DNA of 64,000 nucleotides from positions 3,346,501-3,410,500 of the forward strand of contig NZ_CP150660.1 of the NCBI RefSeq assembly GCF_038023995.1, in the 5' to 3' direction. The notes beneath the pieces were generated by a model, which saw only the letters and a list, made by a program, of their open reading frames with translations, made no database searches and had not been told where the DNA came from. Made by a program: the position numbers and the translations under genes. This document shows, in pieces, positions 1 through 64,000 of the stretch (within the stretch, counting starts at the first letter, position 1; every line of letters starts with the position of its first letter). The stretch comes from Polaribacter atrinae. GTDB taxonomy: Bacteria; Bacteroidota; Bacteroidia; Flavobacteriales; Flavobacteriaceae.

Positions 1-56
1 TGCGTAAACTGTTTAAAAAAGGTATTAGAGAAAATCCTCATCAATATAAAAAATAG
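1..56 (+). CDS. C-terminal tail of an unidentified protein (partial)
   Basis: The frame beginning at base 3 reads 17 codons of a basic tail (ending NPHQYKK) and stops with TAG at 54-56. The rest of the gene lies left of the window. Basic tails like this occur on several cell-envelope enzymes, but nothing here identifies the family. It faces the next gene tail to tail with no room for a separate terminator. Confidence 0.5.
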   Translation, partial: RKLFKKGIRENPHQYKK

Positions 57-1142
57 TTATTTTAAATTATTGAAAATAGCAAGCAATTTTCTCTCTTGCT
101 TTTCCCAAACTAATTCTTGTTTGGCTTTTTTTAGTGCTGTAGAAAAATCTTTCTCTAGTATAGATTTAATTTGCGTAGCAAGTTTTTTAGGGCTTCTATT
201 TGTAACTACTTCTCCTACTTTATAGTCTATTGCAATTTGTTTCATTTCAGGTAAATCAGAAACTAAAATAGGTACTTCTGCTTGGATGTAATCAAATATT
301 TTATTGGGTAAGGCAAATCTATAGTTTAAACCTAAATCTTCTTCTACACTAATACCTAAATTAGCCAAAGGAGTTAATTTGTGTAGTTGCTTCGGAGAAA
401 TCTTCCCTAAGAAATGAATTTTATGCGTTAAGTTATTATTCTTTACTTGCTGTTTTAAGTTATTAAATAGGTCACCATCACCAATAATTACTAAAAGTGT
501 ATTTTCTAAAAAAGGCATGGTATCTATCATTAATTCTAAGCCTCTTCCTAAATTTACAGCACCTTGATATAAAATAATTTTTTGATCTTTAGAGTGAAAA
601 GGAAATTTACCCAACTGAATTTCTTTTTCTTTAGGTAAATTGATAATTGTTTTAAAGTCGGTTTTGTATTTATTGTGATAAAATGCAGCAATACTATTAC
701 AAACCGTGTATGTGTTTTTTAGTTTTGGAAGTATCCAAGCTTCTAAATTAGACCAACATTTTTTAACAAAAGGTTTGTGTACTAATTCAGGAATTTCTGG
801 AAATAACTCATGACTGTCATAAACTATTTTTTTGCCCTGTAAAATGCTAACTAAATAATTGGGTAATAAGGTGTCTAAATCATTAGACAGCAATATGTCT
901 TTTTTAGAAAAAAGCAAAATAAAAAATAAACGAAAATTATACTCAGCATAAAATAAGAACCCCTTGTTAAAAACTAATCGGATTCTTTTTGTGGAATATT
1001 TTCTATTTAAAGGTTGGCTATTCTTTAGTTTTCTACCTATTAAAATAATTTTAAAACCATTTTGATGTAACGTACCGCAAACCTTATCAACACGTTGGTC
1101 TGTTGATAAGTCATTTGTGACAGAAACGATTATTTTTTTCAA
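57..1142 (-). CDS. Glycosyltransferase, GT4-like (GT-B fold)
   Basis: A 361-residue protein that probably transfers a sugar from a nucleotide donor to a cell-surface polysaccharide or lipid acceptor at the cytoplasmic face of the inner membrane. It begins MKKIIVSVTNDLSTDQRVDK, the usual first strand of flavobacterial GT4 enzymes. The acceptor-side half contains YDSHELFPE. The donor-side half contains YQGAVNLGRGLELMI (about residue 190), then an IIGDGD segment and a C-terminal VEEDLGLNYRFALPNKIFDY stretch of the kind that binds the nucleotide sugar in GT-B enzymes. No signal peptide or membrane segment is evident. The substrate cannot be read from sequence. The start ATG at 1142 is the natural one because the N-terminal motif begins there. 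Confidence 0.8.
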   Translation of the reverse strand: MKKIIVSVTNDLSTDQRVDKVCGTLHQNGFKIILIGRKLKNSQPLNRKYSTKRIRLVFNKGFLFYAEYNFRLFFILLFSKKDILLSNDLDTLLPNYLVSILQGKKIVYDSHELFPEIPELVHKPFVKKCWSNLEAWILPKLKNTYTVCNSIAAFYHNKYKTDFKTIINLPKEKEIQLGKFPFHSKDQKIILYQGAVNLGRGLELMIDTMPFLENTLLVIIGDGDLFNNLKQQVKNNNLTHKIHFLGKISPKQLHKLTPLANLGISVEEDLGLNYRFALPNKIFDYIQAEVPILVSDLPEMKQIAIDYKVGEVVTNRSPKKLATQIKSILEKDFSTALKKAKQELVWEKQERKLLAIFNNLK

Positions 1143-1330
1143 AATTTATTTACAGTATTTAGCAAAAATATACTTTTAATTTATGAAAGTCATAAAAATG
1201 TGTAACGTTATGCAGATTCTCTTCTTTGTGATACTCTTTTTTGTAAATAAGATGTGGATTTGTTTACTTGATATTCAGAAGCTTACTTATAATTGAACTA
1301 ATAGACTAACTAATTAATTAATCTTCCAAA

Positions 1331-1510
1331 ATGCCTAAATGTCCGTCATGTAAATCTAGTTTTAGAAAAAGACTAACTCGTAGTTTAGTTTTAAAATTAA
1401 TTCCTAATTCTAAACTTTATAGTTGTCGTAATTGTAAAACCAAATTTTTAAAAGTCCCTTATTTTTTTAAAGCTATTGTATTAAAAAGATTAAAACTCGA
1501 AAAGAACTAA
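1331..1510 (+). CDS. Small double-CxxC zinc-ribbon protein
   Basis: A 59-codon ORF begins with ATG at 1331 and ends with TAA at 1508-1510. It carries two CxxC pairs, C4-P-S-C7 and C32-R-N-C35, spaced as in a zinc ribbon. The rest is basic, with many Lys and Arg and a hydrophobic LKVPYFFKAIVL segment near the C-terminus. A strong terminator follows directly, which supports its being expressed. Many Bacteroidota carry short proteins of this shape near envelope genes with no assigned role. Function unknown; it could bind nucleic acid or mediate a protein contact. Confidence 0.6.
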   Translation: MPKCPSCKSSFRKRLTRSLVLKLIPNSKLYSCRNCKTKFLKVPYFFKAIVLKRLKLEKN

Positions 1511-1527
1511 ATTCTAAAAAAAATAGA

Positions 1528-1556
1528 AAAGCCTTCAAAATTTTGAAGGCTTTTTT
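1528..1556 (+). terminator. Rho-independent terminator after the zinc-ribbon gene
   Basis: GCCTTCAAAA at 1531-1540 and TTTTGAAGGC at 1541-1550 form a perfect 10-bp palindrome followed by TTTTTT. A-rich sequence upstream makes it usable from the other strand as well. Confidence 0.85.
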
Positions 1557-1680
1557 AATTTTAACTGTAAATATTTAGTTGAAATTCAGATTCTCATCCT
1601 AAAAGGGAATTTGTTTTTTGTCGTATTATCTATATAAGTGCATCTATTTTGTAAATTTATATATTTTTTTAGGATAAAAT

Positions 1681-1714
1681 TAAGGTTTATTTAACATTTT
1701 TATTTTAAACCTTA
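1681..1714. promoter_or_regulatory. Inverted repeat upstream of the TonB-type receptor gene
   Basis: TAAGGTTTA (1681-1689) and TAAACCTTA (1706-1714) are perfect 9-bp inverted arms separated by 16 bp, ending 20 bp before the receptor start. The position suits an operator or leader hairpin. No clear TAnnTTTG box was found next to it, so its role is open. Confidence 0.35.
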
Positions 1715-1734
1715 TAGTTTTTTTTGTATCAAAG

Positions 1735-4527
1735 TTGTTGAAACTAAACCATCACAAATTGAAAACAACACTACTATTATTTTTGTTATTTATTTCTTCT
1801 ACCTTATTTTCTCAGAAATTTACTTTAGAAGGTGTTCTTAAAGATCAAGATTCTATTGTTTTAAATGGAGCAACAGTATATGTACAGAGTGTAAAAGATA
1901 GTGTTCCCATAGCTTATGGTATTACAAATAAAAATGGTGAATATTCTTTACGAGTAAATTCTGGAGAGGATGCTAAAGTGATTTTTAATATAGCATCTTT
2001 GGGGTACCAACCTTATGTTAAGGTTGTTAAAGTACCACTTAGTGGCACATTAAATATTGGGTACATTGTGCTAAATAACGATATAGAAGAGTTAGATGTT
2101 ATTACAATTATAGCGAGAGCTCCGCCTGTTTTAATTAAAAAAGATACTGTAGAGTACAATGCAGATAGTTTTAAAACCTTGCCGAATGATAAGGCTGATG
2201 ATTTATTAAAAAAATTACCAGGAGTAGACATCGATATAGATGGTATTATTACGGTAAACGGAATAGAAGTAACAGCTATAAATGTAGACGGAATGCGGTT
2301 TTTTTGTGAGCAAAAAGGAGATATCGCTTTAAAAAACCTGCCAAGTAATGTTATTAGTAAAGTACAAGTAACAGATTATAAAACCGATAATCAAAAATTT
2401 ACTGAAGAGGAGTCGGATTCTGGCACCAAGGAGATTAATTTTAAAATTAAAAAAGGGAAGAACAGAGCTACTTTTGGTGATGTGAAGCTAGGTTATGGTA
2501 CAGATGAAAAGTACCAAGCTAATGCAAATATTTTTAAATTAATAGACGGTAAATAAATAGGCGTTATTGCCGGAAAAAATAATATAAATCTTTCTAAAGG
2601 GATTAATTCTTTACCAGATACAGACACTAGTAATGGGTATATAGAATCTGATTTTGTTGGAGCAAATTATACAAAAGGGAAATGGAATGAAACAAGTGTA
2701 AACGGTAATTATAGGTATAGTGCACAAGATAGAGATTTTGAGAACATAAGTCATAAAGAAACTTTTTTACCCGACTTAAATTATATTACAGACTCTAAAA
2801 GTAGTAGTTTCTCAGATTCAGATAGTCATACAGCCGGAGCTGATTTAAAATTTATTATAAAACCAAAAAGTACTTCTTCCAATAAAAAAGTCCGTTTATC
2901 TAACAAAACAGATTTCAAGAGCTCTAATCAAGAATCTGGTGGTTCTGTAAAAAGTGAGTCGTATTATGACAATGGAGATTTAGTAAGTGATTATAGTTCT
3001 AATAGCGAATCTACTTCATCTAGTAGCGAATTTAAAAATGAATTTTCGGTTACACCTGTTTTAAATAATAAAGCAGATTATTTAAATATAAGTTTAGGTA
3101 CAGATTTCAGCAAAACAGATTCAGATAGTCAAAAATACTCTAAAAACATTCTTGTTAATAGTGATAAAACAGTTATTCAAGATCAAATTAATACGACCTA
3201 TAGTAATAGTAGTAATAGTAGTGATATTAGTTTTAATGCCTTTTGGAGTAAAGAATTATTTACAAATTTTAGGTTAATGCCTAGATATAAGGCAACAGTT
3301 ATTACTACAAAAAGTGAAAAGTATATTTATGATTTTGATGATGCATCAGAAGAATATAATGATTTTAATGAGCTACTAAGTTCAGATAGTAAATATGTTA
3401 CCACAACCTTAAGGCCTGCATTAAAATTAAGATATCAGTATAAAGAACTTCGTTTTGAGGTAGAAGGAGCTTATACAAACACTTACAGAGATTATGAAGA
3501 TGAGTTGGTAACTGCTCGTGATTTTAAGGCAGATTTTGACTATTTAACCTATTCAGGAAGAGTGCGCTATAGAGATGAAAATGGATATAAAAATATCTCA
3601 TTAGAGTATGATCAAAATGTAGATTTACCATCCGTAGGGCAGTTACAACCCGTAGAAAATGTAAGTAATATTACACATGTAATTGTAGGTAATCCGCTTT
3701 TAAAACCAGGAATAAGTCATAATGCACGTTTTCAATATCAAAATAATTTAGCGTACAATAATATCAATATTTCAGGAAACCTTAGAGCTCAATTTATTAA
3801 AGATAAAATTATAAATTCTACCATTACAGATGCCGATCTAAATAGGTACACCACTTATAGTAATATTGATGGTGATTATTCTTATACTGGAAATGTAGCG
3901 GTTTCAAAATCGTATTTTAACAGAAAAACAAATATCAATTTAAATGCACGTTTTAATGCGAACTATAAGAATAGTTTGTCTATTCAAAATGATGTGAAAT
4001 TTACAGCAAAAACAACCGTTTTAAAACCTTCATTTTCTTTTAGCTATTCTTATGATAACAAAGTTGATGTAACTACAACATACAGTTATTCTCAAAATAA
4101 GAGTATTTATGATACCGATGCGTTTAATGATAACAGTTATTTTGTGCAGAATTTAGATATAAACTCTAACGTGTTTTTTCTTAAAAATTCATTTTTATCT
4201 AATAGGGTTTCTTATCGTTACAATAGTAGGGTAGGTGATGAGTTTGATGGAGATGCCGTTTTTTTGAATGCAGGCTTAGGTGTTGAGCTTTGGGATAACA
4301 AAGCAACACTTTCTGTTGTGGCTTACGATATGCTTGGAAAAAATAATGGTTATAGAAGATCTGTAACAGAAACCTATATTCAAGACGTAGAAAATAAAAT
4401 TCTAGAACAATATTTTATGCTAACTTTTGTATATAAGTTTGGTAGTTTTGCTGGTCAAAAAATGAATGTTCAAGGAAAAAATAGAAGTGGTGGAGGGCGT
4501 TCTAGAGGAGGTTCTAGAAGAAATTGA
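1735..4527 (+). pseudogene. TonB-dependent-receptor-like outer-membrane barrel, broken by an in-frame TAA
   Basis: One frame runs from 1735 to the TGA at 4525-4527 and would give about 930 residues, normal for flavobacterial outer-membrane beta-barrel receptors. It starts with a signal peptide (LLLFLLFISSTLFS, from a TTG start with no nearby ATG). Then come a CarboxypepD_reg-like domain (residues about 28-125) and a plug region (KLPGVDIDIDGIITVNG). A long Ser/Asn/Tyr-rich barrel follows, and the tail is Gly/Arg-rich (SGGGRSRGGSRRN). The frame is stopped once, by TAA at 2554-2556 in ..LIDGK-stop-IGVIAG.., and stays open on both sides. CAA (Gln) to TAA is the simplest origin. As it stands, only 273 residues of signal peptide, N-terminal domain and plug would be made, plus possibly an unexported barrel fragment from ATG 3277. 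A base-call error or readthrough is the alternative. Confidence 0.8.
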
Positions 4528-4551
4528 TAAAAATAATCTTTAAAAAATAAA

Positions 4552-4584
4552 AAACCTGTAAATAAAATATTTACAGGTTTTTTT
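4552..4584. terminator. Bidirectional terminator left of attL
   Basis: AACCTGTAAAT (4553-4563) pairs with ATTTACAGGTT (4569-4579), and a run of T follows on the + strand with A residues before it. It serves the receptor gene. Before the element inserted it probably also ended ssrA transcription from the other side, because it sits only 5 bp from the attL core. A very similar hairpin now lies next to attR (24634-24662). Confidence 0.8.
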
Positions 4585-4588
4585 AATT

Positions 4589-4602
4589 GTGGAGACGCCG
4601 AG
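4589..4602. repeat. attL core (14-bp direct repeat)
   Basis: GTGGAGACGCCGAG matches the last bases of the ssrA coding strand complement. The bases after it (TATTGTATT) diverge from the tmRNA, so this is the orphan copy left at the distal end of the element. Confidence 0.85.
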
Positions 4603-4650
4603 TATTGTATTTGTTATTACTAAAAATTATTTTAAATAATAATTAGCTAT

Positions 4651-4674
4651 AAAACCCTTTATTTTAAGGGTTTT
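4651..4674. terminator. Hairpin between attL and the integrase gene
   Basis: AAAACCCTT (4651-4659) pairs with AAGGGTTTT (4666-4674), with a 6-base loop. It could stop transcription entering the element or leaving it through attL. Confidence 0.5.
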
Positions 4675-4719
4675 CTTATATTCGTTAAAGTTTAGAGGTA
4701 TAACCTGATATAACATTTT

Positions 4720-4738
4720 CAGCACCTAAAACAGCACC
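4720..4738. repeat. Probable integrase arm-type repeat, left end
   Basis: CAGCACCTAAAACAGCACC contains CAGCACC twice, 12 bp apart. A related copy (16 of 19 bases) lies near the right end at 24604-24622 in the same orientation. Repeats of this kind inside both ends usually bind the N-terminal arm domain of the tyrosine recombinase. It ends 14 bp before the integrase ATG, so binding there could also regulate int. Confidence 0.5.
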
Positions 4739-4752
4739 TATAAATTTTAACT

Positions 4753-6006
4753 ATGAAATACTCTTTTAAGCTAAAGCATCCGAATCAAGAAAAAGAAACA
4801 CTTATCTACTTTACATCATCTTTCAAAAATGAGGGTAAAACTTTTGTTTATTCTACAGGTGAAAAAATTGAGCCCAAGTTTTGGGATTTTAAAAATAAGC
4901 TACCATTGTCAAGGGGTAAAACTTCTAAGTTTTCTAATAGTATAAAATTACAATTAGATAGACATTCAAACCTTTTCTTAGAAACAGCTAGTTTATATAA
5001 GAAAATGAAAGAGGATTTTACATCAAAAACGTTGAAGTCAGCTTTTGATGAAGAGTTTAAAAAAACTACAGGCAAAGCAAATGTTTTTTTTGAAGCTTAT
5101 GATGCTTTTACTGCTGAGAAAACAAATAGTAAAGAATGGTCAGCTGCTACTGTTAAAAGATATAAGAATATTAAAAATTTACTTACAAAATTCGAAAATG
5201 AAAAAAAATATAAACTAACTTTTACTAGTGTTAATGATCGTTTTTATAGTGAGTTTACAGCTTATTGTTTGGATGATTTAAAGCATATTAATAATACGTA
5301 TTCTAGGAATTTAGGATTGATAAAAACATTTTTGTTTTGGTCTTTAAAAAATAAATACACATATAATGATTCTTTTATTTCCTTTAAGAAACTTGAAAGA
5401 GTAATAACAAAACAAATAGCCTTAACAATTGAAGACTTAAATAAATTACTTGAGTTTGATTTTGATTTAGAAAAACATGAAAGAGTAAGAGACGTTTTTG
5501 TTTTTGCTTGTGTTACAGGGATGAGATTTGGTGAATTATCATTGATAAAGAAAAGTAATGTAACCAACGAAAATATAATTCTTAAAGAAGATAAAGATCT
5601 CTCAAAGCCAGCAAGAGAAATACCGCTAACAAGTATTTCAAAATATCTCTTAAAAAAATACGATTATAAACTTCCTTTAATAGCTAATCAAAAGCAAAAC
5701 GAGTATATCAAAGAGGTTTTTCAAGAACTTGGATATACAGACCTTGTTCAGAAAGTAACTACTAAAGGGAAAGAAAATATAAAGGTAGAAATGTTTTACT
5801 ATGACAGAATAAGTACTCATACCGCTAGAAGAACCTTTATTACAATGATGAAGAGACAGGGGAAGAGCGATAAATTAATTGCATCTATTACTGGACATAG
5901 AGATATGAAAACGCTAAATCAGTATTATCAAGTTAGTGAACCAGAAAAGAAAGAAGCTATGGACGAAGTGTTTAATATTCCATTACCTAAATTGAAAAAA
6001 GCATAA
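4753..6006 (+). CDS. Tyrosine recombinase (site-specific integrase)
   Basis: This 417-residue enzyme cuts and joins the attachment sites to integrate and excise the element. The N-terminal part (about 1-95) looks like an arm-binding domain with KFWDFKNKLPLSRG, followed by a SAM-like core-binding region (about 110-210). The catalytic residues are visible: R258 in TGMRFGEL, H356-T-A-R359, H382 in the TGHRD box and the nucleophile Y391 (or Y392) in LNQYY. The length is normal for Bacteroidota integrases. The gene lies 150 bp from attL, reads into the element and is 9 bp from the next gene. The set looks complete, so the enzyme is probably active. Confidence 0.95.
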   Translation: MKYSFKLKHPNQEKETLIYFTSSFKNEGKTFVYSTGEKIEPKFWDFKNKLPLSRGKTSKFSNSIKLQLDRHSNLFLETASLYKKMKEDFTSKTLKSAFDEEFKKTTGKANVFFEAYDAFTAEKTNSKEWSAATVKRYKNIKNLLTKFENEKKYKLTFTSVNDRFYSEFTAYCLDDLKHINNTYSRNLGLIKTFLFWSLKNKYTYNDSFISFKKLERVITKQIALTIEDLNKLLEFDFDLEKHERVRDVFVFACVTGMRFGELSLIKKSNVTNENIILKEDKDLSKPAREIPLTSISKYLLKKYDYKLPLIANQKQNEYIKEVFQELGYTDLVQKVTTKGKENIKVEMFYYDRISTHTARRTFITMMKRQGKSDKLIASITGHRDMKTLNQYYQVSEPEKKEAMDEVFNIPLPKLKKA

Positions 6007-6015
6007 AGAGATAAT

Positions 6016-6840
6016 ATGAAGAAAATAGCTATTTTTTTAAACACTTTTACTGATGCTGTAATTTTATTAGTTTATAAAATTAAGAAGATTAAAGAAAAAT
6101 ATTTATTACTCTTTAAGAAACAAAAGAGTTTATTTGTTTTAATTCCATTAATCATTTTTTTAATCTATTATTTATTAAGTAGTATCTATGAACTGTATAC
6201 CACAAAGTCTACTTTTATCATAAAAGTTTTATTATGGGCTATGATTCCTGTACTCGTATTTTCAATACTTGCTTATCTGAAGATAGTATTAGAACTTTCG
6301 TTTTCGAGTGTTTTTAAAAGTAATAAATCTAAATTCAGAGATGAAATTGATGAAATTCAAAATGCTGAAAAAAGCACAGATATTGACGAGATTAAAGTTG
6401 AAAAAAAAGAAGAACTTATTTCTTTAAAAGATTCTTCCATAGAAAGTCAAATGTCTAGTGAATTACAAAAACAAGAATTTTATAATTTTTTCCCAAAAGA
6501 TATTTTCAATCTGAAAATTGAAAAATTATTGATTGAAAATGGAGTTATAGAAATAAATGGTAAATGGATAAAAGGAGGTTTTCTTCCTAAAAAGAATCAG
6601 ATATATGTGTTACTTACAAAATTTCATTTATTAGGTCTTGTAAATCTCAATAAGCGTGGAAATAAGAAGAAAATTATTGTTTTATCACAAGTTTATTTTG
6701 ATGAAATTTTAGATGAATCTGATTTTGGAAAGATTTTTAATAACTCAACAGATAGTTCAATCGATAAATCACATGATCCTTTTAAGTCCGTTTTTGCAAA
6801 ATTAGTTTTTCTAAATACTATAGAAATAGAAAATTTATAG
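6016..6840 (+). CDS. Two-helix membrane protein of unknown function, next to integrase
   Basis: 274 residues, not recognised. A basic N-terminus (KIKKIKEKYLLLFKKQK) is followed by two hydrophobic segments at about 39-57 (VLIPLIIFLIYYLLSS) and 69-92. A charged linker comes next (about 100-150). The soluble C-terminal half contains GKWIKGGFLPKKNQIYVLL and resembles a small winged-helix-like fold in its pattern, without a clear family match. The 9-bp gap to the integrase gene suggests co-transcription. Proteins of this type recur beside integrases in flavobacterial elements; a role in maintenance or excision would be guesswork. Confidence 0.6.
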   Translation: MKKIAIFLNTFTDAVILLVYKIKKIKEKYLLLFKKQKSLFVLIPLIIFLIYYLLSSIYELYTTKSTFIIKVLLWAMIPVLVFSILAYLKIVLELSFSSVFKSNKSKFRDEIDEIQNAEKSTDIDEIKVEKKEELISLKDSSIESQMSSELQKQEFYNFFPKDIFNLKIEKLLIENGVIEINGKWIKGGFLPKKNQIYVLLTKFHLLGLVNLNKRGNKKKIIVLSQVYFDEILDESDFGKIFNNSTDSSIDKSHDPFKSVFAKLVFLNTIEIENL

Positions 6841-6922
6841 TCTATTTTATTTAAAACAGTATTTAAAGCTGCCTATTTAACCTATTTTTCCTAAATAGGG
6901 AATACTCGTTATGTCTAGTTAT

Positions 6923-6930
6923 TAGGTTTG
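6923..6930 (+). promoter_or_regulatory. Bacteroidota -7 box for the excisionase-like gene
   Basis: TAGGTTTG fits TAnnTTTG exactly and lies 30 bp before the ATG at 6961. Just upstream, CCTATTTA (about 6865) and TAAATAGG (about 6891) form a short inverted repeat that could be an operator. Confidence 0.5.
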
Positions 6931-6960
6931 TACCATAATTAATACTAAAGCTATAATTTT

Positions 6961-7242
6961 ATGGACAACACTCATTTATTAATACAATCTTCGGATTTAA
7001 AAGAAGTAAAGAGTTTATTAAACCAAATACTTAATAGACCTAAAGAAGACCTAAGTCAAAAACTGTATACAGTTAAAGAAGCAAGCTCGCTTTTTAAAGT
7101 TACAGAACTTACCGTACGAAATAAAATAAAGGCTGGTGAAATAAAAGCTTTTAAAATTGGAGATTCAGTTCGTATCAAACACGAAGAAATCTTTAATTCA
7201 CTTCAAGAAGTAAAATCAATAAAATACAAAAGAAAAGCGTAA
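6961..7242 (+). CDS. Excisionase-like helix-turn-helix DNA-binding protein
   Basis: 93 residues. The MerR/excisionase-type HTH occupies about 42-87: YTVKEASSLFKVTELTVRNK, then a wing with GEIKAFKIGDSVRIKHEEI. This is the classic HTH_17 layout of recombination directionality factors and small element regulators. The N-terminal 35 residues are helical and may mediate dimerisation. It has its own promoter box, ends in a terminator and stands between the integrase and replication genes. It probably bends DNA for excision, or switches element genes, or both. Proteins with the same fold are also plain transcription regulators, so the excision role is inferred. Confidence 0.8.
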   Translation: MDNTHLLIQSSDLKEVKSLLNQILNRPKEDLSQKLYTVKEASSLFKVTELTVRNKIKAGEIKAFKIGDSVRIKHEEIFNSLQEVKSIKYKRKA

Positions 7243-7277
7243 AGGAGCTCCAACTCTTTTACGCTTTATTATTTTTT
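7233..7277 (+). terminator. Terminator overlapping the end of the excisionase-like gene
   Basis: AAAGCGTAAA (7234-7243), which includes the stop codon, pairs with TTTACGCTTT (7258-7267), followed by ATTATTTTTTT. Confidence 0.75.
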
Positions 7278-7296
7278 TAAAACAGTATTAACCTAT

Positions 7297-7319
7297 ACCG
7301 TATGTGGCAAATATACGGT
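7297..7319. promoter_or_regulatory. Inverted repeat before the VapE-type ATPase gene
   Basis: ACCGTAT (7297-7303) and ATACGGT (7313-7319) are perfect 7-bp arms around a 9-bp centre. The GTG at 7304, which would be the longest-ORF start, falls inside this palindrome. This favours the ATG at 7340 as the true start and the palindrome as a regulator site or leader hairpin. Confidence 0.45.
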
Positions 7320-7339
7320 TTAAAACTCTATTTACAAAA

Positions 7340-8500
7340 ATGGATAATGAAGAACTATACATAAATAATAAATTACTAAAGAACACTACAGTGTATGATA
7401 CGATTCATAAATATGTGAACGGTAGATATGAAATCGTACTCAATATAATAACACACGAATTACTAATTAGGTACAAAGGCTCTAAAGAATGGGAAGTTCT
7501 CAATGAAAAATCTTTAATGATTGAACTAACCAAAAAGAAAATTAAATTTAAAAAATTTGAATTAGAAACATATTTAGGTTCTAATTATATAAAACAAATT
7601 AACCCCTTAAAGCAATACTTTAATAATCTTAATAAATGGGATGGAGTAGATCATATTAAAAACCTAACCTCATACATTCCAACTGATGATAATGTGTTTT
7701 TTGAATATCACTTAAAAAAATGGCTTGGAAGAAGTATAAAAACTGCATTGGAAGAAAACTTCTACAACAAGCAATGTCTTGTGTTTCTTCAAGAAAAACA
7801 AAATTCGGGAAAGAGTAGTCTATGTAGGTTTTTTTGTCCGCCTGAATTAAAAAAACATATCGCAGAGAACATCAGTGATGATAAAGATGGATTAATCCAA
7901 CTGTGTAAAAACCTCTTAATCAATCTAGATGAAATAGATAAACTTTCGATAAAATACATAAACGCTTATAAATCGATGTTTTCAAAAACACACATAAACA
8001 TAAGGCTACCGTACGCAAAAAACAATTCACATCAGACCCGAAATTGCTCCTTTATAGGCTCAACTAACCTCATAAATTTTTTAAGAGATGAAACAGGTAA
8101 TGTTAGATGGGTTTGCATTGAACTCATAGGACAAATTGATTTTAATTACTCAAAAGACATCGATATCAATAAGGTTTGGGAGCAAGCTTTTCATCTAGCT
8201 TACAAGGACAAAAGTTTTAATTGTGATTTAACTGTGAATGACATAAAAGAAAATGAAGAAAGGAATGAAAACTATAAGCACACAACTATCGAAGAAGAGT
8301 TAATAAATCAACTGTTTGAAAAATCTGATAATAGAGATGATTTTATGACAACCACAACAATTACAATGATAATTAAGAAAGAGTATTCATCCGTAAGCCA
8401 CATAACGATTGGTAAAATTTTAAGAAAATTAAAGTTCAAGCGGGTTAACAGCAGAACCACAGGAGTAAAAGGATACTTAATTCAGTTACGAAAAAAATAA
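7340..8500 (+). CDS. VapE-like (virulence-associated E family) P-loop ATPase
   Basis: 386 residues from ATG 7340; the frame stays open to a GTG at 7304, but that start lies inside a palindrome. A Walker A-like QNSGKSS (K158) and Walker B with LLINLDEIDKL mark the SF3-helicase-like ATPase of the VapE family, as does the downstream FIGSTNLINFLRDETGNVRW, where GSTN and the R-W segment act as sensor and arginine finger. The C-terminal 60 residues look like a winged helix. In satellites and mobilizable elements this family is taken to support element replication together with the primase, which is the next gene here. A 15-bp hairpin separates the two. Confidence 0.82.
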   Translation: MDNEELYINNKLLKNTTVYDTIHKYVNGRYEIVLNIITHELLIRYKGSKEWEVLNEKSLMIELTKKKIKFKKFELETYLGSNYIKQINPLKQYFNNLNKWDGVDHIKNLTSYIPTDDNVFFEYHLKKWLGRSIKTALEENFYNKQCLVFLQEKQNSGKSSLCRFFCPPELKKHIAENISDDKDGLIQLCKNLLINLDEIDKLSIKYINAYKSMFSKTHINIRLPYAKNNSHQTRNCSFIGSTNLINFLRDETGNVRWVCIELIGQIDFNYSKDIDINKVWEQAFHLAYKDKSFNCDLTVNDIKENEERNENYKHTTIEEELINQLFEKSDNRDDFMTTTTITMIIKKEYSSVSHITIGKILRKLKFKRVNSRTTGVKGYLIQLRKK

Positions 8501-8518
8501 AAGTTTTCATCAAATCAC

Positions 8519-8562
8519 CTTACCCATCTTACCTATTTCATAAAAAAGGTAAGATGGGTAAG
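8519..8562. repeat. 15-bp perfect inverted repeat built from GGTAAG units
   Basis: CTTACCCATCTTACC (8519-8533) pairs fully with GGTAAGATGGGTAAG (8548-8562) around a 14-base loop. Each arm holds two GGTAAG hexamers 9 bp apart, giving four copies in 44 bp. It lies between the ATPase and primase genes. It lacks a T-run on either side, so it is more likely a protein-binding site or replication origin feature than a simple terminator. Confidence 0.6.
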
Positions 8563-8588
8563 ATAAAATCACCAAAAGAAAAATAAAA

Positions 8589-9431
8589 ATGAATTGTAAA
8601 AAAGCAAAAATAATAGATTTAGTTTCTTATCTGAAAAAACAAGGTTTTAGAACAGGTAAAACCACTATAAAAGACGTTTGGTTTTACTCTCCTTTTAGAA
8701 AAAATGAAAGAACCCCATCATTTAAAGTAGACATTGTCAAAAACGCTTGGTATGATTTCTCTGAAGGTGTTGGAGGAACAATAATTGACTTTATAATGAA
8801 ATACAATAATTGTTCTATTAAAGAAGCCTTAGTTATTTTATCAGGAGGTACTTTTTCTATTCACCAGCAAAAAGAACATGTTAAGAATGAACAAACGCCA
8901 ACCTATTCTATTAAAAAAGTAACAGAATTAACGAATCAAATATTATTAGATTATTTAAGTAGTAGGAAAATCAATTTAACATTTGCAAAGCGATTTTGTT
9001 TTCAAGTTCATTACTCTTTTTCTGAGGGTAAAGATTTATTCGGAATTGGTTTTATGAATGATATAGGAGGATTGGAAATTAGAAATAAATTCTTTAAAGG
9101 TTGCTTAGGAAAGAAAGAAATTACAACCATAAATAATAATTCTGATGTTGTTTCAATATTTGAATCTTGGTCTGATTTCCTTTCTTATCTCACTTTGAAA
9201 AAAGAAATACCTAAAGAAAATTTTATCATTTTAAACTCTACTTCTATGATAAAAAAAGTTATTGATTTACTAGGAGATTATTCTATAATCAAAGTTTTCC
9301 TTGACAACGATACTAGCGGAGACCAAGCTACCAATTTTTTAATAGAAAATACAAATAATAAAATTATAGACAAAAGAATTGATTACAAAAACTTCAATGA
9401 TTTAAATGATTATTTAATGAATCAAAATTAA
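8589..9431 (+). CDS. Toprim-domain primase with degenerate CHC2-type N-terminus
   Basis: 280 residues. The N-terminal domain matches the primase zinc-finger fold in its pattern (SPFRKNERTPSFKV, then WYDFSEGVGGTIIDFIM). The zinc ligands of a CHC2 finger are not in place: SPF stands where CPF would be. The C-terminal Toprim core shows the acidic E192 (FESWSD) and D239-N-D241 (FLDNDTSGDQA), which hold the catalytic metals. Likely role: primer synthesis for replication or second-strand synthesis of the transferred element. A single-base change of the start looks unnecessary, because the ATG at 8589 directly precedes the conserved region. Confidence 0.82.
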   Translation: MNCKKAKIIDLVSYLKKQGFRTGKTTIKDVWFYSPFRKNERTPSFKVDIVKNAWYDFSEGVGGTIIDFIMKYNNCSIKEALVILSGGTFSIHQQKEHVKNEQTPTYSIKKVTELTNQILLDYLSSRKINLTFAKRFCFQVHYSFSEGKDLFGIGFMNDIGGLEIRNKFFKGCLGKKEITTINNNSDVVSIFESWSDFLSYLTLKKEIPKENFIILNSTSMIKKVIDLLGDYSIIKVFLDNDTSGDQATNFLIENTNNKIIDKRIDYKNFNDLNDYLMNQN

Positions 9432-9557
9432 AGTAGTCAGTTCTTAGCCAGTCGTGGCTTTAATTCCTTTTTAGTGCCTACTTCGTGCCCTAAAAAGAAA
9501 TCAAAACCCGCTGGCTTATTCACAGAAAATGTTCATAAGAAAAAAAACAAAAGAAAA
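9432..9557. other. Candidate origin of transfer (oriT) region
   Basis: This is the non-coding gap before the MobC-like gene. It carries the small hairpin AGCCA-GTCG-TGGCT (9446-9459), CTGGCT complementary to AGCCAG about 60 bp further on, and a short direct repeat (GTGCCTA / GTGCCCT). Its base composition is less AT-rich than its surroundings. In mobilizable elements oriT normally sits just upstream of mobC and the relaxase gene. The location is the main argument and no nick site can be assigned. Confidence 0.35.
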
Positions 9558-9899
9558 ATGAAATCAGATTCAAACAATAAAGTAAAGGTCGTTTTTTACC
9601 TCAATGCAGAGGATAAAGAAGTCATTAAAATTCAATGTGAATCATTACAAATAAAACCTTCTTTTTTTTACAGAAATGCAGTTTTAGAAAAATTAGGTAA
9701 ACCAATATTTACAAAAAAAGTACATGATTTAGATACTAAGAAATATTTGACTTCTTTAATTAGAATTGGAAATAATTTAAATCAGATAGCAAAGAAATTA
9801 AATTCAAATGAGCAATTTTTAATCAAAGACCAACAAGTCGTTTTGAACGAAATTAAACATATCAATAACCACATTATAGAAATCAATTCAAAATTATAA
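9558..9899 (+). CDS. MobC-like relaxosome protein
   Basis: 113 residues from ATG 9558; an upstream GTG at 9474 is in frame but would translate the presumed oriT. The order of motifs fits the MobC mobilisation family: a ribbon-helix-helix-like start (VVFYLNAEDKEVIKIQCES), then IKPSFFYRNAVLEKLG, then the signature RIGNNLNQIAKKLN. MobC proteins open the DNA at oriT and help the relaxase nick it. Two genes downstream is the relaxase, in the same direction and closely spaced. Confidence 0.82.
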   Translation: MKSDSNNKVKVVFYLNAEDKEVIKIQCESLQIKPSFFYRNAVLEKLGKPIFTKKVHDLDTKKYLTSLIRIGNNLNQIAKKLNSNEQFLIKDQQVVLNEIKHINNHIIEINSKL

Positions 9900-9908
9900 A
9901 CCATTATT

Positions 9909-10520
9909 ATGGAAGAAAACACAAACAATGCCATCTTTACTTTAATGCAAAAAGTAGTAGATAAATTAGACGCTATTTCTAAAGATGTAAATAATATAGA
10001 CCAAACAGAATTAAGCCATGTTTTCTCAGAAGAGAATAAAGAGTTAAAAAACTTAATAGAAACAACTATTAGTAATCAACATGTACTTGATCAAAAAATT
10101 CTATCTAAAAAAGAAATAGATGATTCTATAAAAGAAAATGCAGTAACTCCTAATGTAAATAATTATACTGAATTCAGTTTATTAGGGAGTAAATCACACT
10201 TTAAACCTAAGACATTAATTATTATGCTTTTTAGTTTACTTATTATATGGAGTTCTATAAAATATCTTCCTGCCTATTTTATAAATAATAGCTCATTAAG
10301 TAAAGAAAAAGAAGAATATGAACTTTTCTATAATTATGTCTATTTAAAAGATTTTAAAAACAATGAAAACACCATTGCAAATGATATTCTAAAAAAGATA
10401 AAGCAAAAAGACACCTTGTTTATGAAAGAATATCATACTCTTTTAAGCACTTATCAACGAGAAATAAAAAAGCAAGAATTAAAAGAAGAACTAAAATTAC
10501 TTGACAATAATGATCGCTAA
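9909..10520 (+). CDS. Single-pass membrane protein between mobC and relaxase
   Basis: 203 residues, not recognised by family. An N-terminal helical part (about 1-60) rich in Asn, Glu and Lys is followed by one strong transmembrane segment at about 98-116 (TLIIMLFSLLIIWSS) and a charged C-terminal helical domain ending EIKKQELKEELKLLDNN. Genes of this layout are often found at this point in Bacteroidota mobilizable elements, which suggests a role in linking the relaxosome to a coupling protein at the membrane. Its last 11 bases overlap the relaxase start, so the two are translated together. Confidence 0.65.
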   Translation: MEENTNNAIFTLMQKVVDKLDAISKDVNNIDQTELSHVFSEENKELKNLIETTISNQHVLDQKILSKKEIDDSIKENAVTPNVNNYTEFSLLGSKSHFKPKTLIIMLFSLLIIWSSIKYLPAYFINNSSLSKEKEEYELFYNYVYLKDFKNNENTIANDILKKIKQKDTLFMKEYHTLLSTYQREIKKQELKEELKLLDNNDR

Positions 10521-11259
10521 ATTAGAATCCATAGCATACTTACAAAATGCGCTTGATTATTGTGAACGTGGAGGAGAATTAATAGCGTCCAATAAATGTA
10601 TCGGAAATAGTACTGAAATAAACTCTCAGATAGAAAGAAACAACGCTCTTAATGATAGATGTGTAAAAAATACTTTTCATATCAAAATAAGAATTGCTCC
10701 AGAAGACAAAGGAAAATTAAATACCCAAGAATGGATTGATATTTCAAACGATTATGCTAAAATGATTGGTTTTAAAGAGAATCCTTATGCTGTGTATATG
10801 CATGAAGAAGGTACAAATAAGGAACATATTCATATTGTAGCATCACGTATACAATCTAATAATTTAGCAGTTAGTGATAGTTACACGCATTATCAAAATA
10901 TGGACTTTTGTAGAATGATAGAAAACAAGTACAAGCTAAGACAAGTAAAACGTGTATTAGAAGCAGTAAAAAAACAGGAGGTATTTGTGAAAGGAGATAA
11001 AAGAATTGCACCATTGGAAGAAAAAATTAAATCTGCTATTAATCAATCTGATTCTTTTGAAGATTTTGAATTTCATTTAAAAAATATGGGAGTTAAAACA
11101 AAAAAAGGTAGAGGAATAGGTTTTATAGATGAAAAAGGTGTTTATATAAAAGGTTCTGATATTGATAGAAAATATTCTTTAAAAGGGATTGAAAAACAAT
11201 TATCATATGAAGAACAAGAAAAACGAATGAATAAAAAAAACAGGGGTTTTAAAATGTAA
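10510..11259 (+). CDS. Relaxase / mobilization nuclease (MobB-like, MOBP type)
   Basis: 249 residues from ATG 10510; a TTG at 10501 is also in frame. Relaxases nick oriT and stay covalently bound to the 5' end during transfer. The metal-binding histidine motif is visible: H98 in YMHEEGTNKEH, H106 and H108 in EHIHIVASRI, the HxH signature of the Relaxase (PF03432) family. The N-terminus AKLESIAYLQNALDYCERGG supplies the usual early Tyr and the YC/Y region of Bacteroidota MobB proteins. At about 250 residues it is on the short side, with no helicase or primase extension. It overlaps the upstream membrane protein gene. Confidence 0.85.
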   Translation: MIAKLESIAYLQNALDYCERGGELIASNKCIGNSTEINSQIERNNALNDRCVKNTFHIKIRIAPEDKGKLNTQEWIDISNDYAKMIGFKENPYAVYMHEEGTNKEHIHIVASRIQSNNLAVSDSYTHYQNMDFCRMIENKYKLRQVKRVLEAVKKQEVFVKGDKRIAPLEEKIKSAINQSDSFEDFEFHLKNMGVKTKKGRGIGFIDEKGVYIKGSDIDRKYSLKGIEKQLSYEEQEKRMNKKNRGFKM

Positions 11260-11284
11260 ACTTTTGATTAAAACTTGGAACAAT

Positions 11285-11320
11285 GTATAAAGCTATATAT
11301 AGACATTTATAGCTTTATAC
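11285..11320. terminator. Hairpin after the relaxase gene
   Basis: GTATAAAGCTATA (11285-11297) and TATAGCTTTATAC (11308-11320) form a perfect 13-bp stem with a 10-base loop, 26 bp after the relaxase stop. There is no long T-run. It may mark the end of the mobilization operon. Confidence 0.5.
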
Positions 11321-11496
11321 ACTTATAACTTTATATAAATGAAAAAAATATAAATGTATCATATAGTTAAGAGGTATTTTTAGCATTTTCTAATGAGAGC
11401 AGTAAAAAAAATCTTAAATTTGTAATAATTAATACTAGAATATAAGAAAAAATATAACTATAAAATAAACATATAAAGCGTTTAGCTTTTGATTTG

Positions 11497-11608
11497 GAAC
11501 TAGAAAATCGCCAATTTTTAAATCCTCCACAGTCAAAACTAAGACGCCCACGTTCTGCGTGGGCTGTTCTTATTTGGAGGAAAAGGTGTTTGGCGATACC
11601 TCTAGTTC
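11497..11608. ncRNA. Nested multi-stem palindrome, candidate structured RNA or DNA element
   Basis: Four pairs of arms are nested around one centre. From the outside in they are GAACTAGA (11497-11504) with TCTAGTTC (11601-11608), ATCGCCAA (11507-11514) with TTGGCGAT (11590-11597), TCCTCCA (11523-11529) with TGGAGGA (11575-11581), and GCCCACG (11546-11552) with CGTGGGC (11558-11564) around the loop TTCTG. Internal loops separate the stems. The GC content is far above that of the flanking DNA. No ORF covers it. It lies between the relaxase and the first cargo gene in a 418-bp gap that is otherwise AT-rich. A folded RNA, a single-strand recombination site or an origin structure are all possible. 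No reverse transcriptase or integron integrase lies nearby. Confidence 0.6.
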
Positions 11609-11677
11609 ATTAAGATTCAGTTCCACGTTTTTTTTGTGCCTAAAAATTAAAAAACAACTAACACTAATTATAAATTT

Positions 11678-12250
11678 ATGAAAATCAAAACATCAATCCT
11701 AACATTTTTACTTTTCACATTATTAACATCATGTAGTTCAGACAAACTAACTACTAGCAAAGCTGAATCCTTATTTATTACTTGTCAGGCAGGAGAAAAT
11801 CTTATAAAAACGAATACATCTTCTTACGGAATTATAGAAAGGTCAGATAGTTATAAAAAAAGGAATGGAAACTTTATAGAATCCTATAAAAAATTAGAAA
11901 AAGAAGGACTTTATACCGTTGGAGAATTACAGCGTATAAAAAGAAGTTATATAATGAAAGATAGATATGAAGTAAACTTAACTCCTAAAGCTAAAGAGTT
12001 CTTAATTAGCTCTAAAAAAGGTTTTAGAGGAGAAATTTCAGGTAAGTTTAGAATTTGTGAATACACTTTTGGAAGCATAGAAGAAATTCACGAAATACCA
12101 GAGAAAAATATTGCAGATGTAAGAGTGAAATTTGTTCGTATTAATGAAACTCCTTTTTTTAGAGAAGCACATGAGAAGTTGAATCCTAAAGAAGTATTTA
12201 AACAAGTTAAATATAAAAAAACAAATGATGGTTGGAAACTTTGTAATTAA
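11678..12250 (+). CDS. Cargo lipoprotein of unknown function
   Basis: 190 residues. A lipoprotein signal is clear: basic start, hydrophobic core ILTFLLFTLL and lipobox LTSC with Cys at residue 19. The mature part is mixed alpha/beta, rich in Lys and Glu, with no recognised domain. A long charged stretch (about 45-90) precedes a segment FRICEYTFGSIEEI and a KYKKTNDGWKL ending typical of small envelope lipoproteins. It is the first cargo gene after the mobilization module and is followed at 32 bp by another small gene. An immunity or exclusion role is conceivable for a lipoprotein on an element, but nothing proves it. Confidence 0.65.
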   Translation: MKIKTSILTFLLFTLLTSCSSDKLTTSKAESLFITCQAGENLIKTNTSSYGIIERSDSYKKRNGNFIESYKKLEKEGLYTVGELQRIKRSYIMKDRYEVNLTPKAKEFLISSKKGFRGEISGKFRICEYTFGSIEEIHEIPEKNIADVRVKFVRINETPFFREAHEKLNPKEVFKQVKYKKTNDGWKLCN

Positions 12251-12282
12251 TAAAATTTTTAACAAGTAAAAAGGGCATAAAT

Positions 12283-12609
12283 ATGTATTTAAAAGATAGT
12301 AATGTTATTGTTGGTCTACTAAAAAACATGATAAGAAAAAACACAGCTAATCATTCAGAAGGTTTTAAAGTCTTTGATAATTTTTTCTTTGTAGTTGAAT
12401 TAGATGTTTCAGGATTTGAAGAAGGTTTAATTGAAAAAGGAGTTGAAGACTTATGTTCAAACTCTAAATGGCATAAAATTAATGAAGCAGATGTTTACTC
12501 CGCAGATATTACAGCCGTAAGTATTAATTGTATAGATCAAAAATTGAAATTTCATATATTAAAGCAAAAGTTAATCGAGTTTAGAGATTTAGTTTTGAAC
12601 GAAAAATAA
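12283..12609 (+). CDS. Small cargo protein of unknown function
   Basis: 108 residues, no signal peptide, no membrane segment and no family recognised. The middle (FDNFFFVVELDVSGFEEGLI) reads as an amphipathic beta/alpha unit, and the end IEFRDLVLNEK is helical. It lies 32 bp after the lipoprotein gene and probably shares its transcript. The two together form a cassette between non-coding blocks of structured, repeat-rich DNA on either side. Confidence 0.55.
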   Translation: MYLKDSNVIVGLLKNMIRKNTANHSEGFKVFDNFFFVVELDVSGFEEGLIEKGVEDLCSNSKWHKINEADVYSADITAVSINCIDQKLKFHILKQKLIEFRDLVLNEK

Positions 12610-12672
12610 TTTTTATACACTTGTACAAAAGTATACTTATAGATTTATATAAATATACAAATCTTACGTGGC

Positions 12673-12795
12673 GCCTCCCGCTTGGGGGCATTTTAAAAAC
12701 AATCTGATTTTTCAAGCATTGCTATGAAGAGAAAATCAAATTATTTTTAAAACGGAAAAGAGACGAGGGTAATTTTAACTTAAAATTACCCTCGT
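12673..12795. other. Block of three consecutive hairpins in a 410-bp non-coding gap
   Basis: Hairpin 1 pairs GCCTCC (12673-12678) with GGGGGC (12684-12689), in a GC-rich patch. Hairpin 2 pairs 12691-12711 with 12732-12752 (19 of 21 positions). Hairpin 3 pairs ACGAGGGTAATTTTAA (12763-12778) with its exact complement at 12780-12795. The rest of the gap up to 13019 is AT-rich with short repeats. No ORF of note covers it. Hairpin 3 could terminate transcription of the cargo pair, but the whole block is more elaborate than a terminator needs to be. Confidence 0.5.
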
Positions 12796-12874
12796 TTACA
12801 TATCTATCAAAAAAAATAAAACGCCCCTACTCTCATAGTATTAAAAATTCTTAATTTAAAGTTCATTAAATCAC

Positions 12875-12948
12875 TTTATATAAACACACATATATCTATT
12901 TATACATTTATGTTTTTATACATTTATATTCTTATATGTTTATATAAA
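12875..12948. repeat. TTTATATAAA palindromes and TATACATTTAT direct repeats before the restriction operon
   Basis: TTTATATAAA occurs at 12875-12884 and 12939-12948, and two more copies lie at 11330-11339 and 12644-12653. Between the last two copies, TATACATTTAT is repeated at 12901 and 12918. All copies lie in non-coding DNA around the cargo pair. They could be binding sites for an element regulator or simply AT-rich sequence. Confidence 0.4.
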
Positions 12949-13019
12949 TATGGATTCCCATAATTATATCTCAATTGATTTTGGTACTTTTAATGATTAC
13001 AAAAAAAGAGGCTATTTAA

Positions 13020-16000
13020 ATGAACAAAACAAATACCAGAAAAGCATTAAATCCTGCATATAGAAAACACAAACCTTTAAGAAAAGACGTTACAAACTTT
13101 ATAGTACAATTACAAGATTGTATTAATGCTGTAAAATTAAGTGACGATAATGGAGAAAGTGAAGAACATATTAAATCTCATTTTACAACTTTTTTTAATA
13201 CTACTTTTTATGCTAATAATTATATCAATACTAAAGACAGAATAGATTTAGCTATTTATTTAGAAGATAAACCAACATCTGATATAGGGGTAATTATAGA
13301 AGCAAAAAAGCCAAGTAACAAAGCCGAATTTTTAAGAGAAGACAATCTCAATAGAAAAGCATTACAAGAGTTGTTGTTATATTATTTAAGAGAAAGATTA
13401 GATAATAACAACAATAATATAAAACACCTAATTGCTACAAATGGCTATGAATGGTATTTGTTTAAAAGTGAAGATTTTTACAATTACTTCTTTAAAAACA
13501 AAGCCTTAATAAAAGAATATAAAGATTTTAGAGATGGTTTAAAAGACACTACTAAAAACGAATTATTTTACAATGAAATAGCTAAAAAATACATTGCAGA
13601 AATAGAGCAAGATTTGCCTTTTGTTCATTTAGATTTTACCAAGACCAATTTATCTAAACTAAAAGATGGTAATCTAAACACATTATATAAAATATTTTCT
13701 GATGTACATATTCTAGGGCATCCTTTTGGTAATGACAGTAACCAATTAAACAAAACATTCTATAATGAGTTATTGCACATTATTGGCTTAGAGGAAGTAA
13801 AAGACAAGGGCAAAAAGATAATAAATAGAAAAGAAGTTAAAGACAGAGATTACGCTTCTTTATTAGAAAATACAATATTTCATTTAGAAGATAGAGATTA
13901 CTTATCTAACATAAAAAGTATTCCTAATGGTGTAGATAAACCTTTTAATGCAGGTTTAGAATTATGTTTAACGTGGGTAAATAGAATTTTATTCTTAAAA
14001 TTATTAGAATCTCAATTATTAACCTATCATCAAAACGATGAAAAGTATAAATTCTTAAACGCAAAATTTATAAATGGTTTTGATGATTTAAATGATTTAT
14101 TCTTTTCTGCATTAGCAAAACAAGAAGACCAAAGACACCCAAAATATAAAGACAAGTATAAAGACATACCTTACTTAAATAGTTCTTTATTTGAGCGCAA
14201 TACGTTAGAAGGTGAAGCCTTTGAAATATCTGCTTTAAATAATGATGAAATTGCAATTTATAGCGGTACTGTTTTAAAAGATGCTAATGGTAAAAAGCAA
14301 AAAGGGAAACTTACTACATTAGAATATCTTTTTAAATTTTTAGATGCCTATAATTTTGCTACAGATGGTACAGAAGGTATAGAAGATGAGCAAGAAACCA
14401 AATCTTTAATTAACGCATCTGTTTTAGGTTTAATTTTCGAGAAGATAAACGGCTATAAAGAAGGTTCAATTTATACACCTGCATATATAACAATGTATAT
14501 GTGTAGAGAAACGATAAGAAGAACAGTAGTTCAGAAGTTTAAAGAACAAGAAGAAGACCAAATAGAAACCTTTCAAGACTTGCAATCTTATTGCGGTAAG
14601 AAATTTAAAGTTGATGATTTAAAGCGATTAAATAGCATTGTAAATAGTATTAAAATTTGTGACCCAGCAGTAGGTTCTGGACACTTTTTAGTAAGTGCTT
14701 TAAATGAGTTAATCGTTATAAAAAACGAATTACGCATTTTAACAGATGCCAAAGGAATGCCTTTGCGTTGCGATATAGAAATTGTAAATGATGAATTGTA
14801 TGTAATCGATGATAGAGGCGCATTATTTGAATACAACCCCACAGATAAAGAAAGTGTAAGAGTACAGCATACTTTATTTCACGAGAAACAAACTCTTATA
14901 GAAAACTGTTTGTTTGGCGTAGATATCAATCCAAATTCTGTAAAGATATGTAGACTTCGTTTATGGATAGAACTGCTTAAAAACGCATATTACACGCCTC
15001 AAAAAAGGTTACAAACATTACCTAACATAGATATTAATATTAAATGTGGTAACTCTTTAATTAGTCGATTTAATTTAGATGATGATTTAAAAAATGCCTT
15101 TAGAAACAGAAGGAATCAAGAAACTATAAAATATTCTCTTAAAGATTATAAAAACGCTGTTTTAGAGTATAAAGAGACCAATAGTAAAGACCGTAAAAGA
15201 GAAGTTTTACAAATAATAAATGAGGTTAAAAATAATTTTCAAAGTACACTTACTAATAGTGTTTTAGAAAATTATAGTAAAGAACAAGCGAAAGTGGTCT
15301 TAGAACAAGAGCGTCAAAATAATTTAAAATTATTTGATGAAAAAATAACAGCAGCAGACAAGAGAGTACTAAAAGAATTAAAGGCAAAGGCAGATAAAGC
15401 GTTAACAATTAAAAAAGAAATTGTAAATAATGCAGTTTATCATAACTCTTTTGAGTGGAGGTTCGAGTTTCCAGAGGTTTTAAATGATGAAGGTCAATAT
15501 ATTGGTTTTGATGCTGTAATTGGCAACCCTCCTTATGTACAGATGCAAAGTATGAAAGAAATGTCTAAAATTTATAAGACTTTTAAGTATGCTACTTTTC
15601 AAAGCTCAGGGGATTTATATGCGTTATTCTATGAAAAAGGAGAGCAAATATTAGCAAGTAATGGTTATTTAGGTTTTATAACAGGAAGTGCTTGGATGCG
15701 TGCAAATTATGGTAAATCTTTAAGAAACTTCTTTATTAATAAAACAGCTATTATAGAATTAATAGATTTTTCTGATTGTGAAATATTTGACTCTGCAACT
15801 GTACTAACCAATATTATGCTTTTTCAAAAAGCAAAACAAAATGTATCTGCAAAAGCTATTCGTTTTACAAAAAAAGACCAACATTTATTAGATAATTTAA
15901 AAAGTGTTTTTGATAAAAAAAATATAGCATTAGAAAATCTAACAGAAAATTCTTGGGTAATTTCAGATAATGAAACTTTTAAAATAAAAAATAAAGTTGA

Positions 16001-16784
16001 AAAAAAAGGTGTCAAATTAATTGATTGGAATGTTAAAATAACTTATGGTTTTAGAACAGGATATAATATTGCTTATATTCTAAATAAAGAATTAAAGGAA
16101 GCTTTGATTCAGATGGATTTGAATAACAGTGAATTAATAAAGCCTATGTTGCGAGGTCGTGACATTAATAAATGGCATCCTAAATTCGGTGAATTGTGGT
16201 TGCTTATTATTAAAAAAGGTGACAGTGATTATATAGAAGAAAACTTTCCAACAATTGTAAACTATCTAAATGAACATAAATTAAAATTAACAGAAAGAGC
16301 GCAAGTTAAAAATGGTTCTCATCATTGGTTAGAATTAGATAATAGCCCAAATGATGAGTATGTTAAACTTTTTTCAAAGCCAAAAATCATTTACCCTGAG
16401 CTAACTAAATTTTTAAATTTTACGATAGATAGAAATGGTGATTATGTAACGAATAATAAATGTTTTATTTTAACAGGTGAAAAAATATACTGGTTAACAT
16501 CATTTTTTAATAGTAAGCTATGGAGGTATTGTTTCGCTGAAAACTTCCCAGAATTACAAGGAAATACAAGGGAATTACGTAAGGTTATTTTTGAGCAAAT
16601 TCCAATAAAAAAAATATCTGATAAAGAAGAGCATAAGTTTAAAGAAAAGATTGAAGAAATTTTATTGCTTAAGAAAGAAGGTTCAGAAGAAAATATAGAA
16701 TTCATTGTAAGTCAAATAGACCAGATGGTTTATAAATTATATGATTTAACAGAAGAAGAAATTGCAATTGTAGAGAATAGTTAA
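13020..16784 (+). CDS. Type IIG (Eco57I-like) restriction-modification enzyme
   Basis: 1254 residues in one chain. The N-terminal endonuclease has a PD-(D/E)xK site (D76, E94-A-K96 in VIIEAKKPSNK) in a region like the DUF7149 start of flavobacterial Eco57I homologues (TRKALNPAYRKHK). The central N6-adenine methyltransferase shows the AdoMet motif D548-PAVGSGHF and the catalytic N836-PPY in IGNPPYVQM. The C-terminal 350 residues hold a TaqI-like target-recognition domain (PMLRGRDINKWHP, then WLTSFFNSKLWRY). Such enzymes methylate their site and cut unmethylated DNA nearby without a separate methylase. It is the first gene of a four-gene defence operon and is followed at 23 bp by the next. Length and motifs look complete. 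Confidence 0.92.
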   Translation: MNKTNTRKALNPAYRKHKPLRKDVTNFIVQLQDCINAVKLSDDNGESEEHIKSHFTTFFNTTFYANNYINTKDRIDLAIYLEDKPTSDIGVIIEAKKPSNKAEFLREDNLNRKALQELLLYYLRERLDNNNNNIKHLIATNGYEWYLFKSEDFYNYFFKNKALIKEYKDFRDGLKDTTKNELFYNEIAKKYIAEIEQDLPFVHLDFTKTNLSKLKDGNLNTLYKIFSDVHILGHPFGNDSNQLNKTFYNELLHIIGLEEVKDKGKKIINRKEVKDRDYASLLENTIFHLEDRDYLSNIKSIPNGVDKPFNAGLELCLTWVNRILFLKLLESQLLTYHQNDEKYKFLNAKFINGFDDLNDLFFSALAKQEDQRHPKYKDKYKDIPYLNSSLFERNTLEGEAFEISALNNDEIAIYSGTVLKDANGKKQKGKLTTLEYLFKFLDAYNFATDGTEGIEDEQETKSLINASVLGLIFEKINGYKEGSIYTPAYITMYMCRETIRRTVVQKFKEQEEDQIETFQDLQSYCGKKFKVDDLKRLNSIVNSIKICDPAVGSGHFLVSALNELIVIKNELRILTDAKGMPLRCDIEIVNDELYVIDDRGALFEYNPTDKESVRVQHTLFHEKQTLIENCLFGVDINPNSVKICRLRLWIELLKNAYYTPQKRLQTLPNIDINIKCGNSLISRFNLDDDLKNAFRNRRNQETIKYSLKDYKNAVLEYKETNSKDRKREVLQIINEVKNNFQSTLTNSVLENYSKEQAKVVLEQERQNNLKLFDEKITAADKRVLKELKAKADKALTIKKEIVNNAVYHNSFEWRFEFPEVLNDEGQYIGFDAVIGNPPYVQMQSMKEMSKIYKTFKYATFQSSGDLYALFYEKGEQILASNGYLGFITGSAWMRANYGKSLRNFFINKTAIIELIDFSDCEIFDSATVLTNIMLFQKAKQNVSAKAIRFTKKDQHLLDNLKSVFDKKNIALENLTENSWVISDNETFKIKNKVEKKGVKLIDWNVKITYGFRTGYNIAYILNKELKEALIQMDLNNSELIKPMLRGRDINKWHPKFGELWLLIIKKGDSDYIEENFPTIVNYLNEHKLKLTERAQVKNGSHHWLELDNSPNDEYVKLFSKPKIIYPELTKFLNFTIDRNGDYVTNNKCFILTGEKIYWLTSFFNSKLWRYCFAENFPELQGNTRELRKVIFEQIPIKKISDKEEHKFKEKIEEILLLKKEGSEENIEFIVSQIDQMVYKLYDLTEEEIAIVENS

Positions 16785-16807
16785 AACAAAAAAAAGTTGC
16801 TACTGCT

Positions 16808-18541
16808 ATGGCAAAAGAAAAAAAAAAGGATTTTAAAAGTGATTGGGCTTATTCAGAAAAGCATGGTAAAAACATTCATATATCAGACGCCGAAAGCGGT
16901 TTAAAAGGATTTAGGTGTTTAGGTTGCCACGCACAAATGGTTGCCAACATTCAAAAGAAAAACCCTAATTGGCTTTCTTATTTTAGTCATCACGCTACAG
17001 ATGTCAATAAAGAAAAAATTGAATGCGTAAGAGCAAGTCAAGTTTACCGAGAGAAAATAGCACGTACAATACTTAATGAGCTAAAATATGTGAATGCTCC
17101 TGCTATATATAAATACCCTCCTTTAGATTCTGATGAAAATTTATTTCCAATGAAAATTGAAAGTAGAAGGAAAATTGAGGCAGCTTATACAAAGGCAGAA
17201 TTATCCTTTTACGAAAATGAAGATGGGGTAATTGAATGGGGTAAAAACCGAACGATTACAGATAAAGATTTACTGATTAGACCAGATGTTACATTCTTTA
17301 ATAAAGATAATAAACCAATATTATTTATTGAATTTATTGTGTACAGTAAAATAAAACCAGATAAATTTTTAAAGTTATCAAGATTAGGTATTGATACACT
17401 TCAAATAAATATTCCAAGAAAATCTGAAGCAGACATTGAAAAAGCATTAAAATCATCAAGAACATATAAATGGGTCTATAATGAAAAAGAAGCCAACACA
17501 GAGTACATTCCAATATTCAGAAAAGATACAGAAGACTTATCACAGATTAATGATAACGATAGAATCTTTTTTGAAGAAGATTTCAGATGCAGACAAACAG
17601 AAATTAATTGGCTCATACGTAGCGTTAAGAGAAATTTACAATCAGAACAATACAGAACAACTGAACTCGGACTTAACCAGCAAATACAAAAGGTTGAGAG
17701 AAATACAGAAATCGAAAATCAGAGATTGGGAGACTTGGAAGAATCAAATAGAAGAGTCGCACTTGCTAGAAATTCAAACGAAGAAGACCAAGAGGATAAA
17801 GAATACGCAGAACTGGAAAGAAGATATTTTGCAGAAAAGAGAAGACTTGAAGATGCTATCTACAACGCAAGTGTCGACCAAAAATTTAGATCAGAACTTA
17901 TCGAAAATATCAGAATTGAAGAAGAAGAAATTAAAAGAATTGAACGAGAAGAGATTGACTTTGAGACTGAAATTAGAGAAAGAGTACAAAATAAATTTAG
18001 CGGTTCTATTAGAAGAGAAAAAGAAGAAATCGATAGTCTTGAAGAAACAATTCGAGACTCCTTTGATAGAGAAATACTTGCTACAGAACGCATTATTACA
18101 ACACTTGGAATATCGTACAATGATATACCAAGAGAAGTTTCTGAAAGATTTAGATATAAAGAAGCAATTATCTCATCAAGAATTAAATCAACAAGAGAAA
18201 AAAATAAAGACCTTGAAAGAGCCTTATCTAATGAATTTGAAGGAAAAATCAAGTTTGAAGAATCAGAAATTAAAAGAATTAAACGAGAAACAGCAGAGTT
18301 TTTGGAAATTTCAGAGTCAGAAAAAGAACGAATTAGAAAAGAAGAAGGAAATATTGAAGAATCAGCTAGAAAAGAATTTAATAGGGAAATTGAAAGTAAT
18401 GCCAGAGAACTTTCCAAAGAATTTACAAATTTACTGGAAGTACAAAGAGTGGGTAACAATTACCAAGAGCTTAAACTCCTTGAAAAGCGATATAAGTCAG
18501 CACGAAAGTTTCTTTCAAAGAGAACTTGGGAAAAAGAATAA
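16808..18541 (+). CDS. CoiA-like nuclease fused to a long coiled coil, in the restriction operon
   Basis: 577 residues. A possible zinc site is formed by C37-LG-C40, H61/H62 and C73. Next is a segment very like the CoiA nuclease core, RPDVTFFNK..LFIEFIVYSK (D160, E175) followed by KFLKLSRLGIDTLQINI. Residues about 250-577 are a highly charged Glu/Arg/Lys coiled coil. CoiA itself is a competence protein with a restriction-nuclease fold; here the context is defence. The usual lysine of PD-(D/E)xK is not at its normal place (EFIV), so activity is uncertain. In the coil, Leu is mostly CTT, not TTA as in the N-terminal part, and the +1 frame is open for 375 codons (17481-18608). The stop falls after an A5 run at 18531-18535. 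One base fewer there would extend the protein into a tail ending at 18608, 8 bp into mcrB. Confidence 0.72.
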   Translation: MAKEKKKDFKSDWAYSEKHGKNIHISDAESGLKGFRCLGCHAQMVANIQKKNPNWLSYFSHHATDVNKEKIECVRASQVYREKIARTILNELKYVNAPAIYKYPPLDSDENLFPMKIESRRKIEAAYTKAELSFYENEDGVIEWGKNRTITDKDLLIRPDVTFFNKDNKPILFIEFIVYSKIKPDKFLKLSRLGIDTLQINIPRKSEADIEKALKSSRTYKWVYNEKEANTEYIPIFRKDTEDLSQINDNDRIFFEEDFRCRQTEINWLIRSVKRNLQSEQYRTTELGLNQQIQKVERNTEIENQRLGDLEESNRRVALARNSNEEDQEDKEYAELERRYFAEKRRLEDAIYNASVDQKFRSELIENIRIEEEEIKRIEREEIDFETEIRERVQNKFSGSIRREKEEIDSLEETIRDSFDREILATERIITTLGISYNDIPREVSERFRYKEAIISSRIKSTREKNKDLERALSNEFEGKIKFEESEIKRIKRETAEFLEISESEKERIRKEEGNIEESARKEFNREIESNARELSKEFTNLLEVQRVGNNYQELKLLEKRYKSARKFLSKRTWEKE

Positions 18542-18600
18542 AACTTTAGAGTGGTTTTTATCAACATATAAAGATGAAATAGAGAAGAATTTAGAAAGCT

Positions 18601-21087
18601 ATGAGTAACATATCAAACAATATAAATAAAGAGCATATAATTTCTGCTTTACAAGAAATAGATAAATATGGTATATCAAACTCAAGAAGAAGTGCTACTG
18701 AATATGCATTATTATATAATGAAAAAGAATATCCACCAAAATATGTAATATCTATTGCTAATAAATATGCTAATAATGAAGAGTTGAGTTCCAATGAATT
18801 TAACTCAATTCAATCCAGAACTTTTTTAAATAAACTTGGTTTTAATTGTTTTAAAAAAACAGGTTCATTAAAAAGTAAATTTGCAAACTGGTTATTAATA
18901 AATGGAGCAAATTCTTACAAAGATTATTATGGTAATTCAGTAGAAGAGATTGAAATTAAATTAGATGAAATAAATAGTTTTTTTGATTCAAGAGATTTAT
19001 TTAAGTTAAATAATAATATCGAAGAATTAAAGAACTTTTTACAAGAAAATATTTATGGGGTAAATAGAGAAAATAATAGAGTATTTTTTGAATATGATAA
19101 GATAAAAGGTAATGGAAGACCAAAAGCTATTTTAGGTAAAAAAAATTATTTTATTTTTTTAGATGAAATAAACTCTATTAATAATAAAAATATTGAAAAT
19201 AGTCTTAAACAAAGTTTAACAATAACTCACAAAATGGAATTTTTCACCCACAGAGAATTTGAACTACTTAATAAGTACAAAGGTGTACGTTCAGATAGAG
19301 CTAATAAAGATTTAGATAATACTTATACAGAATTAAAAACAGCCTATAAAAAGTTAGAATATTGGTTAAATAGAATACAGAAAAATGTATTTCCAAACGG
19401 AGGTAAACATATTTTAAAAAAACCAACTAATCAAGCAAACAATTTTGATGGTTATTTGTGGGCAAAACTATATCCAACAAAAAAAGATGAAAAAGATAAA
19501 TGGTTAGCAATAACTCTTGGGTTAGATGATGATTTTCACTTTAACGTAAAGATAGATACAGTTGGCTTATCAAATAACCCTGAATTATTAAATAAGTATC
19601 TAAATTATAGAGGAGATTTTTTAAAATCAAAAATAGTTAAAAGGCACAAGTCAGAAAGTTTTAATAACTGGGAAGATTTAATACTGCAGACTGTAAAAAA
19701 TATTGATTTTTTAATGGATTTTTATCCAGAAATAAAAAAATTAAATGATTCATCTTCAAATGAAACAAGTATTATGAAAGATTTAAAAATTCCGAAAAAT
19801 CAGATTTTATATGGCCCTCCTGGTACAGGAAAAACATATAAAACAAAAGAGTTAGCTGTTCTAATTTCAAATCCAAATTTAATCTATGATAAAAACTGGT
19901 CTGTCATTAAAAGAAGAGAAGAAATAGTAAAAGAATATGATAGACTTTGCGAAAAAGGTCAAATTGTTTTTACTACTTTTCATCAATCTATGAGTTATGA
20001 AGATTTTGTAGAAGGTATAAAACCAAAAACTGAAAACGAAAAAGTTACTTATGAGGTAGAAGATGGTGTTTTTAAATTGATAAGTGATAAAGCAAAGGAT
20101 AATTGGGAGGCTCACAACAAAAGATTTGAAAAAGAGTTAGCCTTCGATTCTGTATTTAGTCGGTTAAAGGAAGAATGGGAAGAAGACGATTCTATAAAGT
20201 TTCCTATGAAAACCGATGGCAATGATTTTACAATTATTGGCTTTACAAATAAATCTATTCAATTTAAAAAAGCAAGTGGAGGCACAAATCACACATTAAG
20301 TATAAATACGTTAAGAGAGATTTTTTATGATGAAGGAAAGAATAGACCAACTGGTGTTGGTATTTACTATCCACCAATTTTAGCATATTTAAAAAAATAT
20401 AAACCACACACAGATGTGCCAACTATTTTAAATAACTATATTTTAATTATTGATGAAATTAACAGAGGTAATGTTTCTGCTGTTTTTGGTGAATTAATTA
20501 CATTGTTAGAAGATGATAAACGTATTGATGAAAAGGAAAGTATAAAAATCACATTACCATATTCTAAAGATGAATTTAGTGTACCTTCAAATCTTTACAT
20601 CATTGGTACTATGAATACAGCTGACAGAAGTGTAGAAGCATTAGACACAGCTTTAAGAAGAAGATTTTCATTTACAGAAGTTGTACCAAATATTGCAATG
20701 TTAACAGAAAATGAAATGGAAAATATTAATTTAAGAAAACTATTACAAACCATTAATGAAAGAATAGAATTACTAATTGATAAAGACCATAAAATAGGAC
20801 ATTCCTATTTTATGAAAATTGAAAGTATTGAAGATTTAAAACAAACCTTTAAAAACAAAGTAATTCCATTATTAGAAGAATACTTTTTTGGAGATTATGG
20901 TAAAATTGGGTTGGTTTTAGGTGATGGATTTATTAAATTAAAAGATGATGAGGATAAAATTTCTTTCGCCAAAAACTTTACAGAAAAATATGAAGATGCA
21001 GAGAATTTAAGAGAAAAAGCAGTTTACACTTTTACAGGTGAAGATAACTGGGATAGAAATACTTTTATTTCAATTTATGAGCAATAA
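18601..21087 (+). CDS. mcrB: McrB-like GTPase/AAA+ subunit of a modification-dependent restriction system
   Basis: 828 residues. The N-terminal 75 residues resemble the ScoMcrA head domain (EKEYPPKYVISIANKYAN). A central substrate-recognition region (about 200-375) has YLWAKLYPTKKD and a WLAITLGLDDDF stretch. The AAA+ motor of the McrB family begins at G405-PPGTGKT412 and continues with FTTFHQSMSYEDFVEGIKP, Walker B LIIDEINRGNVSAVFGEL and the McrB signature IIGTMNTADRSVEALDTAL. It hydrolyses GTP and moves along DNA with McrC to cut modified DNA. It starts 59 bp after the CoiA-like gene stop and is followed at 2 bp by mcrC. The target modification depends on the N-terminal part and cannot be read. 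Confidence 0.93.
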   Translation: MSNISNNINKEHIISALQEIDKYGISNSRRSATEYALLYNEKEYPPKYVISIANKYANNEELSSNEFNSIQSRTFLNKLGFNCFKKTGSLKSKFANWLLINGANSYKDYYGNSVEEIEIKLDEINSFFDSRDLFKLNNNIEELKNFLQENIYGVNRENNRVFFEYDKIKGNGRPKAILGKKNYFIFLDEINSINNKNIENSLKQSLTITHKMEFFTHREFELLNKYKGVRSDRANKDLDNTYTELKTAYKKLEYWLNRIQKNVFPNGGKHILKKPTNQANNFDGYLWAKLYPTKKDEKDKWLAITLGLDDDFHFNVKIDTVGLSNNPELLNKYLNYRGDFLKSKIVKRHKSESFNNWEDLILQTVKNIDFLMDFYPEIKKLNDSSSNETSIMKDLKIPKNQILYGPPGTGKTYKTKELAVLISNPNLIYDKNWSVIKRREEIVKEYDRLCEKGQIVFTTFHQSMSYEDFVEGIKPKTENEKVTYEVEDGVFKLISDKAKDNWEAHNKRFEKELAFDSVFSRLKEEWEEDDSIKFPMKTDGNDFTIIGFTNKSIQFKKASGGTNHTLSINTLREIFYDEGKNRPTGVGIYYPPILAYLKKYKPHTDVPTILNNYILIIDEINRGNVSAVFGELITLLEDDKRIDEKESIKITLPYSKDEFSVPSNLYIIGTMNTADRSVEALDTALRRRFSFTEVVPNIAMLTENEMENINLRKLLQTINERIELLIDKDHKIGHSYFMKIESIEDLKQTFKNKVIPLLEEYFFGDYGKIGLVLGDGFIKLKDDEDKISFAKNFTEKYEDAENLREKAVYTFTGEDNWDRNTFISIYEQ

Positions 21088-21089
21088 TT

Positions 21090-22337
21090 GTGGGTAAGAA
21101 AAATCTCATACAAGTATTTGAATATCAAAAATTAAAATTTGATAGCAAAGAAAACGATTTTACTGAAAGTCATTTTAATGCTATGGTCAAATTTAATGAG
21201 AAGAACGATAATAAATATTATACAATAATTCACAGAGGAATAAAATTCAATAGTTATGTTGGTGTAATACAGATTAACGGTTTAACAATTGAAATACTTC
21301 CTAAAGTAGATAAGGATAATTCTAATTCAGAATTACAAAAACAAACGTGGCAAAATGTCTTATTAAATATGCTTAAAGTATGTAAGCATATCAATGTAGA
21401 TAATATATCTGAAACTGCTTTAAAGAAGAGATACAACTCAATTTTAGAGGTGTATTTTGAAATGTATTTAAATGAAATTGAAGAACTCATTCAAAAAGGA
21501 TTGATTAAAAAATATAGAAGAGTTCAAGAAAATCAATTAGCTTTAAAAGGTAAGTTGGTTTTTACGAAAAATATTCAAAAGAATACTATACATAAAGAAC
21601 GTTTTTATTGTGAACATCAAGTCTATGATAAAGACCACTTAACACATCAAATATTATATAAAGGGTTAAAGATTTTAAACAGTTTTTTAAGTTCTAATCT
21701 TAAAGACAAATTGAATAGAATTCTATTTCATTTTTCTGACTTTAAAGAAGTAAATATTAATAGTTCTCATTTTTCAAAAATAATACCAAATAGAAAAACT
21801 CAACCTTATAATAAAGCAATTGATATTGCTAAAATGATAATATTAAATTATTCTCCTAACCTTAATTCTGGTAATGATAATATGCTAACATTACTTTTTG
21901 ATATGAATAAATTATGGGAAGAATATGTGTATAGAATATTACAAAAGCACAAACCAAAAGACTATTATGTATCTCCTCAAAATTCAACAAGGTTTTGGGA
22001 ATCAAAAAGAATAAAACCAGATATAATAATAAAACATAATGATGAAACCTATATCATTGATACTAAATGGAAAATTGTAAGTTCTTACAAACCATCTGAT
22101 GATGATTTAAAGCAAATGTTTGCATACAATCTATTTTGGAAAGCAGGAAAGAGTATGTTATTGTATCCTAAAATAAATCAAGAAGATAGTATCTTTGGAA
22201 GTTACCATCATATTCCAAATGAAAACGAGGTTAATCAATGTAAATTGGGGTTTATAAATATTATAGATGAAAATGGATTAAGAGAAAGTAAAAATATTGC
22301 TGATGAAATATTTGAGAAGTTTATGCTTGTTTTTTAG
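21090..22337 (+). CDS. mcrC: McrC-like nuclease subunit
   Basis: 415 residues, read from GTG 21090 because no ATG occurs in frame before the conserved region. McrC gives McrB its cutting activity. The N-terminal beta-rich region has IIHRGIKFNSYVGVIQINGL, typical of the McrBC 5-methylcytosine restriction component. The PD-(D/E)xK site is complete in the C-terminal half: P310-D311 in KRIKPDIII, D324-T-K326-W in YIIDTKWKIV. The 2-bp spacing shows coupling to mcrB. After its stop there is a 124-bp gap with no hairpin of note, then the operator of the toxin-antitoxin unit. Confidence 0.92.
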   Translation: MGKKNLIQVFEYQKLKFDSKENDFTESHFNAMVKFNEKNDNKYYTIIHRGIKFNSYVGVIQINGLTIEILPKVDKDNSNSELQKQTWQNVLLNMLKVCKHINVDNISETALKKRYNSILEVYFEMYLNEIEELIQKGLIKKYRRVQENQLALKGKLVFTKNIQKNTIHKERFYCEHQVYDKDHLTHQILYKGLKILNSFLSSNLKDKLNRILFHFSDFKEVNINSSHFSKIIPNRKTQPYNKAIDIAKMIILNYSPNLNSGNDNMLTLLFDMNKLWEEYVYRILQKHKPKDYYVSPQNSTRFWESKRIKPDIIIKHNDETYIIDTKWKIVSSYKPSDDDLKQMFAYNLFWKAGKSMLLYPKINQEDSIFGSYHHIPNENEVNQCKLGFINIIDENGLRESKNIADEIFEKFMLVF

Positions 22338-22421
22338 TTGATAACTATTAGATTAAACCTTATAAATACAGTTTTAATAATGGTATTTTTGGACTTCAAA
22401 ATATTTAAATAAACGTTAAAA

Positions 22422-22466
22422 TTCACTTTTAAGTGAAATAAATTTGTAAATTAACTTATAAGTGAA
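22422..22466 (+). promoter_or_regulatory. Promoter and palindromic operators of the toxin-antitoxin-chaperone operon
   Basis: The palindrome TTCACTTTTAAGTGAA (22422-22437) is followed by the -7 box TAAATTTG (22439-22446). A second site AACTTATAAGTGAA (22453-22466) comes next. AAGTGAA is the shared half-site, present three times. A second box, TAACTTTG, lies at 22467-22474. The layout suits repression by the HTH antitoxin encoded by the second gene. Confidence 0.65.
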
Positions 22467-22986
22467 TAACTTTGCACACATAAAACCATTATTCAAATTA
22501 AAAACAGTAGCTTATTATTCTGTTTGTTTAGAAGATAATGATGTAACACTTTATCAAGAATTTGTTGAAAAGCATACACTTGAAAATAAAAACAAGTTAT
22601 ATCATATTCAAAAATGGTTACAACTTATAGGTGAAAAATATGGTGCACAAAATCGTTTTTTTAGAAATGAAGCAAAAAATGCAGACACTTCAGCATTACC
22701 GCCAATTGGCAAAGACCGGAAACCTTACTATGTGGAATATGGTAAGAAAAAGGCAAATAATTTAAGGTTATATTGTTTAAAAGCAAATCCAAACGTTGTT
22801 TTTCTCTTTAGTGGAGATATAAAAACAACACAAAAAGCACAAGATTGTCCAAATGTTAGAAAACATTTTAATTTAGCAAATACACTAACTAAAGCCATTG
22901 ATAACGCTTTTAGAGAAAACGATATTATTTGGAACGAAGATTGCACTTTAATTAAATGTGATGAAGATTTTATTCTTTATTATTAA
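22462..22986 (+). CDS. RelE/HigB-like toxin
   Basis: 174 residues from GTG 22462; no ATG is available in frame near the start, and the GTG lies inside the second operator. The C-terminal half shows the RelE/HigB pattern: NNLRLYCLKANPNVVFLFSG, then an IKTTQKAQDCPNVRKHF segment and a long helix NTLTKAIDNAF. The N-terminal 80 residues are an extra alpha-rich part, longer than in a minimal RelE toxin (about 90-100 residues). Family toxins cut mRNA on the ribosome. It is 11 bp upstream of an HTH gene, the toxin-first order of HigBA systems. Confidence 0.75.
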   Translation: MNNFAHIKPLFKLKTVAYYSVCLEDNDVTLYQEFVEKHTLENKNKLYHIQKWLQLIGEKYGAQNRFFRNEAKNADTSALPPIGKDRKPYYVEYGKKKANNLRLYCLKANPNVVFLFSGDIKTTQKAQDCPNVRKHFNLANTLTKAIDNAFRENDIIWNEDCTLIKCDEDFILYY

Positions 22987-22997
22987 AACAAACAAAA

Positions 22998-23369
22998 ATG
23001 GAATTTCCTAAAGAAAACATACTTAACAACTGGTTAGAAGAAAATAAAAATCCAGAAATAGACAGATTTATTGAGCGTAATTTAGAGATTACTCAAGAAG
23101 TTTGTGCTGTTTTGAAAACTCGTGGTATAAACAAAAAAGAGTTTGCTAAAATGTTAGGTAAAAGACCGTCTGAAGTTACAAAGTGGTTATCAGGTTTACA
23201 TAACCTTACATTAAAAAGCATTACAAAAATGGAAGTAGCTTTAGGTGTAAATTTAATGAATCCAGAGCCTAAATATATTTATTTAGGTAAAGTAGATGGT
23301 GGTTCTAAAGATTTAGCGGTAGCTATAGATAATTATGAACAAACATATTACACGCAAGAAGCTGTATAA
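22998..23369 (+). CDS. HTH (Xre-type) antitoxin with C-terminal extension
   Basis: 123 residues. The Xre helix-turn-helix spans about 30-85 (RGINKKEFAKMLGKRPSEVT, then KWLSGLHNLTLKSITKMEVA). A 35-residue tail after it is rich in aromatic and hydrophobic residues (PKYIYLGK, DNYEQTYYTQEAV). In toxin-antitoxin-chaperone systems such a tail is the chaperone-addiction segment that exposes the antitoxin to degradation unless a SecB-like protein binds it. It overlaps the next gene by one base (TAATG). It is expected to bind the AAGTGAA operators upstream. Confidence 0.8.
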   Translation: MEFPKENILNNWLEENKNPEIDRFIERNLEITQEVCAVLKTRGINKKEFAKMLGKRPSEVTKWLSGLHNLTLKSITKMEVALGVNLMNPEPKYIYLGKVDGGSKDLAVAIDNYEQTYYTQEAV

Positions 23370-23800
23370 TGGCAGAAAACGTAATCATACCAGATAAGAT
23401 AAAGCTATTTCATATTGATGTTGTTAGTACGTACATTAATGACAAAACAATTGATAAAAATTTAAAGCTTGAATTTAGTGTTGCACATAACACAAAGCAC
23501 AACCTAAAAGACGAACGTATTAAAATTGAGTTATTTATAAACTTGTTATCGCATCAAGAAATAGGTGTTAAATTCCATATAGACTTTCATTATAATATTA
23601 CCGATTTAGAGAATCACTATGTATTAGATGACAATAAAATGCCACTATTTTCTGGACAATTTATAGCAACGTTGTTAGGCATTAGTTTTTCTACAGCAAG
23701 AGGTCTTATTTTTCAGCAGTTACAAGAAACTAACTTTAAAGGAATGATTTTACCTGTAGTATCTCCATTAAAAATGTTAGCATCTAAAAAGAAAGAATAA
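23369..23800 (+). CDS. SecB-like chaperone, third gene of the toxin-antitoxin unit (tentative)
   Basis: 143 residues, no signal peptide. The layout follows SecB: alternating beta strands in the first 100 residues (KLEFSVAHNTKHNLKDERIK, VKFHIDFHYNI) and then a helical end, FSTARGLIFQQLQETNFKG, running into MILPVVSPLKML. This end resembles the SecB helix ISNLVSRGTFP followed by LNLAPVNF. The start codon overlaps the antitoxin stop, so it is translated with it. Known toxin-antitoxin-chaperone systems pair a HigBA module with a SecB homologue in exactly this order. Identity of the family rests on pattern, not on a search. Confidence 0.6.
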   Translation: MAENVIIPDKIKLFHIDVVSTYINDKTIDKNLKLEFSVAHNTKHNLKDERIKIELFINLLSHQEIGVKFHIDFHYNITDLENHYVLDDNKMPLFSGQFIATLLGISFSTARGLIFQQLQETNFKGMILPVVSPLKMLASKKKE

Positions 23801-24603
23801 ATCACCACAGTACAAAAGCAAATTTATAAAAAAAAACAATAAAGACTTGTCTTTTGTCCTGTTCCGCTTTACCGTACTAAGTTTAACGTTTTAATATTCT
23901 AAAGGTAATTGCATTTTATAGTTTGTATTTTCTCACACTCAAACACAACTATAAAAAGTAATTTTTAATATTGTTTTCATAAAACACAAAACTCTTCAAA
24001 GCTATTAGATATATTATAGCCGTACATCCAGCACTAACCTATGATATTATTAATAATAACATTTAAATAATCGTCTTTATGACTTTATTTTTATAAAAAT
24101 TAGATATTATGAGTGACTAATATTATTTAATTAAAATCACTTAAAAATATTTGTACATTTAATCAATAAACAAAAGTCAAAAGAAAAGTAAAGTTTACAG
24201 CTTAAGTACACCAAAATTACTAGAAGCCCTTTAAAATATTATAATTACAAAAAAAGATTATATAAAAGCAAATATTGAATTAAAAGAGCTAATAAAACAA
24301 TTAGATTTAGGGAAAGATGTTGACGATAAATTAATTTCTGTTAGTAATGTTATAGAAGAATATGAATAGATTAATTTAGATCCTAAGTATAATTCAATTT
24401 CTATTTTACTAATAAAAGCATTACACTGTTGATTCAAGTTTCTACTATAGCCTTTTAATTTGAGTAGTGTTAAAAGTATTAAAAAAAGTAGTTTTAATAC
24501 TTCAAGATTAATGTTTTAGAGAATTAATTAAGAATTTTTTTACTTAAAAGTGTCTTTCTGTAAAAAAAACTACTTATTAAAGATTAGGGGGTAAAACAAA
24601 AAA
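23801..24603. other. Gene-poor AT-rich right end of the element
   Basis: No convincing gene in about 800 bp. Visible structures are TTTTATAGTT (23914-23923) with AACTATAAAA (23947-23956), and a hairpin of AAGTATTAAAA (24474-24484) with TTTTAATACTT (24492-24502). A start-less reading frame at 24235-24369 is described separately. The region looks like decayed sequence between the last cargo gene and attR. Confidence 0.5.
24235..24369 (+). pseudogene. Possible remnant of an antitoxin-like gene
   Basis: An open stretch without a start codon reads ITKKDYIKANIELKELIKQL followed by a helical segment ending VSNVIEEYE and TAG. The pattern resembles the N-terminal helical domain of HigA-type antitoxins common in Bacteroidota, but the HTH half is missing. 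Support is weak. Confidence 0.25.
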
Positions 24604-24622
24604 CAGCACCCAAAACAACACT
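24604..24622. repeat. Probable integrase arm-type repeat, right end
   Basis: CAGCACCCAAAACAACACT matches 16 of 19 bases of the repeat at 4720-4738 in the same orientation and lies 44 bp from the attR core. Confidence 0.45.
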
Positions 24623-24630
24623 TGAAAAAA

Positions 24631-24666
24631 TAAAACCCTGTAAATCAATTGGTTACAGGGTTAAAA
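24631..24666 (-). terminator. Terminator of ssrA, carried on the element side of attR
   Basis: AACCCTGTAA (24634-24643) and TTACAGGGTT (24653-24662) form a 10-bp stem. On the minus strand it is followed by TTATTTTTT. It begins 6 bp after the tmRNA 3' end and resembles the hairpin left of attL, so the element supplies a replacement terminator. Confidence 0.8.
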
Positions 24667-24680
24667 GTGGAGACGCCGAG
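24667..24680. repeat. attR core within the ssrA 3' end
   Basis: GTGGAGACGCCGAG is the second copy of the 14-bp direct repeat. Its complement CTCGGCGTCTCCAC is the tmRNA T-stem side and acceptor stem, so integration left a functional 3' end. Confidence 0.88.
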
Positions 24681-25058
24681 AATCGAACTCGGGTCCAAAC
24701 GAGCAGCCAAAAAGCTTTCTACATACTTAGTTCTTTCTTAATTTTCGACTAAAGGTTGATTAAGAACAATCTGCCTTTAGCTTATCTTCTTTAGTTTCAA
24801 AAATTTGCCGAAGCTTCAAATTTTCTATATTTACTTTTACGATGCCCAAAAGTGAATCGCCGTAAATCAAGGCTATTCGTGGACATAAAGCTTGCACACC
24901 TAGTGTGCCGAGGCCAATCCTACTGTGATTCGGATTAAGCAGCTAAAGCGTAGTTATCTTCGCCGTTTAAAAAGTTGAAATTAGGTTTTACGAGTGTTAT
25001 TTCATAACTCGGTATGCTTACAAATTCACTGTCCTCGCTGTCAAAACCAGTCGTCCCC
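24668..25058 (-). ncRNA. ssrA: tmRNA (SsrA)
   Basis: About 391 nt. tmRNA rescues stalled ribosomes and tags the unfinished protein. The 5' end reads GGGGACGACTGGTTTTGACA, the usual bacterial tmRNA start. The 3' end has the T-arm CCGAG-TTCGATT-CTCGG and the acceptor strand CGTCTCC with discriminator A. GGGGACG pairs with CGTCTCC (one G-U). CCA is not encoded. The tag reading frame at 24935-24964 encodes (N)GEDNYALAA followed by TAA, close to the GENNYALAA type of flavobacteria. The gene is the integration target of the element. Confidence 0.95.
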
Positions 25059-25071
25059 GTTTTAATAGTTT

Positions 25072-25161
25072 GGGCGTTACCGCACAAAAAAGTGTGGTCA
25101 GGCTTTCCGTTATATCTTTTTAATGAAAAATTAAAAAGGATGTCACTTCAATCCTTAACGC
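25072..25161 (-). ncRNA. Conserved structured element, Flavo-1-like, in the ssrA leader
   Basis: On the minus strand it starts GCGTTAAGGATTGAAGTG and ends AACGCCC, with GAAAGCCTG between; the GCGTT and AACGC ends pair. A GC-rich hairpin (CCACAC with GTGCGG) lies near the 3' end. The same three blocks in the same order occur at 30731-30812. From memory this resembles the Flavo-1 RNA motif of Bacteroidota. It lies between the probable promoter and the tmRNA 5' end. Confidence 0.55.
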
Positions 25162-25167
25162 GGTCTG

Positions 25168-25175
25168 CAAAAGTA
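25168..25175 (-). promoter_or_regulatory. Probable ssrA promoter -7 box
   Basis: On the minus strand TACTTTTG matches TAnnTTTG. Transcription from it would start at about 25161, the first base of the conserved element, and run on into ssrA. Confidence 0.55.
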
Positions 25176-25277
25176 TAAAAAATACAGTTGCTTATCACCA
25201 TAAATTCTAATATCTTCGAGCAAATATTATACCAATCCTACAGAACTTGTCTAAAGGTCTCTAAAAACACTAAAATT

Positions 25278-26483
25278 ATGAAGTTTGGCATTATAAAAGA
25301 ACGTAAAAATCCCCCAGATAGAAGAGTTGTTTTTTCACCAGGAAAGCTACAGGAATTTAAGAAAAACTATCCGGAAGCGGTTATTAAAGTAGAGTCTTCA
25401 GATATTAGAGTGTTTTCTAACGAAGCTTATAAAGCTGCAGGATTAGAGGTAACTGAAAATGTGTCAGACTGCGATGTTTTATTAGGTGTCAAAGAAGTGC
25501 CAATTGAGGCTTTAATCAACAATAAAAAATATTTTTTCTTTAGTCACACTATTAAAAAGCAACCCTATAACAGAAAATTGTTATTAGCTATTCTAGAAAA
25601 AAATATAGAATTATACGATCATGAAACGATTGTAGGTGAAAACGGAATGCGTTTAATTGGTTTTGGGCGTTATGCAGGTATAGTTGGTGCTTACAATGGT
25701 TTTAGAGCAATTGGTTTAACAAACGAAACCTTTAATTTACCAAAAGCAAAAACTTTAGAGAGTCAACAAGAACTAATTTCTGAATTAAAGAAAATAAAAT
25801 TACCAAACATAAAAATTCTTTTAACAGGTAACGGAAAAGTAGCTTACGGAGCAAAAGAAATGTTAGATGCAATGTCTATTAAAGAAGTTTCTGTAGATGA
25901 ATATTTAAAAAACTCGTTTAACGAGCCTGTTTATTGTTTGGCAGATGTGTTAGATTATAACAAGCGTAAAGACGGACAAATACTAGATAATTTTGATTTT
26001 TATGATCATCCAGAAAAGTATGAATCTGATTTTATGCGTTTTGCTAAAGTAACAGATTTTTTCATCGCTGGTCATTTTTACGGCAACGGAGCACCTTATT
26101 TGTTTACAAGAGAAGACGCAAAAGCTAAAGACTTTCATATAAAATTTGTTGCAGATATTTCTTGTGATGTAGATGGGCCGGTGGCATCTACCATAAAAGC
26201 ATCAACGATTGCAGACCCTATTTATGGTTACAATCCACAAACAGAATCTGAAGTTAATTTTAAAGACAAAGAAGCTATTGTTGTAATGGCAGTAGACAAT
26301 TTACCTTGTGAATTGCCAAAAGATGCGAGCGAAGGTTTTGGAGAAATGTTTTTACAAAATGTTATTCCTGCTTTTTATAATAATGACAAAGAGGGCGTTT
26401 TACAACGAGCAAAAATGACAGAAAACGGAAAATTGACCCCACGTTTTTCTTATTTACAAGATTATATTGAAGGAAAAGAATAA
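25278..26483 (+). CDS. Saccharopine/alanine dehydrogenase-like NAD(P)-binding enzyme
   Basis: 401 residues from ATG 25278, where the family start MKFGIIKERKNPPDRRVVFS begins; the reading frame is open further upstream but without conserved sequence. The N-terminal domain belongs to the alanine dehydrogenase / PNT group. HETIVGENGMRLIGFGRYAG is a substrate-side loop. The segment ILLTGNGKVAYGAKEML is the dinucleotide-binding turn. FFIAGHFYGNGAPYLFTRED fits flavobacterial proteins annotated as NAD-dependent saccharopine dehydrogenase (lysine-forming). Cytosolic amino-acid metabolism is likely; the exact substrate is uncertain. The stop overlaps the ATG of the next gene. Confidence 0.78.
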   Translation: MKFGIIKERKNPPDRRVVFSPGKLQEFKKNYPEAVIKVESSDIRVFSNEAYKAAGLEVTENVSDCDVLLGVKEVPIEALINNKKYFFFSHTIKKQPYNRKLLLAILEKNIELYDHETIVGENGMRLIGFGRYAGIVGAYNGFRAIGLTNETFNLPKAKTLESQQELISELKKIKLPNIKILLTGNGKVAYGAKEMLDAMSIKEVSVDEYLKNSFNEPVYCLADVLDYNKRKDGQILDNFDFYDHPEKYESDFMRFAKVTDFFIAGHFYGNGAPYLFTREDAKAKDFHIKFVADISCDVDGPVASTIKASTIADPIYGYNPQTESEVNFKDKEAIVVMAVDNLPCELPKDASEGFGEMFLQNVIPAFYNNDKEGVLQRAKMTENGKLTPRFSYLQDYIEGKE

Positions 26484-26704
26484 TGACTGAAGACAGACAA
26501 TTTTTGATAGATTTAGCAAACATGAAAATGCCATTTGGTAAATACAAAGGCAAATACCTTATAGATTTACCAGAACATTACATTGTTTGGTATAAAAACA
26601 AAGGTTTTCCTAACGGAAAATTAGGGAAACAAATGGAGTTAGTCTATGAGCTTCAATTAAATGGATTAGAAGATATTATAAGAAAAATTAGACGTCAGTT
26701 TTAG
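26483..26704 (+). CDS. DUF3820 family small protein
   Basis: 73 residues. It shows the full DUF3820 pattern: MPFGKYKGKYLIDLPEHYIV followed by WYKNKGFPNGKLG and an amphipathic helix. Function is not established for the family; some members are linked to DNA-processing or virulence regulation. It starts within the stop of the dehydrogenase gene (TAATG), so the two are translated together. Its end overlaps by 17 bp the 3' end of the convergent DUF2809 gene. Confidence 0.82.
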   Translation: MTEDRQFLIDLANMKMPFGKYKGKYLIDLPEHYIVWYKNKGFPNGKLGKQMELVYELQLNGLEDIIRKIRRQF

Positions 26705-27071
26705 TTTTTATTAGATGTTTTTCTACTAAAATTATACTGATAATTCCTAAAGTATACGCAACCAAATCTCCAATACTAAAAGAGGTGCCTAGTATTATTT
26801 TTAATGTTTTAGAATAGGCTATTGGAAAGTTGTTTTGTAAATCTGATAATTGAAGAAATTCAATGCTAAAAGCGATTATAAAAGTTATTAAAATTGCTTT
26901 TTCTATCGATATTTCTACGATACTTTTTATCAAAGTATAGACCAACATAACAGCTAAATAATCACCAATTGTAAATCTTAGAAAACCAGAAGCAAATCTT
27001 TCTATCAGTATTTCTATTATCAACAGTAAAATAAATGCTGTAAAATATTTTAAATTAAATTGTATCATCAT
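26688..27071 (-). CDS. DUF2809 family membrane protein
   Basis: 127 residues, almost entirely hydrophobic, with four predicted membrane helices. The GDYLAVMLVYTLIKS and FSIEFLQLSDLQNNF segments with the final SIGDLVAYTLGI are the DUF2809 signature. The role is unknown; the fold is VanZ-like. It is 71 bp downstream of creD on the same strand, beyond a hairpin. Confidence 0.8.
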   Translation of the reverse strand: MMIQFNLKYFTAFILLLIIEILIERFASGFLRFTIGDYLAVMLVYTLIKSIVEISIEKAILITFIIAFSIEFLQLSDLQNNFPIAYSKTLKIILGTSFSIGDLVAYTLGIISIILVEKHLIKTKTDV

Positions 27072-27087
27072 TTTTATTTTATAAAAG

Positions 27088-27124
27088 AGGCTGTTTTAAA
27101 AGTTTTCTATTTTTTAGACAGCCT
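27088..27124 (-). terminator. Hairpin between creD and the DUF2809 gene
   Basis: AGGCTGT (27088-27094) pairs with ACAGCCT (27118-27124). A T-run on the + strand and TTTTATAAAA on the minus strand let it work in both directions. It would separate creD from the downstream gene. Confidence 0.6.
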
Positions 27125-27142
27125 TTTTTAATATTTAAACTT

Positions 27143-28531
27143 CTAACTATTTTCCCAATCTATTTTTCTTGAAGCAAACATAACCGCTGCCAGAATTACA
27201 AATAAACCAATACTGCCTACTAACAATGCATAATTTTCTAACTGAATAATGACAAAAATAAAGGTGTATAATGCCGTTAATGAAATTCCAATAAAAATTG
27301 GAAACTTGATGTTTTTCAAGATTGATTTAGAGTATAAAGTGATTAAAGTAACAACGGAAGCTCCTGCAATTAAATAAGCTTTTAGGTAACTACTATGTTC
27401 CGAAATAGATATTAATAAGGTGTAAAACATGGTTAATGCAATACCAATCATTAAATATTGAAACGGATGGATGTTTATTTTACTCATAGATTGTATCAAA
27501 AAGAAAATTAAGAACGTAAGTCCAATAACTAAAAACCCATATTTAGCAGAACGTTCACTTTTTTGATATTCATCAACAGGAATTAAAAAATTAACTCCAA
27601 AAGCATAGTTTTTTAAATTAGGAATTCCGTTAAAGTATTCTTGAGAAAAAGGTCGGTTGATATCTAAAATTTTCCATTTAGCATTAAAACCATTTTCTGT
27701 AATTTTATCAGAATTATGAGGTAAATATTCTCCAATAAAATTCGCTGTTTTCCAATCAGAATTGATGCTAACATCTGTTTCTTGACCTACTGGTATAAAC
27801 CGAATTTGTTTACTACCTTTCATTTTTATGGTTAACGCAAACGAAGTTTTCTTTCCGTTTGGTACATCTAAAAGTTGTAAGTTATTACTTTCTAATTCGT
27901 TTAAATCTAAATAATCCGTATTGTAGGCTATTTGATAATCTGTATTTTTAAAGTTCTTAGAGGTTAACTGATACTTGTTTTTATGAAACTGAATTTCAAA
28001 CAAACTAGCGGCTCCTTTTAAATTTGAAGATTGAATAATTACTCTTGTTTTCTCCCAAAGAATATCTTGGTCGTTAATTTCTATTTCAGAAAAATCGGGT
28101 TTAGAGAAACTTCCATTAATAGCTATGCTACTTTTATAAACGGCGGTTTTATAGATTCCTCTCGTTTTTTCTTCTGGGTTAATGGTTGAATTTATTACCA
28201 ATTTTTTAGGGAAAAAGTGAGCATATTTTATTTTGGTAATTGTTTCCTTTTGTACCTCTTTAGTAATTGGGTTTGTTATCGTTTTTTCTGAATATGTTTT
28301 ATAAGGTACTTTTAAAATAGGACCATAAATTAGAACTTCTTCTCCCCATTTTTGATTGATTTCACTAACAACCTCTTGTTGGCGTATCATTCTTTCGTAG
28401 ATTAAACTTTTAATATAAGAGAGCGGAATCATCAATACAAGTATTAATATTCCTACCATTAACATTCTTGCGGTAATAGAGGTTTTTACCCATCTACCAA
28501 ATTTTCCTTTTTGTTGATTATTTGTTTCCAT
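27143..28531 (-). CDS. creD: Cell-envelope integrity protein CreD
   Basis: 462 residues. After a basic N-terminus comes a membrane helix (MLMVGILILVLMIPLSYI). A large periplasmic domain (about 45-320) has WGEEVLIYGPILKVPYKTY and the CreD signature IPVGQETDVSINSDWK with FIGEYLPHNSD. Several membrane helices close the chain (about 325-455, including INIHPFQYLMIGIALTMFYT). CreD helps keep the envelope intact and in some bacteria belongs to the CreBC regulon. Here it is downstream of a small winged-helix regulator gene, with a palindrome that recurs at two promoters. Confidence 0.9.
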   Translation of the reverse strand: METNNQQKGKFGRWVKTSITARMLMVGILILVLMIPLSYIKSLIYERMIRQQEVVSEINQKWGEEVLIYGPILKVPYKTYSEKTITNPITKEVQKETITKIKYAHFFPKKLVINSTINPEEKTRGIYKTAVYKSSIAINGSFSKPDFSEIEINDQDILWEKTRVIIQSSNLKGAASLFEIQFHKNKYQLTSKNFKNTDYQIAYNTDYLDLNELESNNLQLLDVPNGKKTSFALTIKMKGSKQIRFIPVGQETDVSINSDWKTANFIGEYLPHNSDKITENGFNAKWKILDINRPFSQEYFNGIPNLKNYAFGVNFLIPVDEYQKSERSAKYGFLVIGLTFLIFFLIQSMSKINIHPFQYLMIGIALTMFYTLLISISEHSSYLKAYLIAGASVVTLITLYSKSILKNIKFPIFIGISLTALYTFIFVIIQLENYALLVGSIGLFVILAAVMFASRKIDWENS

Positions 28532-28579
28532 AGTTATTAATTTATTTATAATTGATTGGTTTATTTAATATTTAAAAGA

Positions 28580-28596
28580 ACTTTGAAATTCAAAGT
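28580..28596. promoter_or_regulatory. Palindromic operator upstream of creD
   Basis: ACTTTGAAATTCAAAGT is a 17-bp near-perfect palindrome. It overlaps a TACTTTG box on the minus strand pointing to creD. An almost identical site (15 of 17) is at 29560-29576. Confidence 0.6.
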
Positions 28597-28616
28597 AGGT
28601 GTGTAAAAAAATAGCT

Positions 28617-28913
28617 TTATTTGTTTTTAATTAATTTTTCGAGTGCTTCAATGTGCTTTTTAAATTCCATTTTACCTAATTCGGTTGCTAAGTATTTTGT
28701 GTTTGGTTTTCTGCCAATAAATTGTTTTTCAACTTTTATAAAATCTACTTTTTCTAATGCCTTTGTATGACTGGCTAAATTACCATCTGTGGCACCTAAT
28801 AATTCTTTTAATGTATTAAAATCTGCATATTCATTCACCATCAAAACAGACATAATACCAAGTCGTATTCGGTGATCAAAAGCTTTATTAATATTTAGAA
28901 TTATATTTTTCAA
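28617..28913 (-). CDS. Winged-helix transcriptional regulator
   Basis: 98 residues, about the whole of a single winged-helix domain. FDHRIRLGIMSVLMVNEYAD, then LLGATDGNLASHTKALEK, then the wing EKQFIGRKPNTKYLATELG place it in the MarR/ArsR-like HTH_27 group found next to membrane-protein genes in flavobacteria. No metal-binding cysteines are seen, so the signal is unknown. It lies between a membrane-protein gene and creD on the same strand. The shared palindrome before both neighbours is the obvious candidate for its binding site. Confidence 0.85.
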   Translation of the reverse strand: MKNIILNINKAFDHRIRLGIMSVLMVNEYADFNTLKELLGATDGNLASHTKALEKVDFIKVEKQFIGRKPNTKYLATELGKMEFKKHIEALEKLIKNK

Positions 28914-28940
28914 CTAAGGTTTATTTATTATTAAAAAAGG

Positions 28941-29549
28941 TTATTTTCTATCGTATTTAAAATACATAACAACTCCATATACAATGTGCATTACTCCAAA
29001 ACCAAGTACCCAAAACCAAAAACCATAACCAGGAAGAATAGCAGATAATAAACCTAAAACAATCTGAGTAAGCCCCAAATATTTTACGTCGCCCAAAGTA
29101 AATTTTGAGGCATTAAATAATGCCAAACCATAAAACAATAACATAAGAGCACCTGTTTGTCCGTAACGTTGTTGGTTTAAAATAACGATGATATAAATTC
29201 CGCCAGCTACTAATGGAATCATAAAATTGAATAATAATCTTCTCGTTAAAGGATCCCAAATTTTTTCATTATTCTTTTTGGCTTTGCGTGTAGTTAAAAA
29301 AATCGCAGTTCCTACACTAATAGCTCCAACTAAAAGTAAATCTATTAATGCCAAACGAAAAACTTCGCCGTCTAAAGTAAGAATTCCACCTCCTTTTTGT
29401 GCTACCAACCAATATGCATACCCAGCGCCAATTAAAGCGTAAATTACTGCTAAAATACCAGACAAACCACTCAATGAAATAAATTTTGATGATTTACTCA
29501 TTAAGTTTTTAATTTCTGATATGTCTCTTAAATAATCTTCTTGACTCAT
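28941..29549 (-). CDS. Multi-pass membrane protein of the creD-regulator operon
   Basis: 202 residues with about six membrane helices (for example SLSGLSGILAVIYALIGAGY, then LVAGGIYIIVILN). The ending GFWFWVLGFGVMHIVYGVVM also occurs in similar form in the next upstream gene, so the two are related. A basic loop TRKAKKNNEKIWDPLTRR lies between helices 2 and 3. It precedes the regulator gene by 27 bp and carries the operator in its leader. The function is unknown; such genes commonly travel with this regulator. Confidence 0.75.
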   Translation of the reverse strand: MSQEDYLRDISEIKNLMSKSSKFISLSGLSGILAVIYALIGAGYAYWLVAQKGGGILTLDGEVFRLALIDLLLVGAISVGTAIFLTTRKAKKNNEKIWDPLTRRLLFNFMIPLVAGGIYIIVILNQQRYGQTGALMLLFYGLALFNASKFTLGDVKYLGLTQIVLGLLSAILPGYGFWFWVLGFGVMHIVYGVVMYFKYDRK

Positions 29550-29559
29550 TTCTTAAAGA

Positions 29560-29576
29560 ACTTTGAATTACAAAGT
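29560..29576. promoter_or_regulatory. Palindromic operator upstream of the membrane-protein/regulator operon
   Basis: ACTTTGAATTACAAAGT with the flanking AAAGA and A matches the site before creD. It overlaps a minus-strand TACTTTG box about 25 bp from the start codon, so a bound regulator would block the promoter. Confidence 0.6.
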
Positions 29577-29658
29577 AAATGTAAAATTTTGAATTGCACA
29601 AAAAAAGTTTTAAAATATGATTTTGATATTTAACTATTTGGGTTTAATCAATCAGCCA

Positions 29659-30216
29659 TTATTCTTTTACAACAACACCATAAGCTACATGTGCAATCCC
29701 TAAAATAGAAATAGAAGAGGCCCAATACGTAGGTATTAAAAAACAGATAACTGCTAAAAAAACACTTAAACTTGCCAAGTATAACAAGTTTTGTTGACCT
29801 TTATTCTTTACTAAAAATAGTAAAAGTCCATATAAAATAAGGAAAGTAGGAGTAATGTATTCTATTAAACCAAGATTTATTAAAATTAGTAGCGAGGTAA
29901 TGATTACAACAAATGCAAGCATATATTTTTTTAATGCTATTTTGGTTTGATCATTCCAAAGTTGGACTTGTAATTTTTTAGCATTTCTTTTTCCTGTAAA
30001 AAATAAAGTTAAAGAGGAGAACAGAAAAACGAGTAAGACAATAACAATAATTGATGTTTCTATATTGTCTGAAACTAAATTAGTTAAAGGATTTTCTTCA
30101 ATTAAAGAACTTTTTAATACGGTTTCTATAAAAAAGCCAGCAAGAAAAAAGTAAGCACCAATTAAAATGCTTGTAAATCCTTTTAAAGAGAAATTATTTT
30201 TTATATTATCGTTCAT
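29659..30216 (-). CDS. Multi-pass membrane protein, diverged paralogue of the downstream gene
   Basis: 185 residues from ATG 30216 (MNDNIKNNFSLKG); a GTG at 30252 is in frame but leaves almost no space to the divergent gene. Helices include FTSILIGAYFFLAGFFIETV and ETSIIVIVLLVFLFSSLTLF. The same basic loop between helices (TGKRNAKKLQVQLWNDQTK) and ending (SISILGIAHVAYGVVV) as in 28941-29549 indicate an old duplication. About 110 bp separate it from that gene, and no operator copy was found before its own start. Function unknown. Confidence 0.7.
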   Translation of the reverse strand: MNDNIKNNFSLKGFTSILIGAYFFLAGFFIETVLKSSLIEENPLTNLVSDNIETSIIVIVLLVFLFSSLTLFFTGKRNAKKLQVQLWNDQTKIALKKYMLAFVVIITSLLILINLGLIEYITPTFLILYGLLLFLVKNKGQQNLLYLASLSVFLAVICFLIPTYWASSISILGIAHVAYGVVVKE

Positions 30217-30254
30217 GTAACCGTTGTTTTTTAACTTTCGGCGAATATACACAA

Positions 30255-30623
30255 ATGAAACCTGTAGAAGAATACATATTAAAGCAATCAGAACCTTTCA
30301 AATCAATTATTATGCATTTGCAAATTTTAATTGAAACAAATTTTGCTGAGGTTGATTTACAATTTAAATGGAAAATGCCTTTTTATTATTTAAATGAAAA
30401 ACCATTTTGTTATTTAAATCCGTCTAAAAAGAAAGGATATGTAGATGTTGGTTTTTATACCAATAGTGAATTACAGAAATTTAACGAATTTGTAATTTCT
30501 GATAAAAGAAAAGTAGTAAAATCGTTGCGTTATAAAGAGGTAAGTGATATTGATGCAGAAGTATTGGTTTCTGTTTTAGCAGAAGCATATCAACAAACTA
30601 CAAAAGGTTTTTTCGGAAAGTGA
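30255..30623 (+). CDS. DUF1801 family protein
   Basis: 122 residues. The DUF1801 fold (YdhG-like) is seen in QFKWKMPFYYLNEKPFCYLN, followed by KGYVDVGFYTNSEL and the basic SDKRKVVKSLRYKEVSD. Members are small cytosolic proteins of unknown role. It reads away from the membrane-protein gene with a short shared upstream region and is followed by a terminator. Confidence 0.82.
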   Translation: MKPVEEYILKQSEPFKSIIMHLQILIETNFAEVDLQFKWKMPFYYLNEKPFCYLNPSKKKGYVDVGFYTNSELQKFNEFVISDKRKVVKSLRYKEVSDIDAEVLVSVLAEAYQQTTKGFFGK

Positions 30624-30670
30624 TTTTTATAAGATTTTAATGTCTTTTTTAGTTTTATAAGATAAAAAAA

Positions 30671-30706
30671 ATCCTACAAGATCTAAAGAAAGACCTTGTA
30701 GGGTTT
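30671..30706 (+). terminator. Terminator after the DUF1801 gene
   Basis: CCTACAAG (30673-30680) pairs with CTTGTAGG (30695-30702); AAAAAAA precedes and TTT follows. It can also act on the minus strand. Confidence 0.75.
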
Positions 30707-30730
30707 ATGTAATTAATTTATCAAATAAGT

Positions 30731-30812
30731 GCGTTAAGGATTGAACGGCTTGTTTGAGCTCTTTTATCTTTTTTATAAAAAAAGCGAGTAGTGAAAGCCT
30801 GTTAAAACGCCC
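30731..30812 (+). ncRNA. Second copy of the Flavo-1-like structured element
   Basis: GCGTTAAGGATTGAACGG, GAAAGCCTG and AACGCCC occur in the same order as in the ssrA leader (25072-25161). The ends again pair. No gene covers it. It lies after a terminator and before the 3' end of kdsA, so this copy is not an mRNA leader of a neighbour. Confidence 0.55.
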
Positions 30813-30826
30813 AAAAAAAGTTTGTT

Positions 30827-31645
30827 TTATAAACTATTAATCGTTTTTCTAATAGCAACCAAATTGGTTAATAAACCTTCTAAATTGTCTAAATGTAACA
30901 TGTTTGCTCCGTCAGATTTTGCATTTGCAGGGTCAAAATGAGTTTCTATAAATAAACCATCAACGTTATTTACAATTCCTGCTCTGGCAATAGTTTCAAT
31001 CATATCTGGTCTACCACCTGTAACTCCCGCAACTTGATTTGGCTGTTGTAAAGAATGGGTAACATCTAAAATTGTTGGTGCAAATTTTCGCATTTCTGGG
31101 ATTCCCCTAAAATCTACAATCATATCTTGGTAACCGAACATGGTTCCTCTATCTGTAATCCACGCTTTTTCTGAACCCGCATCTTTTACTTTTTGAACTG
31201 CATGTTTCATAGCACCCGGACTCATAAATTGTCCTTTTTTTAAATTGACAACTTTACCTGTTTGTGCAGCAGCAACAACTAAATCTGTTTGACGCACTAA
31301 AAAAGCAGGAATCTGTAAAACATCTACATATTCTGCGGCTTTTATAGCATCTGAAACTTCATGAATATCGGTAACAGTTGGTACATTAAAAGTTTCTGAA
31401 ACTTTACGTAAAATTTTCAATGCTTTTTCATCTCCAATTCCTGTAAAACTATCAATTCTACTTCTATTGGCTTTTTTAAAACTCCCCTTAAAAATATAAG
31501 GAATTTCTAATTTGTCTGTAATGGTAATTACTTTTTCTGCAATTCTCATTGCCATTTCTTCACTTTCTATGGCACAAGGACCAGCAAGTAAAAAAAAGTT
31601 ATTAGAATTGGTATGTTTTATGTTTGGTATAAGAGATAAATCCAT
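30827..31645 (-). CDS. kdsA: 3-deoxy-8-phosphooctulonate (KDO-8-P) synthase
   Basis: 272 residues from ATG 31645. It joins arabinose 5-phosphate and phosphoenolpyruvate in the cytosol to give KDO-8-phosphate for lipopolysaccharide. Signatures are FFLLAGPCAIESEEMAMRIA, YIFKGSFKKANRSRIDSFTG, KKGQFMSPGAMKHAVQKVKD and LDVTHSLQQPNQVAGVTGGR. The PHE-like end FIETHFDPANAKSDG is intact. The frame is open to 31663, but the promoter box at 31661-31668 shows that the start is at 31645. It is a single gene with its own promoter, divergent to the M28 peptidase. Confidence 0.95.
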   Translation of the reverse strand: MDLSLIPNIKHTNSNNFFLLAGPCAIESEEMAMRIAEKVITITDKLEIPYIFKGSFKKANRSRIDSFTGIGDEKALKILRKVSETFNVPTVTDIHEVSDAIKAAEYVDVLQIPAFLVRQTDLVVAAAQTGKVVNLKKGQFMSPGAMKHAVQKVKDAGSEKAWITDRGTMFGYQDMIVDFRGIPEMRKFAPTILDVTHSLQQPNQVAGVTGGRPDMIETIARAGIVNNVDGLFIETHFDPANAKSDGANMLHLDNLEGLLTNLVAIRKTINSL

Positions 31646-31660
31646 ATTATATATTTTTAG

Positions 31661-31668
31661 CAAAAATA
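31661..31668 (-). promoter_or_regulatory. kdsA promoter -7 box
   Basis: TATTTTTG on the minus strand matches TAnnTTTG, 16 bp before the ATG. It rules out the longer reading from 31663. Confidence 0.65.
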
Positions 31669-31712
31669 CGAAATAAAATTAGCTATATTTAGCCTTTTAA
31701 AAATCAATTATA

Positions 31713-32702
31713 ATGAAGAAAATTAGCTTAATTTATGTCCTTTTGTTTGCATTTATTTTCTCTTGCAAAGAAAGTTCAAAAGTAATTAAAACCGAAAAAA
31801 AAGTAGCAAAGATAGATTCTATTACTGTAAAAAAACATCTTTATACATTAGCTTCTGATGATATGGAAGGTAGAAAAACCGGAACTCCTGGAATTGAAAA
31901 AGCGGCTAAATACATAGAAAACGAGTTTAAAAGAATTGGATTGTCTACGTATGATACTTTAAAAAATTACAGACAAACATTTACGTTTACCGATAAAAGA
32001 TCTAAAAAAGAAATTACAACAAGTAATATTATTGGTGTTTTAGAAGGGAAATCTAAGAAAAACGAATTTGTGATTATCACTGCACATTACGATCATTTAG
32101 GTATCAGTAAAAAGGAAGGACAATTAGATAGTATTTATAATGGCGCAAATGATGATGCTTCTGGAGTAACAGGTGTTTTGGCCTTGGCAGAATATTTTAA
32201 AGCGGAAGGGAACAATGAAAGAACTATTCTTTTTGTGGCTTTTACCGCTGAAGAAATGGGATTAATTGGTTCTACTCATTTTGGAAAAGGTATTGATGCA
32301 GATAAATTTGTTGCAGGTATTAATTTAGAAATGATTGGTAAAGTACCAAGTTTTGGTCCTAATACAGCTTGGTTAACAGGTTTTGAAAGATCTGATTTTG
32401 GTAAAATTATTCAGAAAAATTTAGAAGGATCAGGATATCAGTTATTTCCAGACCCGTATAAAAAGTTTAATTTATTTTTTAGATCAGACAATGCTTCTTT
32501 GGCTAGGTTAGGGGTTCCTTCACATACTTTTTCTACCACACCAATAGATGTTGATAAAGATTATCATCAAGTTTCTGATGAAGTAGAAACTTTAAATATG
32601 ACGGTTATTACAGAAACCATAAAGGCTGTTGCTAAAGGTACAGAGAGTATTCTTAATGGAACAGATACACCTACAAGAGTTGTGATTAAAGAAAATAAAT
32701 AA
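31713..32702 (+). CDS. M28 family zinc aminopeptidase, lipoprotein
   Basis: 329 residues. The signal peptide ends in the lipobox FSC (Cys18), so it is anchored in an envelope membrane. The two-zinc site of M28 peptidases is visible: H125-YDH128, D147-D148 in GANDDASGVTG, E180-E181 in FTAEEMGL, and later a D/H-containing end (THTFSTTPIDVDKDYHQVSD). It probably removes N-terminal residues from peptides taken up in the periplasm. The gene is followed at 8 bp by a DUF4136 lipoprotein gene, suggesting a shared transcript. Confidence 0.92.
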   Translation: MKKISLIYVLLFAFIFSCKESSKVIKTEKKVAKIDSITVKKHLYTLASDDMEGRKTGTPGIEKAAKYIENEFKRIGLSTYDTLKNYRQTFTFTDKRSKKEITTSNIIGVLEGKSKKNEFVIITAHYDHLGISKKEGQLDSIYNGANDDASGVTGVLALAEYFKAEGNNERTILFVAFTAEEMGLIGSTHFGKGIDADKFVAGINLEMIGKVPSFGPNTAWLTGFERSDFGKIIQKNLEGSGYQLFPDPYKKFNLFFRSDNASLARLGVPSHTFSTTPIDVDKDYHQVSDEVETLNMTVITETIKAVAKGTESILNGTDTPTRVVIKENK

Positions 32703-32710
32703 TATTTCTG

Positions 32711-33235
32711 ATGAAAAAAGTCCAATACTTCATTTTACTCTTATTAATGAGTTGCTCAACCTCTAAAGTAATTACAGATTATGATGATAATACCAACTTT
32801 AAGGAATATAAAACCTATGCCTTTTTTGATGATATTGGTACAGGTTTAAATGAATTTGATGTAGATAGGGCAGCAGATGCTCTATTTGAAGAAATGGAAC
32901 TGTTAGGATTCAAAGAAGTAGAAACGCCTGATTTTTATATCAATTTTAAAGCAAAAATAGCTGCACCTAAAGTTACTAATACTATTGCAATTGGTTTAGG
33001 AAGTGGAGGAAGAAATGGAGGTTTTGGTGTTTCTGGCGGAATACCAATTGGAGGGAAAAAGTTAGATGAAGAAATAATTGTAGAATTTGTAGACGCTAAA
33101 ACCAATGAATTATTTTGGGAAGGTATTTTAACTTCCACAATAAAAGAAAAAAGAAAACCAGAAGATAGAGTTGCTTATTTTAAAGAGGTTGTTCGTGAAA
33201 TTTTACAAAAGTACCCTCATAACAATGATAAATAA
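32711..33235 (+). CDS. DUF4136 lipoprotein
   Basis: 174 residues with a lipobox (LLLMSC, Cys15). The DUF4136 pattern is clear: NFKEYKTYAFFDD at the start, RAADALFEEMELLGFKEVET, DFYINFKAK, a glycine-rich loop (GLGSGGRNGGFGVSGG) and LFWEGILTSTIKEK at the end. The fold is known from outer-membrane lipoproteins; the role is not known. The stop TAA overlaps the next ATG. Confidence 0.85.
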   Translation: MKKVQYFILLLLMSCSTSKVITDYDDNTNFKEYKTYAFFDDIGTGLNEFDVDRAADALFEEMELLGFKEVETPDFYINFKAKIAAPKVTNTIAIGLGSGGRNGGFGVSGGIPIGGKKLDEEIIVEFVDAKTNELFWEGILTSTIKEKRKPEDRVAYFKEVVREILQKYPHNNDK

Positions 33236-33591
33236 TGGCTTATAATGAGTATTTGGTAGATAGAGTTTCTTTATTTTTTAGAGAAAAAGGGATTCATTTT
33301 AACCCCAAAAAAATGTTTGGAGGTTTTGTTTTTATGGTTGATGATAAGATGTGTGTTGGCGTAATGAAAGACCAAATTATGGCAAGAATTAATCCAGATA
33401 TTTATGAAGCGTCTTTAGAAAAAGAAGGTTGTAGAAGTATGGATTTTACCAAAAAAAGTATGAAAGGTTTTGTATTTCTTTCTGATGAAGCAATAGATCT
33501 AGATAAAGATTTAAATTATTGGTTGCAATTAGCCTTAGATTTTAATCCGCTAGCAAAAGCGAGTAAAAAAAGAAAATCCTCTAAAAATTAA
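33235..33591 (+). CDS. TfoX/Sxy N-terminal domain protein
   Basis: 118 residues with only the TfoX N-terminal domain: KMFGGFVFMVDDKMCVGVMK and ARINPDIYEASLEKEG are the family landmarks. In gamma-proteobacteria Sxy/TfoX promotes competence gene expression; in Bacteroidota the role of the single-domain proteins is unknown. It overlaps the DUF4136 stop by one base. A decayed partial copy lies at 34305-34410, after the first of the outer-membrane barrels. Confidence 0.85.
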   Translation: MAYNEYLVDRVSLFFREKGIHFNPKKMFGGFVFMVDDKMCVGVMKDQIMARINPDIYEASLEKEGCRSMDFTKKSMKGFVFLSDEAIDLDKDLNYWLQLALDFNPLAKASKKRKSSKN

Positions 33592-33608
33592 TTTAGAGGA
33601 TTTTTTTA
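33575..33608. terminator. Terminator between tfoX-like and the first small barrel gene
   Basis: ATCCTCTAAA and TTTAGAGGAT form the stem, and TTTTTT follows. The same hairpin is repeated at 34411-34436, part of a duplicated segment. Confidence 0.85.
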
Positions 33609-33624
33609 TATAATCTTTTATTAT

Positions 33625-34107
33625 CTAGAATTGGTATCTGATACTGAATGCAATGTCATTATCAAAATCATTATAAGTATTTCCAAAACCAAATTCTGGT
33701 CTTAAATCTAAAGAAAGTAATATTGGTGCATCTGTAAAATTATACTCTATACCAATATCTCCAGCTGCAAAAGCAAATGTTTCAGAAAAATCATCCTTGT
33801 TGTCTTTTCCACTATAGTTTCCTAAACCACCACCAACACCTGCGTACCAATTAAAGCCACCTTCAATATTCCAAACCCATTGATAAATACCTGTAGCTTT
33901 AAAACCGTCGTAATTTTTATTGTTTCTTATACCTAAATCAATTTCTAATCTGTTATTATCTCCTAAAGCTCTTTGGTAAGAGATTTCTCCTCCAAAACCA
34001 TCATTATCTCCTAAACGTAAACCTATTGCATTTTCAGAAATACTTTGTGCATTTACAGAAAATGCCCCAACTACTAAAAGACCGATAATTAAAAGTGTTT
34101 TTTTCAT
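33625..34107 (-). CDS. Small outer-membrane beta-barrel protein, copy 1
   Basis: 160 residues with a signal peptide (LLIIGLLVVGAFSVNAQ). The mature protein repeats short amphipathic strands ending in Phe (SIRYQF), the form of an eight-strand outer-membrane barrel. ENAIGLRLGDNDGFGGEISY and WVWNIEGGFNWYAGVGGGLG are shared with two neighbours. It is the first of three tandem paralogues and is most like the second; its signal peptide is nearly identical to copy 2. Role unknown. Confidence 0.82.
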   Translation of the reverse strand: MKKTLLIIGLLVVGAFSVNAQSISENAIGLRLGDNDGFGGEISYQRALGDNNRLEIDLGIRNNKNYDGFKATGIYQWVWNIEGGFNWYAGVGGGLGNYSGKDNKDDFSETFAFAAGDIGIEYNFTDAPILLSLDLRPEFGFGNTYNDFDNDIAFSIRYQF

Positions 34108-34133
34108 AATTTTATATGTTTTTGATTCAAGTT

Positions 34134-34141
34134 CAAAATTA
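34134..34141 (-). promoter_or_regulatory. Promoter -7 box of barrel copy 1
   Basis: TAATTTTG on the minus strand, 27 bp before the ATG; matches TAnnTTTG. Confidence 0.55.
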
Positions 34142-34304
34142 GATGTATTATTCCATCTAAAAGATCTTTATCCAATGAATTATTAATCCAAAAGGTTTTT
34201 TTAAATAGAAAATTAGCACATAAAAAACGTCTAGCAGTAACGAGAGAGGAAAAAAAGGTAGAATAATTTTAAAGTCTAAATTATAAACTTGACTATCAGA
34301 ATTA

Positions 34305-34410
34305 ACTGAAAAGCAAATTTCTGATTTATAATTGGGAGCAATAAGTTTAAATTATTGATTGCAATTAACTCTGGATTTTTAATTGGTTTGTAAAAGCAGT
34401 AAAAAAAGAA
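34305..34410 (+). pseudogene. Decayed copy of the tfoX-like gene end
   Basis: The sequence aligns by eye with 33475-33575: TTTAAATTATTGATTGCAAT against TTTAAATTATTGGTTGCAAT, then GCAGTAAAAAAAGAAATCC against GCGAGTAAAAAAAGAAAATC, with stops and gaps between. It is followed by a second copy of the same terminator and the second barrel gene. It is therefore the left part of a duplicated segment that has lost function. Confidence 0.7.
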
Positions 34411-34442
34411 ATCCTCTAAAAATTAATTTAGAGGATCTTTTA
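34411..34442. terminator. Duplicate of the tfoX/barrel terminator
   Basis: ATCCTCTAAA and TTTAGAGGAT, the same stem as at 33577-33602, followed by CTTTT. It serves barrel copy 2 on the minus strand. Confidence 0.75.
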
Positions 34443-34460
34443 TAATGTTAACTATTCTAT

Positions 34461-34907
34461 TTAGAATTGATATCTTACAGCTAAAGATATATCTGAATTT
34501 ATACCATTTAAATTACCAGAAATACCTACTTCTGGTCTGTAATCTAAAGAAAGTAAAATAGGAGCATCAAAATTATATTCAATTCCTACAACACCTGCTC
34601 CAAAGATACTTGCTCCGCTTGCAGAAACAATACCACCACCAACACCTGCATACCAGTTAAATCTATCTTCTAAATTCCAAACCCATTGGTATAAACCAGT
34701 TGCTTTAAAATCAGAAAATTCGTTTGCTAAACCTAAATCTACTTCTAAACGGTTGTTATCTCCTAAAGCTTTTTGATAAGAAATTTCACCTCCAACTCCA
34801 TTTCCTCCACTAAATCTAAGACCAATTGCATTTTCAGAGATGTCTTGTGCATTTACAGAAAATACTCCAGCGACCAAAAGACCGATAATTAAAAGTGTTT
34901 TTTTCAT
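34461..34907 (-). CDS. Small outer-membrane beta-barrel protein, copy 2
   Basis: 148 residues from ATG 34907 (MKKTLLIIGLLVAGVFS). The frame is open to 34937, but that start lies in the promoter box. ENAIGLRFSGGNGVGGEISY and NLEDRFNWYAGVGGGI match copies 1 and 3, and it ends SLAVRYQF. Together with its terminator and the tfoX remnant it forms a duplicated unit of copy 1. Outer-membrane location is inferred from the signal peptide, strand pattern and terminal Phe. Confidence 0.82.
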   Translation of the reverse strand: MKKTLLIIGLLVAGVFSVNAQDISENAIGLRFSGGNGVGGEISYQKALGDNNRLEVDLGLANEFSDFKATGLYQWVWNLEDRFNWYAGVGGGIVSASGASIFGAGVVGIEYNFDAPILLSLDYRPEVGISGNLNGINSDISLAVRYQF

Positions 34908-34934
34908 AATTTTATGTGTTTTTTGATTAAACTC

Positions 34935-34942
34935 CAAATTTA
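34935..34942 (-). promoter_or_regulatory. Promoter -7 box of barrel copy 2
   Basis: TAAATTTG on the minus strand, 27 bp before the ATG at 34907, the same distance as in copy 1. Confidence 0.6.
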
Positions 34943-35021
34943 TATCTATTATTTCATCTAAATGATTTTTATCCTGTGAAATATTAATTCAAAAGATTTT
35001 AAATAGTAATTTATCACATAA

Positions 35022-35050
35022 AAAAAACTTCTAGCTTTTAAAGTAGAAGG
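35022..35050 (-). terminator. Terminator of barrel copy 3
   Basis: CTTCTA and TAGAAG form a short stem, followed by eight T on the minus strand. Confidence 0.55.
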
Positions 35051-35072
35051 TTTAAAAAAAAAGTTAAATATT

Positions 35073-35519
35073 TTAAAATTGATACCTAACAGCTAATCCG
35101 ATATCAGAGACTAAACCACTAGAATTACCGGAAAAGCCAATTTCTGGTCTATAATCGAGTGCAATTAGTATTGGTGCTTTAAAGTTATACTCAAAGCCTG
35201 CAACACCAGCGGCATAAATACCAAATTTATCAGCAGAAACAATTCCGGCACCTACACCAGCATACCAATTAAAACGTTCTTCAATGTTCCAAACCCACTG
35301 ATGTAAACCTGTTAATTTAAAGTCATTAAATTTATTTGCTAAACCTAAATCTAGTTCTAAACGATGATTTTCACCTAAATGTTTTTGGTAAGAGATTTCT
35401 CCTCCTGTACCGTTTCCGCCACCAATACGTACACCAATTGCGTGGTCTGATATTTCTTGGGCATTCATTGTTAAATTTGCAGCAAATATTAAACTGAGGG
35501 CTAATAATATTTTCTTCAT
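35073..35519 (-). CDS. Small outer-membrane beta-barrel protein, copy 3
   Basis: 148 residues with signal peptide (ILLALSLIFAANLTMNAQ), which differs from that of copies 1 and 2. The mature part is close to copy 2: DHAIGVRIGGGNGTGGEISY, NIEERFNWYAGVGAGI, LAVRYQF. It has no tfoX fragment at its 3' side, so it is the older member of the array or the source of the family. A TAAATTTG box lies 26 bp upstream of the ATG. Confidence 0.82.
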   Translation of the reverse strand: MKKILLALSLIFAANLTMNAQEISDHAIGVRIGGGNGTGGEISYQKHLGENHRLELDLGLANKFNDFKLTGLHQWVWNIEERFNWYAGVGAGIVSADKFGIYAAGVAGFEYNFKAPILIALDYRPEIGFSGNSSGLVSDIGLAVRYQF

Positions 35520-35544
35520 TATGTATGTGAGATTGGGGGTTTAT

Positions 35545-35552
35545 CAAATTTA
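35545..35552 (-). promoter_or_regulatory. Promoter of barrel copy 3
   Basis: TAAATTTG on the minus strand, with TTTTG about 20 bp further upstream as the -33 element; this is the most complete Bacteroidota promoter in the array. Confidence 0.65.
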
Positions 35553-35609
35553 CAAACTTTAAACTCTTGTCTCAAAACATAAGGCGTACTATTTTGATAG
35601 GTAAAATGC

Positions 35610-38600
35610 TTAATTTTCTACAACGTTAATTCTTATTCCTTTAGAATGACTGCTAAATTCAGGTGCATACATGCTCTGTATTGTTGTAATTCCATTGCTG
35701 AAATTTCCGGCATTATTAACTCTCACATCATACTCAAAAACATAAATTCCTTTCGGTAATCGATCAAAAAAGAAATTTGTTGCAGCATCTTTTGTACTTT
35801 CATAATATCCTAAATTATCTTGCCATTTATATCTAGATAAAACATTTATAGGTTCTAATCCAGAAGCTCTCATGTCTTTCATATGAATGAACTCCATATC
35901 TCTATCACTTCTAAGTTCAATTCTTACGGTAATTAAATCACCAATGTTTAATTTTGTGTTTTTTGTTATTTCTTTTAATTCTTTTCCAGTGTCTGAATTT
36001 ACTTTTAAGAATAATTTTTTATGCAGTTTTAAAGGAGTTTCTGCGGAAGTAATTTTGTCTAAATCTTCAAAATATTGCCAATACAAACCTCCCCAAGCAA
36101 TTCCTTCTCCTTTTTTATTGATGGTAACTTCTGCCATTTTTGGTGTAATTTCAGATCCATTCCATGAAGTTTTAAAATAACCAGTACCAGCTTCTACTTT
36201 TACGTTTTCTAACTTTGTTGGATCAATTTCTTGATCACCAACTTTTATATCTACCATTTCTTTTACCGAAATCCAATTGGTTCCATTTAACAATAAGGCA
36301 TATACGGCTTCTGTAGTTGCTTTGGTAGTTCTCCAACTATTTGTTTGCTTATTTTTTAGCAACCATATTTTTAAATTATCGATAGTTTCTGTATTGTTTT
36401 CTATTTCAGAAAATGTTTCAATCATTAATGTCTGAGTTTCTATAGGAGCTTGATAATAATAGTAACCAGCAGCGTTTTCTTTCCAATACATTCCTAATTC
36501 ATCAGAAGTAATTGAATTTTCTTTTAACGATTTTAATATTTTATTTGCGGTTGTTTTATCATCATTTCTAAACAACGATAAAGCAATTTGTCCTTTTGCA
36601 TATAAATTATAATCATTCCAATATGTAACAGTTTGATTTCTGTAATAATCAACTGCTTTTTGCAAGTTGTTATCCATAGAAATTGTGCTGTAAAAACTAC
36701 GCATATACAAATACTGAATGGTAAAATAGTTCAAATTATTTTTTGCTAAATAGGCTGTAAATGCTTCTTCACCTTCCTTTTTTGTTTTAGCTTTCTGTTT
36801 AATTTCTGATGCATTGTTTAACAAGTTCTTATGCTGATTAATTAACTCTTCATCTAAGAATTGTATTGCTTTTTCTATCATGTTTTGGGTTGAAGTATCA
36901 AAATCAGTAACTCCTAATTTTTGTAAATGACCAAAACCTGTGGCAATATGTTGGGTAATAAATTTACTTTCATTTCGTCCGCCTTTAAACCAAGGGAAGC
37001 CTCCAGAATTCATCTGAATACCCTGTAGTTTATTAATGGATTTTTCTTGCTCATTTTTCATTTTATTCAAGTCGAATAATAAAGCGATTCTCTTTTTTTG
37101 CTCCGTTTCAGATTGTGCATCTCTTAACCAAGGTGTTTCTTGAATTATTAATGATTTTAATTCTTCATTCTTTTCTAAGTTCGATAAAAGAGCATCAGAA
37201 GATTTCCATGCATTAAAGACTTCTTGAATTTTTGGGTTAGAATTTGCCACAAAACTTGCTAAGGTATTGGCATAATATCTAGAAAATACCTGCTCTGCAC
37301 ATTCATAAGGATATTCCATTAAATATGGCAAAGATTGAATTGCATACCAAACAGGGGTAGATGTCATTTCTAAAGTTAACTTATGGTTTTTTAAGGTAGA
37401 AGAAGTAGTATTCTTTAATTTATCTAAGGTAAAAGTTTTTGTTTCGTTAGACCGAACCCACATTGGTAACGTTTCTGTAACCAACATTCTGTTGGATAAA
37501 ACTGGTAAAACATTTTGTTCTCCGTCAGAGAAATCACCTGCTTTTGCTATAATTTTAAATTGTACAGCTTGCACCGTTTCCGGAATTGATAAACTCCAAG
37601 AAACATTGGTGTTTCCATCCTTATCAACAGTAAAATTTTTGTTTGAATTTAAATTTTCTAATTCATAATCAATTTCTGCTCCACTAATAGCATCCGTTAA
37701 AATCAACTTAGCAAAACCACTCAATTGGTTATTTGTTAAATTGGTAATTTTTGCGCTCAAGGTTATTTTATCACCTTCACGTAAAAATCTTGGTGCATTT
37801 GGTACTACCATCAACTCTTTTTGAGTTACTGTTTCTAGTGTTTTTGTTGCAGATTTTAACGATTTTGTATGTGCTAATAATTGCAGTTTCCATTTGGTTA
37901 ATGCTTCTGGCATTGTAAAAGAAAAACTAACCTGACCGTTTTTATCGGTTCTTAATTCTGGAAAAAAGAAAGCTGTTTCATTAAAGTTTTTTCTAATTTG
38001 AATTCCCTCTAAAGAGTTTTTTTCTTGTACTTTATTTTTTTGTTTTTCATCAATTTTCATGAAAGGTACATCTTCCATAATTGCTTCTACTTCATCAGCT
38101 TCTGTAGATTCAATAATGGTTTCTACAACTTCTTTTTCATCTTCAACAACCATTATCATTTCCGGACTTGGAGCATTTGCTCTGGTCATAGATTTTCTTA
38201 AATAAAGATTTCTATTGTTACCAAAGTGAAACCCAAACCAGTTGTAAGAAGCATAAGAAACCGTTGGGTAACCAAATTGATTTCTTTGGGTATTCACAAC
38301 GTTAAAATAGGTGTTGCTAAAACTATTATCAGCACTACTGTGTGTGTAAGAATAATATTTTGGTTTTGACGTTATTGGATTGAAGCTCCAATTATGAGGT
38401 TTAAATTGGTCTAAAGAGGCATCATACATAGACGCTAAAACTTCTGCAGCAAGTTCGTCATTTTTATCGTTTTTTATTGTAAAACTCCAAGTCTCATCTT
38501 GTCCTGGTAATAACTTATCTCTAAATATGTTAGTTTCAATCTCGATGTTTTCTATCTCTTCAGTTACGTTAATTAGTAAACTTCCGCTTTTAAAATAATT

Positions 38601-41600
38601 ATAATTTACAAAGTGATATTTTACAGCAAATCCGCCAAGATCATCTTTGTTAACGGGTATTTTTATTGTTTTTGTTGTATTATTCAACTTTAACAAATGA
38701 GTTTCTATAAGTGTATGATTCTTTTCAATTTGTACAATTACCGTAATATCTTTTGAAGCAGAACCTACAGTAACTTCAACAGTATCATCAATCTTATAAG
38801 CAGGTTTATCTGCAAGAATTATAAATAAGTTATTGTCTGCAACTTGTTTTTCTTTGGTAGCAAAAAGTGTAACTATTTTTTCGTCTTTTACCTTTTGATT
38901 GAACTTATCCTTACTTTCTAAAACTACTTTATATTTACCAGAAATCCAATTTTTGGTGTCCTTTAAAAGAAGTTTTTTACTAATTTCGGTGTTAAAATTT
39001 TCACTAAAAACAAGAATCCCTTTTGTCCAGTTTGTAGCATCCATTTCATTTTCTGAATAGGCATCGTTAGGGAATAGTTTTTTAAATTCATTTTCAGAAA
39101 TATCTTGATAATCTGGTGTAGCCCAAGGTCTTTTTCTTAAAGGGTTTTTAGGTGCTTCTAATTTGTATATTTTAATATTTCCTTTTGCAGGAATGAACTC
39201 TCCGTTCAAGTTTTTTGTATCAATATTTAAAATATTGTCATTACTGTTTTTATTGATGTTGTTTTCTGATAAAATAGTTGCAACTAAAGCATGATACCCA
39301 ACATTTACAATACTTGTTGCGCTGCGAGTTTCTCCATTAATATCGGTAACGTCTGCGGTAATTTCAAAATTAAAAATAGGTAAACTTTCTTTATCAATAC
39401 TCTCATCCGGAATTGCATTAAAGACTATTTTAAAGGCTCCATTTTCATCAGTATTACTTTCTCCGTGTATAATTTCTTGAGAACTAGAAGTAGTATTTGG
39501 TCTTCTCCAATAATACCAACTCGGAAATTGTACTTTTCTGTGTACACGATACACCACTTTAGCATCTGTAATATTGGCTCCAGAAAAAGCTTTTGCAAAT
39601 CCATTTATGGTAATAGCGTCATTAATTTCATAACTTTCTGTGATGGGCTTAAATGCTGTTTCAAATTTTGGTCTTTTATATTCTTCTACAGAAATATAAG
39701 AACGATTAGAGTTCAAACGAATATTGCTTGTACTTTTTGCACTTTGTTTTATTTCAATTGCATATTGACCTGTTAATCCATTGTTTGGTAGAATAAATTC
39801 GCCAGCAACAGAACCAAATTCATTCAGTTTTAAAGTTAGTGTACTTACAGTTTGATGATTGACACCTTTTAAATTAATATCTACAAAATCTTCCGTTAAA
39901 ACAGCTGAATTTTCTCCTTGTTTTTTGATCACAATTGTTTTAAAATAAACTGTTTGTCCTGGTCTGTAAATACTTCTATCTGTAAAAATAAAAGACTGTA
40001 AACTTTCGCTTACTTTATCTGTTTGTCTTCTATTGGTTTTATATAAGTAATGATTTCCAAAAGAGGCAAAATCATTTTTTGTTTTCACTGTAATATTTAC
40101 ATTCGGATAATAATTTTCACTTTTAAAAGAAGCAAATCCGTTTTTATCTGTGGTTAACGTTTTATTAATAGTTGCACCTCTTCTAGGTTTGTTGTTAGAA
40201 AGAGATATTTCTGCATCCTTTATAGGTTTACCGGTGTTTCTATCTACAATTTGATAATTGTAGATGTCATTAAAATTGTTTTCAATTAAAGTTAAATTGG
40301 TCGCTTGAATTGCTGCTGTTCCAAAAATTGAATTTTCATCAATAATTTTATCTTCCGAAGAAACAATTAAATAAGTTCCGTTGTCCAATTTTGGAAGAAT
40401 TACCTCTGTAGTGTGTTGCAGGTAATCATGCTCATTTCTTAGTTTTGCATTCCAATTTTTGTTTTTCTCTAAAGTGTTTATAAACTTTATTTTATCAGCT
40501 ATGTTATACGTTTTATTGAGTTTTTCTAAAGCTACATTCGTTATTTTATATGTTGTAAAATAGATGTTATCAATATTTTTATAACTAATTAATGCTCTAG
40601 AATTGGTGTTGATAGGAACAAATTGTTCTGCTGTTATAGAAAGTGATTTTTCTAAGATTTGATTTTTTAAAGCTGTGCATTTTTTTGCTCCTAGACTCTT
40701 TGGAAACTCATTTATGACGTCATTACAGATTGAAAAAGCAAGTTTGTTATTCGTTTCTTCCTGGTGATATTTAGCAATTTGAAAAGTATATAATCCACTT
40801 ACTTCATTTTTATTAAAATGTTGTTTAGTTTTATGTAATGTGTTTAAATACATATTTTGTTTGTCTGTAAAATTAGCGTGTTCATTTACAAAGTTTAAAC
40901 GATGAATATCAATATCTACTAAAGCGTCTAAATTATTTTCTTTTGCATGAAACTGAATTAAATTCTGATAGATTTTTAAGGCATTAAACTGTAAAGATAA
41001 GTTGTCTTTAGTTTCAATGTTTAAGTTTAAAAAGGTGTTGTAATCTGATAAAAACGCTGAATTATCTAACACGAATTTATAAGATGGTCTTGTAATGGTA
41101 GTTTCTGAAGATTTATAAAATTCTAAAGCATTATTTGCTAAAAAATCATACAATGTAGGTCTGTATTTTTTAGACTCTTTTTCGATTTGTAAAATCTCTG
41201 AATATTCAGAAATAGCTATTTTTTGTAAAGCCGCTGTGTTTTCTAATGAATCTTCAAAATGACAGTGAATTTCTTTAAAAAGTGTTTCTAAATCCCAAGT
41301 CCTAAAATCGTTTTTATCTACTTTGTTTTCAGTTTTTGTTCTATTGTAAAATTTGTACCTATTTTCATTAAAATATTGCCAGTATAAATTAGCCAATACA
41401 TTTTCTAATACGTTTTTTGTTGGGTACTCGCTTTTAGCAATGTGTTTTTTAAAACTTTCAATTATATTTAATTGGGCATCTTCTTCTAAGGTTAAAGAAT
41501 ATTTACTTTTATAAAAAAGTGTTTTTATTAACTGAGGTGAATTGCTTTGTTTATCCGCTTTAGCGTAAATGTCTTCTACAACTTTTAAAGCGGATTTTGG

Positions 41601-41717
41601 TAAGTTCGCTTTTTCAAATGTTTCTACTTCTAACCAAAGCTCTTTAAAGGAGTCTTGAGCGTTAGAAAAAGAAGAGAATGCAATAATCATTACTAGTGTT
41701 GTTGTCAATTTTTTCAT
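35610..41717 (-). CDS. Alpha-2-macroglobulin family protein with thioester motif
   Basis: 2035 residues with signal peptide (MKKLTTTLVMIIAFSSFSNA). The first 380 residues are helical repeats. An MG2 domain begins about residue 570 (FTDRSIYRPGQTVYFKTI). Further macroglobulin domains follow, and the A2M domain starts near 1250 (MPEALTKWKLQLLAHTKSLK). The thioester site is Y-E-C1473-A-E-Q, the CxEQ form needed to trap proteases covalently. An alpha-toroid domain follows (RNESKFITQHIATGFGHLQK). Bacterial members protect the periplasm against proteases and often pair with a penicillin-binding protein; no pbpC gene is next to it here. The residues around 1150-1200 (a stretch of Glu, Val and Met) may be the bait region. 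Confidence 0.92.
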   Translation of the reverse strand: MKKLTTTLVMIIAFSSFSNAQDSFKELWLEVETFEKANLPKSALKVVEDIYAKADKQSNSPQLIKTLFYKSKYSLTLEEDAQLNIIESFKKHIAKSEYPTKNVLENVLANLYWQYFNENRYKFYNRTKTENKVDKNDFRTWDLETLFKEIHCHFEDSLENTAALQKIAISEYSEILQIEKESKKYRPTLYDFLANNALEFYKSSETTITRPSYKFVLDNSAFLSDYNTFLNLNIETKDNLSLQFNALKIYQNLIQFHAKENNLDALVDIDIHRLNFVNEHANFTDKQNMYLNTLHKTKQHFNKNEVSGLYTFQIAKYHQEETNNKLAFSICNDVINEFPKSLGAKKCTALKNQILEKSLSITAEQFVPINTNSRALISYKNIDNIYFTTYKITNVALEKLNKTYNIADKIKFINTLEKNKNWNAKLRNEHDYLQHTTEVILPKLDNGTYLIVSSEDKIIDENSIFGTAAIQATNLTLIENNFNDIYNYQIVDRNTGKPIKDAEISLSNNKPRRGATINKTLTTDKNGFASFKSENYYPNVNITVKTKNDFASFGNHYLYKTNRRQTDKVSESLQSFIFTDRSIYRPGQTVYFKTIVIKKQGENSAVLTEDFVDINLKGVNHQTVSTLTLKLNEFGSVAGEFILPNNGLTGQYAIEIKQSAKSTSNIRLNSNRSYISVEEYKRPKFETAFKPITESYEINDAITINGFAKAFSGANITDAKVVYRVHRKVQFPSWYYWRRPNTTSSSQEIIHGESNTDENGAFKIVFNAIPDESIDKESLPIFNFEITADVTDINGETRSATSIVNVGYHALVATILSENNINKNSNDNILNIDTKNLNGEFIPAKGNIKIYKLEAPKNPLRKRPWATPDYQDISENEFKKLFPNDAYSENEMDATNWTKGILVFSENFNTEISKKLLLKDTKNWISGKYKVVLESKDKFNQKVKDEKIVTLFATKEKQVADNNLFIILADKPAYKIDDTVEVTVGSASKDITVIVQIEKNHTLIETHLLKLNNTTKTIKIPVNKDDLGGFAVKYHFVNYNYFKSGSLLINVTEEIENIEIETNIFRDKLLPGQDETWSFTIKNDKNDELAAEVLASMYDASLDQFKPHNWSFNPITSKPKYYSYTHSSADNSFSNTYFNVVNTQRNQFGYPTVSYASYNWFGFHFGNNRNLYLRKSMTRANAPSPEMIMVVEDEKEVVETIIESTEADEVEAIMEDVPFMKIDEKQKNKVQEKNSLEGIQIRKNFNETAFFFPELRTDKNGQVSFSFTMPEALTKWKLQLLAHTKSLKSATKTLETVTQKELMVVPNAPRFLREGDKITLSAKITNLTNNQLSGFAKLILTDAISGAEIDYELENLNSNKNFTVDKDGNTNVSWSLSIPETVQAVQFKIIAKAGDFSDGEQNVLPVLSNRMLVTETLPMWVRSNETKTFTLDKLKNTTSSTLKNHKLTLEMTSTPVWYAIQSLPYLMEYPYECAEQVFSRYYANTLASFVANSNPKIQEVFNAWKSSDALLSNLEKNEELKSLIIQETPWLRDAQSETEQKKRIALLFDLNKMKNEQEKSINKLQGIQMNSGGFPWFKGGRNESKFITQHIATGFGHLQKLGVTDFDTSTQNMIEKAIQFLDEELINQHKNLLNNASEIKQKAKTKKEGEEAFTAYLAKNNLNYFTIQYLYMRSFYSTISMDNNLQKAVDYYRNQTVTYWNDYNLYAKGQIALSLFRNDDKTTANKILKSLKENSITSDELGMYWKENAAGYYYYQAPIETQTLMIETFSEIENNTETIDNLKIWLLKNKQTNSWRTTKATTEAVYALLLNGTNWISVKEMVDIKVGDQEIDPTKLENVKVEAGTGYFKTSWNGSEITPKMAEVTINKKGEGIAWGGLYWQYFEDLDKITSAETPLKLHKKLFLKVNSDTGKELKEITKNTKLNIGDLITVRIELRSDRDMEFIHMKDMRASGLEPINVLSRYKWQDNLGYYESTKDAATNFFFDRLPKGIYVFEYDVRVNNAGNFSNGITTIQSMYAPEFSSHSKGIRINVVEN

Positions 41718-41847
41718 AATTAATTTATTTAATGCTTTTAAAGCACATACAAATTAGCTTGTAAAATAATTTTTATTAGAGTTTACGTCTAAAGATACTT
41801 TATATTGTAGTAAGCTTTTGTATTTTTACTTTTTTAAATTTTGTTCG

Positions 41848-43200
41848 ATGAAAATTCATTTTATTGCTATTGGCGGAAGTGCCATGCACAACTTAGCAAT
41901 TGCTTTATACCAAAAAGGATACCAAGTTTCTGGATCCGATGATACAATTCACAATCCTTCTAAATCTCGATTAGAAAAATATGGGTTATTGCCAGAAGTA
42001 TTTGGCTGGTTTCCAGAGGAAATAACATCAGAATTAGATGTTGTCATTTTGGGAATGCATGCTAAAAAAGACAATCCAGAATTATTAAAAGCGCAAGAAT
42101 TAGGATTAAAAATTTATTCTTACCCTGAGTTTTTATATGAGCAATCTAAGGATAAAACACGAGTTGTAATTGGTGGTTCTCATGGAAAAACAACCATAAC
42201 TTCTATGATTTTACATGTGTTGAACTATCATGAAAAAGAAGTAGATTATATGGTAGGTGCACAATTAGACGGTTTTGAAACCATGGTGCATTTAACGGAA
42301 GAAAATGATTTTATTGTTTTAGAAGGTGATGAATATTTGAGTTCGCCAATAGATATGAGACCTAAATTTCATTTATACAAACCAAATATTGCCCTATTAA
42401 GTGGTATTGCTTGGGACCATATTAATGTTTTTCCAACATTTGAAGGTTATGTAGAGCAGTTTAAAATCTTTACAGACTCTATGGTAAACGGAGGAAGTAT
42501 GGTGTATAATGAGGAAGATGAAATTGTAAAAGATGTTGTAGAATCATCAGAAAATCATATTAAGAAATATCCGTATACTACACCAGGACACTTTATAGAA
42601 AACGGAATTACCTATTTACAAACATCAGAAGGAGATTTGCCTTTAGAAGTTTTTGGAAAACACAATCTTCAGAATTTAGCAGGAGCAAAGTGGATTTGTC
42701 AGCACATGGGAGTTGATGAAGATGATTTCTATGAGGCAATTGCTAGTTTTGCAGGTGCAAGTAAGCGTTTAGAGAAAATTGTAGAAACTCCATCAACAGT
42801 AATTTTTAAAGATTTTGCACATTCGCCAAGTAAAGTAGCAGCAACTACAAAAGCGGTAAAAGAGCAATATTCTGAAAGAACAGTTTTGGCTTGTTTAGAA
42901 TTACATACATATTCTAGTTTGAATGCTGAGTTTTTAGCAGAATATAAAGGAGCATTAGACGCTGCTGATAAAGCGGTTGTTTTTTACTCTCCCGATGCCG
43001 TAAAAATTAAACAATTAGAAGCGGTTACTGCACAACAAATTGCAGAGGCTTTTGAAAGAGAAGATTTAGTTATTTATACAAATCCAGATGAATTTAAAGC
43101 ATTTTTATTCAGCCAAAATTTAGAGAAATCGGCAGTGGTTTTAATGAGTTCTGGTAATTATGGTGGTTTAGATTTTGATGAAGTTAAAGGTTTGGTTTAG
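41848..43200 (+). CDS. mpl: Mur ligase family murein peptide ligase (Mpl-like)
   Basis: 450 residues from ATG 41848, where the Rossmann start MKIHFIAIGGSAMHNLAIAL begins. The ATP loop is GGSH112-GKTT. VILGMHAKKDNPELLKAQEL and GIAWDHINVFPTFEGY are typical of Mpl/MurC-type enzymes. Mpl links recovered L-Ala-D-Glu-meso-DAP tripeptide to UDP-MurNAc in the cytosol for cell-wall recycling. The C-terminal domain DFAHSPSKVAATTKAVKE is intact. MurC is the main alternative, but GGSAMHNLA in place of the MurC GIGGIGMS is the Mpl form. The end overlaps the convergent nucleotidyltransferase gene by 17 bp. Confidence 0.85.
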   Translation: MKIHFIAIGGSAMHNLAIALYQKGYQVSGSDDTIHNPSKSRLEKYGLLPEVFGWFPEEITSELDVVILGMHAKKDNPELLKAQELGLKIYSYPEFLYEQSKDKTRVVIGGSHGKTTITSMILHVLNYHEKEVDYMVGAQLDGFETMVHLTEENDFIVLEGDEYLSSPIDMRPKFHLYKPNIALLSGIAWDHINVFPTFEGYVEQFKIFTDSMVNGGSMVYNEEDEIVKDVVESSENHIKKYPYTTPGHFIENGITYLQTSEGDLPLEVFGKHNLQNLAGAKWICQHMGVDEDDFYEAIASFAGASKRLEKIVETPSTVIFKDFAHSPSKVAATTKAVKEQYSERTVLACLELHTYSSLNAEFLAEYKGALDAADKAVVFYSPDAVKIKQLEAVTAQQIAEAFEREDLVIYTNPDEFKAFLFSQNLEKSAVVLMSSGNYGGLDFDEVKGLV

Positions 43201-44296
43201 TTTTTTTTAGCCCCAGTTGAATTAATTTTTCTTGTTGCCAATTTTTGTCTGTAGTTCGTTTAATTAACCAGTTTCTATACGTTTTTTCAAAAATAGATTT
43301 AGAAATAATACTAAATCTCTTTTTTATAAAAAGTATATTTTTTGTTTTTTTATAACGTTTGTTTCTTAAATTATTATCGTTTAATTGTTCATTAAAAGTA
43401 ATTAGATATTTTTCTATTTCTTTTGTGTAATTATATTGTAAAGAATCTGGTTTATTAAAAACTTCAAAACAACAGGCATAAAAACAATTTAAAGGGGGTT
43501 TTAATTTTTGAAATTTATCAAAACCTTTATTTGAATTTATTTTTTTAGAGAGTAAAAAAACATCGTAAGCGTTTCTTAAAGAAATATTTTTGTAATGAAA
43601 TCCATCATCATTTATTTGAGTAGCAATAATTGATAAAGCTAATTGATTTTTAAAACTAATTACATTTACTTTATTTATTATTTGTGAATCTTTTTTTACG
43701 ATATTATAATTAAATTCACCAGCATATTTTTCAATCAATAATTCTTTATGAATTTCTATAGCAGCAATCTTATTTAACCTTTGTAATCTAGGGTGGTGTT
43801 TAAATTGAGGGAAATCGTATGTAGTTTTATGTACTTTAGAATATTCATTATTTGCTAATAATTTGATTGCTTTTGGATATTCTTCTTCTGAGAAAATAAA
43901 ATCGATATCACCAACCATTCTCTCTCCAATATCTTCATACAAACCTTCTAGTAGATTTCCTGTTCCTTTTAAGAAAATAGGTGTAATGTTATTTTTTAAA
44001 AGAAGTTCGTTGATTTCTTTAGCTTGATCAATAATTTCTTGGTTTCTTTCTCTATTTAAATCCGTAATGTGAATCATATAATTCACCAATTCTTCGGGTA
44101 AATAATGCAGAAAATTCGCTTTTTTTAGATTGCAATATAAAGCTGGGAAAACAAAATGCCCAGTACTTACTTTTACAATAGCATCCCAATCTATATTACC
44201 TAATTTTAATTCTGCTTCGATTAAAACTTTATTTTTTTCTTCGTGATTAATCGTTAAACTTTTAGCAATAAAAAAGAGCGTTTCTTTATAAGTCAT
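43184..44296 (-). CDS. Uncharacterised nucleotidyltransferase family protein
   Basis: 370 residues from ATG 44296. The centre holds PIFLKGTGNLLEGLYEDIGE followed by RMVGDIDFIF, the G-[ST/N]..DxD nucleotidyltransferase core of the NTP_transf_5 (PF14907) type. The C-terminal half is helical and very basic at the end. In other bacteria this family accompanies HPr-kinase-like proteins and PqqD-like domains in peptide or polysaccharide clusters. Here it starts within the last codons of exactly such a gene (overlap 11 bp). No precursor peptide gene was seen. The substrate is unknown. Confidence 0.78.
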   Translation of the reverse strand: MTYKETLFFIAKSLTINHEEKNKVLIEAELKLGNIDWDAIVKVSTGHFVFPALYCNLKKANFLHYLPEELVNYMIHITDLNRERNQEIIDQAKEINELLLKNNITPIFLKGTGNLLEGLYEDIGERMVGDIDFIFSEEEYPKAIKLLANNEYSKVHKTTYDFPQFKHHPRLQRLNKIAAIEIHKELLIEKYAGEFNYNIVKKDSQIINKVNVISFKNQLALSIIATQINDDGFHYKNISLRNAYDVFLLSKKINSNKGFDKFQKLKPPLNCFYACCFEVFNKPDSLQYNYTKEIEKYLITFNEQLNDNNLRNKRYKKTKNILFIKKRFSIISKSIFEKTYRNWLIKRTTDKNWQQEKLIQLGLKKTKPNL

Positions 44297-45425
44297 TATT
44301 AAATATTTTAGAAACAGTTGCAATCATTTCTTCATTATTAGAATACGTTAAGCGATAGCAATTTAAAGAACTGAACCAGTCTAAAAATACTTGTGCATTT
44401 TCTAATTTTGGAGATATCCAAGAATCTGGAATTAATTGCTGAAAAGCATCAATTTTAGAAATCTTTTCACAAGATAATTCAGCGTCTTTTTTATACTTAA
44501 TAAAAATCAAATCATTGCAGGGTAAATGGCTAAAATAATTGGTGTTGTTAGGTTTTAAATAGCGTACAATTTTATTTAATCTAGTAAAATTATATTCAGC
44601 TGTGGTTTCTAATTCAGGATAAATGGGAAGTAAGGTTTCTAAGCTGCTTTTTTTTATTGATATAGCTGCAAGAAAACTATACACTTCTCTTTTTTCTATA
44701 TCCATAGGTACAAAGTCATCAGCTAAACAAATAAAACCATTTGCTTGTAATAGCGCTAATGAAGTGCTTTTTCCATTGCCAGAATCTCCTAAAAATAAGA
44801 TTGATTTTTTTTCATTGCTTACCGCTGATGCATGAAAAACGCCCATCCATTGGTTTTCTTCTTTCTGATGAATTTTCTGAATAAATTGCATAGAAAACTT
44901 ACCTTGAAAATAATGGATATCACTACGACTCCAAGCGCCTATCAGTTGTTTATCAACAATAAGAAATATAAATTTATTATTTATAAATACATCAAATTCG
45001 TAATCAAATTTGCTTGTATCACTAACTACTAAGTGTGCAAATTTTGGATGTACAAGAGATAGTTCTTTTTCGCTTAAATAAGAAACTTTAAAAACAACAT
45101 TGTTTACTTTATAATACTTAATAAATTCAAATGATTTTGGCTTTTCAATATCTCTATAATCATTAATTATTTCAGATTCTTTATTGCTATGAGGTGCATA
45201 AATTCTTTTTTCTAAATCGATTATAAAATCTATAGTTCTATCTAAAGGAACTGATAGTTTTTTAGACAATGCTTCGGCAATTTCATTAACAGAAATACCT
45301 TTACTTAATCTTTTTAAAATATCTGCGGTAGTATTTTCTAAAACTAAATATTCATTACTGTTTTCAAACCAAACAATAGTTTTGTCTTCAGCAGTACTAT
45401 ATAAGAAATTTGATTGTTTTTTCAT
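44286..45425 (-). CDS. PqqD-like domain fused to HPr-kinase-like P-loop protein
   Basis: 379 residues. Residues about 10-80 resemble a PqqD-like (RiPP recognition) domain: WFENSNEYLVLENTTADILK, then KGISVNEIAEALSKKL. The C-terminal kinase part has a clear Walker A, G213-DSGNGKST221 in ILFLGDSGNGKSTSLALLQ, followed by LADDFVPMD, the HPr-kinase/phosphorylase-like acidic motif. Related proteins occur in lasso-peptide and surface-polymer clusters. It is translated together with the nucleotidyltransferase. The two form an orphan pair here, between mpl and the trk genes. No modified peptide gene is visible, so its target is open. Confidence 0.75.
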   Translation of the reverse strand: MKKQSNFLYSTAEDKTIVWFENSNEYLVLENTTADILKRLSKGISVNEIAEALSKKLSVPLDRTIDFIIDLEKRIYAPHSNKESEIINDYRDIEKPKSFEFIKYYKVNNVVFKVSYLSEKELSLVHPKFAHLVVSDTSKFDYEFDVFINNKFIFLIVDKQLIGAWSRSDIHYFQGKFSMQFIQKIHQKEENQWMGVFHASAVSNEKKSILFLGDSGNGKSTSLALLQANGFICLADDFVPMDIEKREVYSFLAAISIKKSSLETLLPIYPELETTAEYNFTRLNKIVRYLKPNNTNYFSHLPCNDLIFIKYKKDAELSCEKISKIDAFQQLIPDSWISPKLENAQVFLDWFSSLNCYRLTYSNNEEMIATVSKIFNNDL

Positions 45426-45459
45426 AAATAATAAAAGTAGCTATTTTATTATTTATACA

Positions 45460-45489
45460 AAACAAAAAACGTCTCAAACTTGAGACGTA
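45460..45489 (-). terminator. Terminator downstream of the orphan kinase region and trkH
   Basis: ACGTCTCAA (45469-45477) and TTGAGACGT (45480-45488) form a 9-bp inverted pair. On the minus strand TTTTTTG follows, so it ends transcription of trkA-trkH. Confidence 0.85.
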
Positions 45490-45513
45490 TATTATTAAAA
45501 AATAATTATGGAT

Positions 45514-47016
45514 TTAATTTTTACGCCAAAAGAAAGGAGTAAATAAAATAAGTACTGTAAAAAGTTCTAAACGACCTATAAGCATTAAAAATGAACAAAA
45601 CCATTTGGCAGCATCAGATAAATGCGCATAACTGTCTACGGGACTTACGCTACCAATTGCAGGTCCAATATTTCCTAAAGAAGATGCTGCGGCTCCTAAA
45701 GCAGACATAAAGTCTAAGCCTAAAAGAGTTAGTATTACAGAGGCTAAAATAAAGATGAGCATGTAAATAATAAAAAAGGATAGAATGTTAAATACAATTG
45801 TGGGAGGTATCGACTTTCCGTCTAATCTTACAGGAATAATTGCATTTGGGTGTAAAGCTTTTTTAAATTCTAAAAAGCTGTTTTTAAGCATTACTATATG
45901 TCTTACTATTTTAATACCACCACTTGTAGAGCCTGCAGAACCACCTGTAAAAAACAATGCAAAGAAAATACCTGTTGCAAAGAAATTCCACATAGTAAAA
46001 TCTGCACTTACAAAACCAGTTGTTGTTACCACTGAGATCACCATGAAGAGTGAGTGTCTAATAGCACTTTCTACTTCTCCATAAATCATTGGGTGCTGAA
46101 TGGTTGTTTGTAAATTTGCATCTTGAAAAAAGATGATTATAATAGCTATTAATGCAGAAACGCCTAATATTCCAAAAAAGTAATATTTAAACTCTTCACT
46201 TTCAAAAACTTTACGAACCTTTCCTTTTAAAGCAAAATAAGTAATTACAAAGTTGGTCCCTGCCACAAACATAAAAAAGATAATAATATATTGTACCAGT
46301 GGAAGGTTGTTATAGAAAGCTACACTACTATTTTTTGTAGAAAAACCACCCGTACTCATGGTTGCCATTGCATGGTTAATAGCATCAAACCAAGTCATAC
46401 CAGCAACTTTTAATAAAAAGAATTGAGCAAACGTAAGAGATATATAAATTAAATACAATCGTTTTGCTGTATCTGTAATTCTAGGGTGTAATTTATCTGC
46501 CGATGGTCCTGGAGCTTCTGCCATAAAAAGTTGCATTCCACCAATACCTAAAAGAGGTAAAATAGCAATGGTAAGTACAATTATACCCATTCCACCAATC
46601 CAATGGGTTGCGCTTCTCCAAAATAAAATTCCTTTTGGCATGGACTCTATATCTATTAAGATGGAAGAACCCGTGGTGGAATAGCCAGATATGGTTTCAA
46701 AAAAAGCATCTGCAACACTTGGTATTGTGCCAGAAAATAAATAAGGTAACATTCCTGTTATAGAAAGGATTAACCAACCTAAAGTAACAATTAAATATCC
46801 GTCTTTCTTTTTTATATTAGTGCTTTTAGGTTTGTTTAGAAAATAAAGTAAAAGTCCAATAATTACAGTTACAATTCCTGCATTTAGAATTCCCCACTTA
46901 GCATCTTCTTTGTGGTACACACTAAAAGGATAGGCGATAAACATAAAGAATCCGTTTAGGATTGCGGTAATACCTAAAAAACGAAATATTATTTTACTGT
47001 TTAATGTGCTCGTCAT
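45514..47016 (-). CDS. trkH: Trk potassium uptake channel subunit TrkH
   Basis: 500 residues with the four-repeat membrane layout of Trk/Ktr channels. The pore (selectivity) loops are seen at DAFFETISGYSTTGSS, MATMSTGGFSTKNS, VISVVTTTGFVSADF and GAAASSLGNIGPAIG. Each repeat carries the Thr/Ser-Gly that lines the filter. It imports potassium across the inner membrane with TrkA as the regulatory partner. The gene starts 2 bp after the trkA stop. The first 35 residues include a membrane helix (FLGITAILNGFFMFIAYPFS). Complete and probably functional. Confidence 0.95.
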   Translation of the reverse strand: MTSTLNSKIIFRFLGITAILNGFFMFIAYPFSVYHKEDAKWGILNAGIVTVIIGLLLYFLNKPKSTNIKKKDGYLIVTLGWLILSITGMLPYLFSGTIPSVADAFFETISGYSTTGSSILIDIESMPKGILFWRSATHWIGGMGIIVLTIAILPLLGIGGMQLFMAEAPGPSADKLHPRITDTAKRLYLIYISLTFAQFFLLKVAGMTWFDAINHAMATMSTGGFSTKNSSVAFYNNLPLVQYIIIFFMFVAGTNFVITYFALKGKVRKVFESEEFKYYFFGILGVSALIAIIIIFFQDANLQTTIQHPMIYGEVESAIRHSLFMVISVVTTTGFVSADFTMWNFFATGIFFALFFTGGSAGSTSGGIKIVRHIVMLKNSFLEFKKALHPNAIIPVRLDGKSIPPTIVFNILSFFIIYMLIFILASVILTLLGLDFMSALGAAASSLGNIGPAIGSVSPVDSYAHLSDAAKWFCSFLMLIGRLELFTVLILFTPFFWRKN

Positions 47017-47018
47017 AT

Positions 47019-48365
47019 TTATTTAAATAAACGTTCTACAGCACTTATAGCTTCTGGTAAACAGAATACAATTACTTTGTCTCCCGTTTTAATTTGTACA
47101 TTTCCGTGAGGCATAATTGCTTTTTTATCTCTAATAATACCTCCAAAAATAGCTTCTCTAGGAACGCGAAGATCTTTAATAGGATATTCTGAGACTTTAG
47201 CACCTTCTTTAACTTCAAATTCAAAAACTTCTGCATCTACGTTATGTAAATTGGCTAGGTCTAAAATTTCACCTTTTCTAATATGTCTAAAAATATTACT
47301 TGCAGCAAGCAATTTTTTATTTATTAAAGATTGAATTCCAATAGTTTGAGAAATATCAATATAATCCATATTTTCAACCAAGGCAACCGTTTTTTTAACA
47401 CCTTTAGATTTTGCAACCAAACAAGACATAATGTTGGTTTCAGAATTTCCTGTAACTGCAATAAAAGCGTCTGTTTCTCTAATGTTTTCTTCTTCTAACA
47501 GTTCTAAATCTCTACCATCACCATTAATAACCAAAGTATCATTTAGCACTTCTGCTAGAAACTCTGCTTTATCTTTTTTCTTTTCTATAAGTTTTACTCT
47601 AAAATTATCTTTACAAAGTTTTCTTGCAGTTTTTTCTCCAATACTACCACCACCAAGAATCATAACATTTTTAATATGCATTCGTTTTTTACCAGTAATA
47701 GGGTAAAGGTCGCTCATACTATAATTCGGTACACAAAAATAAACTTGGTCTCCTATTTCATAAACAATATCTCCTCTAGGAATAATAGTTTGAGATTCAC
47801 CTTGCCTCTTTATAGCAATTGTAATAAAATCTACATCCGAAAACTTTTGTTTTGCATCTTTTACAGATAAATCTACAATGGGAGATTTATAAGTTAATGG
47901 CGTACCTAATACATTAAAAATACCGCTTTCAAATGCTACAGTATCATTAAATGAAGATTGATTTAACAACATTTTTATTTCATTAGCCGCTAATTCTTGC
48001 GGCGAAATCATAAAGTCTAAACCAAATTTTGTAAAATCTACCTCACAATTATTTAGAAACTCAGGATTGTCTATTCTTGCAATTGTTTTTTTAACACCTA
48101 AAGATTTTCCAATAACAGAAATTGTAAAATTAGTGTTTTGGCTATCGGTAACTGCTATTAATAAATCTGCAGAATCAATTCCTATTTCTTTTAATAACTT
48201 TATTGAGGTAGCGTCTCCTTTTTTAGTAATTACATCTAAATGACTATTTAGATAATCTAATTTTTCACCATCAAAGTCTATAATGTAGGTGTCTTGAGAT
48301 TCGTAAGAAAGAAGTTTAGCCAAGTGAAAACCAACGTCTCCAGCACCAGCTATAATAATTTTCAT
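47019..48365 (-). CDS. trkA: Trk system regulatory subunit TrkA
   Basis: 448 residues with two repeats of an RCK nucleotide-binding domain, each beginning with a Rossmann turn: MKIIIAGAGDVGFHLAKLLS at the start and NVMILGGGSIGEKTARKLC at about residue 230. Each is followed by a TrkA_C domain (about 140-220 and 365-448). It binds NAD(H) or ATP at the cytoplasmic face and gates TrkH. A TATCTTTG promoter box lies 23 bp upstream of the ATG, and trkH follows in the same operon. Confidence 0.95.
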   Translation of the reverse strand: MKIIIAGAGDVGFHLAKLLSYESQDTYIIDFDGEKLDYLNSHLDVITKKGDATSIKLLKEIGIDSADLLIAVTDSQNTNFTISVIGKSLGVKKTIARIDNPEFLNNCEVDFTKFGLDFMISPQELAANEIKMLLNQSSFNDTVAFESGIFNVLGTPLTYKSPIVDLSVKDAKQKFSDVDFITIAIKRQGESQTIIPRGDIVYEIGDQVYFCVPNYSMSDLYPITGKKRMHIKNVMILGGGSIGEKTARKLCKDNFRVKLIEKKKDKAEFLAEVLNDTLVINGDGRDLELLEEENIRETDAFIAVTGNSETNIMSCLVAKSKGVKKTVALVENMDYIDISQTIGIQSLINKKLLAASNIFRHIRKGEILDLANLHNVDAEVFEFEVKEGAKVSEYPIKDLRVPREAIFGGIIRDKKAIMPHGNVQIKTGDKVIVFCLPEAISAVERLFK

Positions 48366-48388
48366 AATTTAAAAGTAGTATGTATTGG

Positions 48389-48396
48389 CAAAGATA
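48389..48396 (-). promoter_or_regulatory. trkA-trkH promoter -7 box
   Basis: TATCTTTG on the minus strand, a match to TAnnTTTG, 23 bp before the ATG of trkA. Confidence 0.6.
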
Positions 48397-48515
48397 TAAA
48401 GAGTTTTCATGGAAAAGAGAAATAAAAGGAGTTTTTCAAATTTTATGATAATTATCTTATTTTTTAGAAAATATCTTTTTTAGATTTACTGCTACAATTT
48501 AAAATAATACCATTC

Positions 48516-50780
48516 GTGCAATTAAAGAACTCACGCTTATCCGTTTTTTTTTTAATAAACTCACTTTTAGTTTTTATTCTTTTTATCCTTTTTTTTATCT
48601 CTTGTGATAAAAAAGATGAATATAAGGCAGTTATAGATGATAGCAGTGTTTTTCTTTCGGGAAAAATGATTCCAGATGATCATTTTTTAGGAGATCAAAA
48701 ATGTAAAGAATGTCATCAAGATCAGTTTAAAAAATGGGAAGGCTCACATCATGATAAAGCCATGGACCTTGCAGACAGTATTTCTATTTTAGGTGATTTT
48801 AATGATCAAACATTTACAAGTCAAGGGGTAACTTCTCATTTTTATAAAAAAGGTAAAGATTTTTATGTAAATACAGATGGACCAGATGGCAAAAACCACG
48901 ATTATAAAATAATATACACTTTTGGTATTACTCCTTTACAGCAATATATTGTTCAATTTCCAGATGGTCATTACCAATGTTTAAGAACTGCTTGGGATTC
49001 TGTAGAACATAAATGGTTCGATTTATATCCAGATTTTAAAGTAGTACATTCCGAATGGTTGCATTGGTCTAGAGGTGGTTTAAATTGGAATAATATGTGT
49101 TCGGACTGTCATTCTACCAATGTTCGAAAAAATTATGATGAGAAAACACATAGTTATAATACCGAATTTGCAATTATTAATGTGAATTGTGAAGCATGTC
49201 ATGGTCCTGGTAAAGAACATGTTGCTGATGTAGATAAACTAGGTGAAGATTATATGGATAGTGGTACTTTTCAAATGACAATCGAAACAGGTCCCAAAGA
49301 GTTGGTAGATCAATGTGCACGTTGCCACATGAGAAGAGAACAGTTTTCTGAATTTTTTAATTTTGAAGGAACGATGTTAGATCACTATTATCCACAATTA
49401 TTAGAAGCACCGTTATATCAAGCAGACGGACAAATTTTAGATGAAGATTATGTATATGGTTCGTTTACGCAGAGTAAAATGTATCAAAATGATGTAACTT
49501 GTACAGACTGCCATGATGCACATTCTTTAAAACTAAAGTTTGATGGTAATAAACTGTGTGCCCAATGTCATGTTCCAGAAAAATATGATACTCCTACACA
49601 TCATTTTCACGAACAAAATACCGATGGAGCAAAATGTATTAATTGCCACATGACAGGAAGATTTTATATGGGAAATGACTTTAGAAGAGATCATAGTTTT
49701 AGAGTACCAAGACCAGATTTAAGTGTAAAATATGGAAATCCAAACGCTTGTTCTGGTTGTCATACAGATAAAGATGATGTTTGGGCGGCAGAAAATTTCA
49801 CAAAATTATTTGGAGAGGTAGATTCTATTCATTATTCAGAAAAATTGGCTCCAGGAATAACAATGCAACCTAATGGACATGAGGGATTAATAGAATTGAT
49901 GCACGACAAACATCAACCAGAAATAGTGAGAGCATCTGCAACAAAAGTATTGTCTAATTACAATGCACAGAATTTTGTACAAGATTATATTACACTTTTA
50001 AATGATGAATCTGCTTTGGTTAGAGGGGCAAGTGTAGATGTTTTAAGTGGCATAAATACCACAGATTATAATGCTTATTTTTTGCCGTTACTAGAAGATC
50101 CTAAGAGAAGTGTTAGAGTAAAAGCTTTTTATGGTTTAGGCGGTTTGGCAGAAGCAGAAGTACCTGAAGTTTATAAAGAAAGTTATCAAAAAGTAAAAAA
50201 GGAATTTTGGTTGCATTTAGATACGAATGCAGATTTTGTTGGAATAAGAATGAAAAAAGGAGATTACTTTTTAAAACAAGGAAATTTAGAAAAAGCCATT
50301 GAATATTTTGAAACTGCCCAAGCTATAGATGTTCTTAACAATCAAATTAGAATAAATTTAGCAACATTGTATTATAATATAAATGATTATAAAAAAGCCG
50401 AAGAAGCTTTTAAAACCGTAATTGAACAAGAGCCCGAATATGGACCTGTTTATTATTCTCTTGCACTAATGTATGCCGAGTTAAATAGAGAAGATGAGGC
50501 AATTGAGCAACTTAAAATAGCTATGGTTAAAATGCCAGACAATATTCGTGTTTATTATAATTTAGGTTTGCTATATGATAAAAAACAAGACTTTAAAAAT
50601 GGAGAAAAAGCATTGGTTTCTGGGCTTAAGGTTGATGCAACAAATGAAGGTTTATTGTATGCGCTGGCTTATTTATATTCTAAATCTGATCAAAAAGTAA
50701 AAGCGAAAAACATTGTGCAAAGATTAATTGATTTATACCCAAACAACCAACAATATAGAAACTTTCTAAATCAACTGTAA
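48516..50780 (+). CDS. Eight-heme c-type cytochrome lipoprotein with HEAT and TPR repeats
   Basis: 754 residues, start GTG 48516. The signal has a lipobox ending FFISC (Cys30). Eight CxxCH heme sites occur: CKECH (from C63), CSDCH, CEACH, CARCH, CTDCH, CAQCH, CINCH and CSGCH, as in the cytochrome c554-like family. Residues about 435-520 look like HEAT repeats (EIVRASATKVLSNY). Residues about 580-750 are TPR repeats (KAIEYFETAQAIDVLNNQIR). A nitrogen- or sulfur-oxide reductase partner, or electron transfer between periplasm and outer membrane, is plausible. No catalytic partner gene is next to it. The start is chosen because no ATG precedes the hydrophobic core. Confidence 0.88.
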   Translation: MQLKNSRLSVFFLINSLLVFILFILFFISCDKKDEYKAVIDDSSVFLSGKMIPDDHFLGDQKCKECHQDQFKKWEGSHHDKAMDLADSISILGDFNDQTFTSQGVTSHFYKKGKDFYVNTDGPDGKNHDYKIIYTFGITPLQQYIVQFPDGHYQCLRTAWDSVEHKWFDLYPDFKVVHSEWLHWSRGGLNWNNMCSDCHSTNVRKNYDEKTHSYNTEFAIINVNCEACHGPGKEHVADVDKLGEDYMDSGTFQMTIETGPKELVDQCARCHMRREQFSEFFNFEGTMLDHYYPQLLEAPLYQADGQILDEDYVYGSFTQSKMYQNDVTCTDCHDAHSLKLKFDGNKLCAQCHVPEKYDTPTHHFHEQNTDGAKCINCHMTGRFYMGNDFRRDHSFRVPRPDLSVKYGNPNACSGCHTDKDDVWAAENFTKLFGEVDSIHYSEKLAPGITMQPNGHEGLIELMHDKHQPEIVRASATKVLSNYNAQNFVQDYITLLNDESALVRGASVDVLSGINTTDYNAYFLPLLEDPKRSVRVKAFYGLGGLAEAEVPEVYKESYQKVKKEFWLHLDTNADFVGIRMKKGDYFLKQGNLEKAIEYFETAQAIDVLNNQIRINLATLYYNINDYKKAEEAFKTVIEQEPEYGPVYYSLALMYAELNREDEAIEQLKIAMVKMPDNIRVYYNLGLLYDKKQDFKNGEKALVSGLKVDATNEGLLYALAYLYSKSDQKVKAKNIVQRLIDLYPNNQQYRNFLNQL

Positions 50781-50880
50781 TTTTTTCTTACGGATAATGT
50801 CTGTACAAGTTTCTATTTAGCATATTTAATAAGTCTTAAAATAGTTAATTTTCATTTTTGTATTTTTATGAAAAAAGAAA

Positions 50881-51567
50881 ATGGAAAAGTTAACTATTAA
50901 ATCTTGGGCTTTAGATGATAGGCCAAGAGAAAAGTTGTTGGCAAAAGGAAAAACGGCACTTTCTGATGCCGAATTAATTGCAATTCTTATTGGGTCTGGT
51001 AACAGGCAAGAAAGTGCTGTAGCGCTATCTAAAAGAATTTTACAGGATGTAGATGGAAACATAAATGAGCTTGCAAAACTATCCGTAGAAAAATTAACAA
51101 CCTTTAAAGGTATTGGAGAAGCAAAAGCAATTGCTATTATTACCGCCTTAGAAATAGGGAAAAGACGACAATTAGAGATAGCTTTAGAAAAACCAAAAAT
51201 TACGAGTAGTAAAGATGGTTTTAATTTAATGCAACCTGTTATTGGTGATTTAGAGCACGAAGAATTTTGGGTATTATTTTTAAATAATTCTAACAAAGTT
51301 TTAGCAAAAAGTCAGATAAGTAAAGGCGGTTTAACTGCCACAGTTGTAGATGTTAGGTTGTTGTTTAAAAGGGCTTTAGAATTGGCATCTGTGGCAATGA
51401 TTGTATGCCATAATCACCCTTCTGGAAAATTACAACCTAGTAATGCAGACAAACAACTTACTCAAAAAATTAAAGAAGCAGGAAACACTTTAGATATAAA
51501 GCTGCTAGATCATTTGATAATTACCGAAAAAGCGTATTTTAGCTTTGCAGATGAAGGACACTTATAG
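50881..51567 (+). CDS. radC: RadC family JAB/MPN protein
   Basis: 228 residues. The N-terminal helix-hairpin-helix part (about 1-90, LAKLSVEKLTTFKGIGEAKA) precedes the JAMM metalloprotease-like domain with H177-N-H179-PSGKLQPSNAD. The family was named for a supposed repair role that was later put in doubt; the true reaction is unknown. It is a chromosomal house-keeping copy of normal length. It starts after a 100-bp gap and has no evident partner. Confidence 0.92.
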   Translation: MEKLTIKSWALDDRPREKLLAKGKTALSDAELIAILIGSGNRQESAVALSKRILQDVDGNINELAKLSVEKLTTFKGIGEAKAIAIITALEIGKRRQLEIALEKPKITSSKDGFNLMQPVIGDLEHEEFWVLFLNNSNKVLAKSQISKGGLTATVVDVRLLFKRALELASVAMIVCHNHPSGKLQPSNADKQLTQKIKEAGNTLDIKLLDHLIITEKAYFSFADEGHL

Positions 51568-51633
51568 TCCCCTTTTTTTTCAGTCTGTTGTTCACTGAAT
51601 ACTGCTAACTGAACCCTGCAAACTAAACAAAAA

Positions 51634-52938
51634 ATGATACTAGTTTACACACATAAAATCACCCCAAGAGTTCGTTATATTTTTAAACACATTCTTACAA
51701 GAACGTTATTAATTCCGGTAGATTTTACTTCTAAAGTAGAAGAATTTGTGGCCTTTAATGGTCCTAAAATGACCTATACAAAAACACCTTTAGGGAATGA
51801 GTTTTTTGTAAAAAGTAACAATTTACTGTTTGAACAAGGTGTTAATGATATGGAAATTTCTATGCAGAAATGGGATGAAACTCCTTGCTTCTTTAAAACC
51901 GGACCAAAATCTTCTATTCCTTTTGATGTTTTTGCGGCAAGTTTTTATTTAATTTCTAGATATGAAGAGTATTTACCACATGTAAAAGACATTCATGGAC
52001 GTTATACTGCAGACCAAAGTTTGGCGTATAAAAAAAGGTTTTTAGAAAAACCTGTGGTAGATATTTGGGCTTATAAACTATTAGATGCTTTAAAAGAAAA
52101 ATTTCCAGATTATGTATATAGTGAGCGAAAATATGAGTTTATTTCTACTGTAGATATTGATAATGCTTACGCTTATAAGTATAAAAGTTTAGTAAGAAGT
52201 GTAGGTGGTTTTGTGAATGATTTGCTTCATTTAAGATTATTTGATGTTTGGAATCGATTTGCAGTTACATTTAATCTAAAAAGCGATCCTTTTGACACTT
52301 TTCATAAAATTTTAGAGATTAAAAAAGAGCATAAGATTAAAACGATTTTTTTCTTCTTAATTGGCGACTATACTACTTTTGATACCAATGTTTCTGCATC
52401 AAAAAGTAAGTACAGGTTACTTATTAAAGAAATGGTAGATTATGCAAAAGTAGGGTTGCACCCTTCTTATTTTACTATGAATAATGCTTCTTTATTAAAG
52501 AAAGAAAAACTGAGATTAGAAAATATTATTAATTCGCCAATTCAAAGATCTAGACAGCATTATTTACGCTTTAGCTTGCCAGAAACGTATCAAAATTTAA
52601 TAGATTTAGAGGTAGAAGAAGATTATTCTATGGGGTATGCAAGCAATGTAGGGTTTAGGGCTAGTACGTGTACACCTTTTTATTTTTACGATTTAGATTT
52701 TGAAATTCAAACACCTTTAAAAGTATTTCCTTTTGCTTTAATGGATACAACTTTAAATGACTATATGAAGTTAACACCTAAACAATCTTTAGGTAGAATT
52801 AGAGATATCAAAAACGAAGTAAAAGCTGTTAATGGGACTTTTATTACCTTATTTCATAACGAAAGTTTAAGTGATTATCTGCGTTGGAAAGGCTGGAAAA
52901 GATTGTACGAGTCTATGGTTAAAATAGCTATTTCATAA
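51634..52938 (+). CDS. Polysaccharide deacetylase family protein (DUF7033 N-terminus)
   Basis: 434 residues. The N-terminal 125 residues match the DUF7033 start of flavobacterial deacetylase-like proteins (SSIPFDVFAASFYLISRYEE). The NodB-like core begins at YEFISTVDIDNAYAYKYKS, with DID in place of the usual metal-binding pair. The segment KVGLHPSYFTMNN is the second motif. The closing GFRASTCTPFYFYDLD contains the typical R-A-S/G. It probably acts on a surface polymer. The next gene starts on the last base of its stop (TAATG), so the two are translated as a pair. Confidence 0.85.
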   Translation: MILVYTHKITPRVRYIFKHILTRTLLIPVDFTSKVEEFVAFNGPKMTYTKTPLGNEFFVKSNNLLFEQGVNDMEISMQKWDETPCFFKTGPKSSIPFDVFAASFYLISRYEEYLPHVKDIHGRYTADQSLAYKKRFLEKPVVDIWAYKLLDALKEKFPDYVYSERKYEFISTVDIDNAYAYKYKSLVRSVGGFVNDLLHLRLFDVWNRFAVTFNLKSDPFDTFHKILEIKKEHKIKTIFFFLIGDYTTFDTNVSASKSKYRLLIKEMVDYAKVGLHPSYFTMNNASLLKKEKLRLENIINSPIQRSRQHYLRFSLPETYQNLIDLEVEEDYSMGYASNVGFRASTCTPFYFYDLDFEIQTPLKVFPFALMDTTLNDYMKLTPKQSLGRIRDIKNEVKAVNGTFITLFHNESLSDYLRWKGWKRLYESMVKIAIS

Positions 52939-53849
52939 TGATTCAATATGTTAAAAGAAAAGATTTAGATGTAGAAAAATATGATGCATGTATAGAAAAA
53001 TCTTTACAGTCTAATATTTATGGTTATTCTTGGTATTTAGATATTGTTTGTGACAATTGGGATGTTTTAGTCTTAGAAGATTATTGTGCAGTAATGCCAA
53101 TTCCTTGGAAAAAAAAACTGTTTATAAAATATGTACACCCTCCTTTTTGGTTAATTCAATTAGGAATTTATTCTGTAGAGGTGGTAGATGAAAATGAGTT
53201 TTTAATTGAGTTGTTTGACGATTTTAAATTTGTAGAAACCAGAACAAATATTCACAATGCTTTCTCTATGTTTAAGGCTTATGAAAAAGAGAGCTATTTA
53301 CAAGTTCTATCTTTAGAAGATGATTATGAAGTTCTTTTTAGTAATTACAGAAAAGATAGGCGAAAAGATGTGTCTAAAGCAAAAAAGTTAGATTTAATTG
53401 AGAAATGGAATGATGATTCTAAAGTTTTAATTGAGCTTTTTAAAAATAATGTAGGTAAAAGAACTCCTTACATTCAGGAAGTAGATTATAATAAACTTCA
53501 AAAATTAATTACGGTTTGTTTAGAGAAAAGGGTAGGTGAAATACTTTCTATTTATGATAAGGAGAATAATTTAGTTGCATCTGGTTTTTTTCTAAAACAT
53601 AAAAAAGCGATTACAATTTTAGTGTCATCTACCGATTTTAAGAATCGAAAAAATGGGGCAAATACTTTTTTAATTGATCGTGCAATTTATAAGTTCGAAA
53701 AGAATTTTAATGTTTTTAATTTTGGGGGGTCTTCATTACAAACTATTGCAAAGTATTTTTTGAGTTTTGGGGCTCTAACGTTAAAATATCCACAGATAAA
53801 ATATAATAAGCTACCTTGGTTTATTAAGTTGTTAAGAAAAATGAGTTAA
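52938..53849 (+). CDS. GNAT/FemAB-like acyltransferase
   Basis: 303 residues. The fold follows GNAT or FemAB enzymes without a strong family signature: a C-terminal acetyltransferase-like half with VASGFFLKHKKAITILVSST, then KNGANTFLIDRAIYKFEKN and a final FNFGGSSLQTIAKYFLSFGA, which is the CoA-side loop seen in FemAB-like proteins of polysaccharide clusters. It is coupled to the deacetylase gene and converges on the asparagine-synthase-like gene (4 bp overlap of their ends). A role in adding an acyl or aminoacyl group to a surface sugar is inferred. Confidence 0.75.
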   Translation: MIQYVKRKDLDVEKYDACIEKSLQSNIYGYSWYLDIVCDNWDVLVLEDYCAVMPIPWKKKLFIKYVHPPFWLIQLGIYSVEVVDENEFLIELFDDFKFVETRTNIHNAFSMFKAYEKESYLQVLSLEDDYEVLFSNYRKDRRKDVSKAKKLDLIEKWNDDSKVLIELFKNNVGKRTPYIQEVDYNKLQKLITVCLEKRVGEILSIYDKENNLVASGFFLKHKKAITILVSSTDFKNRKNGANTFLIDRAIYKFEKNFNVFNFGGSSLQTIAKYFLSFGALTLKYPQIKYNKLPWFIKLLRKMS

Positions 53850-55435
53850 ATGTCTTTTTTAGAAAAATGAATATACCATTGAGATATTATTTCATTATAA
53901 TCTTTATACATTTTTTTTGCCTTGATATCTTTTTTATTTAATTCATTAATCATTTGATCGGTTATTGGTTTGTAATTATTCCAATCATGTTTTTTTAATA
54001 TTCTTTTTTTTAGGTGATTAGGTAAATGTGGCTTTATTTTGTCTTTTAGCTTTTGTAATTTAATTTGTTTTTTTGTAGGCTGAATTTCTTTTTCAAAGTA
54101 GACATCAAAAGGTTTAAAATAATCATTAATTAATATATCATCAAAAAGAAGTTTTCCTTTTTTGTGTTTAATTGGAATTTTTTTAAATAAACTTAACAAT
54201 TCTGTATCCCAAAAAGGAAATCTAAATTGATGATCAAAAAAAGTATAATAACTTGCAGAATTAAAAATATATTTAGCAATTCGTTCTTTTAGGTTGTAAT
54301 CTTCTAAGACAGTTTCAGGTATTTTTTTTGTATAATTTTTATCAAATAGAAATAAATTCTTTTTTATTTCTGCTTTAATTTGTTTCTTTTCATCATTAGA
54401 AAAACAATAATTAATCATTTTTTTTTCTAAGATAACTTCTGGTAAATTAGAGTGTTTTAAGTTTTTAGAAATTGTTTTTGAATATTCACTTCCTCCTAAA
54501 ATATCGCCGGCAAAACCAGGAACAAAAATAGCATCTTGAGTAATGATTTTTTTGTCTTTTAAAAATTTAATAGCAAAGTATTCTTGAAGATAAGGCATAG
54601 AAGAAAGTTTGCCCGCAAAATGTGCGTAATCTTTAAATTCTTCAGTTGGTAAATAATTAGAAATTAATTCATTTTTATATTCAATAAAATACCAGTCAAA
54701 ATTTAATGTTTCTGCCGTTTTTTTAGAATTTTCAATTTCAAAACTATCTTTTCTGCCATAGGTATAACAAACTACGTTTTTATAGTTGTGCTTTTTAAGC
54801 ATTACAGCAATTAAACGCGAATCAAAACCACCACTTAAAGGAATTACTGCCATCCTATTATTTAGGGAGTCTATAAACCGTTTAAAACAATTTTCAAAAG
54901 CAATTACTACTTTGTTTTTTAAAATAGAATAGGAGTCTAGATATGCTTTTTCTATGGCATAAGAAAAGAAAAAGTTACTCTCAATAATTTTATGATTTTG
55001 AATGATTAAATATTCACTTGCTTGTATTTGATTTACATTTTGTAATAATGTTTTATTACCATGAGTATGACAAGATGCTTTTAATTCGATTTCTGAAAGA
55101 GTATTAAAATCAACAATATTAAAAGTGTTTTTCAAATAGATAATATCATCGCTCAAAAATAATTTTTCATTCTGAAAAGTATAAAAAATAGGGAAAGATC
55201 TTGTTATGTCAGAAGCAATACAAACAGTTTTTTTATCAGAAAAAAGGATTGTAAAAACACCATTTATGTTCTTTAAAAGTTCTTTAAAATCAGAGGTGTC
55301 TTTTATTGTTAAAAGAAAATTTAAAGCATTTTCTTTTTCATAAAAAACAGCATCAATATAAAAATAACCTTTTAAATAAAAAGAATCATTTTTATACCAT
55401 TTAAAGCCTTTATTATGTTTTAAAGTAATGTTCAT
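53846..55435 (-). CDS. Asparagine-synthase-like amidotransferase without N-terminal cysteine
   Basis: 529 residues from ATG 55435; the frame is open five residues further. The synthetase domain has the PP-loop P-L-SGGFDSRLIAVML (from S206 counted from the upper start) and a VPGFAGDILGGSEYS loop. The N-terminal glutaminase-like part lacks the Cys that must follow the initiator Met in true asparagine synthetase B, so it cannot use glutamine there. In flavobacterial polysaccharide clusters such enzymes amidate sugar acids. The same shape also occurs in lasso-peptide cyclases. The position 3' of a flippase gene favours the polysaccharide role. Translationally close to the flippase (TAATATG). Confidence 0.8.
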   Translation of the reverse strand: MNITLKHNKGFKWYKNDSFYLKGYFYIDAVFYEKENALNFLLTIKDTSDFKELLKNINGVFTILFSDKKTVCIASDITRSFPIFYTFQNEKLFLSDDIIYLKNTFNIVDFNTLSEIELKASCHTHGNKTLLQNVNQIQASEYLIIQNHKIIESNFFFSYAIEKAYLDSYSILKNKVVIAFENCFKRFIDSLNNRMAVIPLSGGFDSRLIAVMLKKHNYKNVVCYTYGRKDSFEIENSKKTAETLNFDWYFIEYKNELISNYLPTEEFKDYAHFAGKLSSMPYLQEYFAIKFLKDKKIITQDAIFVPGFAGDILGGSEYSKTISKNLKHSNLPEVILEKKMINYCFSNDEKKQIKAEIKKNLFLFDKNYTKKIPETVLEDYNLKERIAKYIFNSASYYTFFDHQFRFPFWDTELLSLFKKIPIKHKKGKLLFDDILINDYFKPFDVYFEKEIQPTKKQIKLQKLKDKIKPHLPNHLKKRILKKHDWNNYKPITDQMINELNKKDIKAKKMYKDYNEIISQWYIHFSKKDI

Positions 55436-55436
55436 A

Positions 55437-56714
55437 TTAGCTGTATGCAATTTTCTTTTCTTTGGATGTTTTTAAAAGGTAGATAAATATAAGAATATTA
55501 AAAAGCATTCCTACTCCAGAAAAAAGTATCAAAGAAATAACAATATTATCGTAAAAATAGTATCCTAAGAATAATGCCAAAAATCTAAAAAGTAGTAAAA
55601 AAGAATCATAAACAACCATAGTTTTTTGTTTGTTTAAAATCAAAATTAATGGTGATATGGGATTACTCAAAAAAGCAAAAAATAACCACGGAATTATAAT
55701 TCTTGAATACAAACCTACGTCAGACCAATTTTCACCAAAAATAATATCTAAGAAAAAAGAAATTGCAAATAAAGGAATAAAAAGAAAAGAGCTTATAAAT
55801 AATAAATGTTTGACGGTTTTTATAACTAAATCATGCAAATTGCCTTCTTCATTATGAGTTTTACTTGCTTTATTAAAAAAGACTTGGTTTATTGATTGTT
55901 GGAAAATGCCAATAGGAGCTCTTGTAAATTTAATTGCTAGACCATAAATTCCCGAGTTTGCTAAACCAAAATATTTAGTAATTAAAAGCACTGGTAATTC
56001 ATTAGAAAGATTATTAGTCAAGTTAATAATGGTATTAAAAATGGGAATATCTTTATATTTTTTTGCCAAAAAAAACATCCTTTTTAAGGATAGCTCCTTG
56101 GTAAGTTTTTGCATTAATTGGGTAGACGCTTTTATTAAAAAAAGAAGTTGCATAGATTGCCCCAAAAGCATTCCTGGAATTAATCCTAAAGAATTAAAAG
56201 AACTAAAACCAGTAGCAAGTTGAGATGAACTCATTACCGCAGATTTTGTTATTAATCCTTTAGATATATTTTTAAACATATTGGTTCTGTTGTTCCAAAA
56301 ATCAAAAATTGAAACGCTACCAAAAAGGAAGACACTTAATGGTAGTAAATAAATTAAATTTACGAGTTTTGTTATATTAAAAAAAGTAGTAATGTTTTCA
56401 TTAAAAAAGAAGATGATTACAAGTAATAATAAGCAATATATTGTTAAAATAATAAATGAAAAACCCACTAAATTAATAGCATCTTTATCCTTTTTTGGTA
56501 AAACGATAGCAAATTCATATTGCATAGTTGCCAAAGGCTTTAAGATTAAAGTTACGGATGAAAATAAGGTGTAAATACCAAAAAGCTCTGTAGAAAAAAG
56601 GCGCGTAAGTATTAAAATTGAAGCATAAATAACAACTTGGCTCAAAGCAGCTCCTGTTATTAAAGTGAAAACATTTTTTACAAACTCTTTTTTAAAAAAA
56701 GAAAATAGTTGCAT
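55437..56714 (-). CDS. Wzx-like oligosaccharide flippase
   Basis: 425 residues from ATG 56714; a promoter box lies 25 bp upstream. Twelve or more membrane helices in the layout of the polysaccharide_synt / MATE flippases: VKNVFTLITGAALSQVVIYA, then FGIYTLFSSVTLILKPLATM and NELPVLLITKYFGLANSGIY are typical of Wzx. It moves a lipid-linked repeat unit across the inner membrane. It shares a transcript with the asparagine-synthase-like gene. Only part of a surface-polysaccharide locus is seen, with no polymerase or ligase nearby. Confidence 0.85.
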   Translation of the reverse strand: MQLFSFFKKEFVKNVFTLITGAALSQVVIYASILILTRLFSTELFGIYTLFSSVTLILKPLATMQYEFAIVLPKKDKDAINLVGFSFIILTIYCLLLLVIIFFFNENITTFFNITKLVNLIYLLPLSVFLFGSVSIFDFWNNRTNMFKNISKGLITKSAVMSSSQLATGFSSFNSLGLIPGMLLGQSMQLLFLIKASTQLMQKLTKELSLKRMFFLAKKYKDIPIFNTIINLTNNLSNELPVLLITKYFGLANSGIYGLAIKFTRAPIGIFQQSINQVFFNKASKTHNEEGNLHDLVIKTVKHLLFISSFLFIPLFAISFFLDIIFGENWSDVGLYSRIIIPWLFFAFLSNPISPLILILNKQKTMVVYDSFLLLFRFLALFLGYYFYDNIVISLILFSGVGMLFNILIFIYLLKTSKEKKIAYS

Positions 56715-56738
56715 ATTACAAACCAATAGTTATACATC

Positions 56739-56746
56739 CAAATATA
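56739..56746 (-). promoter_or_regulatory. Promoter -7 box of the flippase operon
   Basis: TATATTTG on the minus strand matches TAnnTTTG and points into the flippase gene. The divergent yjjG gene starts 7 bp to its right, so both promoters share this short region. Confidence 0.6.
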
Positions 56747-56752
56747 ATGTAA

Positions 56753-57439
56753 ATGAAAGATATAGAACACGTTTTTTTTGATTTAGATCACACTTTATGG
56801 GATTTTGAAAAAAATTCTGACTTAGCGTTTCAAAAAGTTTTTAATAGAAATAATATAACTATAGAGTTAGAAGTTTTCTTAAAAATTTATAAGCCAGTTA
56901 ATTTTAAATATTGGAAATTATTTAGTGAAGAAAAAGTAACTAAAAGCGAGTTAAGATATGGTAGGTTAAAGGATACTTTTGATGTTTTAAATTATACTGT
57001 TTCTGATGATTTAATAGATGAAATAGCCATAAATTACTTAGAGTTTTTACCCGATTTTAATCATCTTTTTGATGGGACTTTTGAAATCTTAGATTATCTT
57101 AAAGAAAAGTACGAATTACATGTTATTACTAATGGTTTTGATGAAGTACAGCATAAAAAATTGAAGAGTTCTAATATTCATCATTATTTTAATAAAATAA
57201 TAACTTCCGAATCTGTAGGAGCAAAAAAACCTAATCCAAAAGTTTTTAATTATGCTTTAGACCTTGCAAAGGCAGATAAAGATAACTCTATTATGATTGG
57301 TGATAACTTAGATGCAGATGTGCAAGGAGCATTAAGTGTTGGTATGCAAGCTATTTATTGTAATTTTGAAAATAACACATCTATTAATGGGGAGTTTATT
57401 TCTGTTAATTCGCTTATAGAAATAAAACAATATCTTTAA
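56753..57439 (+). CDS. yjjG: YjjG-type pyrimidine nucleotidase (HAD family)
   Basis: 228 residues. HAD motif I is FFDLDHTLWDFEKNS with D12 and D14 as nucleophile and acid/base. Motif II is HVITNGFDEVQHKKL, motif III K171-P-N-P, and motif IV MIGDNLDADV. YjjG removes phosphate from damaged or non-canonical pyrimidine nucleotides in the cytosol. The cap domain starts right after motif I, as in this subfamily. It reads divergently from the flippase gene across about 38 bp. Confidence 0.9.
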   Translation: MKDIEHVFFDLDHTLWDFEKNSDLAFQKVFNRNNITIELEVFLKIYKPVNFKYWKLFSEEKVTKSELRYGRLKDTFDVLNYTVSDDLIDEIAINYLEFLPDFNHLFDGTFEILDYLKEKYELHVITNGFDEVQHKKLKSSNIHHYFNKIITSESVGAKKPNPKVFNYALDLAKADKDNSIMIGDNLDADVQGALSVGMQAIYCNFENNTSINGEFISVNSLIEIKQYL

Positions 57440-57574
57440 CATTCTTAACGTTTTTAATTTAAATAAAGAAAAGTTAATTTATATCTAAAGCTAGATAATA
57501 TCGTACAATTTTGCGATATTGCATCAGTAAATTATGTTTCTATAAATTAGAAATTCATTAAATATTCAATTAAA

Positions 57575-58321
57575 ATGATTAAAAAAATAGTATTTAGTTT
57601 TTTGTTTTTTATAACAATATCAACATTCAGTCAACAAGAAAAATTAAATAATTACAAGTATGTAATTGTATTAGACCGTTTTGAATACTTAAAAAGTGCA
57701 GATCAATACCAAACAAGTTCATTAACCAAATTTCTTTTAGAAAAAAAAGGTTTTGAAGTGTATTTAAGTAATGAAGAATTACCTACAGACTTAAAGTTAA
57801 ATCGTTGTAAAGCTCTAATAGCTGTGGTTACTGATGATTCTAGTATGTTTTCTGTGAAAAGTAAAATCGAATTGCAAGATTGTAATGGTGTTGTTTTATA
57901 TACATCGGAACAAGGTAGGAGTAAGGAAAAAGATTATAAAAAAGCATATCAAGAAGCTATAAGAAAAGCATATGCAACTATGGAAGATTTAGAGTATACC
58001 TATACGCCATTGCAAGAAGAAGTTGTTGCAGAAACAGTTGTTGCAGTAGAGGAAGTGTTGCCTGCTAAAAAACTAATTATAAAAGAAACTGCTCTTCCAA
58101 AAAGTAGTTTAGCAGTTTTATATAGTCAAGAAATAGATAATGGTTTTCAGTTAGTAGACACCTCTCCTGCAGTAGTTTTTCAGATTTTAAAAACGAATGT
58201 AAAAGATGTTTTTGTAATAAAAGATAAGAATGGAATTATCTATAAAAATGGTAATAATTGGGTTGCAGAATATTATGAAAATGATACGTTAGTAACAAAA
58301 AATTACTCGATTAAATTTTAA
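57575..58321 (+). CDS. Secreted flavobacterial protein of unknown function
   Basis: 248 residues with a signal peptide (IVFSFLFFITISTFSQQ). The mature part has an alpha/beta domain (about 25-150: YVIVLDRFEYLKSADQYQTS, then ALIAVVTDDSSMFSVKSKIE) and a Val/Glu-rich hinge near 155-170. A second beta domain at the C-terminus includes FQLVDTSPAVVFQILKT and IYKNGNNWVAEYYENDTL. The pattern is familiar from flavobacterial genomes, but no function is known. A 7-bp inverted repeat (AATATCG at 57497 and CGATATT at 57514) lies upstream, and a strong terminator follows. Confidence 0.7.
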   Translation: MIKKIVFSFLFFITISTFSQQEKLNNYKYVIVLDRFEYLKSADQYQTSSLTKFLLEKKGFEVYLSNEELPTDLKLNRCKALIAVVTDDSSMFSVKSKIELQDCNGVVLYTSEQGRSKEKDYKKAYQEAIRKAYATMEDLEYTYTPLQEEVVAETVVAVEEVLPAKKLIIKETALPKSSLAVLYSQEIDNGFQLVDTSPAVVFQILKTNVKDVFVIKDKNGIIYKNGNNWVAEYYENDTLVTKNYSIKF

Positions 58322-58380
58322 TAAATTGCCAAAATAATTGGTGGTTTATATGTATTTTAGATTATTGTATATCCAATAAA

Positions 58381-58424
58381 AAAAGATGTCACTCATAAAA
58401 TAACTTTAGAGTGACATCTTTTTT
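58381..58424. terminator. Bidirectional terminator between the secreted protein and rarA
   Basis: AAGATGTCACTC (58383-58394) pairs with GAGTGACATCTT (58409-58420); A-run before and T-run after. Confidence 0.85.
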
Positions 58425-58451
58425 ATTTAAAAGTCTTTGTTATAATAAGTA

Positions 58452-59723
58452 TTAATAATCATAGTTGTTTTTCCATCTATTTTTTAAGATATCTCTAAAC
58501 TGATTTTCTCTTGCATTATTACCCGGTTCATACAATTTTGTTCCTGATATTTCTTCAGGTAAAAATTCTTGAGCTACAAAATTATTCGGATAATTATGTG
58601 AGTATTTATAGTTTTTACCATAGTCTAAGTCTTTCATTAACTTAGTAGGTGCATTTCTTAAATGAATAGGAATCGATAAATCTCCTGTTTTCTGAACCAA
58701 ATTTATTGCATCATTAATGGCCATGTAAGAAGCGTTGCTTTTAGCAGAATTAGCTAAATAAATAGCACATTGGCTTAATATAATTCTAGATTCTGGGTAA
58801 CCAACAACAGAAACTGCCTGAAACGTGTTGTTTGCCAAAATTAACGCAGTAGGGTTTGCATTACCAATATCTTCGGATGCAGAAATGAGTAATCTTCTTG
58901 CAATAAACTTTACATCTTCACCACCTTCAATCATTCTTGCCAACCAATAAACGGCACCGTTTGGGTCACTACCTCTAATAGATTTTATAAAAGCAGAAAT
59001 AATGTCATAATGCTGCTCACCAGTTTTATCATATCTAACGGTGTTTTTCTGAATTTTTGCCAATACTAAATCATTGGTAATTTCAATTTCATCTTCTTCA
59101 GAAACTAATAATTCAAAAATATTTAAAAGCTTTCTTGCATCTCCACCAGATACTTGTAATAGTGCATCAGTTTCTTTTAAAGTAATTTTTTTTGTTGATA
59201 AAAGCTCATCTTTCTCCATTGCTCTATGTAAAAGTGCTACGAGATCTGTTTTATCAAAAGAATTTAAAATATAAACCTGGCAACGAGAGAGTAGTGCAGG
59301 TATCACTTCAAAACTGGGGTTTTCTGTAGTTGCTCCTATTAAAGTTACCCAACCTTTTTCTACAGCGCCTAAAAGTGAGTCTTGCTGAGATTTACTAAAT
59401 CGATGAATCTCATCAATAAACAAAATAGGGTTTTTAACAGTAAATAATCCACCGCTTTTCTTTGCTTTTTCTATAATTTCTCTTACATCTTTTACTCCAG
59501 AACTAATAGCGCTTAAAGTATAAAAAGGTCTTTTAGATTCTGTAGCAATGATATTAGCAAGTGTGGTTTTTCCTATTCCTGGAGGTCCCCATAAAATTAA
59601 TGAAGGAATAATCCCTTTTTTAATTAAATTGGTTAAAACACCAGTTTTACCTACTAAATGTTGCTGACTGATATAGTCTTCAAGAGTTTTAGGTCTAATT
59701 CTTTCTGCCAAAGGTTCATTCAT
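58452..59723 (-). CDS. rarA: Replication-associated recombination protein RarA (MgsA)
   Basis: 423 residues. The start [20 protein letters not shown] and Walker [17 protein letters not shown] are typical of RarA. Walker B is [20 protein letters not shown], with sensor [12 protein letters not shown]. The C-terminal tetramerisation part has [20 protein letters not shown] and [17 protein letters not shown]. RarA acts at stalled replication forks on single-strand/double-strand junctions. Single gene with its own short upstream region. Confidence 0.95.
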
Positions 59724-59800
59724 TCAGTAAAAATAATAAAGATTTCTGACAGAAATTGCAAAAATCTACATTGGTTAGATTTTTGTTATTTTTTATAGTA

Positions 59801-60478
59801 ATGAAAGAGGAGAATCATTTAAAAATATCAAAATCTATTTTCTTAATTCCAGTTGTATATATTGTTGCAATTTGGTTTATTTATTGGGTTGAGATACAAT
59901 TTGATATTAACTTTAATAAATATGGTATTTTCCCTAGAACTTTTGTTGGTTTTAGAGGTGTTTTCTTTACACATTTTATACATAGTAATGTTGGTCACCT
60001 TTTTAACAATTCGGTTCCTTTATTCGTGCTTTTAAGCAGTCTTTTTTATTTTTATAAGGATGTAGGGTATAAAGTGTTGCTTATTGGCGGTTTTTTTACA
60101 GGTTTATTAACATGGTGTATTGCAAGAGAGTCTTATCACATAGGTGCCAGTGGCATTGTGTATTTGCTTTTTAGTTTTGTTTTTTTTAGTGGAATCATCA
60201 AAAGACATTTTAGATTGGTGGCGCTGTCTTTAATAATAATTTTTTTATATGGAAGTATGATTTGGTATGTACTCCCTATAAAAGATGGTATTTCATGGGA
60301 AGGACACTTATCTGGATTTATAGTGGGATTTCTTTTTGCTATTGCTTTTAGGAATAAAGGAATAATAAGAGAAGAACATCAATTTATAGAAACAGAATTT
60401 GATACTTTGTTTGATGAACATGGTAATTTTAATCCACCAGAAATAGAGCAGGAGGTAGGTAATGAAAAAGTTGAATAG
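59801..60478 (+). CDS. Rhomboid family intramembrane serine protease
   Basis: 225 residues from ATG 59801; a TTG at 59756 is in frame, but the extra part is hydrophobic upstream sequence without a family match. The Ser-His dyad is visible: S117 in YHIGASGIVY and H169 in SWEGHLSGFIVG. HSNVGHLFNN supplies the conserved helix-2 His/Asn motif. Six membrane helices. The protein cuts single-pass membrane proteins within the membrane. The C-terminal 40 residues are acidic and cytosolic. Followed by a very strong terminator. Confidence 0.9.
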   Translation: MKEENHLKISKSIFLIPVVYIVAIWFIYWVEIQFDINFNKYGIFPRTFVGFRGVFFTHFIHSNVGHLFNNSVPLFVLLSSLFYFYKDVGYKVLLIGGFFTGLLTWCIARESYHIGASGIVYLLFSFVFFSGIIKRHFRLVALSLIIIFLYGSMIWYVLPIKDGISWEGHLSGFIVGFLFAIAFRNKGIIREEHQFIETEFDTLFDEHGNFNPPEIEQEVGNEKVE

Positions 60479-60508
60479 AAATTTAAAGCTTCTTATAATT
60501 TCTTATAT

Positions 60509-60556
60509 AAATAAACAAAGCTGTATCTAAGTAATTAGATACAGCTTTGTTTATTT
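60509..60556. terminator. 22-bp perfect hairpin between the rhomboid gene and rlmB
   Basis: The arms 60509-60530 and 60535-60556 are fully complementary across 22 bp (GCTGTATC / GATACAGC at the centre), with a 4-base loop. The T-rich ends let it stop transcription from both sides. Confidence 0.9.
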
Positions 60557-60572
60557 ATATTTTTAATTCTTT

Positions 60573-61334
60573 CTAACTACCCACAACAATTCTTTGTCTT
60601 ACGGCTTCATATAGTAAAACACCACAGGCAACAGATACGTTTAAAGAAGCTATTTCACCTAATAAAGGTAATTTTGCTTTGTAGTCTACCATTTTTAATA
60701 TAGAAGGATTTACACCTCTATGCTCAGACCCCATAATTATGGCAATTGGTTGTTTAAAGTCAATATCATATACAGAATCTTCTGTCTTTTCTGTAGCTGC
60801 TACCGTTTTAATGTCTGATGCTTGTAATAAAAATAAGGCGTCTTTAATGTGATCTACTTTACAAATAGGAATTTTAAAAGCTGCACCTGCAGATGTTTTT
60901 ATAGTTTCAGCATTAACGGGTGCACTTCCGTTTTTCTGAATGATAATTCCGTTAACTCCAGAACATTCTGCAGTTCTAATGATAGCACCAAAATTACGTA
61001 CATCAGAAACTTGATCTAACAATAAGAATAAAGGTATTTTATCACTCTCTACTGTTTTTTCTATCAATTCTTCTAAATCGTAAAACTCTACTGGAGATAT
61101 TTGAGCAACAGCACCTTGATGATTACTGTTTTTAGATAATCTATCTAACTTCTCTACAGGAACCATACTTGTAGTAAGGTTATTTGTTTTAATTAACTTA
61201 TTTAGTTCATAAAACAATTCTCCTCTTAATCCTTTTTGTAAGTATATTTTATTAATTGAAGAACCACTTTCTATGGCTTCAATTATAGCTCTAATACCAA
61301 AAATATTGGTTGTTGGTGTTGTTTCTGTTGTCAT
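60573..61334 (-). CDS. rlmB: 23S rRNA 2'-O-ribose methyltransferase RlmB (TrmH/SpoU family)
   Basis: 253 residues. The N-terminal substrate-binding domain begins IFGIRAIIEAIESGSSINKI. The SPOUT knot has the family motifs FLLLDQVSDVRNFGAIIRTA (motif 1, N and R of the active site), AIIMGSEHRGVNPSILK (motif 2) and LPLLGEIASLNVSVACGVLL (motif 3). It methylates G2251-equivalent of 23S rRNA. The related YsgA/TrmH enzymes cannot be fully excluded, but the N-terminal domain favours RlmB. Single gene, with strong terminators on both sides. Confidence 0.9.
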   Translation of the reverse strand: MTTETTPTTNIFGIRAIIEAIESGSSINKIYLQKGLRGELFYELNKLIKTNNLTTSMVPVEKLDRLSKNSNHQGAVAQISPVEFYDLEELIEKTVESDKIPLFLLLDQVSDVRNFGAIIRTAECSGVNGIIIQKNGSAPVNAETIKTSAGAAFKIPICKVDHIKDALFLLQASDIKTVAATEKTEDSVYDIDFKQPIAIIMGSEHRGVNPSILKMVDYKAKLPLLGEIASLNVSVACGVLLYEAVRQRIVVGS

Positions 61335-61373
61335 GTTGCAAAGGTATGTTAATTATTGAAATTATTAGACAAA

Positions 61374-61403
61374 AAAAAACCACCTCGTAGTGAGGTGGTT
61401 TTT
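61374..61403 (-). terminator. Terminator of the susC-susD operon
   Basis: ACCACCTC (61379-61386) and GAGGTGGT (61392-61399) form the stem, and nine T follow on the minus strand. Confidence 0.88.
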
Positions 61404-61418
61404 AAAGCATTTAATATT

Positions 61419-62906
61419 TTAATTGATGTTTGGGTTGCTTTGAACTTCTTCACGTGGAATTTCAAAAGTTAATCTTTCATCAGAATAAGGAATAGATAAA
61501 CCTTTGTGAAAAACGTGATTGGTTCCTCTCGTCATCGTTTGCTTATTTCTTTTCATCGAAAAATAACTTTTACCTTCTCCCCACAACTCAATTCTGGTTT
61601 GTAAAATTACTTCATCCAATAGTGCATTCCCTGTTAAACCATCTATATAACTAAAATCGGCTGCATTTTCGGGAAGAAATCTGTTTGCTAAAATTTGTTT
61701 TAATCTTGTTTTGGCCTCTGTATCAGAACCAGCTCCTTTAGCAGACATTTCTGCGGATAACAAATACATTTCTTCACTTCTCATGTATATATAGTCATCC
61801 TCTATATTTCTTTGACCTCTAAACTCCTTAGCACCATTATAAAATTTATTCAATGCCATTAATGTTGATGCATGAAATTGACCTTTTCTTACATCTGAAT
61901 CTTTGATTTTAGAAAATAAACCATTATCAATAGCTTTTCGATCACCAAATGATTGATAACTATAAGTATAATAATCCATTTGTCCCCACCAAGATACTAG
62001 GTCTAATCCGTTTGCTAAAGTTACATCAAATCCCCAAATCCAACTAGGTGTTGCAATATCGTTAAAGCCTCCAATAGCTTCTTCATGTGTAGTTAATGGG
62101 TAACCAGAAGCAATTACTTGTTCAGCTAAGTCTTTTGCTAGACTGTTAGAGCTACTTTCGTTTTTTGATGCATAAACATAAGCTAAAATACCTTTTGCAA
62201 CATCTTGATTTACCTGAGATTTACTTGCTCTTGTAATACCATTTAATAATGATATTGCTGAGTTTAAATCTTCAATTATAAAGTCGTATAACTCTTCCAT
62301 TGTAGCTTGACCTTGAACAGGGTCTGTTGATGATTTGTAAAGAGGTACAACTGGAGTGCTAGCGTTATATTCTGTAGCAAACATTTGAGCTAAATTAAAG
62401 TAAGCGTTTGCTCTTATTGTTTTCGCTTGTCCTAATCCAAATTTAACATCATCTGTAGTAGGTTCTGCTTCGTTTCCTCCTAAAGATTCAATTACTAAAT
62501 TTGAAGATTTTATTAACCTATAGTAATATCTCCAAGGCATGTAGTTAAAATTACTGGTGTAATCTACTGTAGATAATAAATTTGCAATAGCAGAATATCT
62601 GTTATAGCTATTTAATGATAATGCCATGTCTCCTGATAACATATCAGTCATTATATCATATCCTTTTTGGCCAAAATCTTCATGACGTGAAGTTCCTCCA
62701 GTTTCAGTGTTTATCATCATGGAATAAAGGCCGTTTAAGGTTCCTTGTGTAATTGCACTATTCGTTTTTCCAGATTCAGCCACATCAGCATTACTAATGT
62801 ATTCTGTTGGAGTAATTTCTAAATACTCTTCACTACAACTAAAAAATGTAGCAAAAACAGTAAACACTAAAAGTGTTTGTTTAAAATTATATTTCATTTT
62901 TTTCAT
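61419..62906 (-). CDS. SusD/RagB family nutrient-binding lipoprotein
   Basis: 495 residues with lipobox FFSC (Cys24). It starts CSEEYLEITPTEYISNADVA, as SusD proteins do. SusD is the outer-membrane lid that hands glycan or peptide to the SusC channel. The tetratricopeptide-like core has AKTIRANAYFNLAQMFATEY, the EELYDFIIEDLNSAI helix and DVAKGILAYVYASK. The closing part (RIELWGEGKSYFSMKRNK) is standard. The gene is 12 bp after susC and ends with a terminator, so the operon is just these two genes on this side. Confidence 0.95.
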   Translation of the reverse strand: MKKMKYNFKQTLLVFTVFATFFSCSEEYLEITPTEYISNADVAESGKTNSAITQGTLNGLYSMMINTETGGTSRHEDFGQKGYDIMTDMLSGDMALSLNSYNRYSAIANLLSTVDYTSNFNYMPWRYYYRLIKSSNLVIESLGGNEAEPTTDDVKFGLGQAKTIRANAYFNLAQMFATEYNASTPVVPLYKSSTDPVQGQATMEELYDFIIEDLNSAISLLNGITRASKSQVNQDVAKGILAYVYASKNESSSNSLAKDLAEQVIASGYPLTTHEEAIGGFNDIATPSWIWGFDVTLANGLDLVSWWGQMDYYTYSYQSFGDRKAIDNGLFSKIKDSDVRKGQFHASTLMALNKFYNGAKEFRGQRNIEDDYIYMRSEEMYLLSAEMSAKGAGSDTEAKTRLKQILANRFLPENAADFSYIDGLTGNALLDEVILQTRIELWGEGKSYFSMKRNKQTMTRGTNHVFHKGLSIPYSDERLTFEIPREEVQSNPNIN

Positions 62907-62918
62907 TTTTTAATTAAA

Positions 62919-64000
62919 TTATATTTTTACACGAACACCTACTGTGAATGTTGATAATGGTGCGTATGTATACCTTGCAGAAGAACTTGTTAAAGAAGCA
63001 GAAGAATTAAAACCTTTTCTTTCGCTTAATAAAAATAAATTATCTCCAGATACCCAGAAATCTACATTTGATAAACCTGTTTTACCTAAATATTTTGAAG
63101 GAAGATTATATCCTATTCTAACATTATTTAAAGATAGATAGTCAGATTTTGTTAAAAAACGAGTAGATAAACTATTTGCGTTTACATTAATATTGTTATA
63201 CAATCTTGGTACATTAGTGATGTCTCCTGGATTTTTCCAGCTGTTTCTAGCATCAATATGGTAGTTGTTTCCTCCAACTTTGCTATTTCCTAAAACACTA
63301 GCATAGTTTCCGTCATATCCATATCCACCAATACTATAAGCAAATTGAGAACTAATATCAAAGTTATGAATTTTAGCAGTTAACCTAAAAGCTCCTCTAA
63401 CTGCAGGTATTACAGATTTACCAACAAATTTGTTAGTAGATTTTGTATAATCGTTTGTAGTTCCTTGAGATATTTCTGTTGTTGGGTTTTTTATTTTATA
63501 CTCAAATAAATCTCTTACCTCTTCACCAGAATCAAAAGTATTATTTGCATTTGCATCTACATAGTTTACCTCCCATAATGCATCTCCGTTTGCAGAGTCT
63601 ACACCAGCCCAAACAGGCATGTAGTAATCATAACGGCTATGGCCTTCTGCTCTACCATAAGCACCAGAAATATCTATAATTTTATTTCTTCCTTCAGGGA
63701 AATCAAATGGCATTTCTGTAATTTCATTATCTAAAATTTCTCCATTTACAGATAAATCTAATTTAAAGTTTTCTTTGTTAACGATATGTCCTGTAACATC
63801 AAATTCAAAACCTTTATTTACAATTTCACCATCATTTATAGTATTAATAGCATCACCTAAAGATGGAGATACACGAACATCAAAAATTAAGTCATGAGTA
63901 TTTTTCACATAATACTCTAATGAAGCATCAATAATATTATCAAAAAGTCTAAACTCAGTACCTACTTGAAACATCGTACTTGATTCCCAAGTTAATTCTG
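62919..64000 (-). CDS. SusC/RagA family TonB-linked outer-membrane channel (C-terminal part)
   Basis: The frame is open to the window end, and about 360 residues of the barrel are present. The sequence upstream of the M at 63974 (ELTWESST) continues the family pattern, so the true start lies beyond 64000. Typical points are TMFQVGTEFRLFDNIIDASL, EYYVKNTHDLIFDV, NKGFEFDVTGH and the end STFTVGVRVKI. With SusD it forms the importer for a polymer or peptide in the outer membrane. The substrate cannot be inferred from this fragment. Confidence 0.93.
   Translation of the reverse strand, partial: ELTWESSTMFQVGTEFRLFDNIIDASLEYYVKNTHDLIFDVRVSPSLGDAINTINDGEIVNKGFEFDVTGHIVNKENFKLDLSVNGEILDNEITEMPFDFPEGRNKIIDISGAYGRAEGHSRYDYYMPVWAGVDSANGDALWEVNYVDANANNTFDSGEEVRDLFEYKIKNPTTEISQGTTNDYTKSTNKFVGKSVIPAVRGAFRLTAKIHNFDISSQFAYSIGGYGYDGNYASVLGNSKVGGNNYHIDARNSWKNPGDITNVPRLYNNINVNANSLSTRFLTKSDYLSLNNVRIGYNLPSKYLGKTGLSNVDFWVSGDNLFLLSERKGFNSSASLTSSSARYTYAPLSTFTVGVRVKI

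What the first reader, a model, noticed from the sequence alone, without database searches (positions are those of the whole stretch)
16808..18541. CoiA-like nuclease with a long coiled coil, encoded inside a restriction operon
The protein combines a possible zinc site (C37, C40, H61/62, C73), a CoiA/PD-(D/E)xK-like core (RPDV at 158-161, D160 and E175) and a Glu/Arg/Lys coiled coil of more than 300 residues. CoiA is known from competence, not defence. Here it lies between a type IIG enzyme and McrBC with short gaps, which suggests a DNA-processing role in phage or plasmid restriction. The coil could be a sensor or an oligomerisation arm. I do not know a described defence system with this architecture.
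Basis: partly seen in the sequence, partly recalled or inferred. Interest (0 to 1): 0.75.

Follow-up and report, generated by a model that had tools for sequence, protein, structure and literature searches.

The report
Two proteins from one stretch
A bacterial nuclease gene in a defence region appears to encode, in a second reading frame of the same DNA, a whole second coiled-coil protein that annotation has missed; over a thousand bases seem to serve two proteins at once, which is very rare in bacteria.

Summary
The reported protein (ORF A, 16808-18541) is real: invariant C37/C40/H61/C73, D160 and E175, a predicted PD-(D/E)xK-like core and a helical tail of about 300 residues, between a type IIG enzyme and McrBC.

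The main result was missed. The coil DNA also carries a second ORF in the +1 frame (ORF B, 17481-18608, 375 aa), sharing 1,061 bases with A and ending on the start of mcrB. In 49 loci (window included) the +1 frame holds 2 stops against 367 expected under synonymous permutation; third frame 2106 against 2005. With B's protein fixed, A's frame holds 0 stops against 695. B's ATG persists although A's residues there vary. B runs on past A's stop. Over all 59 loci examined, the +1 frame is open through the overlap in 57.

Most likely both proteins are made and pair through coils whose lengths are matched by shared DNA; pairing and anti-phage function are inferred. Translation was not shown directly. 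The CoiA link is weak by sequence, and a CoiA domain is already reported in phage defence.

The parts
16808..18541 (+). ORF A: CoiA/PD-(D/E)xK-like nuclease head (residues 1-~240) plus long helical tail (259-577)
16916..17026 (+). ORF A possible zinc site: codons C37 (16916-16918), C40 (16925-16927), H61 (16988-16990), C73 (17024-17026)
   Evidence: invariant in 57 sequences; metal binding inferred
17279..17332 (+). ORF A active-site candidates: RPDV codons 158-161 (D160) to E175
   Evidence: P159, D160, E175 invariant; fold matches over about residues 70-230
17481..18608 (+). ORF B: second protein, 375 aa, +1 frame, unannotated; helical N-terminal part, K/L-rich coil, conserved C-terminal end
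17481..18541 (+). dual-coding region, 1061 bases
17481..17483 (+). ATG of ORF B inside ORF A codons N225/E226 (AAT GAA)
   Evidence: ATG at the aligned site in 47 of 49 loci although A's residue pair varies; GTG in one, ATG 6 codons on in one
18542..18608 (+). ORF B tail beyond ORF A's stop; B's stop overlaps the mcrB start (ATGAGTAA from 18601)
13020..16784 (+). type IIG restriction-modification enzyme
   Evidence: PDLC03612 E 7.5e-268; Eco57I
18601..21087 (+). mcrB-like AAA protein
   Evidence: AAA_5; NCBIfam PRK11331 E 2e-39 but below its cut-off
21090..22337 (+). mcrC
   Evidence: PF10117 E 2.3e-66

Best explanation
The locus is a dual-coding gene pair. Shown by sequence comparison: ORF A (nuclease head plus E/R-rich helical tail) and ORF B (a separate 375-aa helical protein in the +1 frame) are both kept open and constrained over a shared stretch of about 1.06 kb, in homologues across Bacteroidota, with a conserved internal start codon for B and a B end beyond A's stop. 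Inferred, likely: B is translated from its own internal ATG on the same mRNA, so A and B are made together. Inferred, plausible: A and B pair through their coils. Hydrophobic positions of the two coils coincide more than background (in part a consequence of the code: A codons ending in TT before A or G give Leu in B), the coils carry on average opposite net charge, and any in-frame insertion or deletion changes both arms together, so their lengths stay matched. A's head would cleave nucleic acid; B and the variable coil would control or target it. Inferred from neighbours only: it acts against phages or incoming DNA, as a unit not tied to one restriction system.
For: 49 loci, window included: +1 stops 2 observed, 367 expected (permutation) or 801 (flanking codon usage); third frame 2106 against 2005/2069. 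Reverse test: A-frame stops 0 observed, 695 expected. Head-region control: 729 observed, 700 expected. Substitutions by codon position: head .18/.11/.43, overlap .37/.29/.29. Six near pairs: dS of A .30-.96 in the head.05-.25 in the overlap, a 1.4- to 9.7-fold drop; dN/dS of B .37-.48. Start codon kept while A's residues vary. B's stop overlaps the next ORF's start in the window, L002, L006 and L047. Later loci: no +1 stop in 6 of 7. Six-frame searches with A and with B hit the same 4 of 395 genomes. Background: longest +1 run at most 131 codons in 398 other ORFs and 101 in 32 coil-rich ORFs, against 188-370 in 50 A genes. Shared hydrophobic positions .52 against .21. Charges. Fold. Neighbours.
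Against: No expression, proteomic or phenotype data were seen. In 2 of 59 loci (L007, L064) a frame change sends A into B's C-terminal frame and B is cut short. In L042 both frames end early (about codon 410), and in L027 A stops early while B's frame stays open. In L056 the A profile match crosses one stop. In the window's own near pair (L001/L002) A's dS falls only from .30 to .21. Only 3 of 34 other loci with a co-directional next ORF show B overlapping it; in the rest the gap is 5 to 1650 bases. Complex formation was not modelled; charge ranges overlap (A -9.8 to +3.7, B -2.2 to +11.8 per 100 residues); both models have low pTM (.36.31). No random-locus control for the neighbourhood. The family is rare (in one search only the window's own genome of 97).
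Confidence: 0.75

Rival explanations
1. Programmed +1 ribosomal frameshifting: ribosomes start at A and slip within the overlap, giving a head-coil-B-tail fusion as a second product; B is not started separately.
For: The +1 frame is open through the overlap. L007 and L064 carry a natural frame change that gives such a fusion.
Against: A start codon lies at the aligned site in 48 of 49 loci (47 ATG, one GTG) and 6 codons on in the last, although A's residues there vary. In 16 of 49 loci a +1 stop lies five codons before it. B's first 75 residues or so align as a conserved protein. Slippery sites were not searched for systematically.
Confidence: 0.1
2. Toxin-antitoxin-like pair: A is a toxic nuclease and B is its inhibitor, made from the same mRNA so that inhibitor always accompanies toxin.
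For: Same-message overlap, mobile and defence context, shared hydrophobic pattern compatible with contact.
Against: Two loci keep a long A with B cut short, which would be harmful if A were toxic alone; toxicity not tested.
Confidence: 0.25
3. Only A is real; the +1 frame is open by accident because E/R/K codons (GAA, AGA, AAA) rarely give stops in that frame.
For: Composition does lower the expectation: 367 stops under permutation against 801 with flanking codon usage.
Against: 2 stops against 367 expected; codon-position pattern; start codon; tail beyond A's stop; coil-gene control.
Confidence: 0.03
4. Only B is real downstream of A's head, and A's tail frame is open without function.
For: A's first codon position (B's third) changes most in the overlap; B's dN/dS is lower than A's there in all 6 near pairs.
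Against: A's frame has 0 stops against 695 expected with B fixed. A's identity in the overlap is about as high as B's (.64 and .66 over 16 chosen pairs).
Confidence: 0.05

Closest known systems
CoiA / CoiA-like family (Pfam CoiA_N PF25164; also DUF7830, DUF7828)
   Same: Distant match in the head (CoiA_N in 13 of 38 members, best E 0.001); Cys/His cluster and PD-(D/E)xK-like core; one homologue named CoiA family in a plasmid record
   Different: The CoiA nuclease-domain model (recalled) is not among the 25 of 27 families shown; 300-residue coil; second gene in the +1 frame; restriction and defence surroundings
CoiA-domain anti-phage system of E. coli (PMC9519451; passages read)
   Same: A CoiA domain in a functionally selected defence system
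   Different: Not compared by sequence here; the passages read say nothing of a dual-coded partner for it
Thermus rnpA-rpmH nested genes (described in PMC9841429, passages read)
   Same: Two proteins from one bacterial same-strand stretch in different frames
   Different: There the two starts lie side by side; here B starts 673 bases inside A and 1061 bases are shared
Overlapping genes of E. coli O157:H7 (PMC9927249, one passage; PMC4683798, search listing only)
   Same: Hidden genes overlapping annotated ones
   Different: PMC9927249 concerns antisense genes; here same strand, with comparative support in about 50 loci

Membership tests
PD-(D/E)xK nuclease superfamily | alpha/beta core with conserved acidic residues | tested here: met
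CoiA family | significant match to a CoiA profile | tested here: inconclusive
   Window protein: no CoiA match at E up to 1. Members: CoiA_N 13 of 38, best E 0.001
CoiA family | role in transformation | not testable with these tools
   -
Same-strand overlapping gene pair | both frames open beyond chance and constrained | tested here: met
Same-strand overlapping gene pair | both proteins translated | not testable with these tools
   no expression data at hand
Known anti-phage defence system (PADLOC) | match to a described component | tested here: not met
   ORF A and ORF B: no PADLOC family at E up to 0.1
Toxin-antitoxin system | toxicity of one part neutralised by the other | not testable with these tools
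   -

The most novel reading that the evidence does not exclude
A defence machine whose two protein arms are written in the same 1 kb of DNA. Because one stretch encodes both coils, every in-frame insertion, deletion or module swap changes both arms in step, so length and heptad register stay matched while the coil diversifies quickly by recombination. Overlapping genes here would be a design that keeps two partners in register, not genome compression.
Probability: 0.35. Interest if true: 0.93.

Novelty: new variant of a known kind. Interest (0 to 1): 0.86.

Why it matters
A 2008 survey of annotated prokaryotic overlaps above 60 bases accepted none of the 715 co-directional ones and gave 56 bases as the longest real co-directional case (PMC2478687, abstract and one section read). 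Here about 1,060 bases are shared on the same strand, with constraint on both frames visible across Bacteroidota. It gives a natural case for testing how one sequence serves two proteins. It shows that annotation can hide a whole partner of a defence-associated nuclease: a search of about 5.8 billion proteins with the B alignment returned one hit, on a 1448-base contig (in which only the 7990 best candidates were scored). And it offers a testable reason for a long overlap: matching the lengths of two coiled-coil partners.

Tried and rejected
Accident of purine-rich coding: rejected by the permutation, head-region and coil-gene controls. Reading A as a single coil protein: rejected by the substitution pattern. 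Sequence search of solved structures gave only weak matches, read as coil background (A: 35 at E up to 1, best 0.0018; B: 48, best 0.00052, apolipoproteins and other helical proteins). Foldseek with the B model: 3 matches, best E 5.6. Foldseek with the A model: none below E 0.001. Phage records: no match. Viral contigs: one locus, L054, whose A protein is identical to L017's. Background ORFs: 398, longest +1 run 131, longest +2 run 193; none was as rich in E/K/R/Q as A over its whole length (above 0.33), so a coil-gene control from SMC_N- and RmuC-matching loci was added.

Literature: eight searches returned results; the listings and the passages read showed no description of this pair. PMC13092281 has no occurrence of 'CoiA' or 'overlapping' in its main text. 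Most subscription papers are not held.

Rows dropped before counts: L007, L027, L042, L051 and L053 were left out of the 49-locus tests after one search had been seen; L051 and L053 are fragments and were left out too. L007, L027 and L042 were tested afterwards: +1 stops 5, 0 and 0 against 9.4, 4.3 and 3.7 expected. Of seven later loci L064 gave 18 against 14.1 expected; the other six gave 0. Totals over all 59: 25 observed against about 439 expected. Near-duplicates L011/L012 and L017/L054 are inside the 49; pairs at 99.5% identity or more were left out. L040, L048, L012 and L054 were left out of the B alignment A5. The tallies show the first 25 families only. Pairs were chosen by me.

Full report

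The missed gene. The ORF list shows a second 375-codon ORF, 17481-18608, in the +1 frame. Reading homologues downstream showed the same +1 frame open in almost all of them and running past A's stop (window: KTLEWFLSTYKDEIEK), while the third frame is full of stops. The homologues are 52 loci from one scan of genome contigs and one viral contig. With the window, and without the fragments L051 and L053, 52 loci were examined. Their record titles name Flavobacteriaceae, Cytophagaceae, Pedobacter, Paludibacter and other Bacteroidota.

Frame tests. Keeping A's protein and permuting synonymous codons from codon 231 to the end, 49 loci (window included) hold 2 stops in +1 against 367 expected; with codon usage from flanking genes 801 are expected. 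The third frame has 2106 against 2005 and 2069. The two remaining +1 stops (L045, L049) lie before B's start in loci where B starts later. Keeping B's protein and permuting its codons, A's frame has 0 stops against 695 expected. The head of A (codons 2-205) behaves normally: 729 observed, 700 expected. With the three loci dropped before these tests and seven fetched later, the +1 frame is open through the overlap in 57 of 59 loci. L007 and L064 are the exceptions: a frame change sends A into B's C-terminal frame. In L042 both frames end early, in L027 A stops early, and in L056 the A profile match crosses one stop.

Substitution pattern. Over all pairs between 50 and 99.5% protein identity, differences per codon position are .18/.11/.43 in the head and .37/.29/.29 in the overlap: the usual third-position excess disappears. 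In six near pairs dS of A is .30-.96 in the head and .05-.25 in the overlap, a drop of 1.4-fold (the window's own pair, L001/L002) to 9.7-fold; B has dN/dS .37-.48 and A .60-.99 there. Recombination can give the two parts different ages, so the position pattern is the safer evidence. On DNA alignments of 16 chosen pairs, A and B are about equally conserved in the overlap (.64 and .66).

Start and end of B. An ATG lies in +1 at the aligned site in 47 of 49 loci; one has GTG there and one has ATG six codons on. The A residues spanning it vary: NE 24, NG 9, YE 4, HE 3, NV 3, HV 2, YV 1, HA 1; all are NAT followed by G, so the ATG is kept while A's protein changes. B's stop overlaps the next ORF's start in the window and L002 (8 bases) and in L006 and L047 (4 bases). 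Among 34 other loci with a co-directional next ORF by my mechanical ORF call, 3 overlap, 2 lie 5 bases on, and the rest 16 to 1650 bases on.

Hidden from annotation. A search of about 5.8 billion proteins with the B alignment found one, on a 1448-base contig; only the 7990 candidates sharing most words were scored. A search with residues 1-100 of the window's B had 15 candidates and no hit. Four plasmid records carry A as a hypothetical (3) or CoiA family (1) protein; their table, known to be incomplete, lists no B.

Is a long open +1 frame ordinary? In 398 other ORFs of at least 250 codons from these loci and the window the longest +1 run is 131 codons (median 44; longest +2 run 193), against 188-370 (median 329) in 50 A genes. 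In 32 coil-rich ORFs near SMC_N and RmuC matches of related genomes the longest +1 run is 101, median 33.

What B looks like. 375 aa, all-helical model, mean pLDDT 81, pTM 0.31. Its conserved parts are the first 75 residues or so and a C-terminal stretch. B's coil is rich in K and L, A's in E and R. Both show hydrophobic periodicity near 3.5-3.6 (A 2.5-2.7 times, B 1.8-1.9 times shuffled). Where B is hydrophobic, A is hydrophobic at the same codon in 52% of cases against a 21% background; part of this follows from the code. Mean net charge per 100 residues is -2.1 for A's coil and +4.4 for B's (window -3.8 and +9.1), with overlapping ranges.

Module exchange. Among 11 chosen pairs, several change abruptly near codon 300: L008 and L016 are 82-99% identical in DNA before it and 44-61% after; L021 and L052 are 45-74% before and 81-88% after. 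Others, such as L032/L035, show no break. The coil part, and with it most of B, can be exchanged or diverge as a unit.

Neighbourhood. A type IIG-like cluster occurs in 13 and an McrC cluster in 7 of 52 loci, near-duplicates included. Of 43 co-directional genes within 700 bases upstream, 30 besides the window's were scanned one by one, 12 were not. I judge 15 of the 30 to carry a restriction, nuclease or defence-type domain (Piwi, Schlafen helicase, PDDEXK_4, McrC, GIY-YIG, HsdR, reverse transcriptase, GmrSD, HerA, PIN, Panacea antitoxin); 7 carry other domains and 8 none. No random-locus control was run. The family is rare: 4 of 395 Bacteroidota genomes, and separate searches with A and with B hit the same four; among 97 relatives only the window's own genome had it.

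Interpretation. That B is a real, selected gene is strongly supported; direct translation evidence is lacking. That A and B pair through their coils is an inference from matched length, shared register and mean charge. That the pair defends against phages or plasmids is an inference from neighbours, the nuclease head and an E. coli precedent for a CoiA domain in defence (PMC9519451, passages read).

Known context. A 2008 survey accepted none of 715 co-directional overlaps above 60 bases; the longest real one it named is 56 bases (PMC2478687, abstract and one section). Thermus rpmH nested in rnpA is a known same-strand case (PMC9841429, passages). Other papers argue that overlapping genes are undercounted (PMC8665328 and PMC7457138, passages). 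None of the passages and listings I saw describes this pair.

Noticed in passing
window 4753-25058: Likely mobilisable element: an integrase-like ORF at 4753-6006 (recognised by eye, not by a profile), VapE-like, Toprim primase, NikA/MobC and relaxase genes at 7304-11259, the restriction cargo, and a tmRNA gene at 24667-25058 on the - strand that could be the integration site.
   Followed up: partly
window 22462-23369: Two genes matching PADLOC candidate defence families PDC-M64A (E 3.1e-89) and PDC-M64B (E 1.3e-53) directly after mcrC.
   Followed up: no
L007 and L064: In both, a frame change joins A's coil to B's C-terminal sequence and cuts B short; a tolerated natural fusion would fit A and B working together, or they are decayed copies or sequencing errors.
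   Followed up: partly
L002:7637-9715: The gene upstream of the closest homologue carries a Piwi domain (E 3.1e-10); an McrC-cluster gene lies two genes downstream.
   Followed up: no
L011:8328-9842: A reverse transcriptase gene (RVT_1 E 8.9e-16) lies directly upstream of the A/B gene.
   Followed up: no
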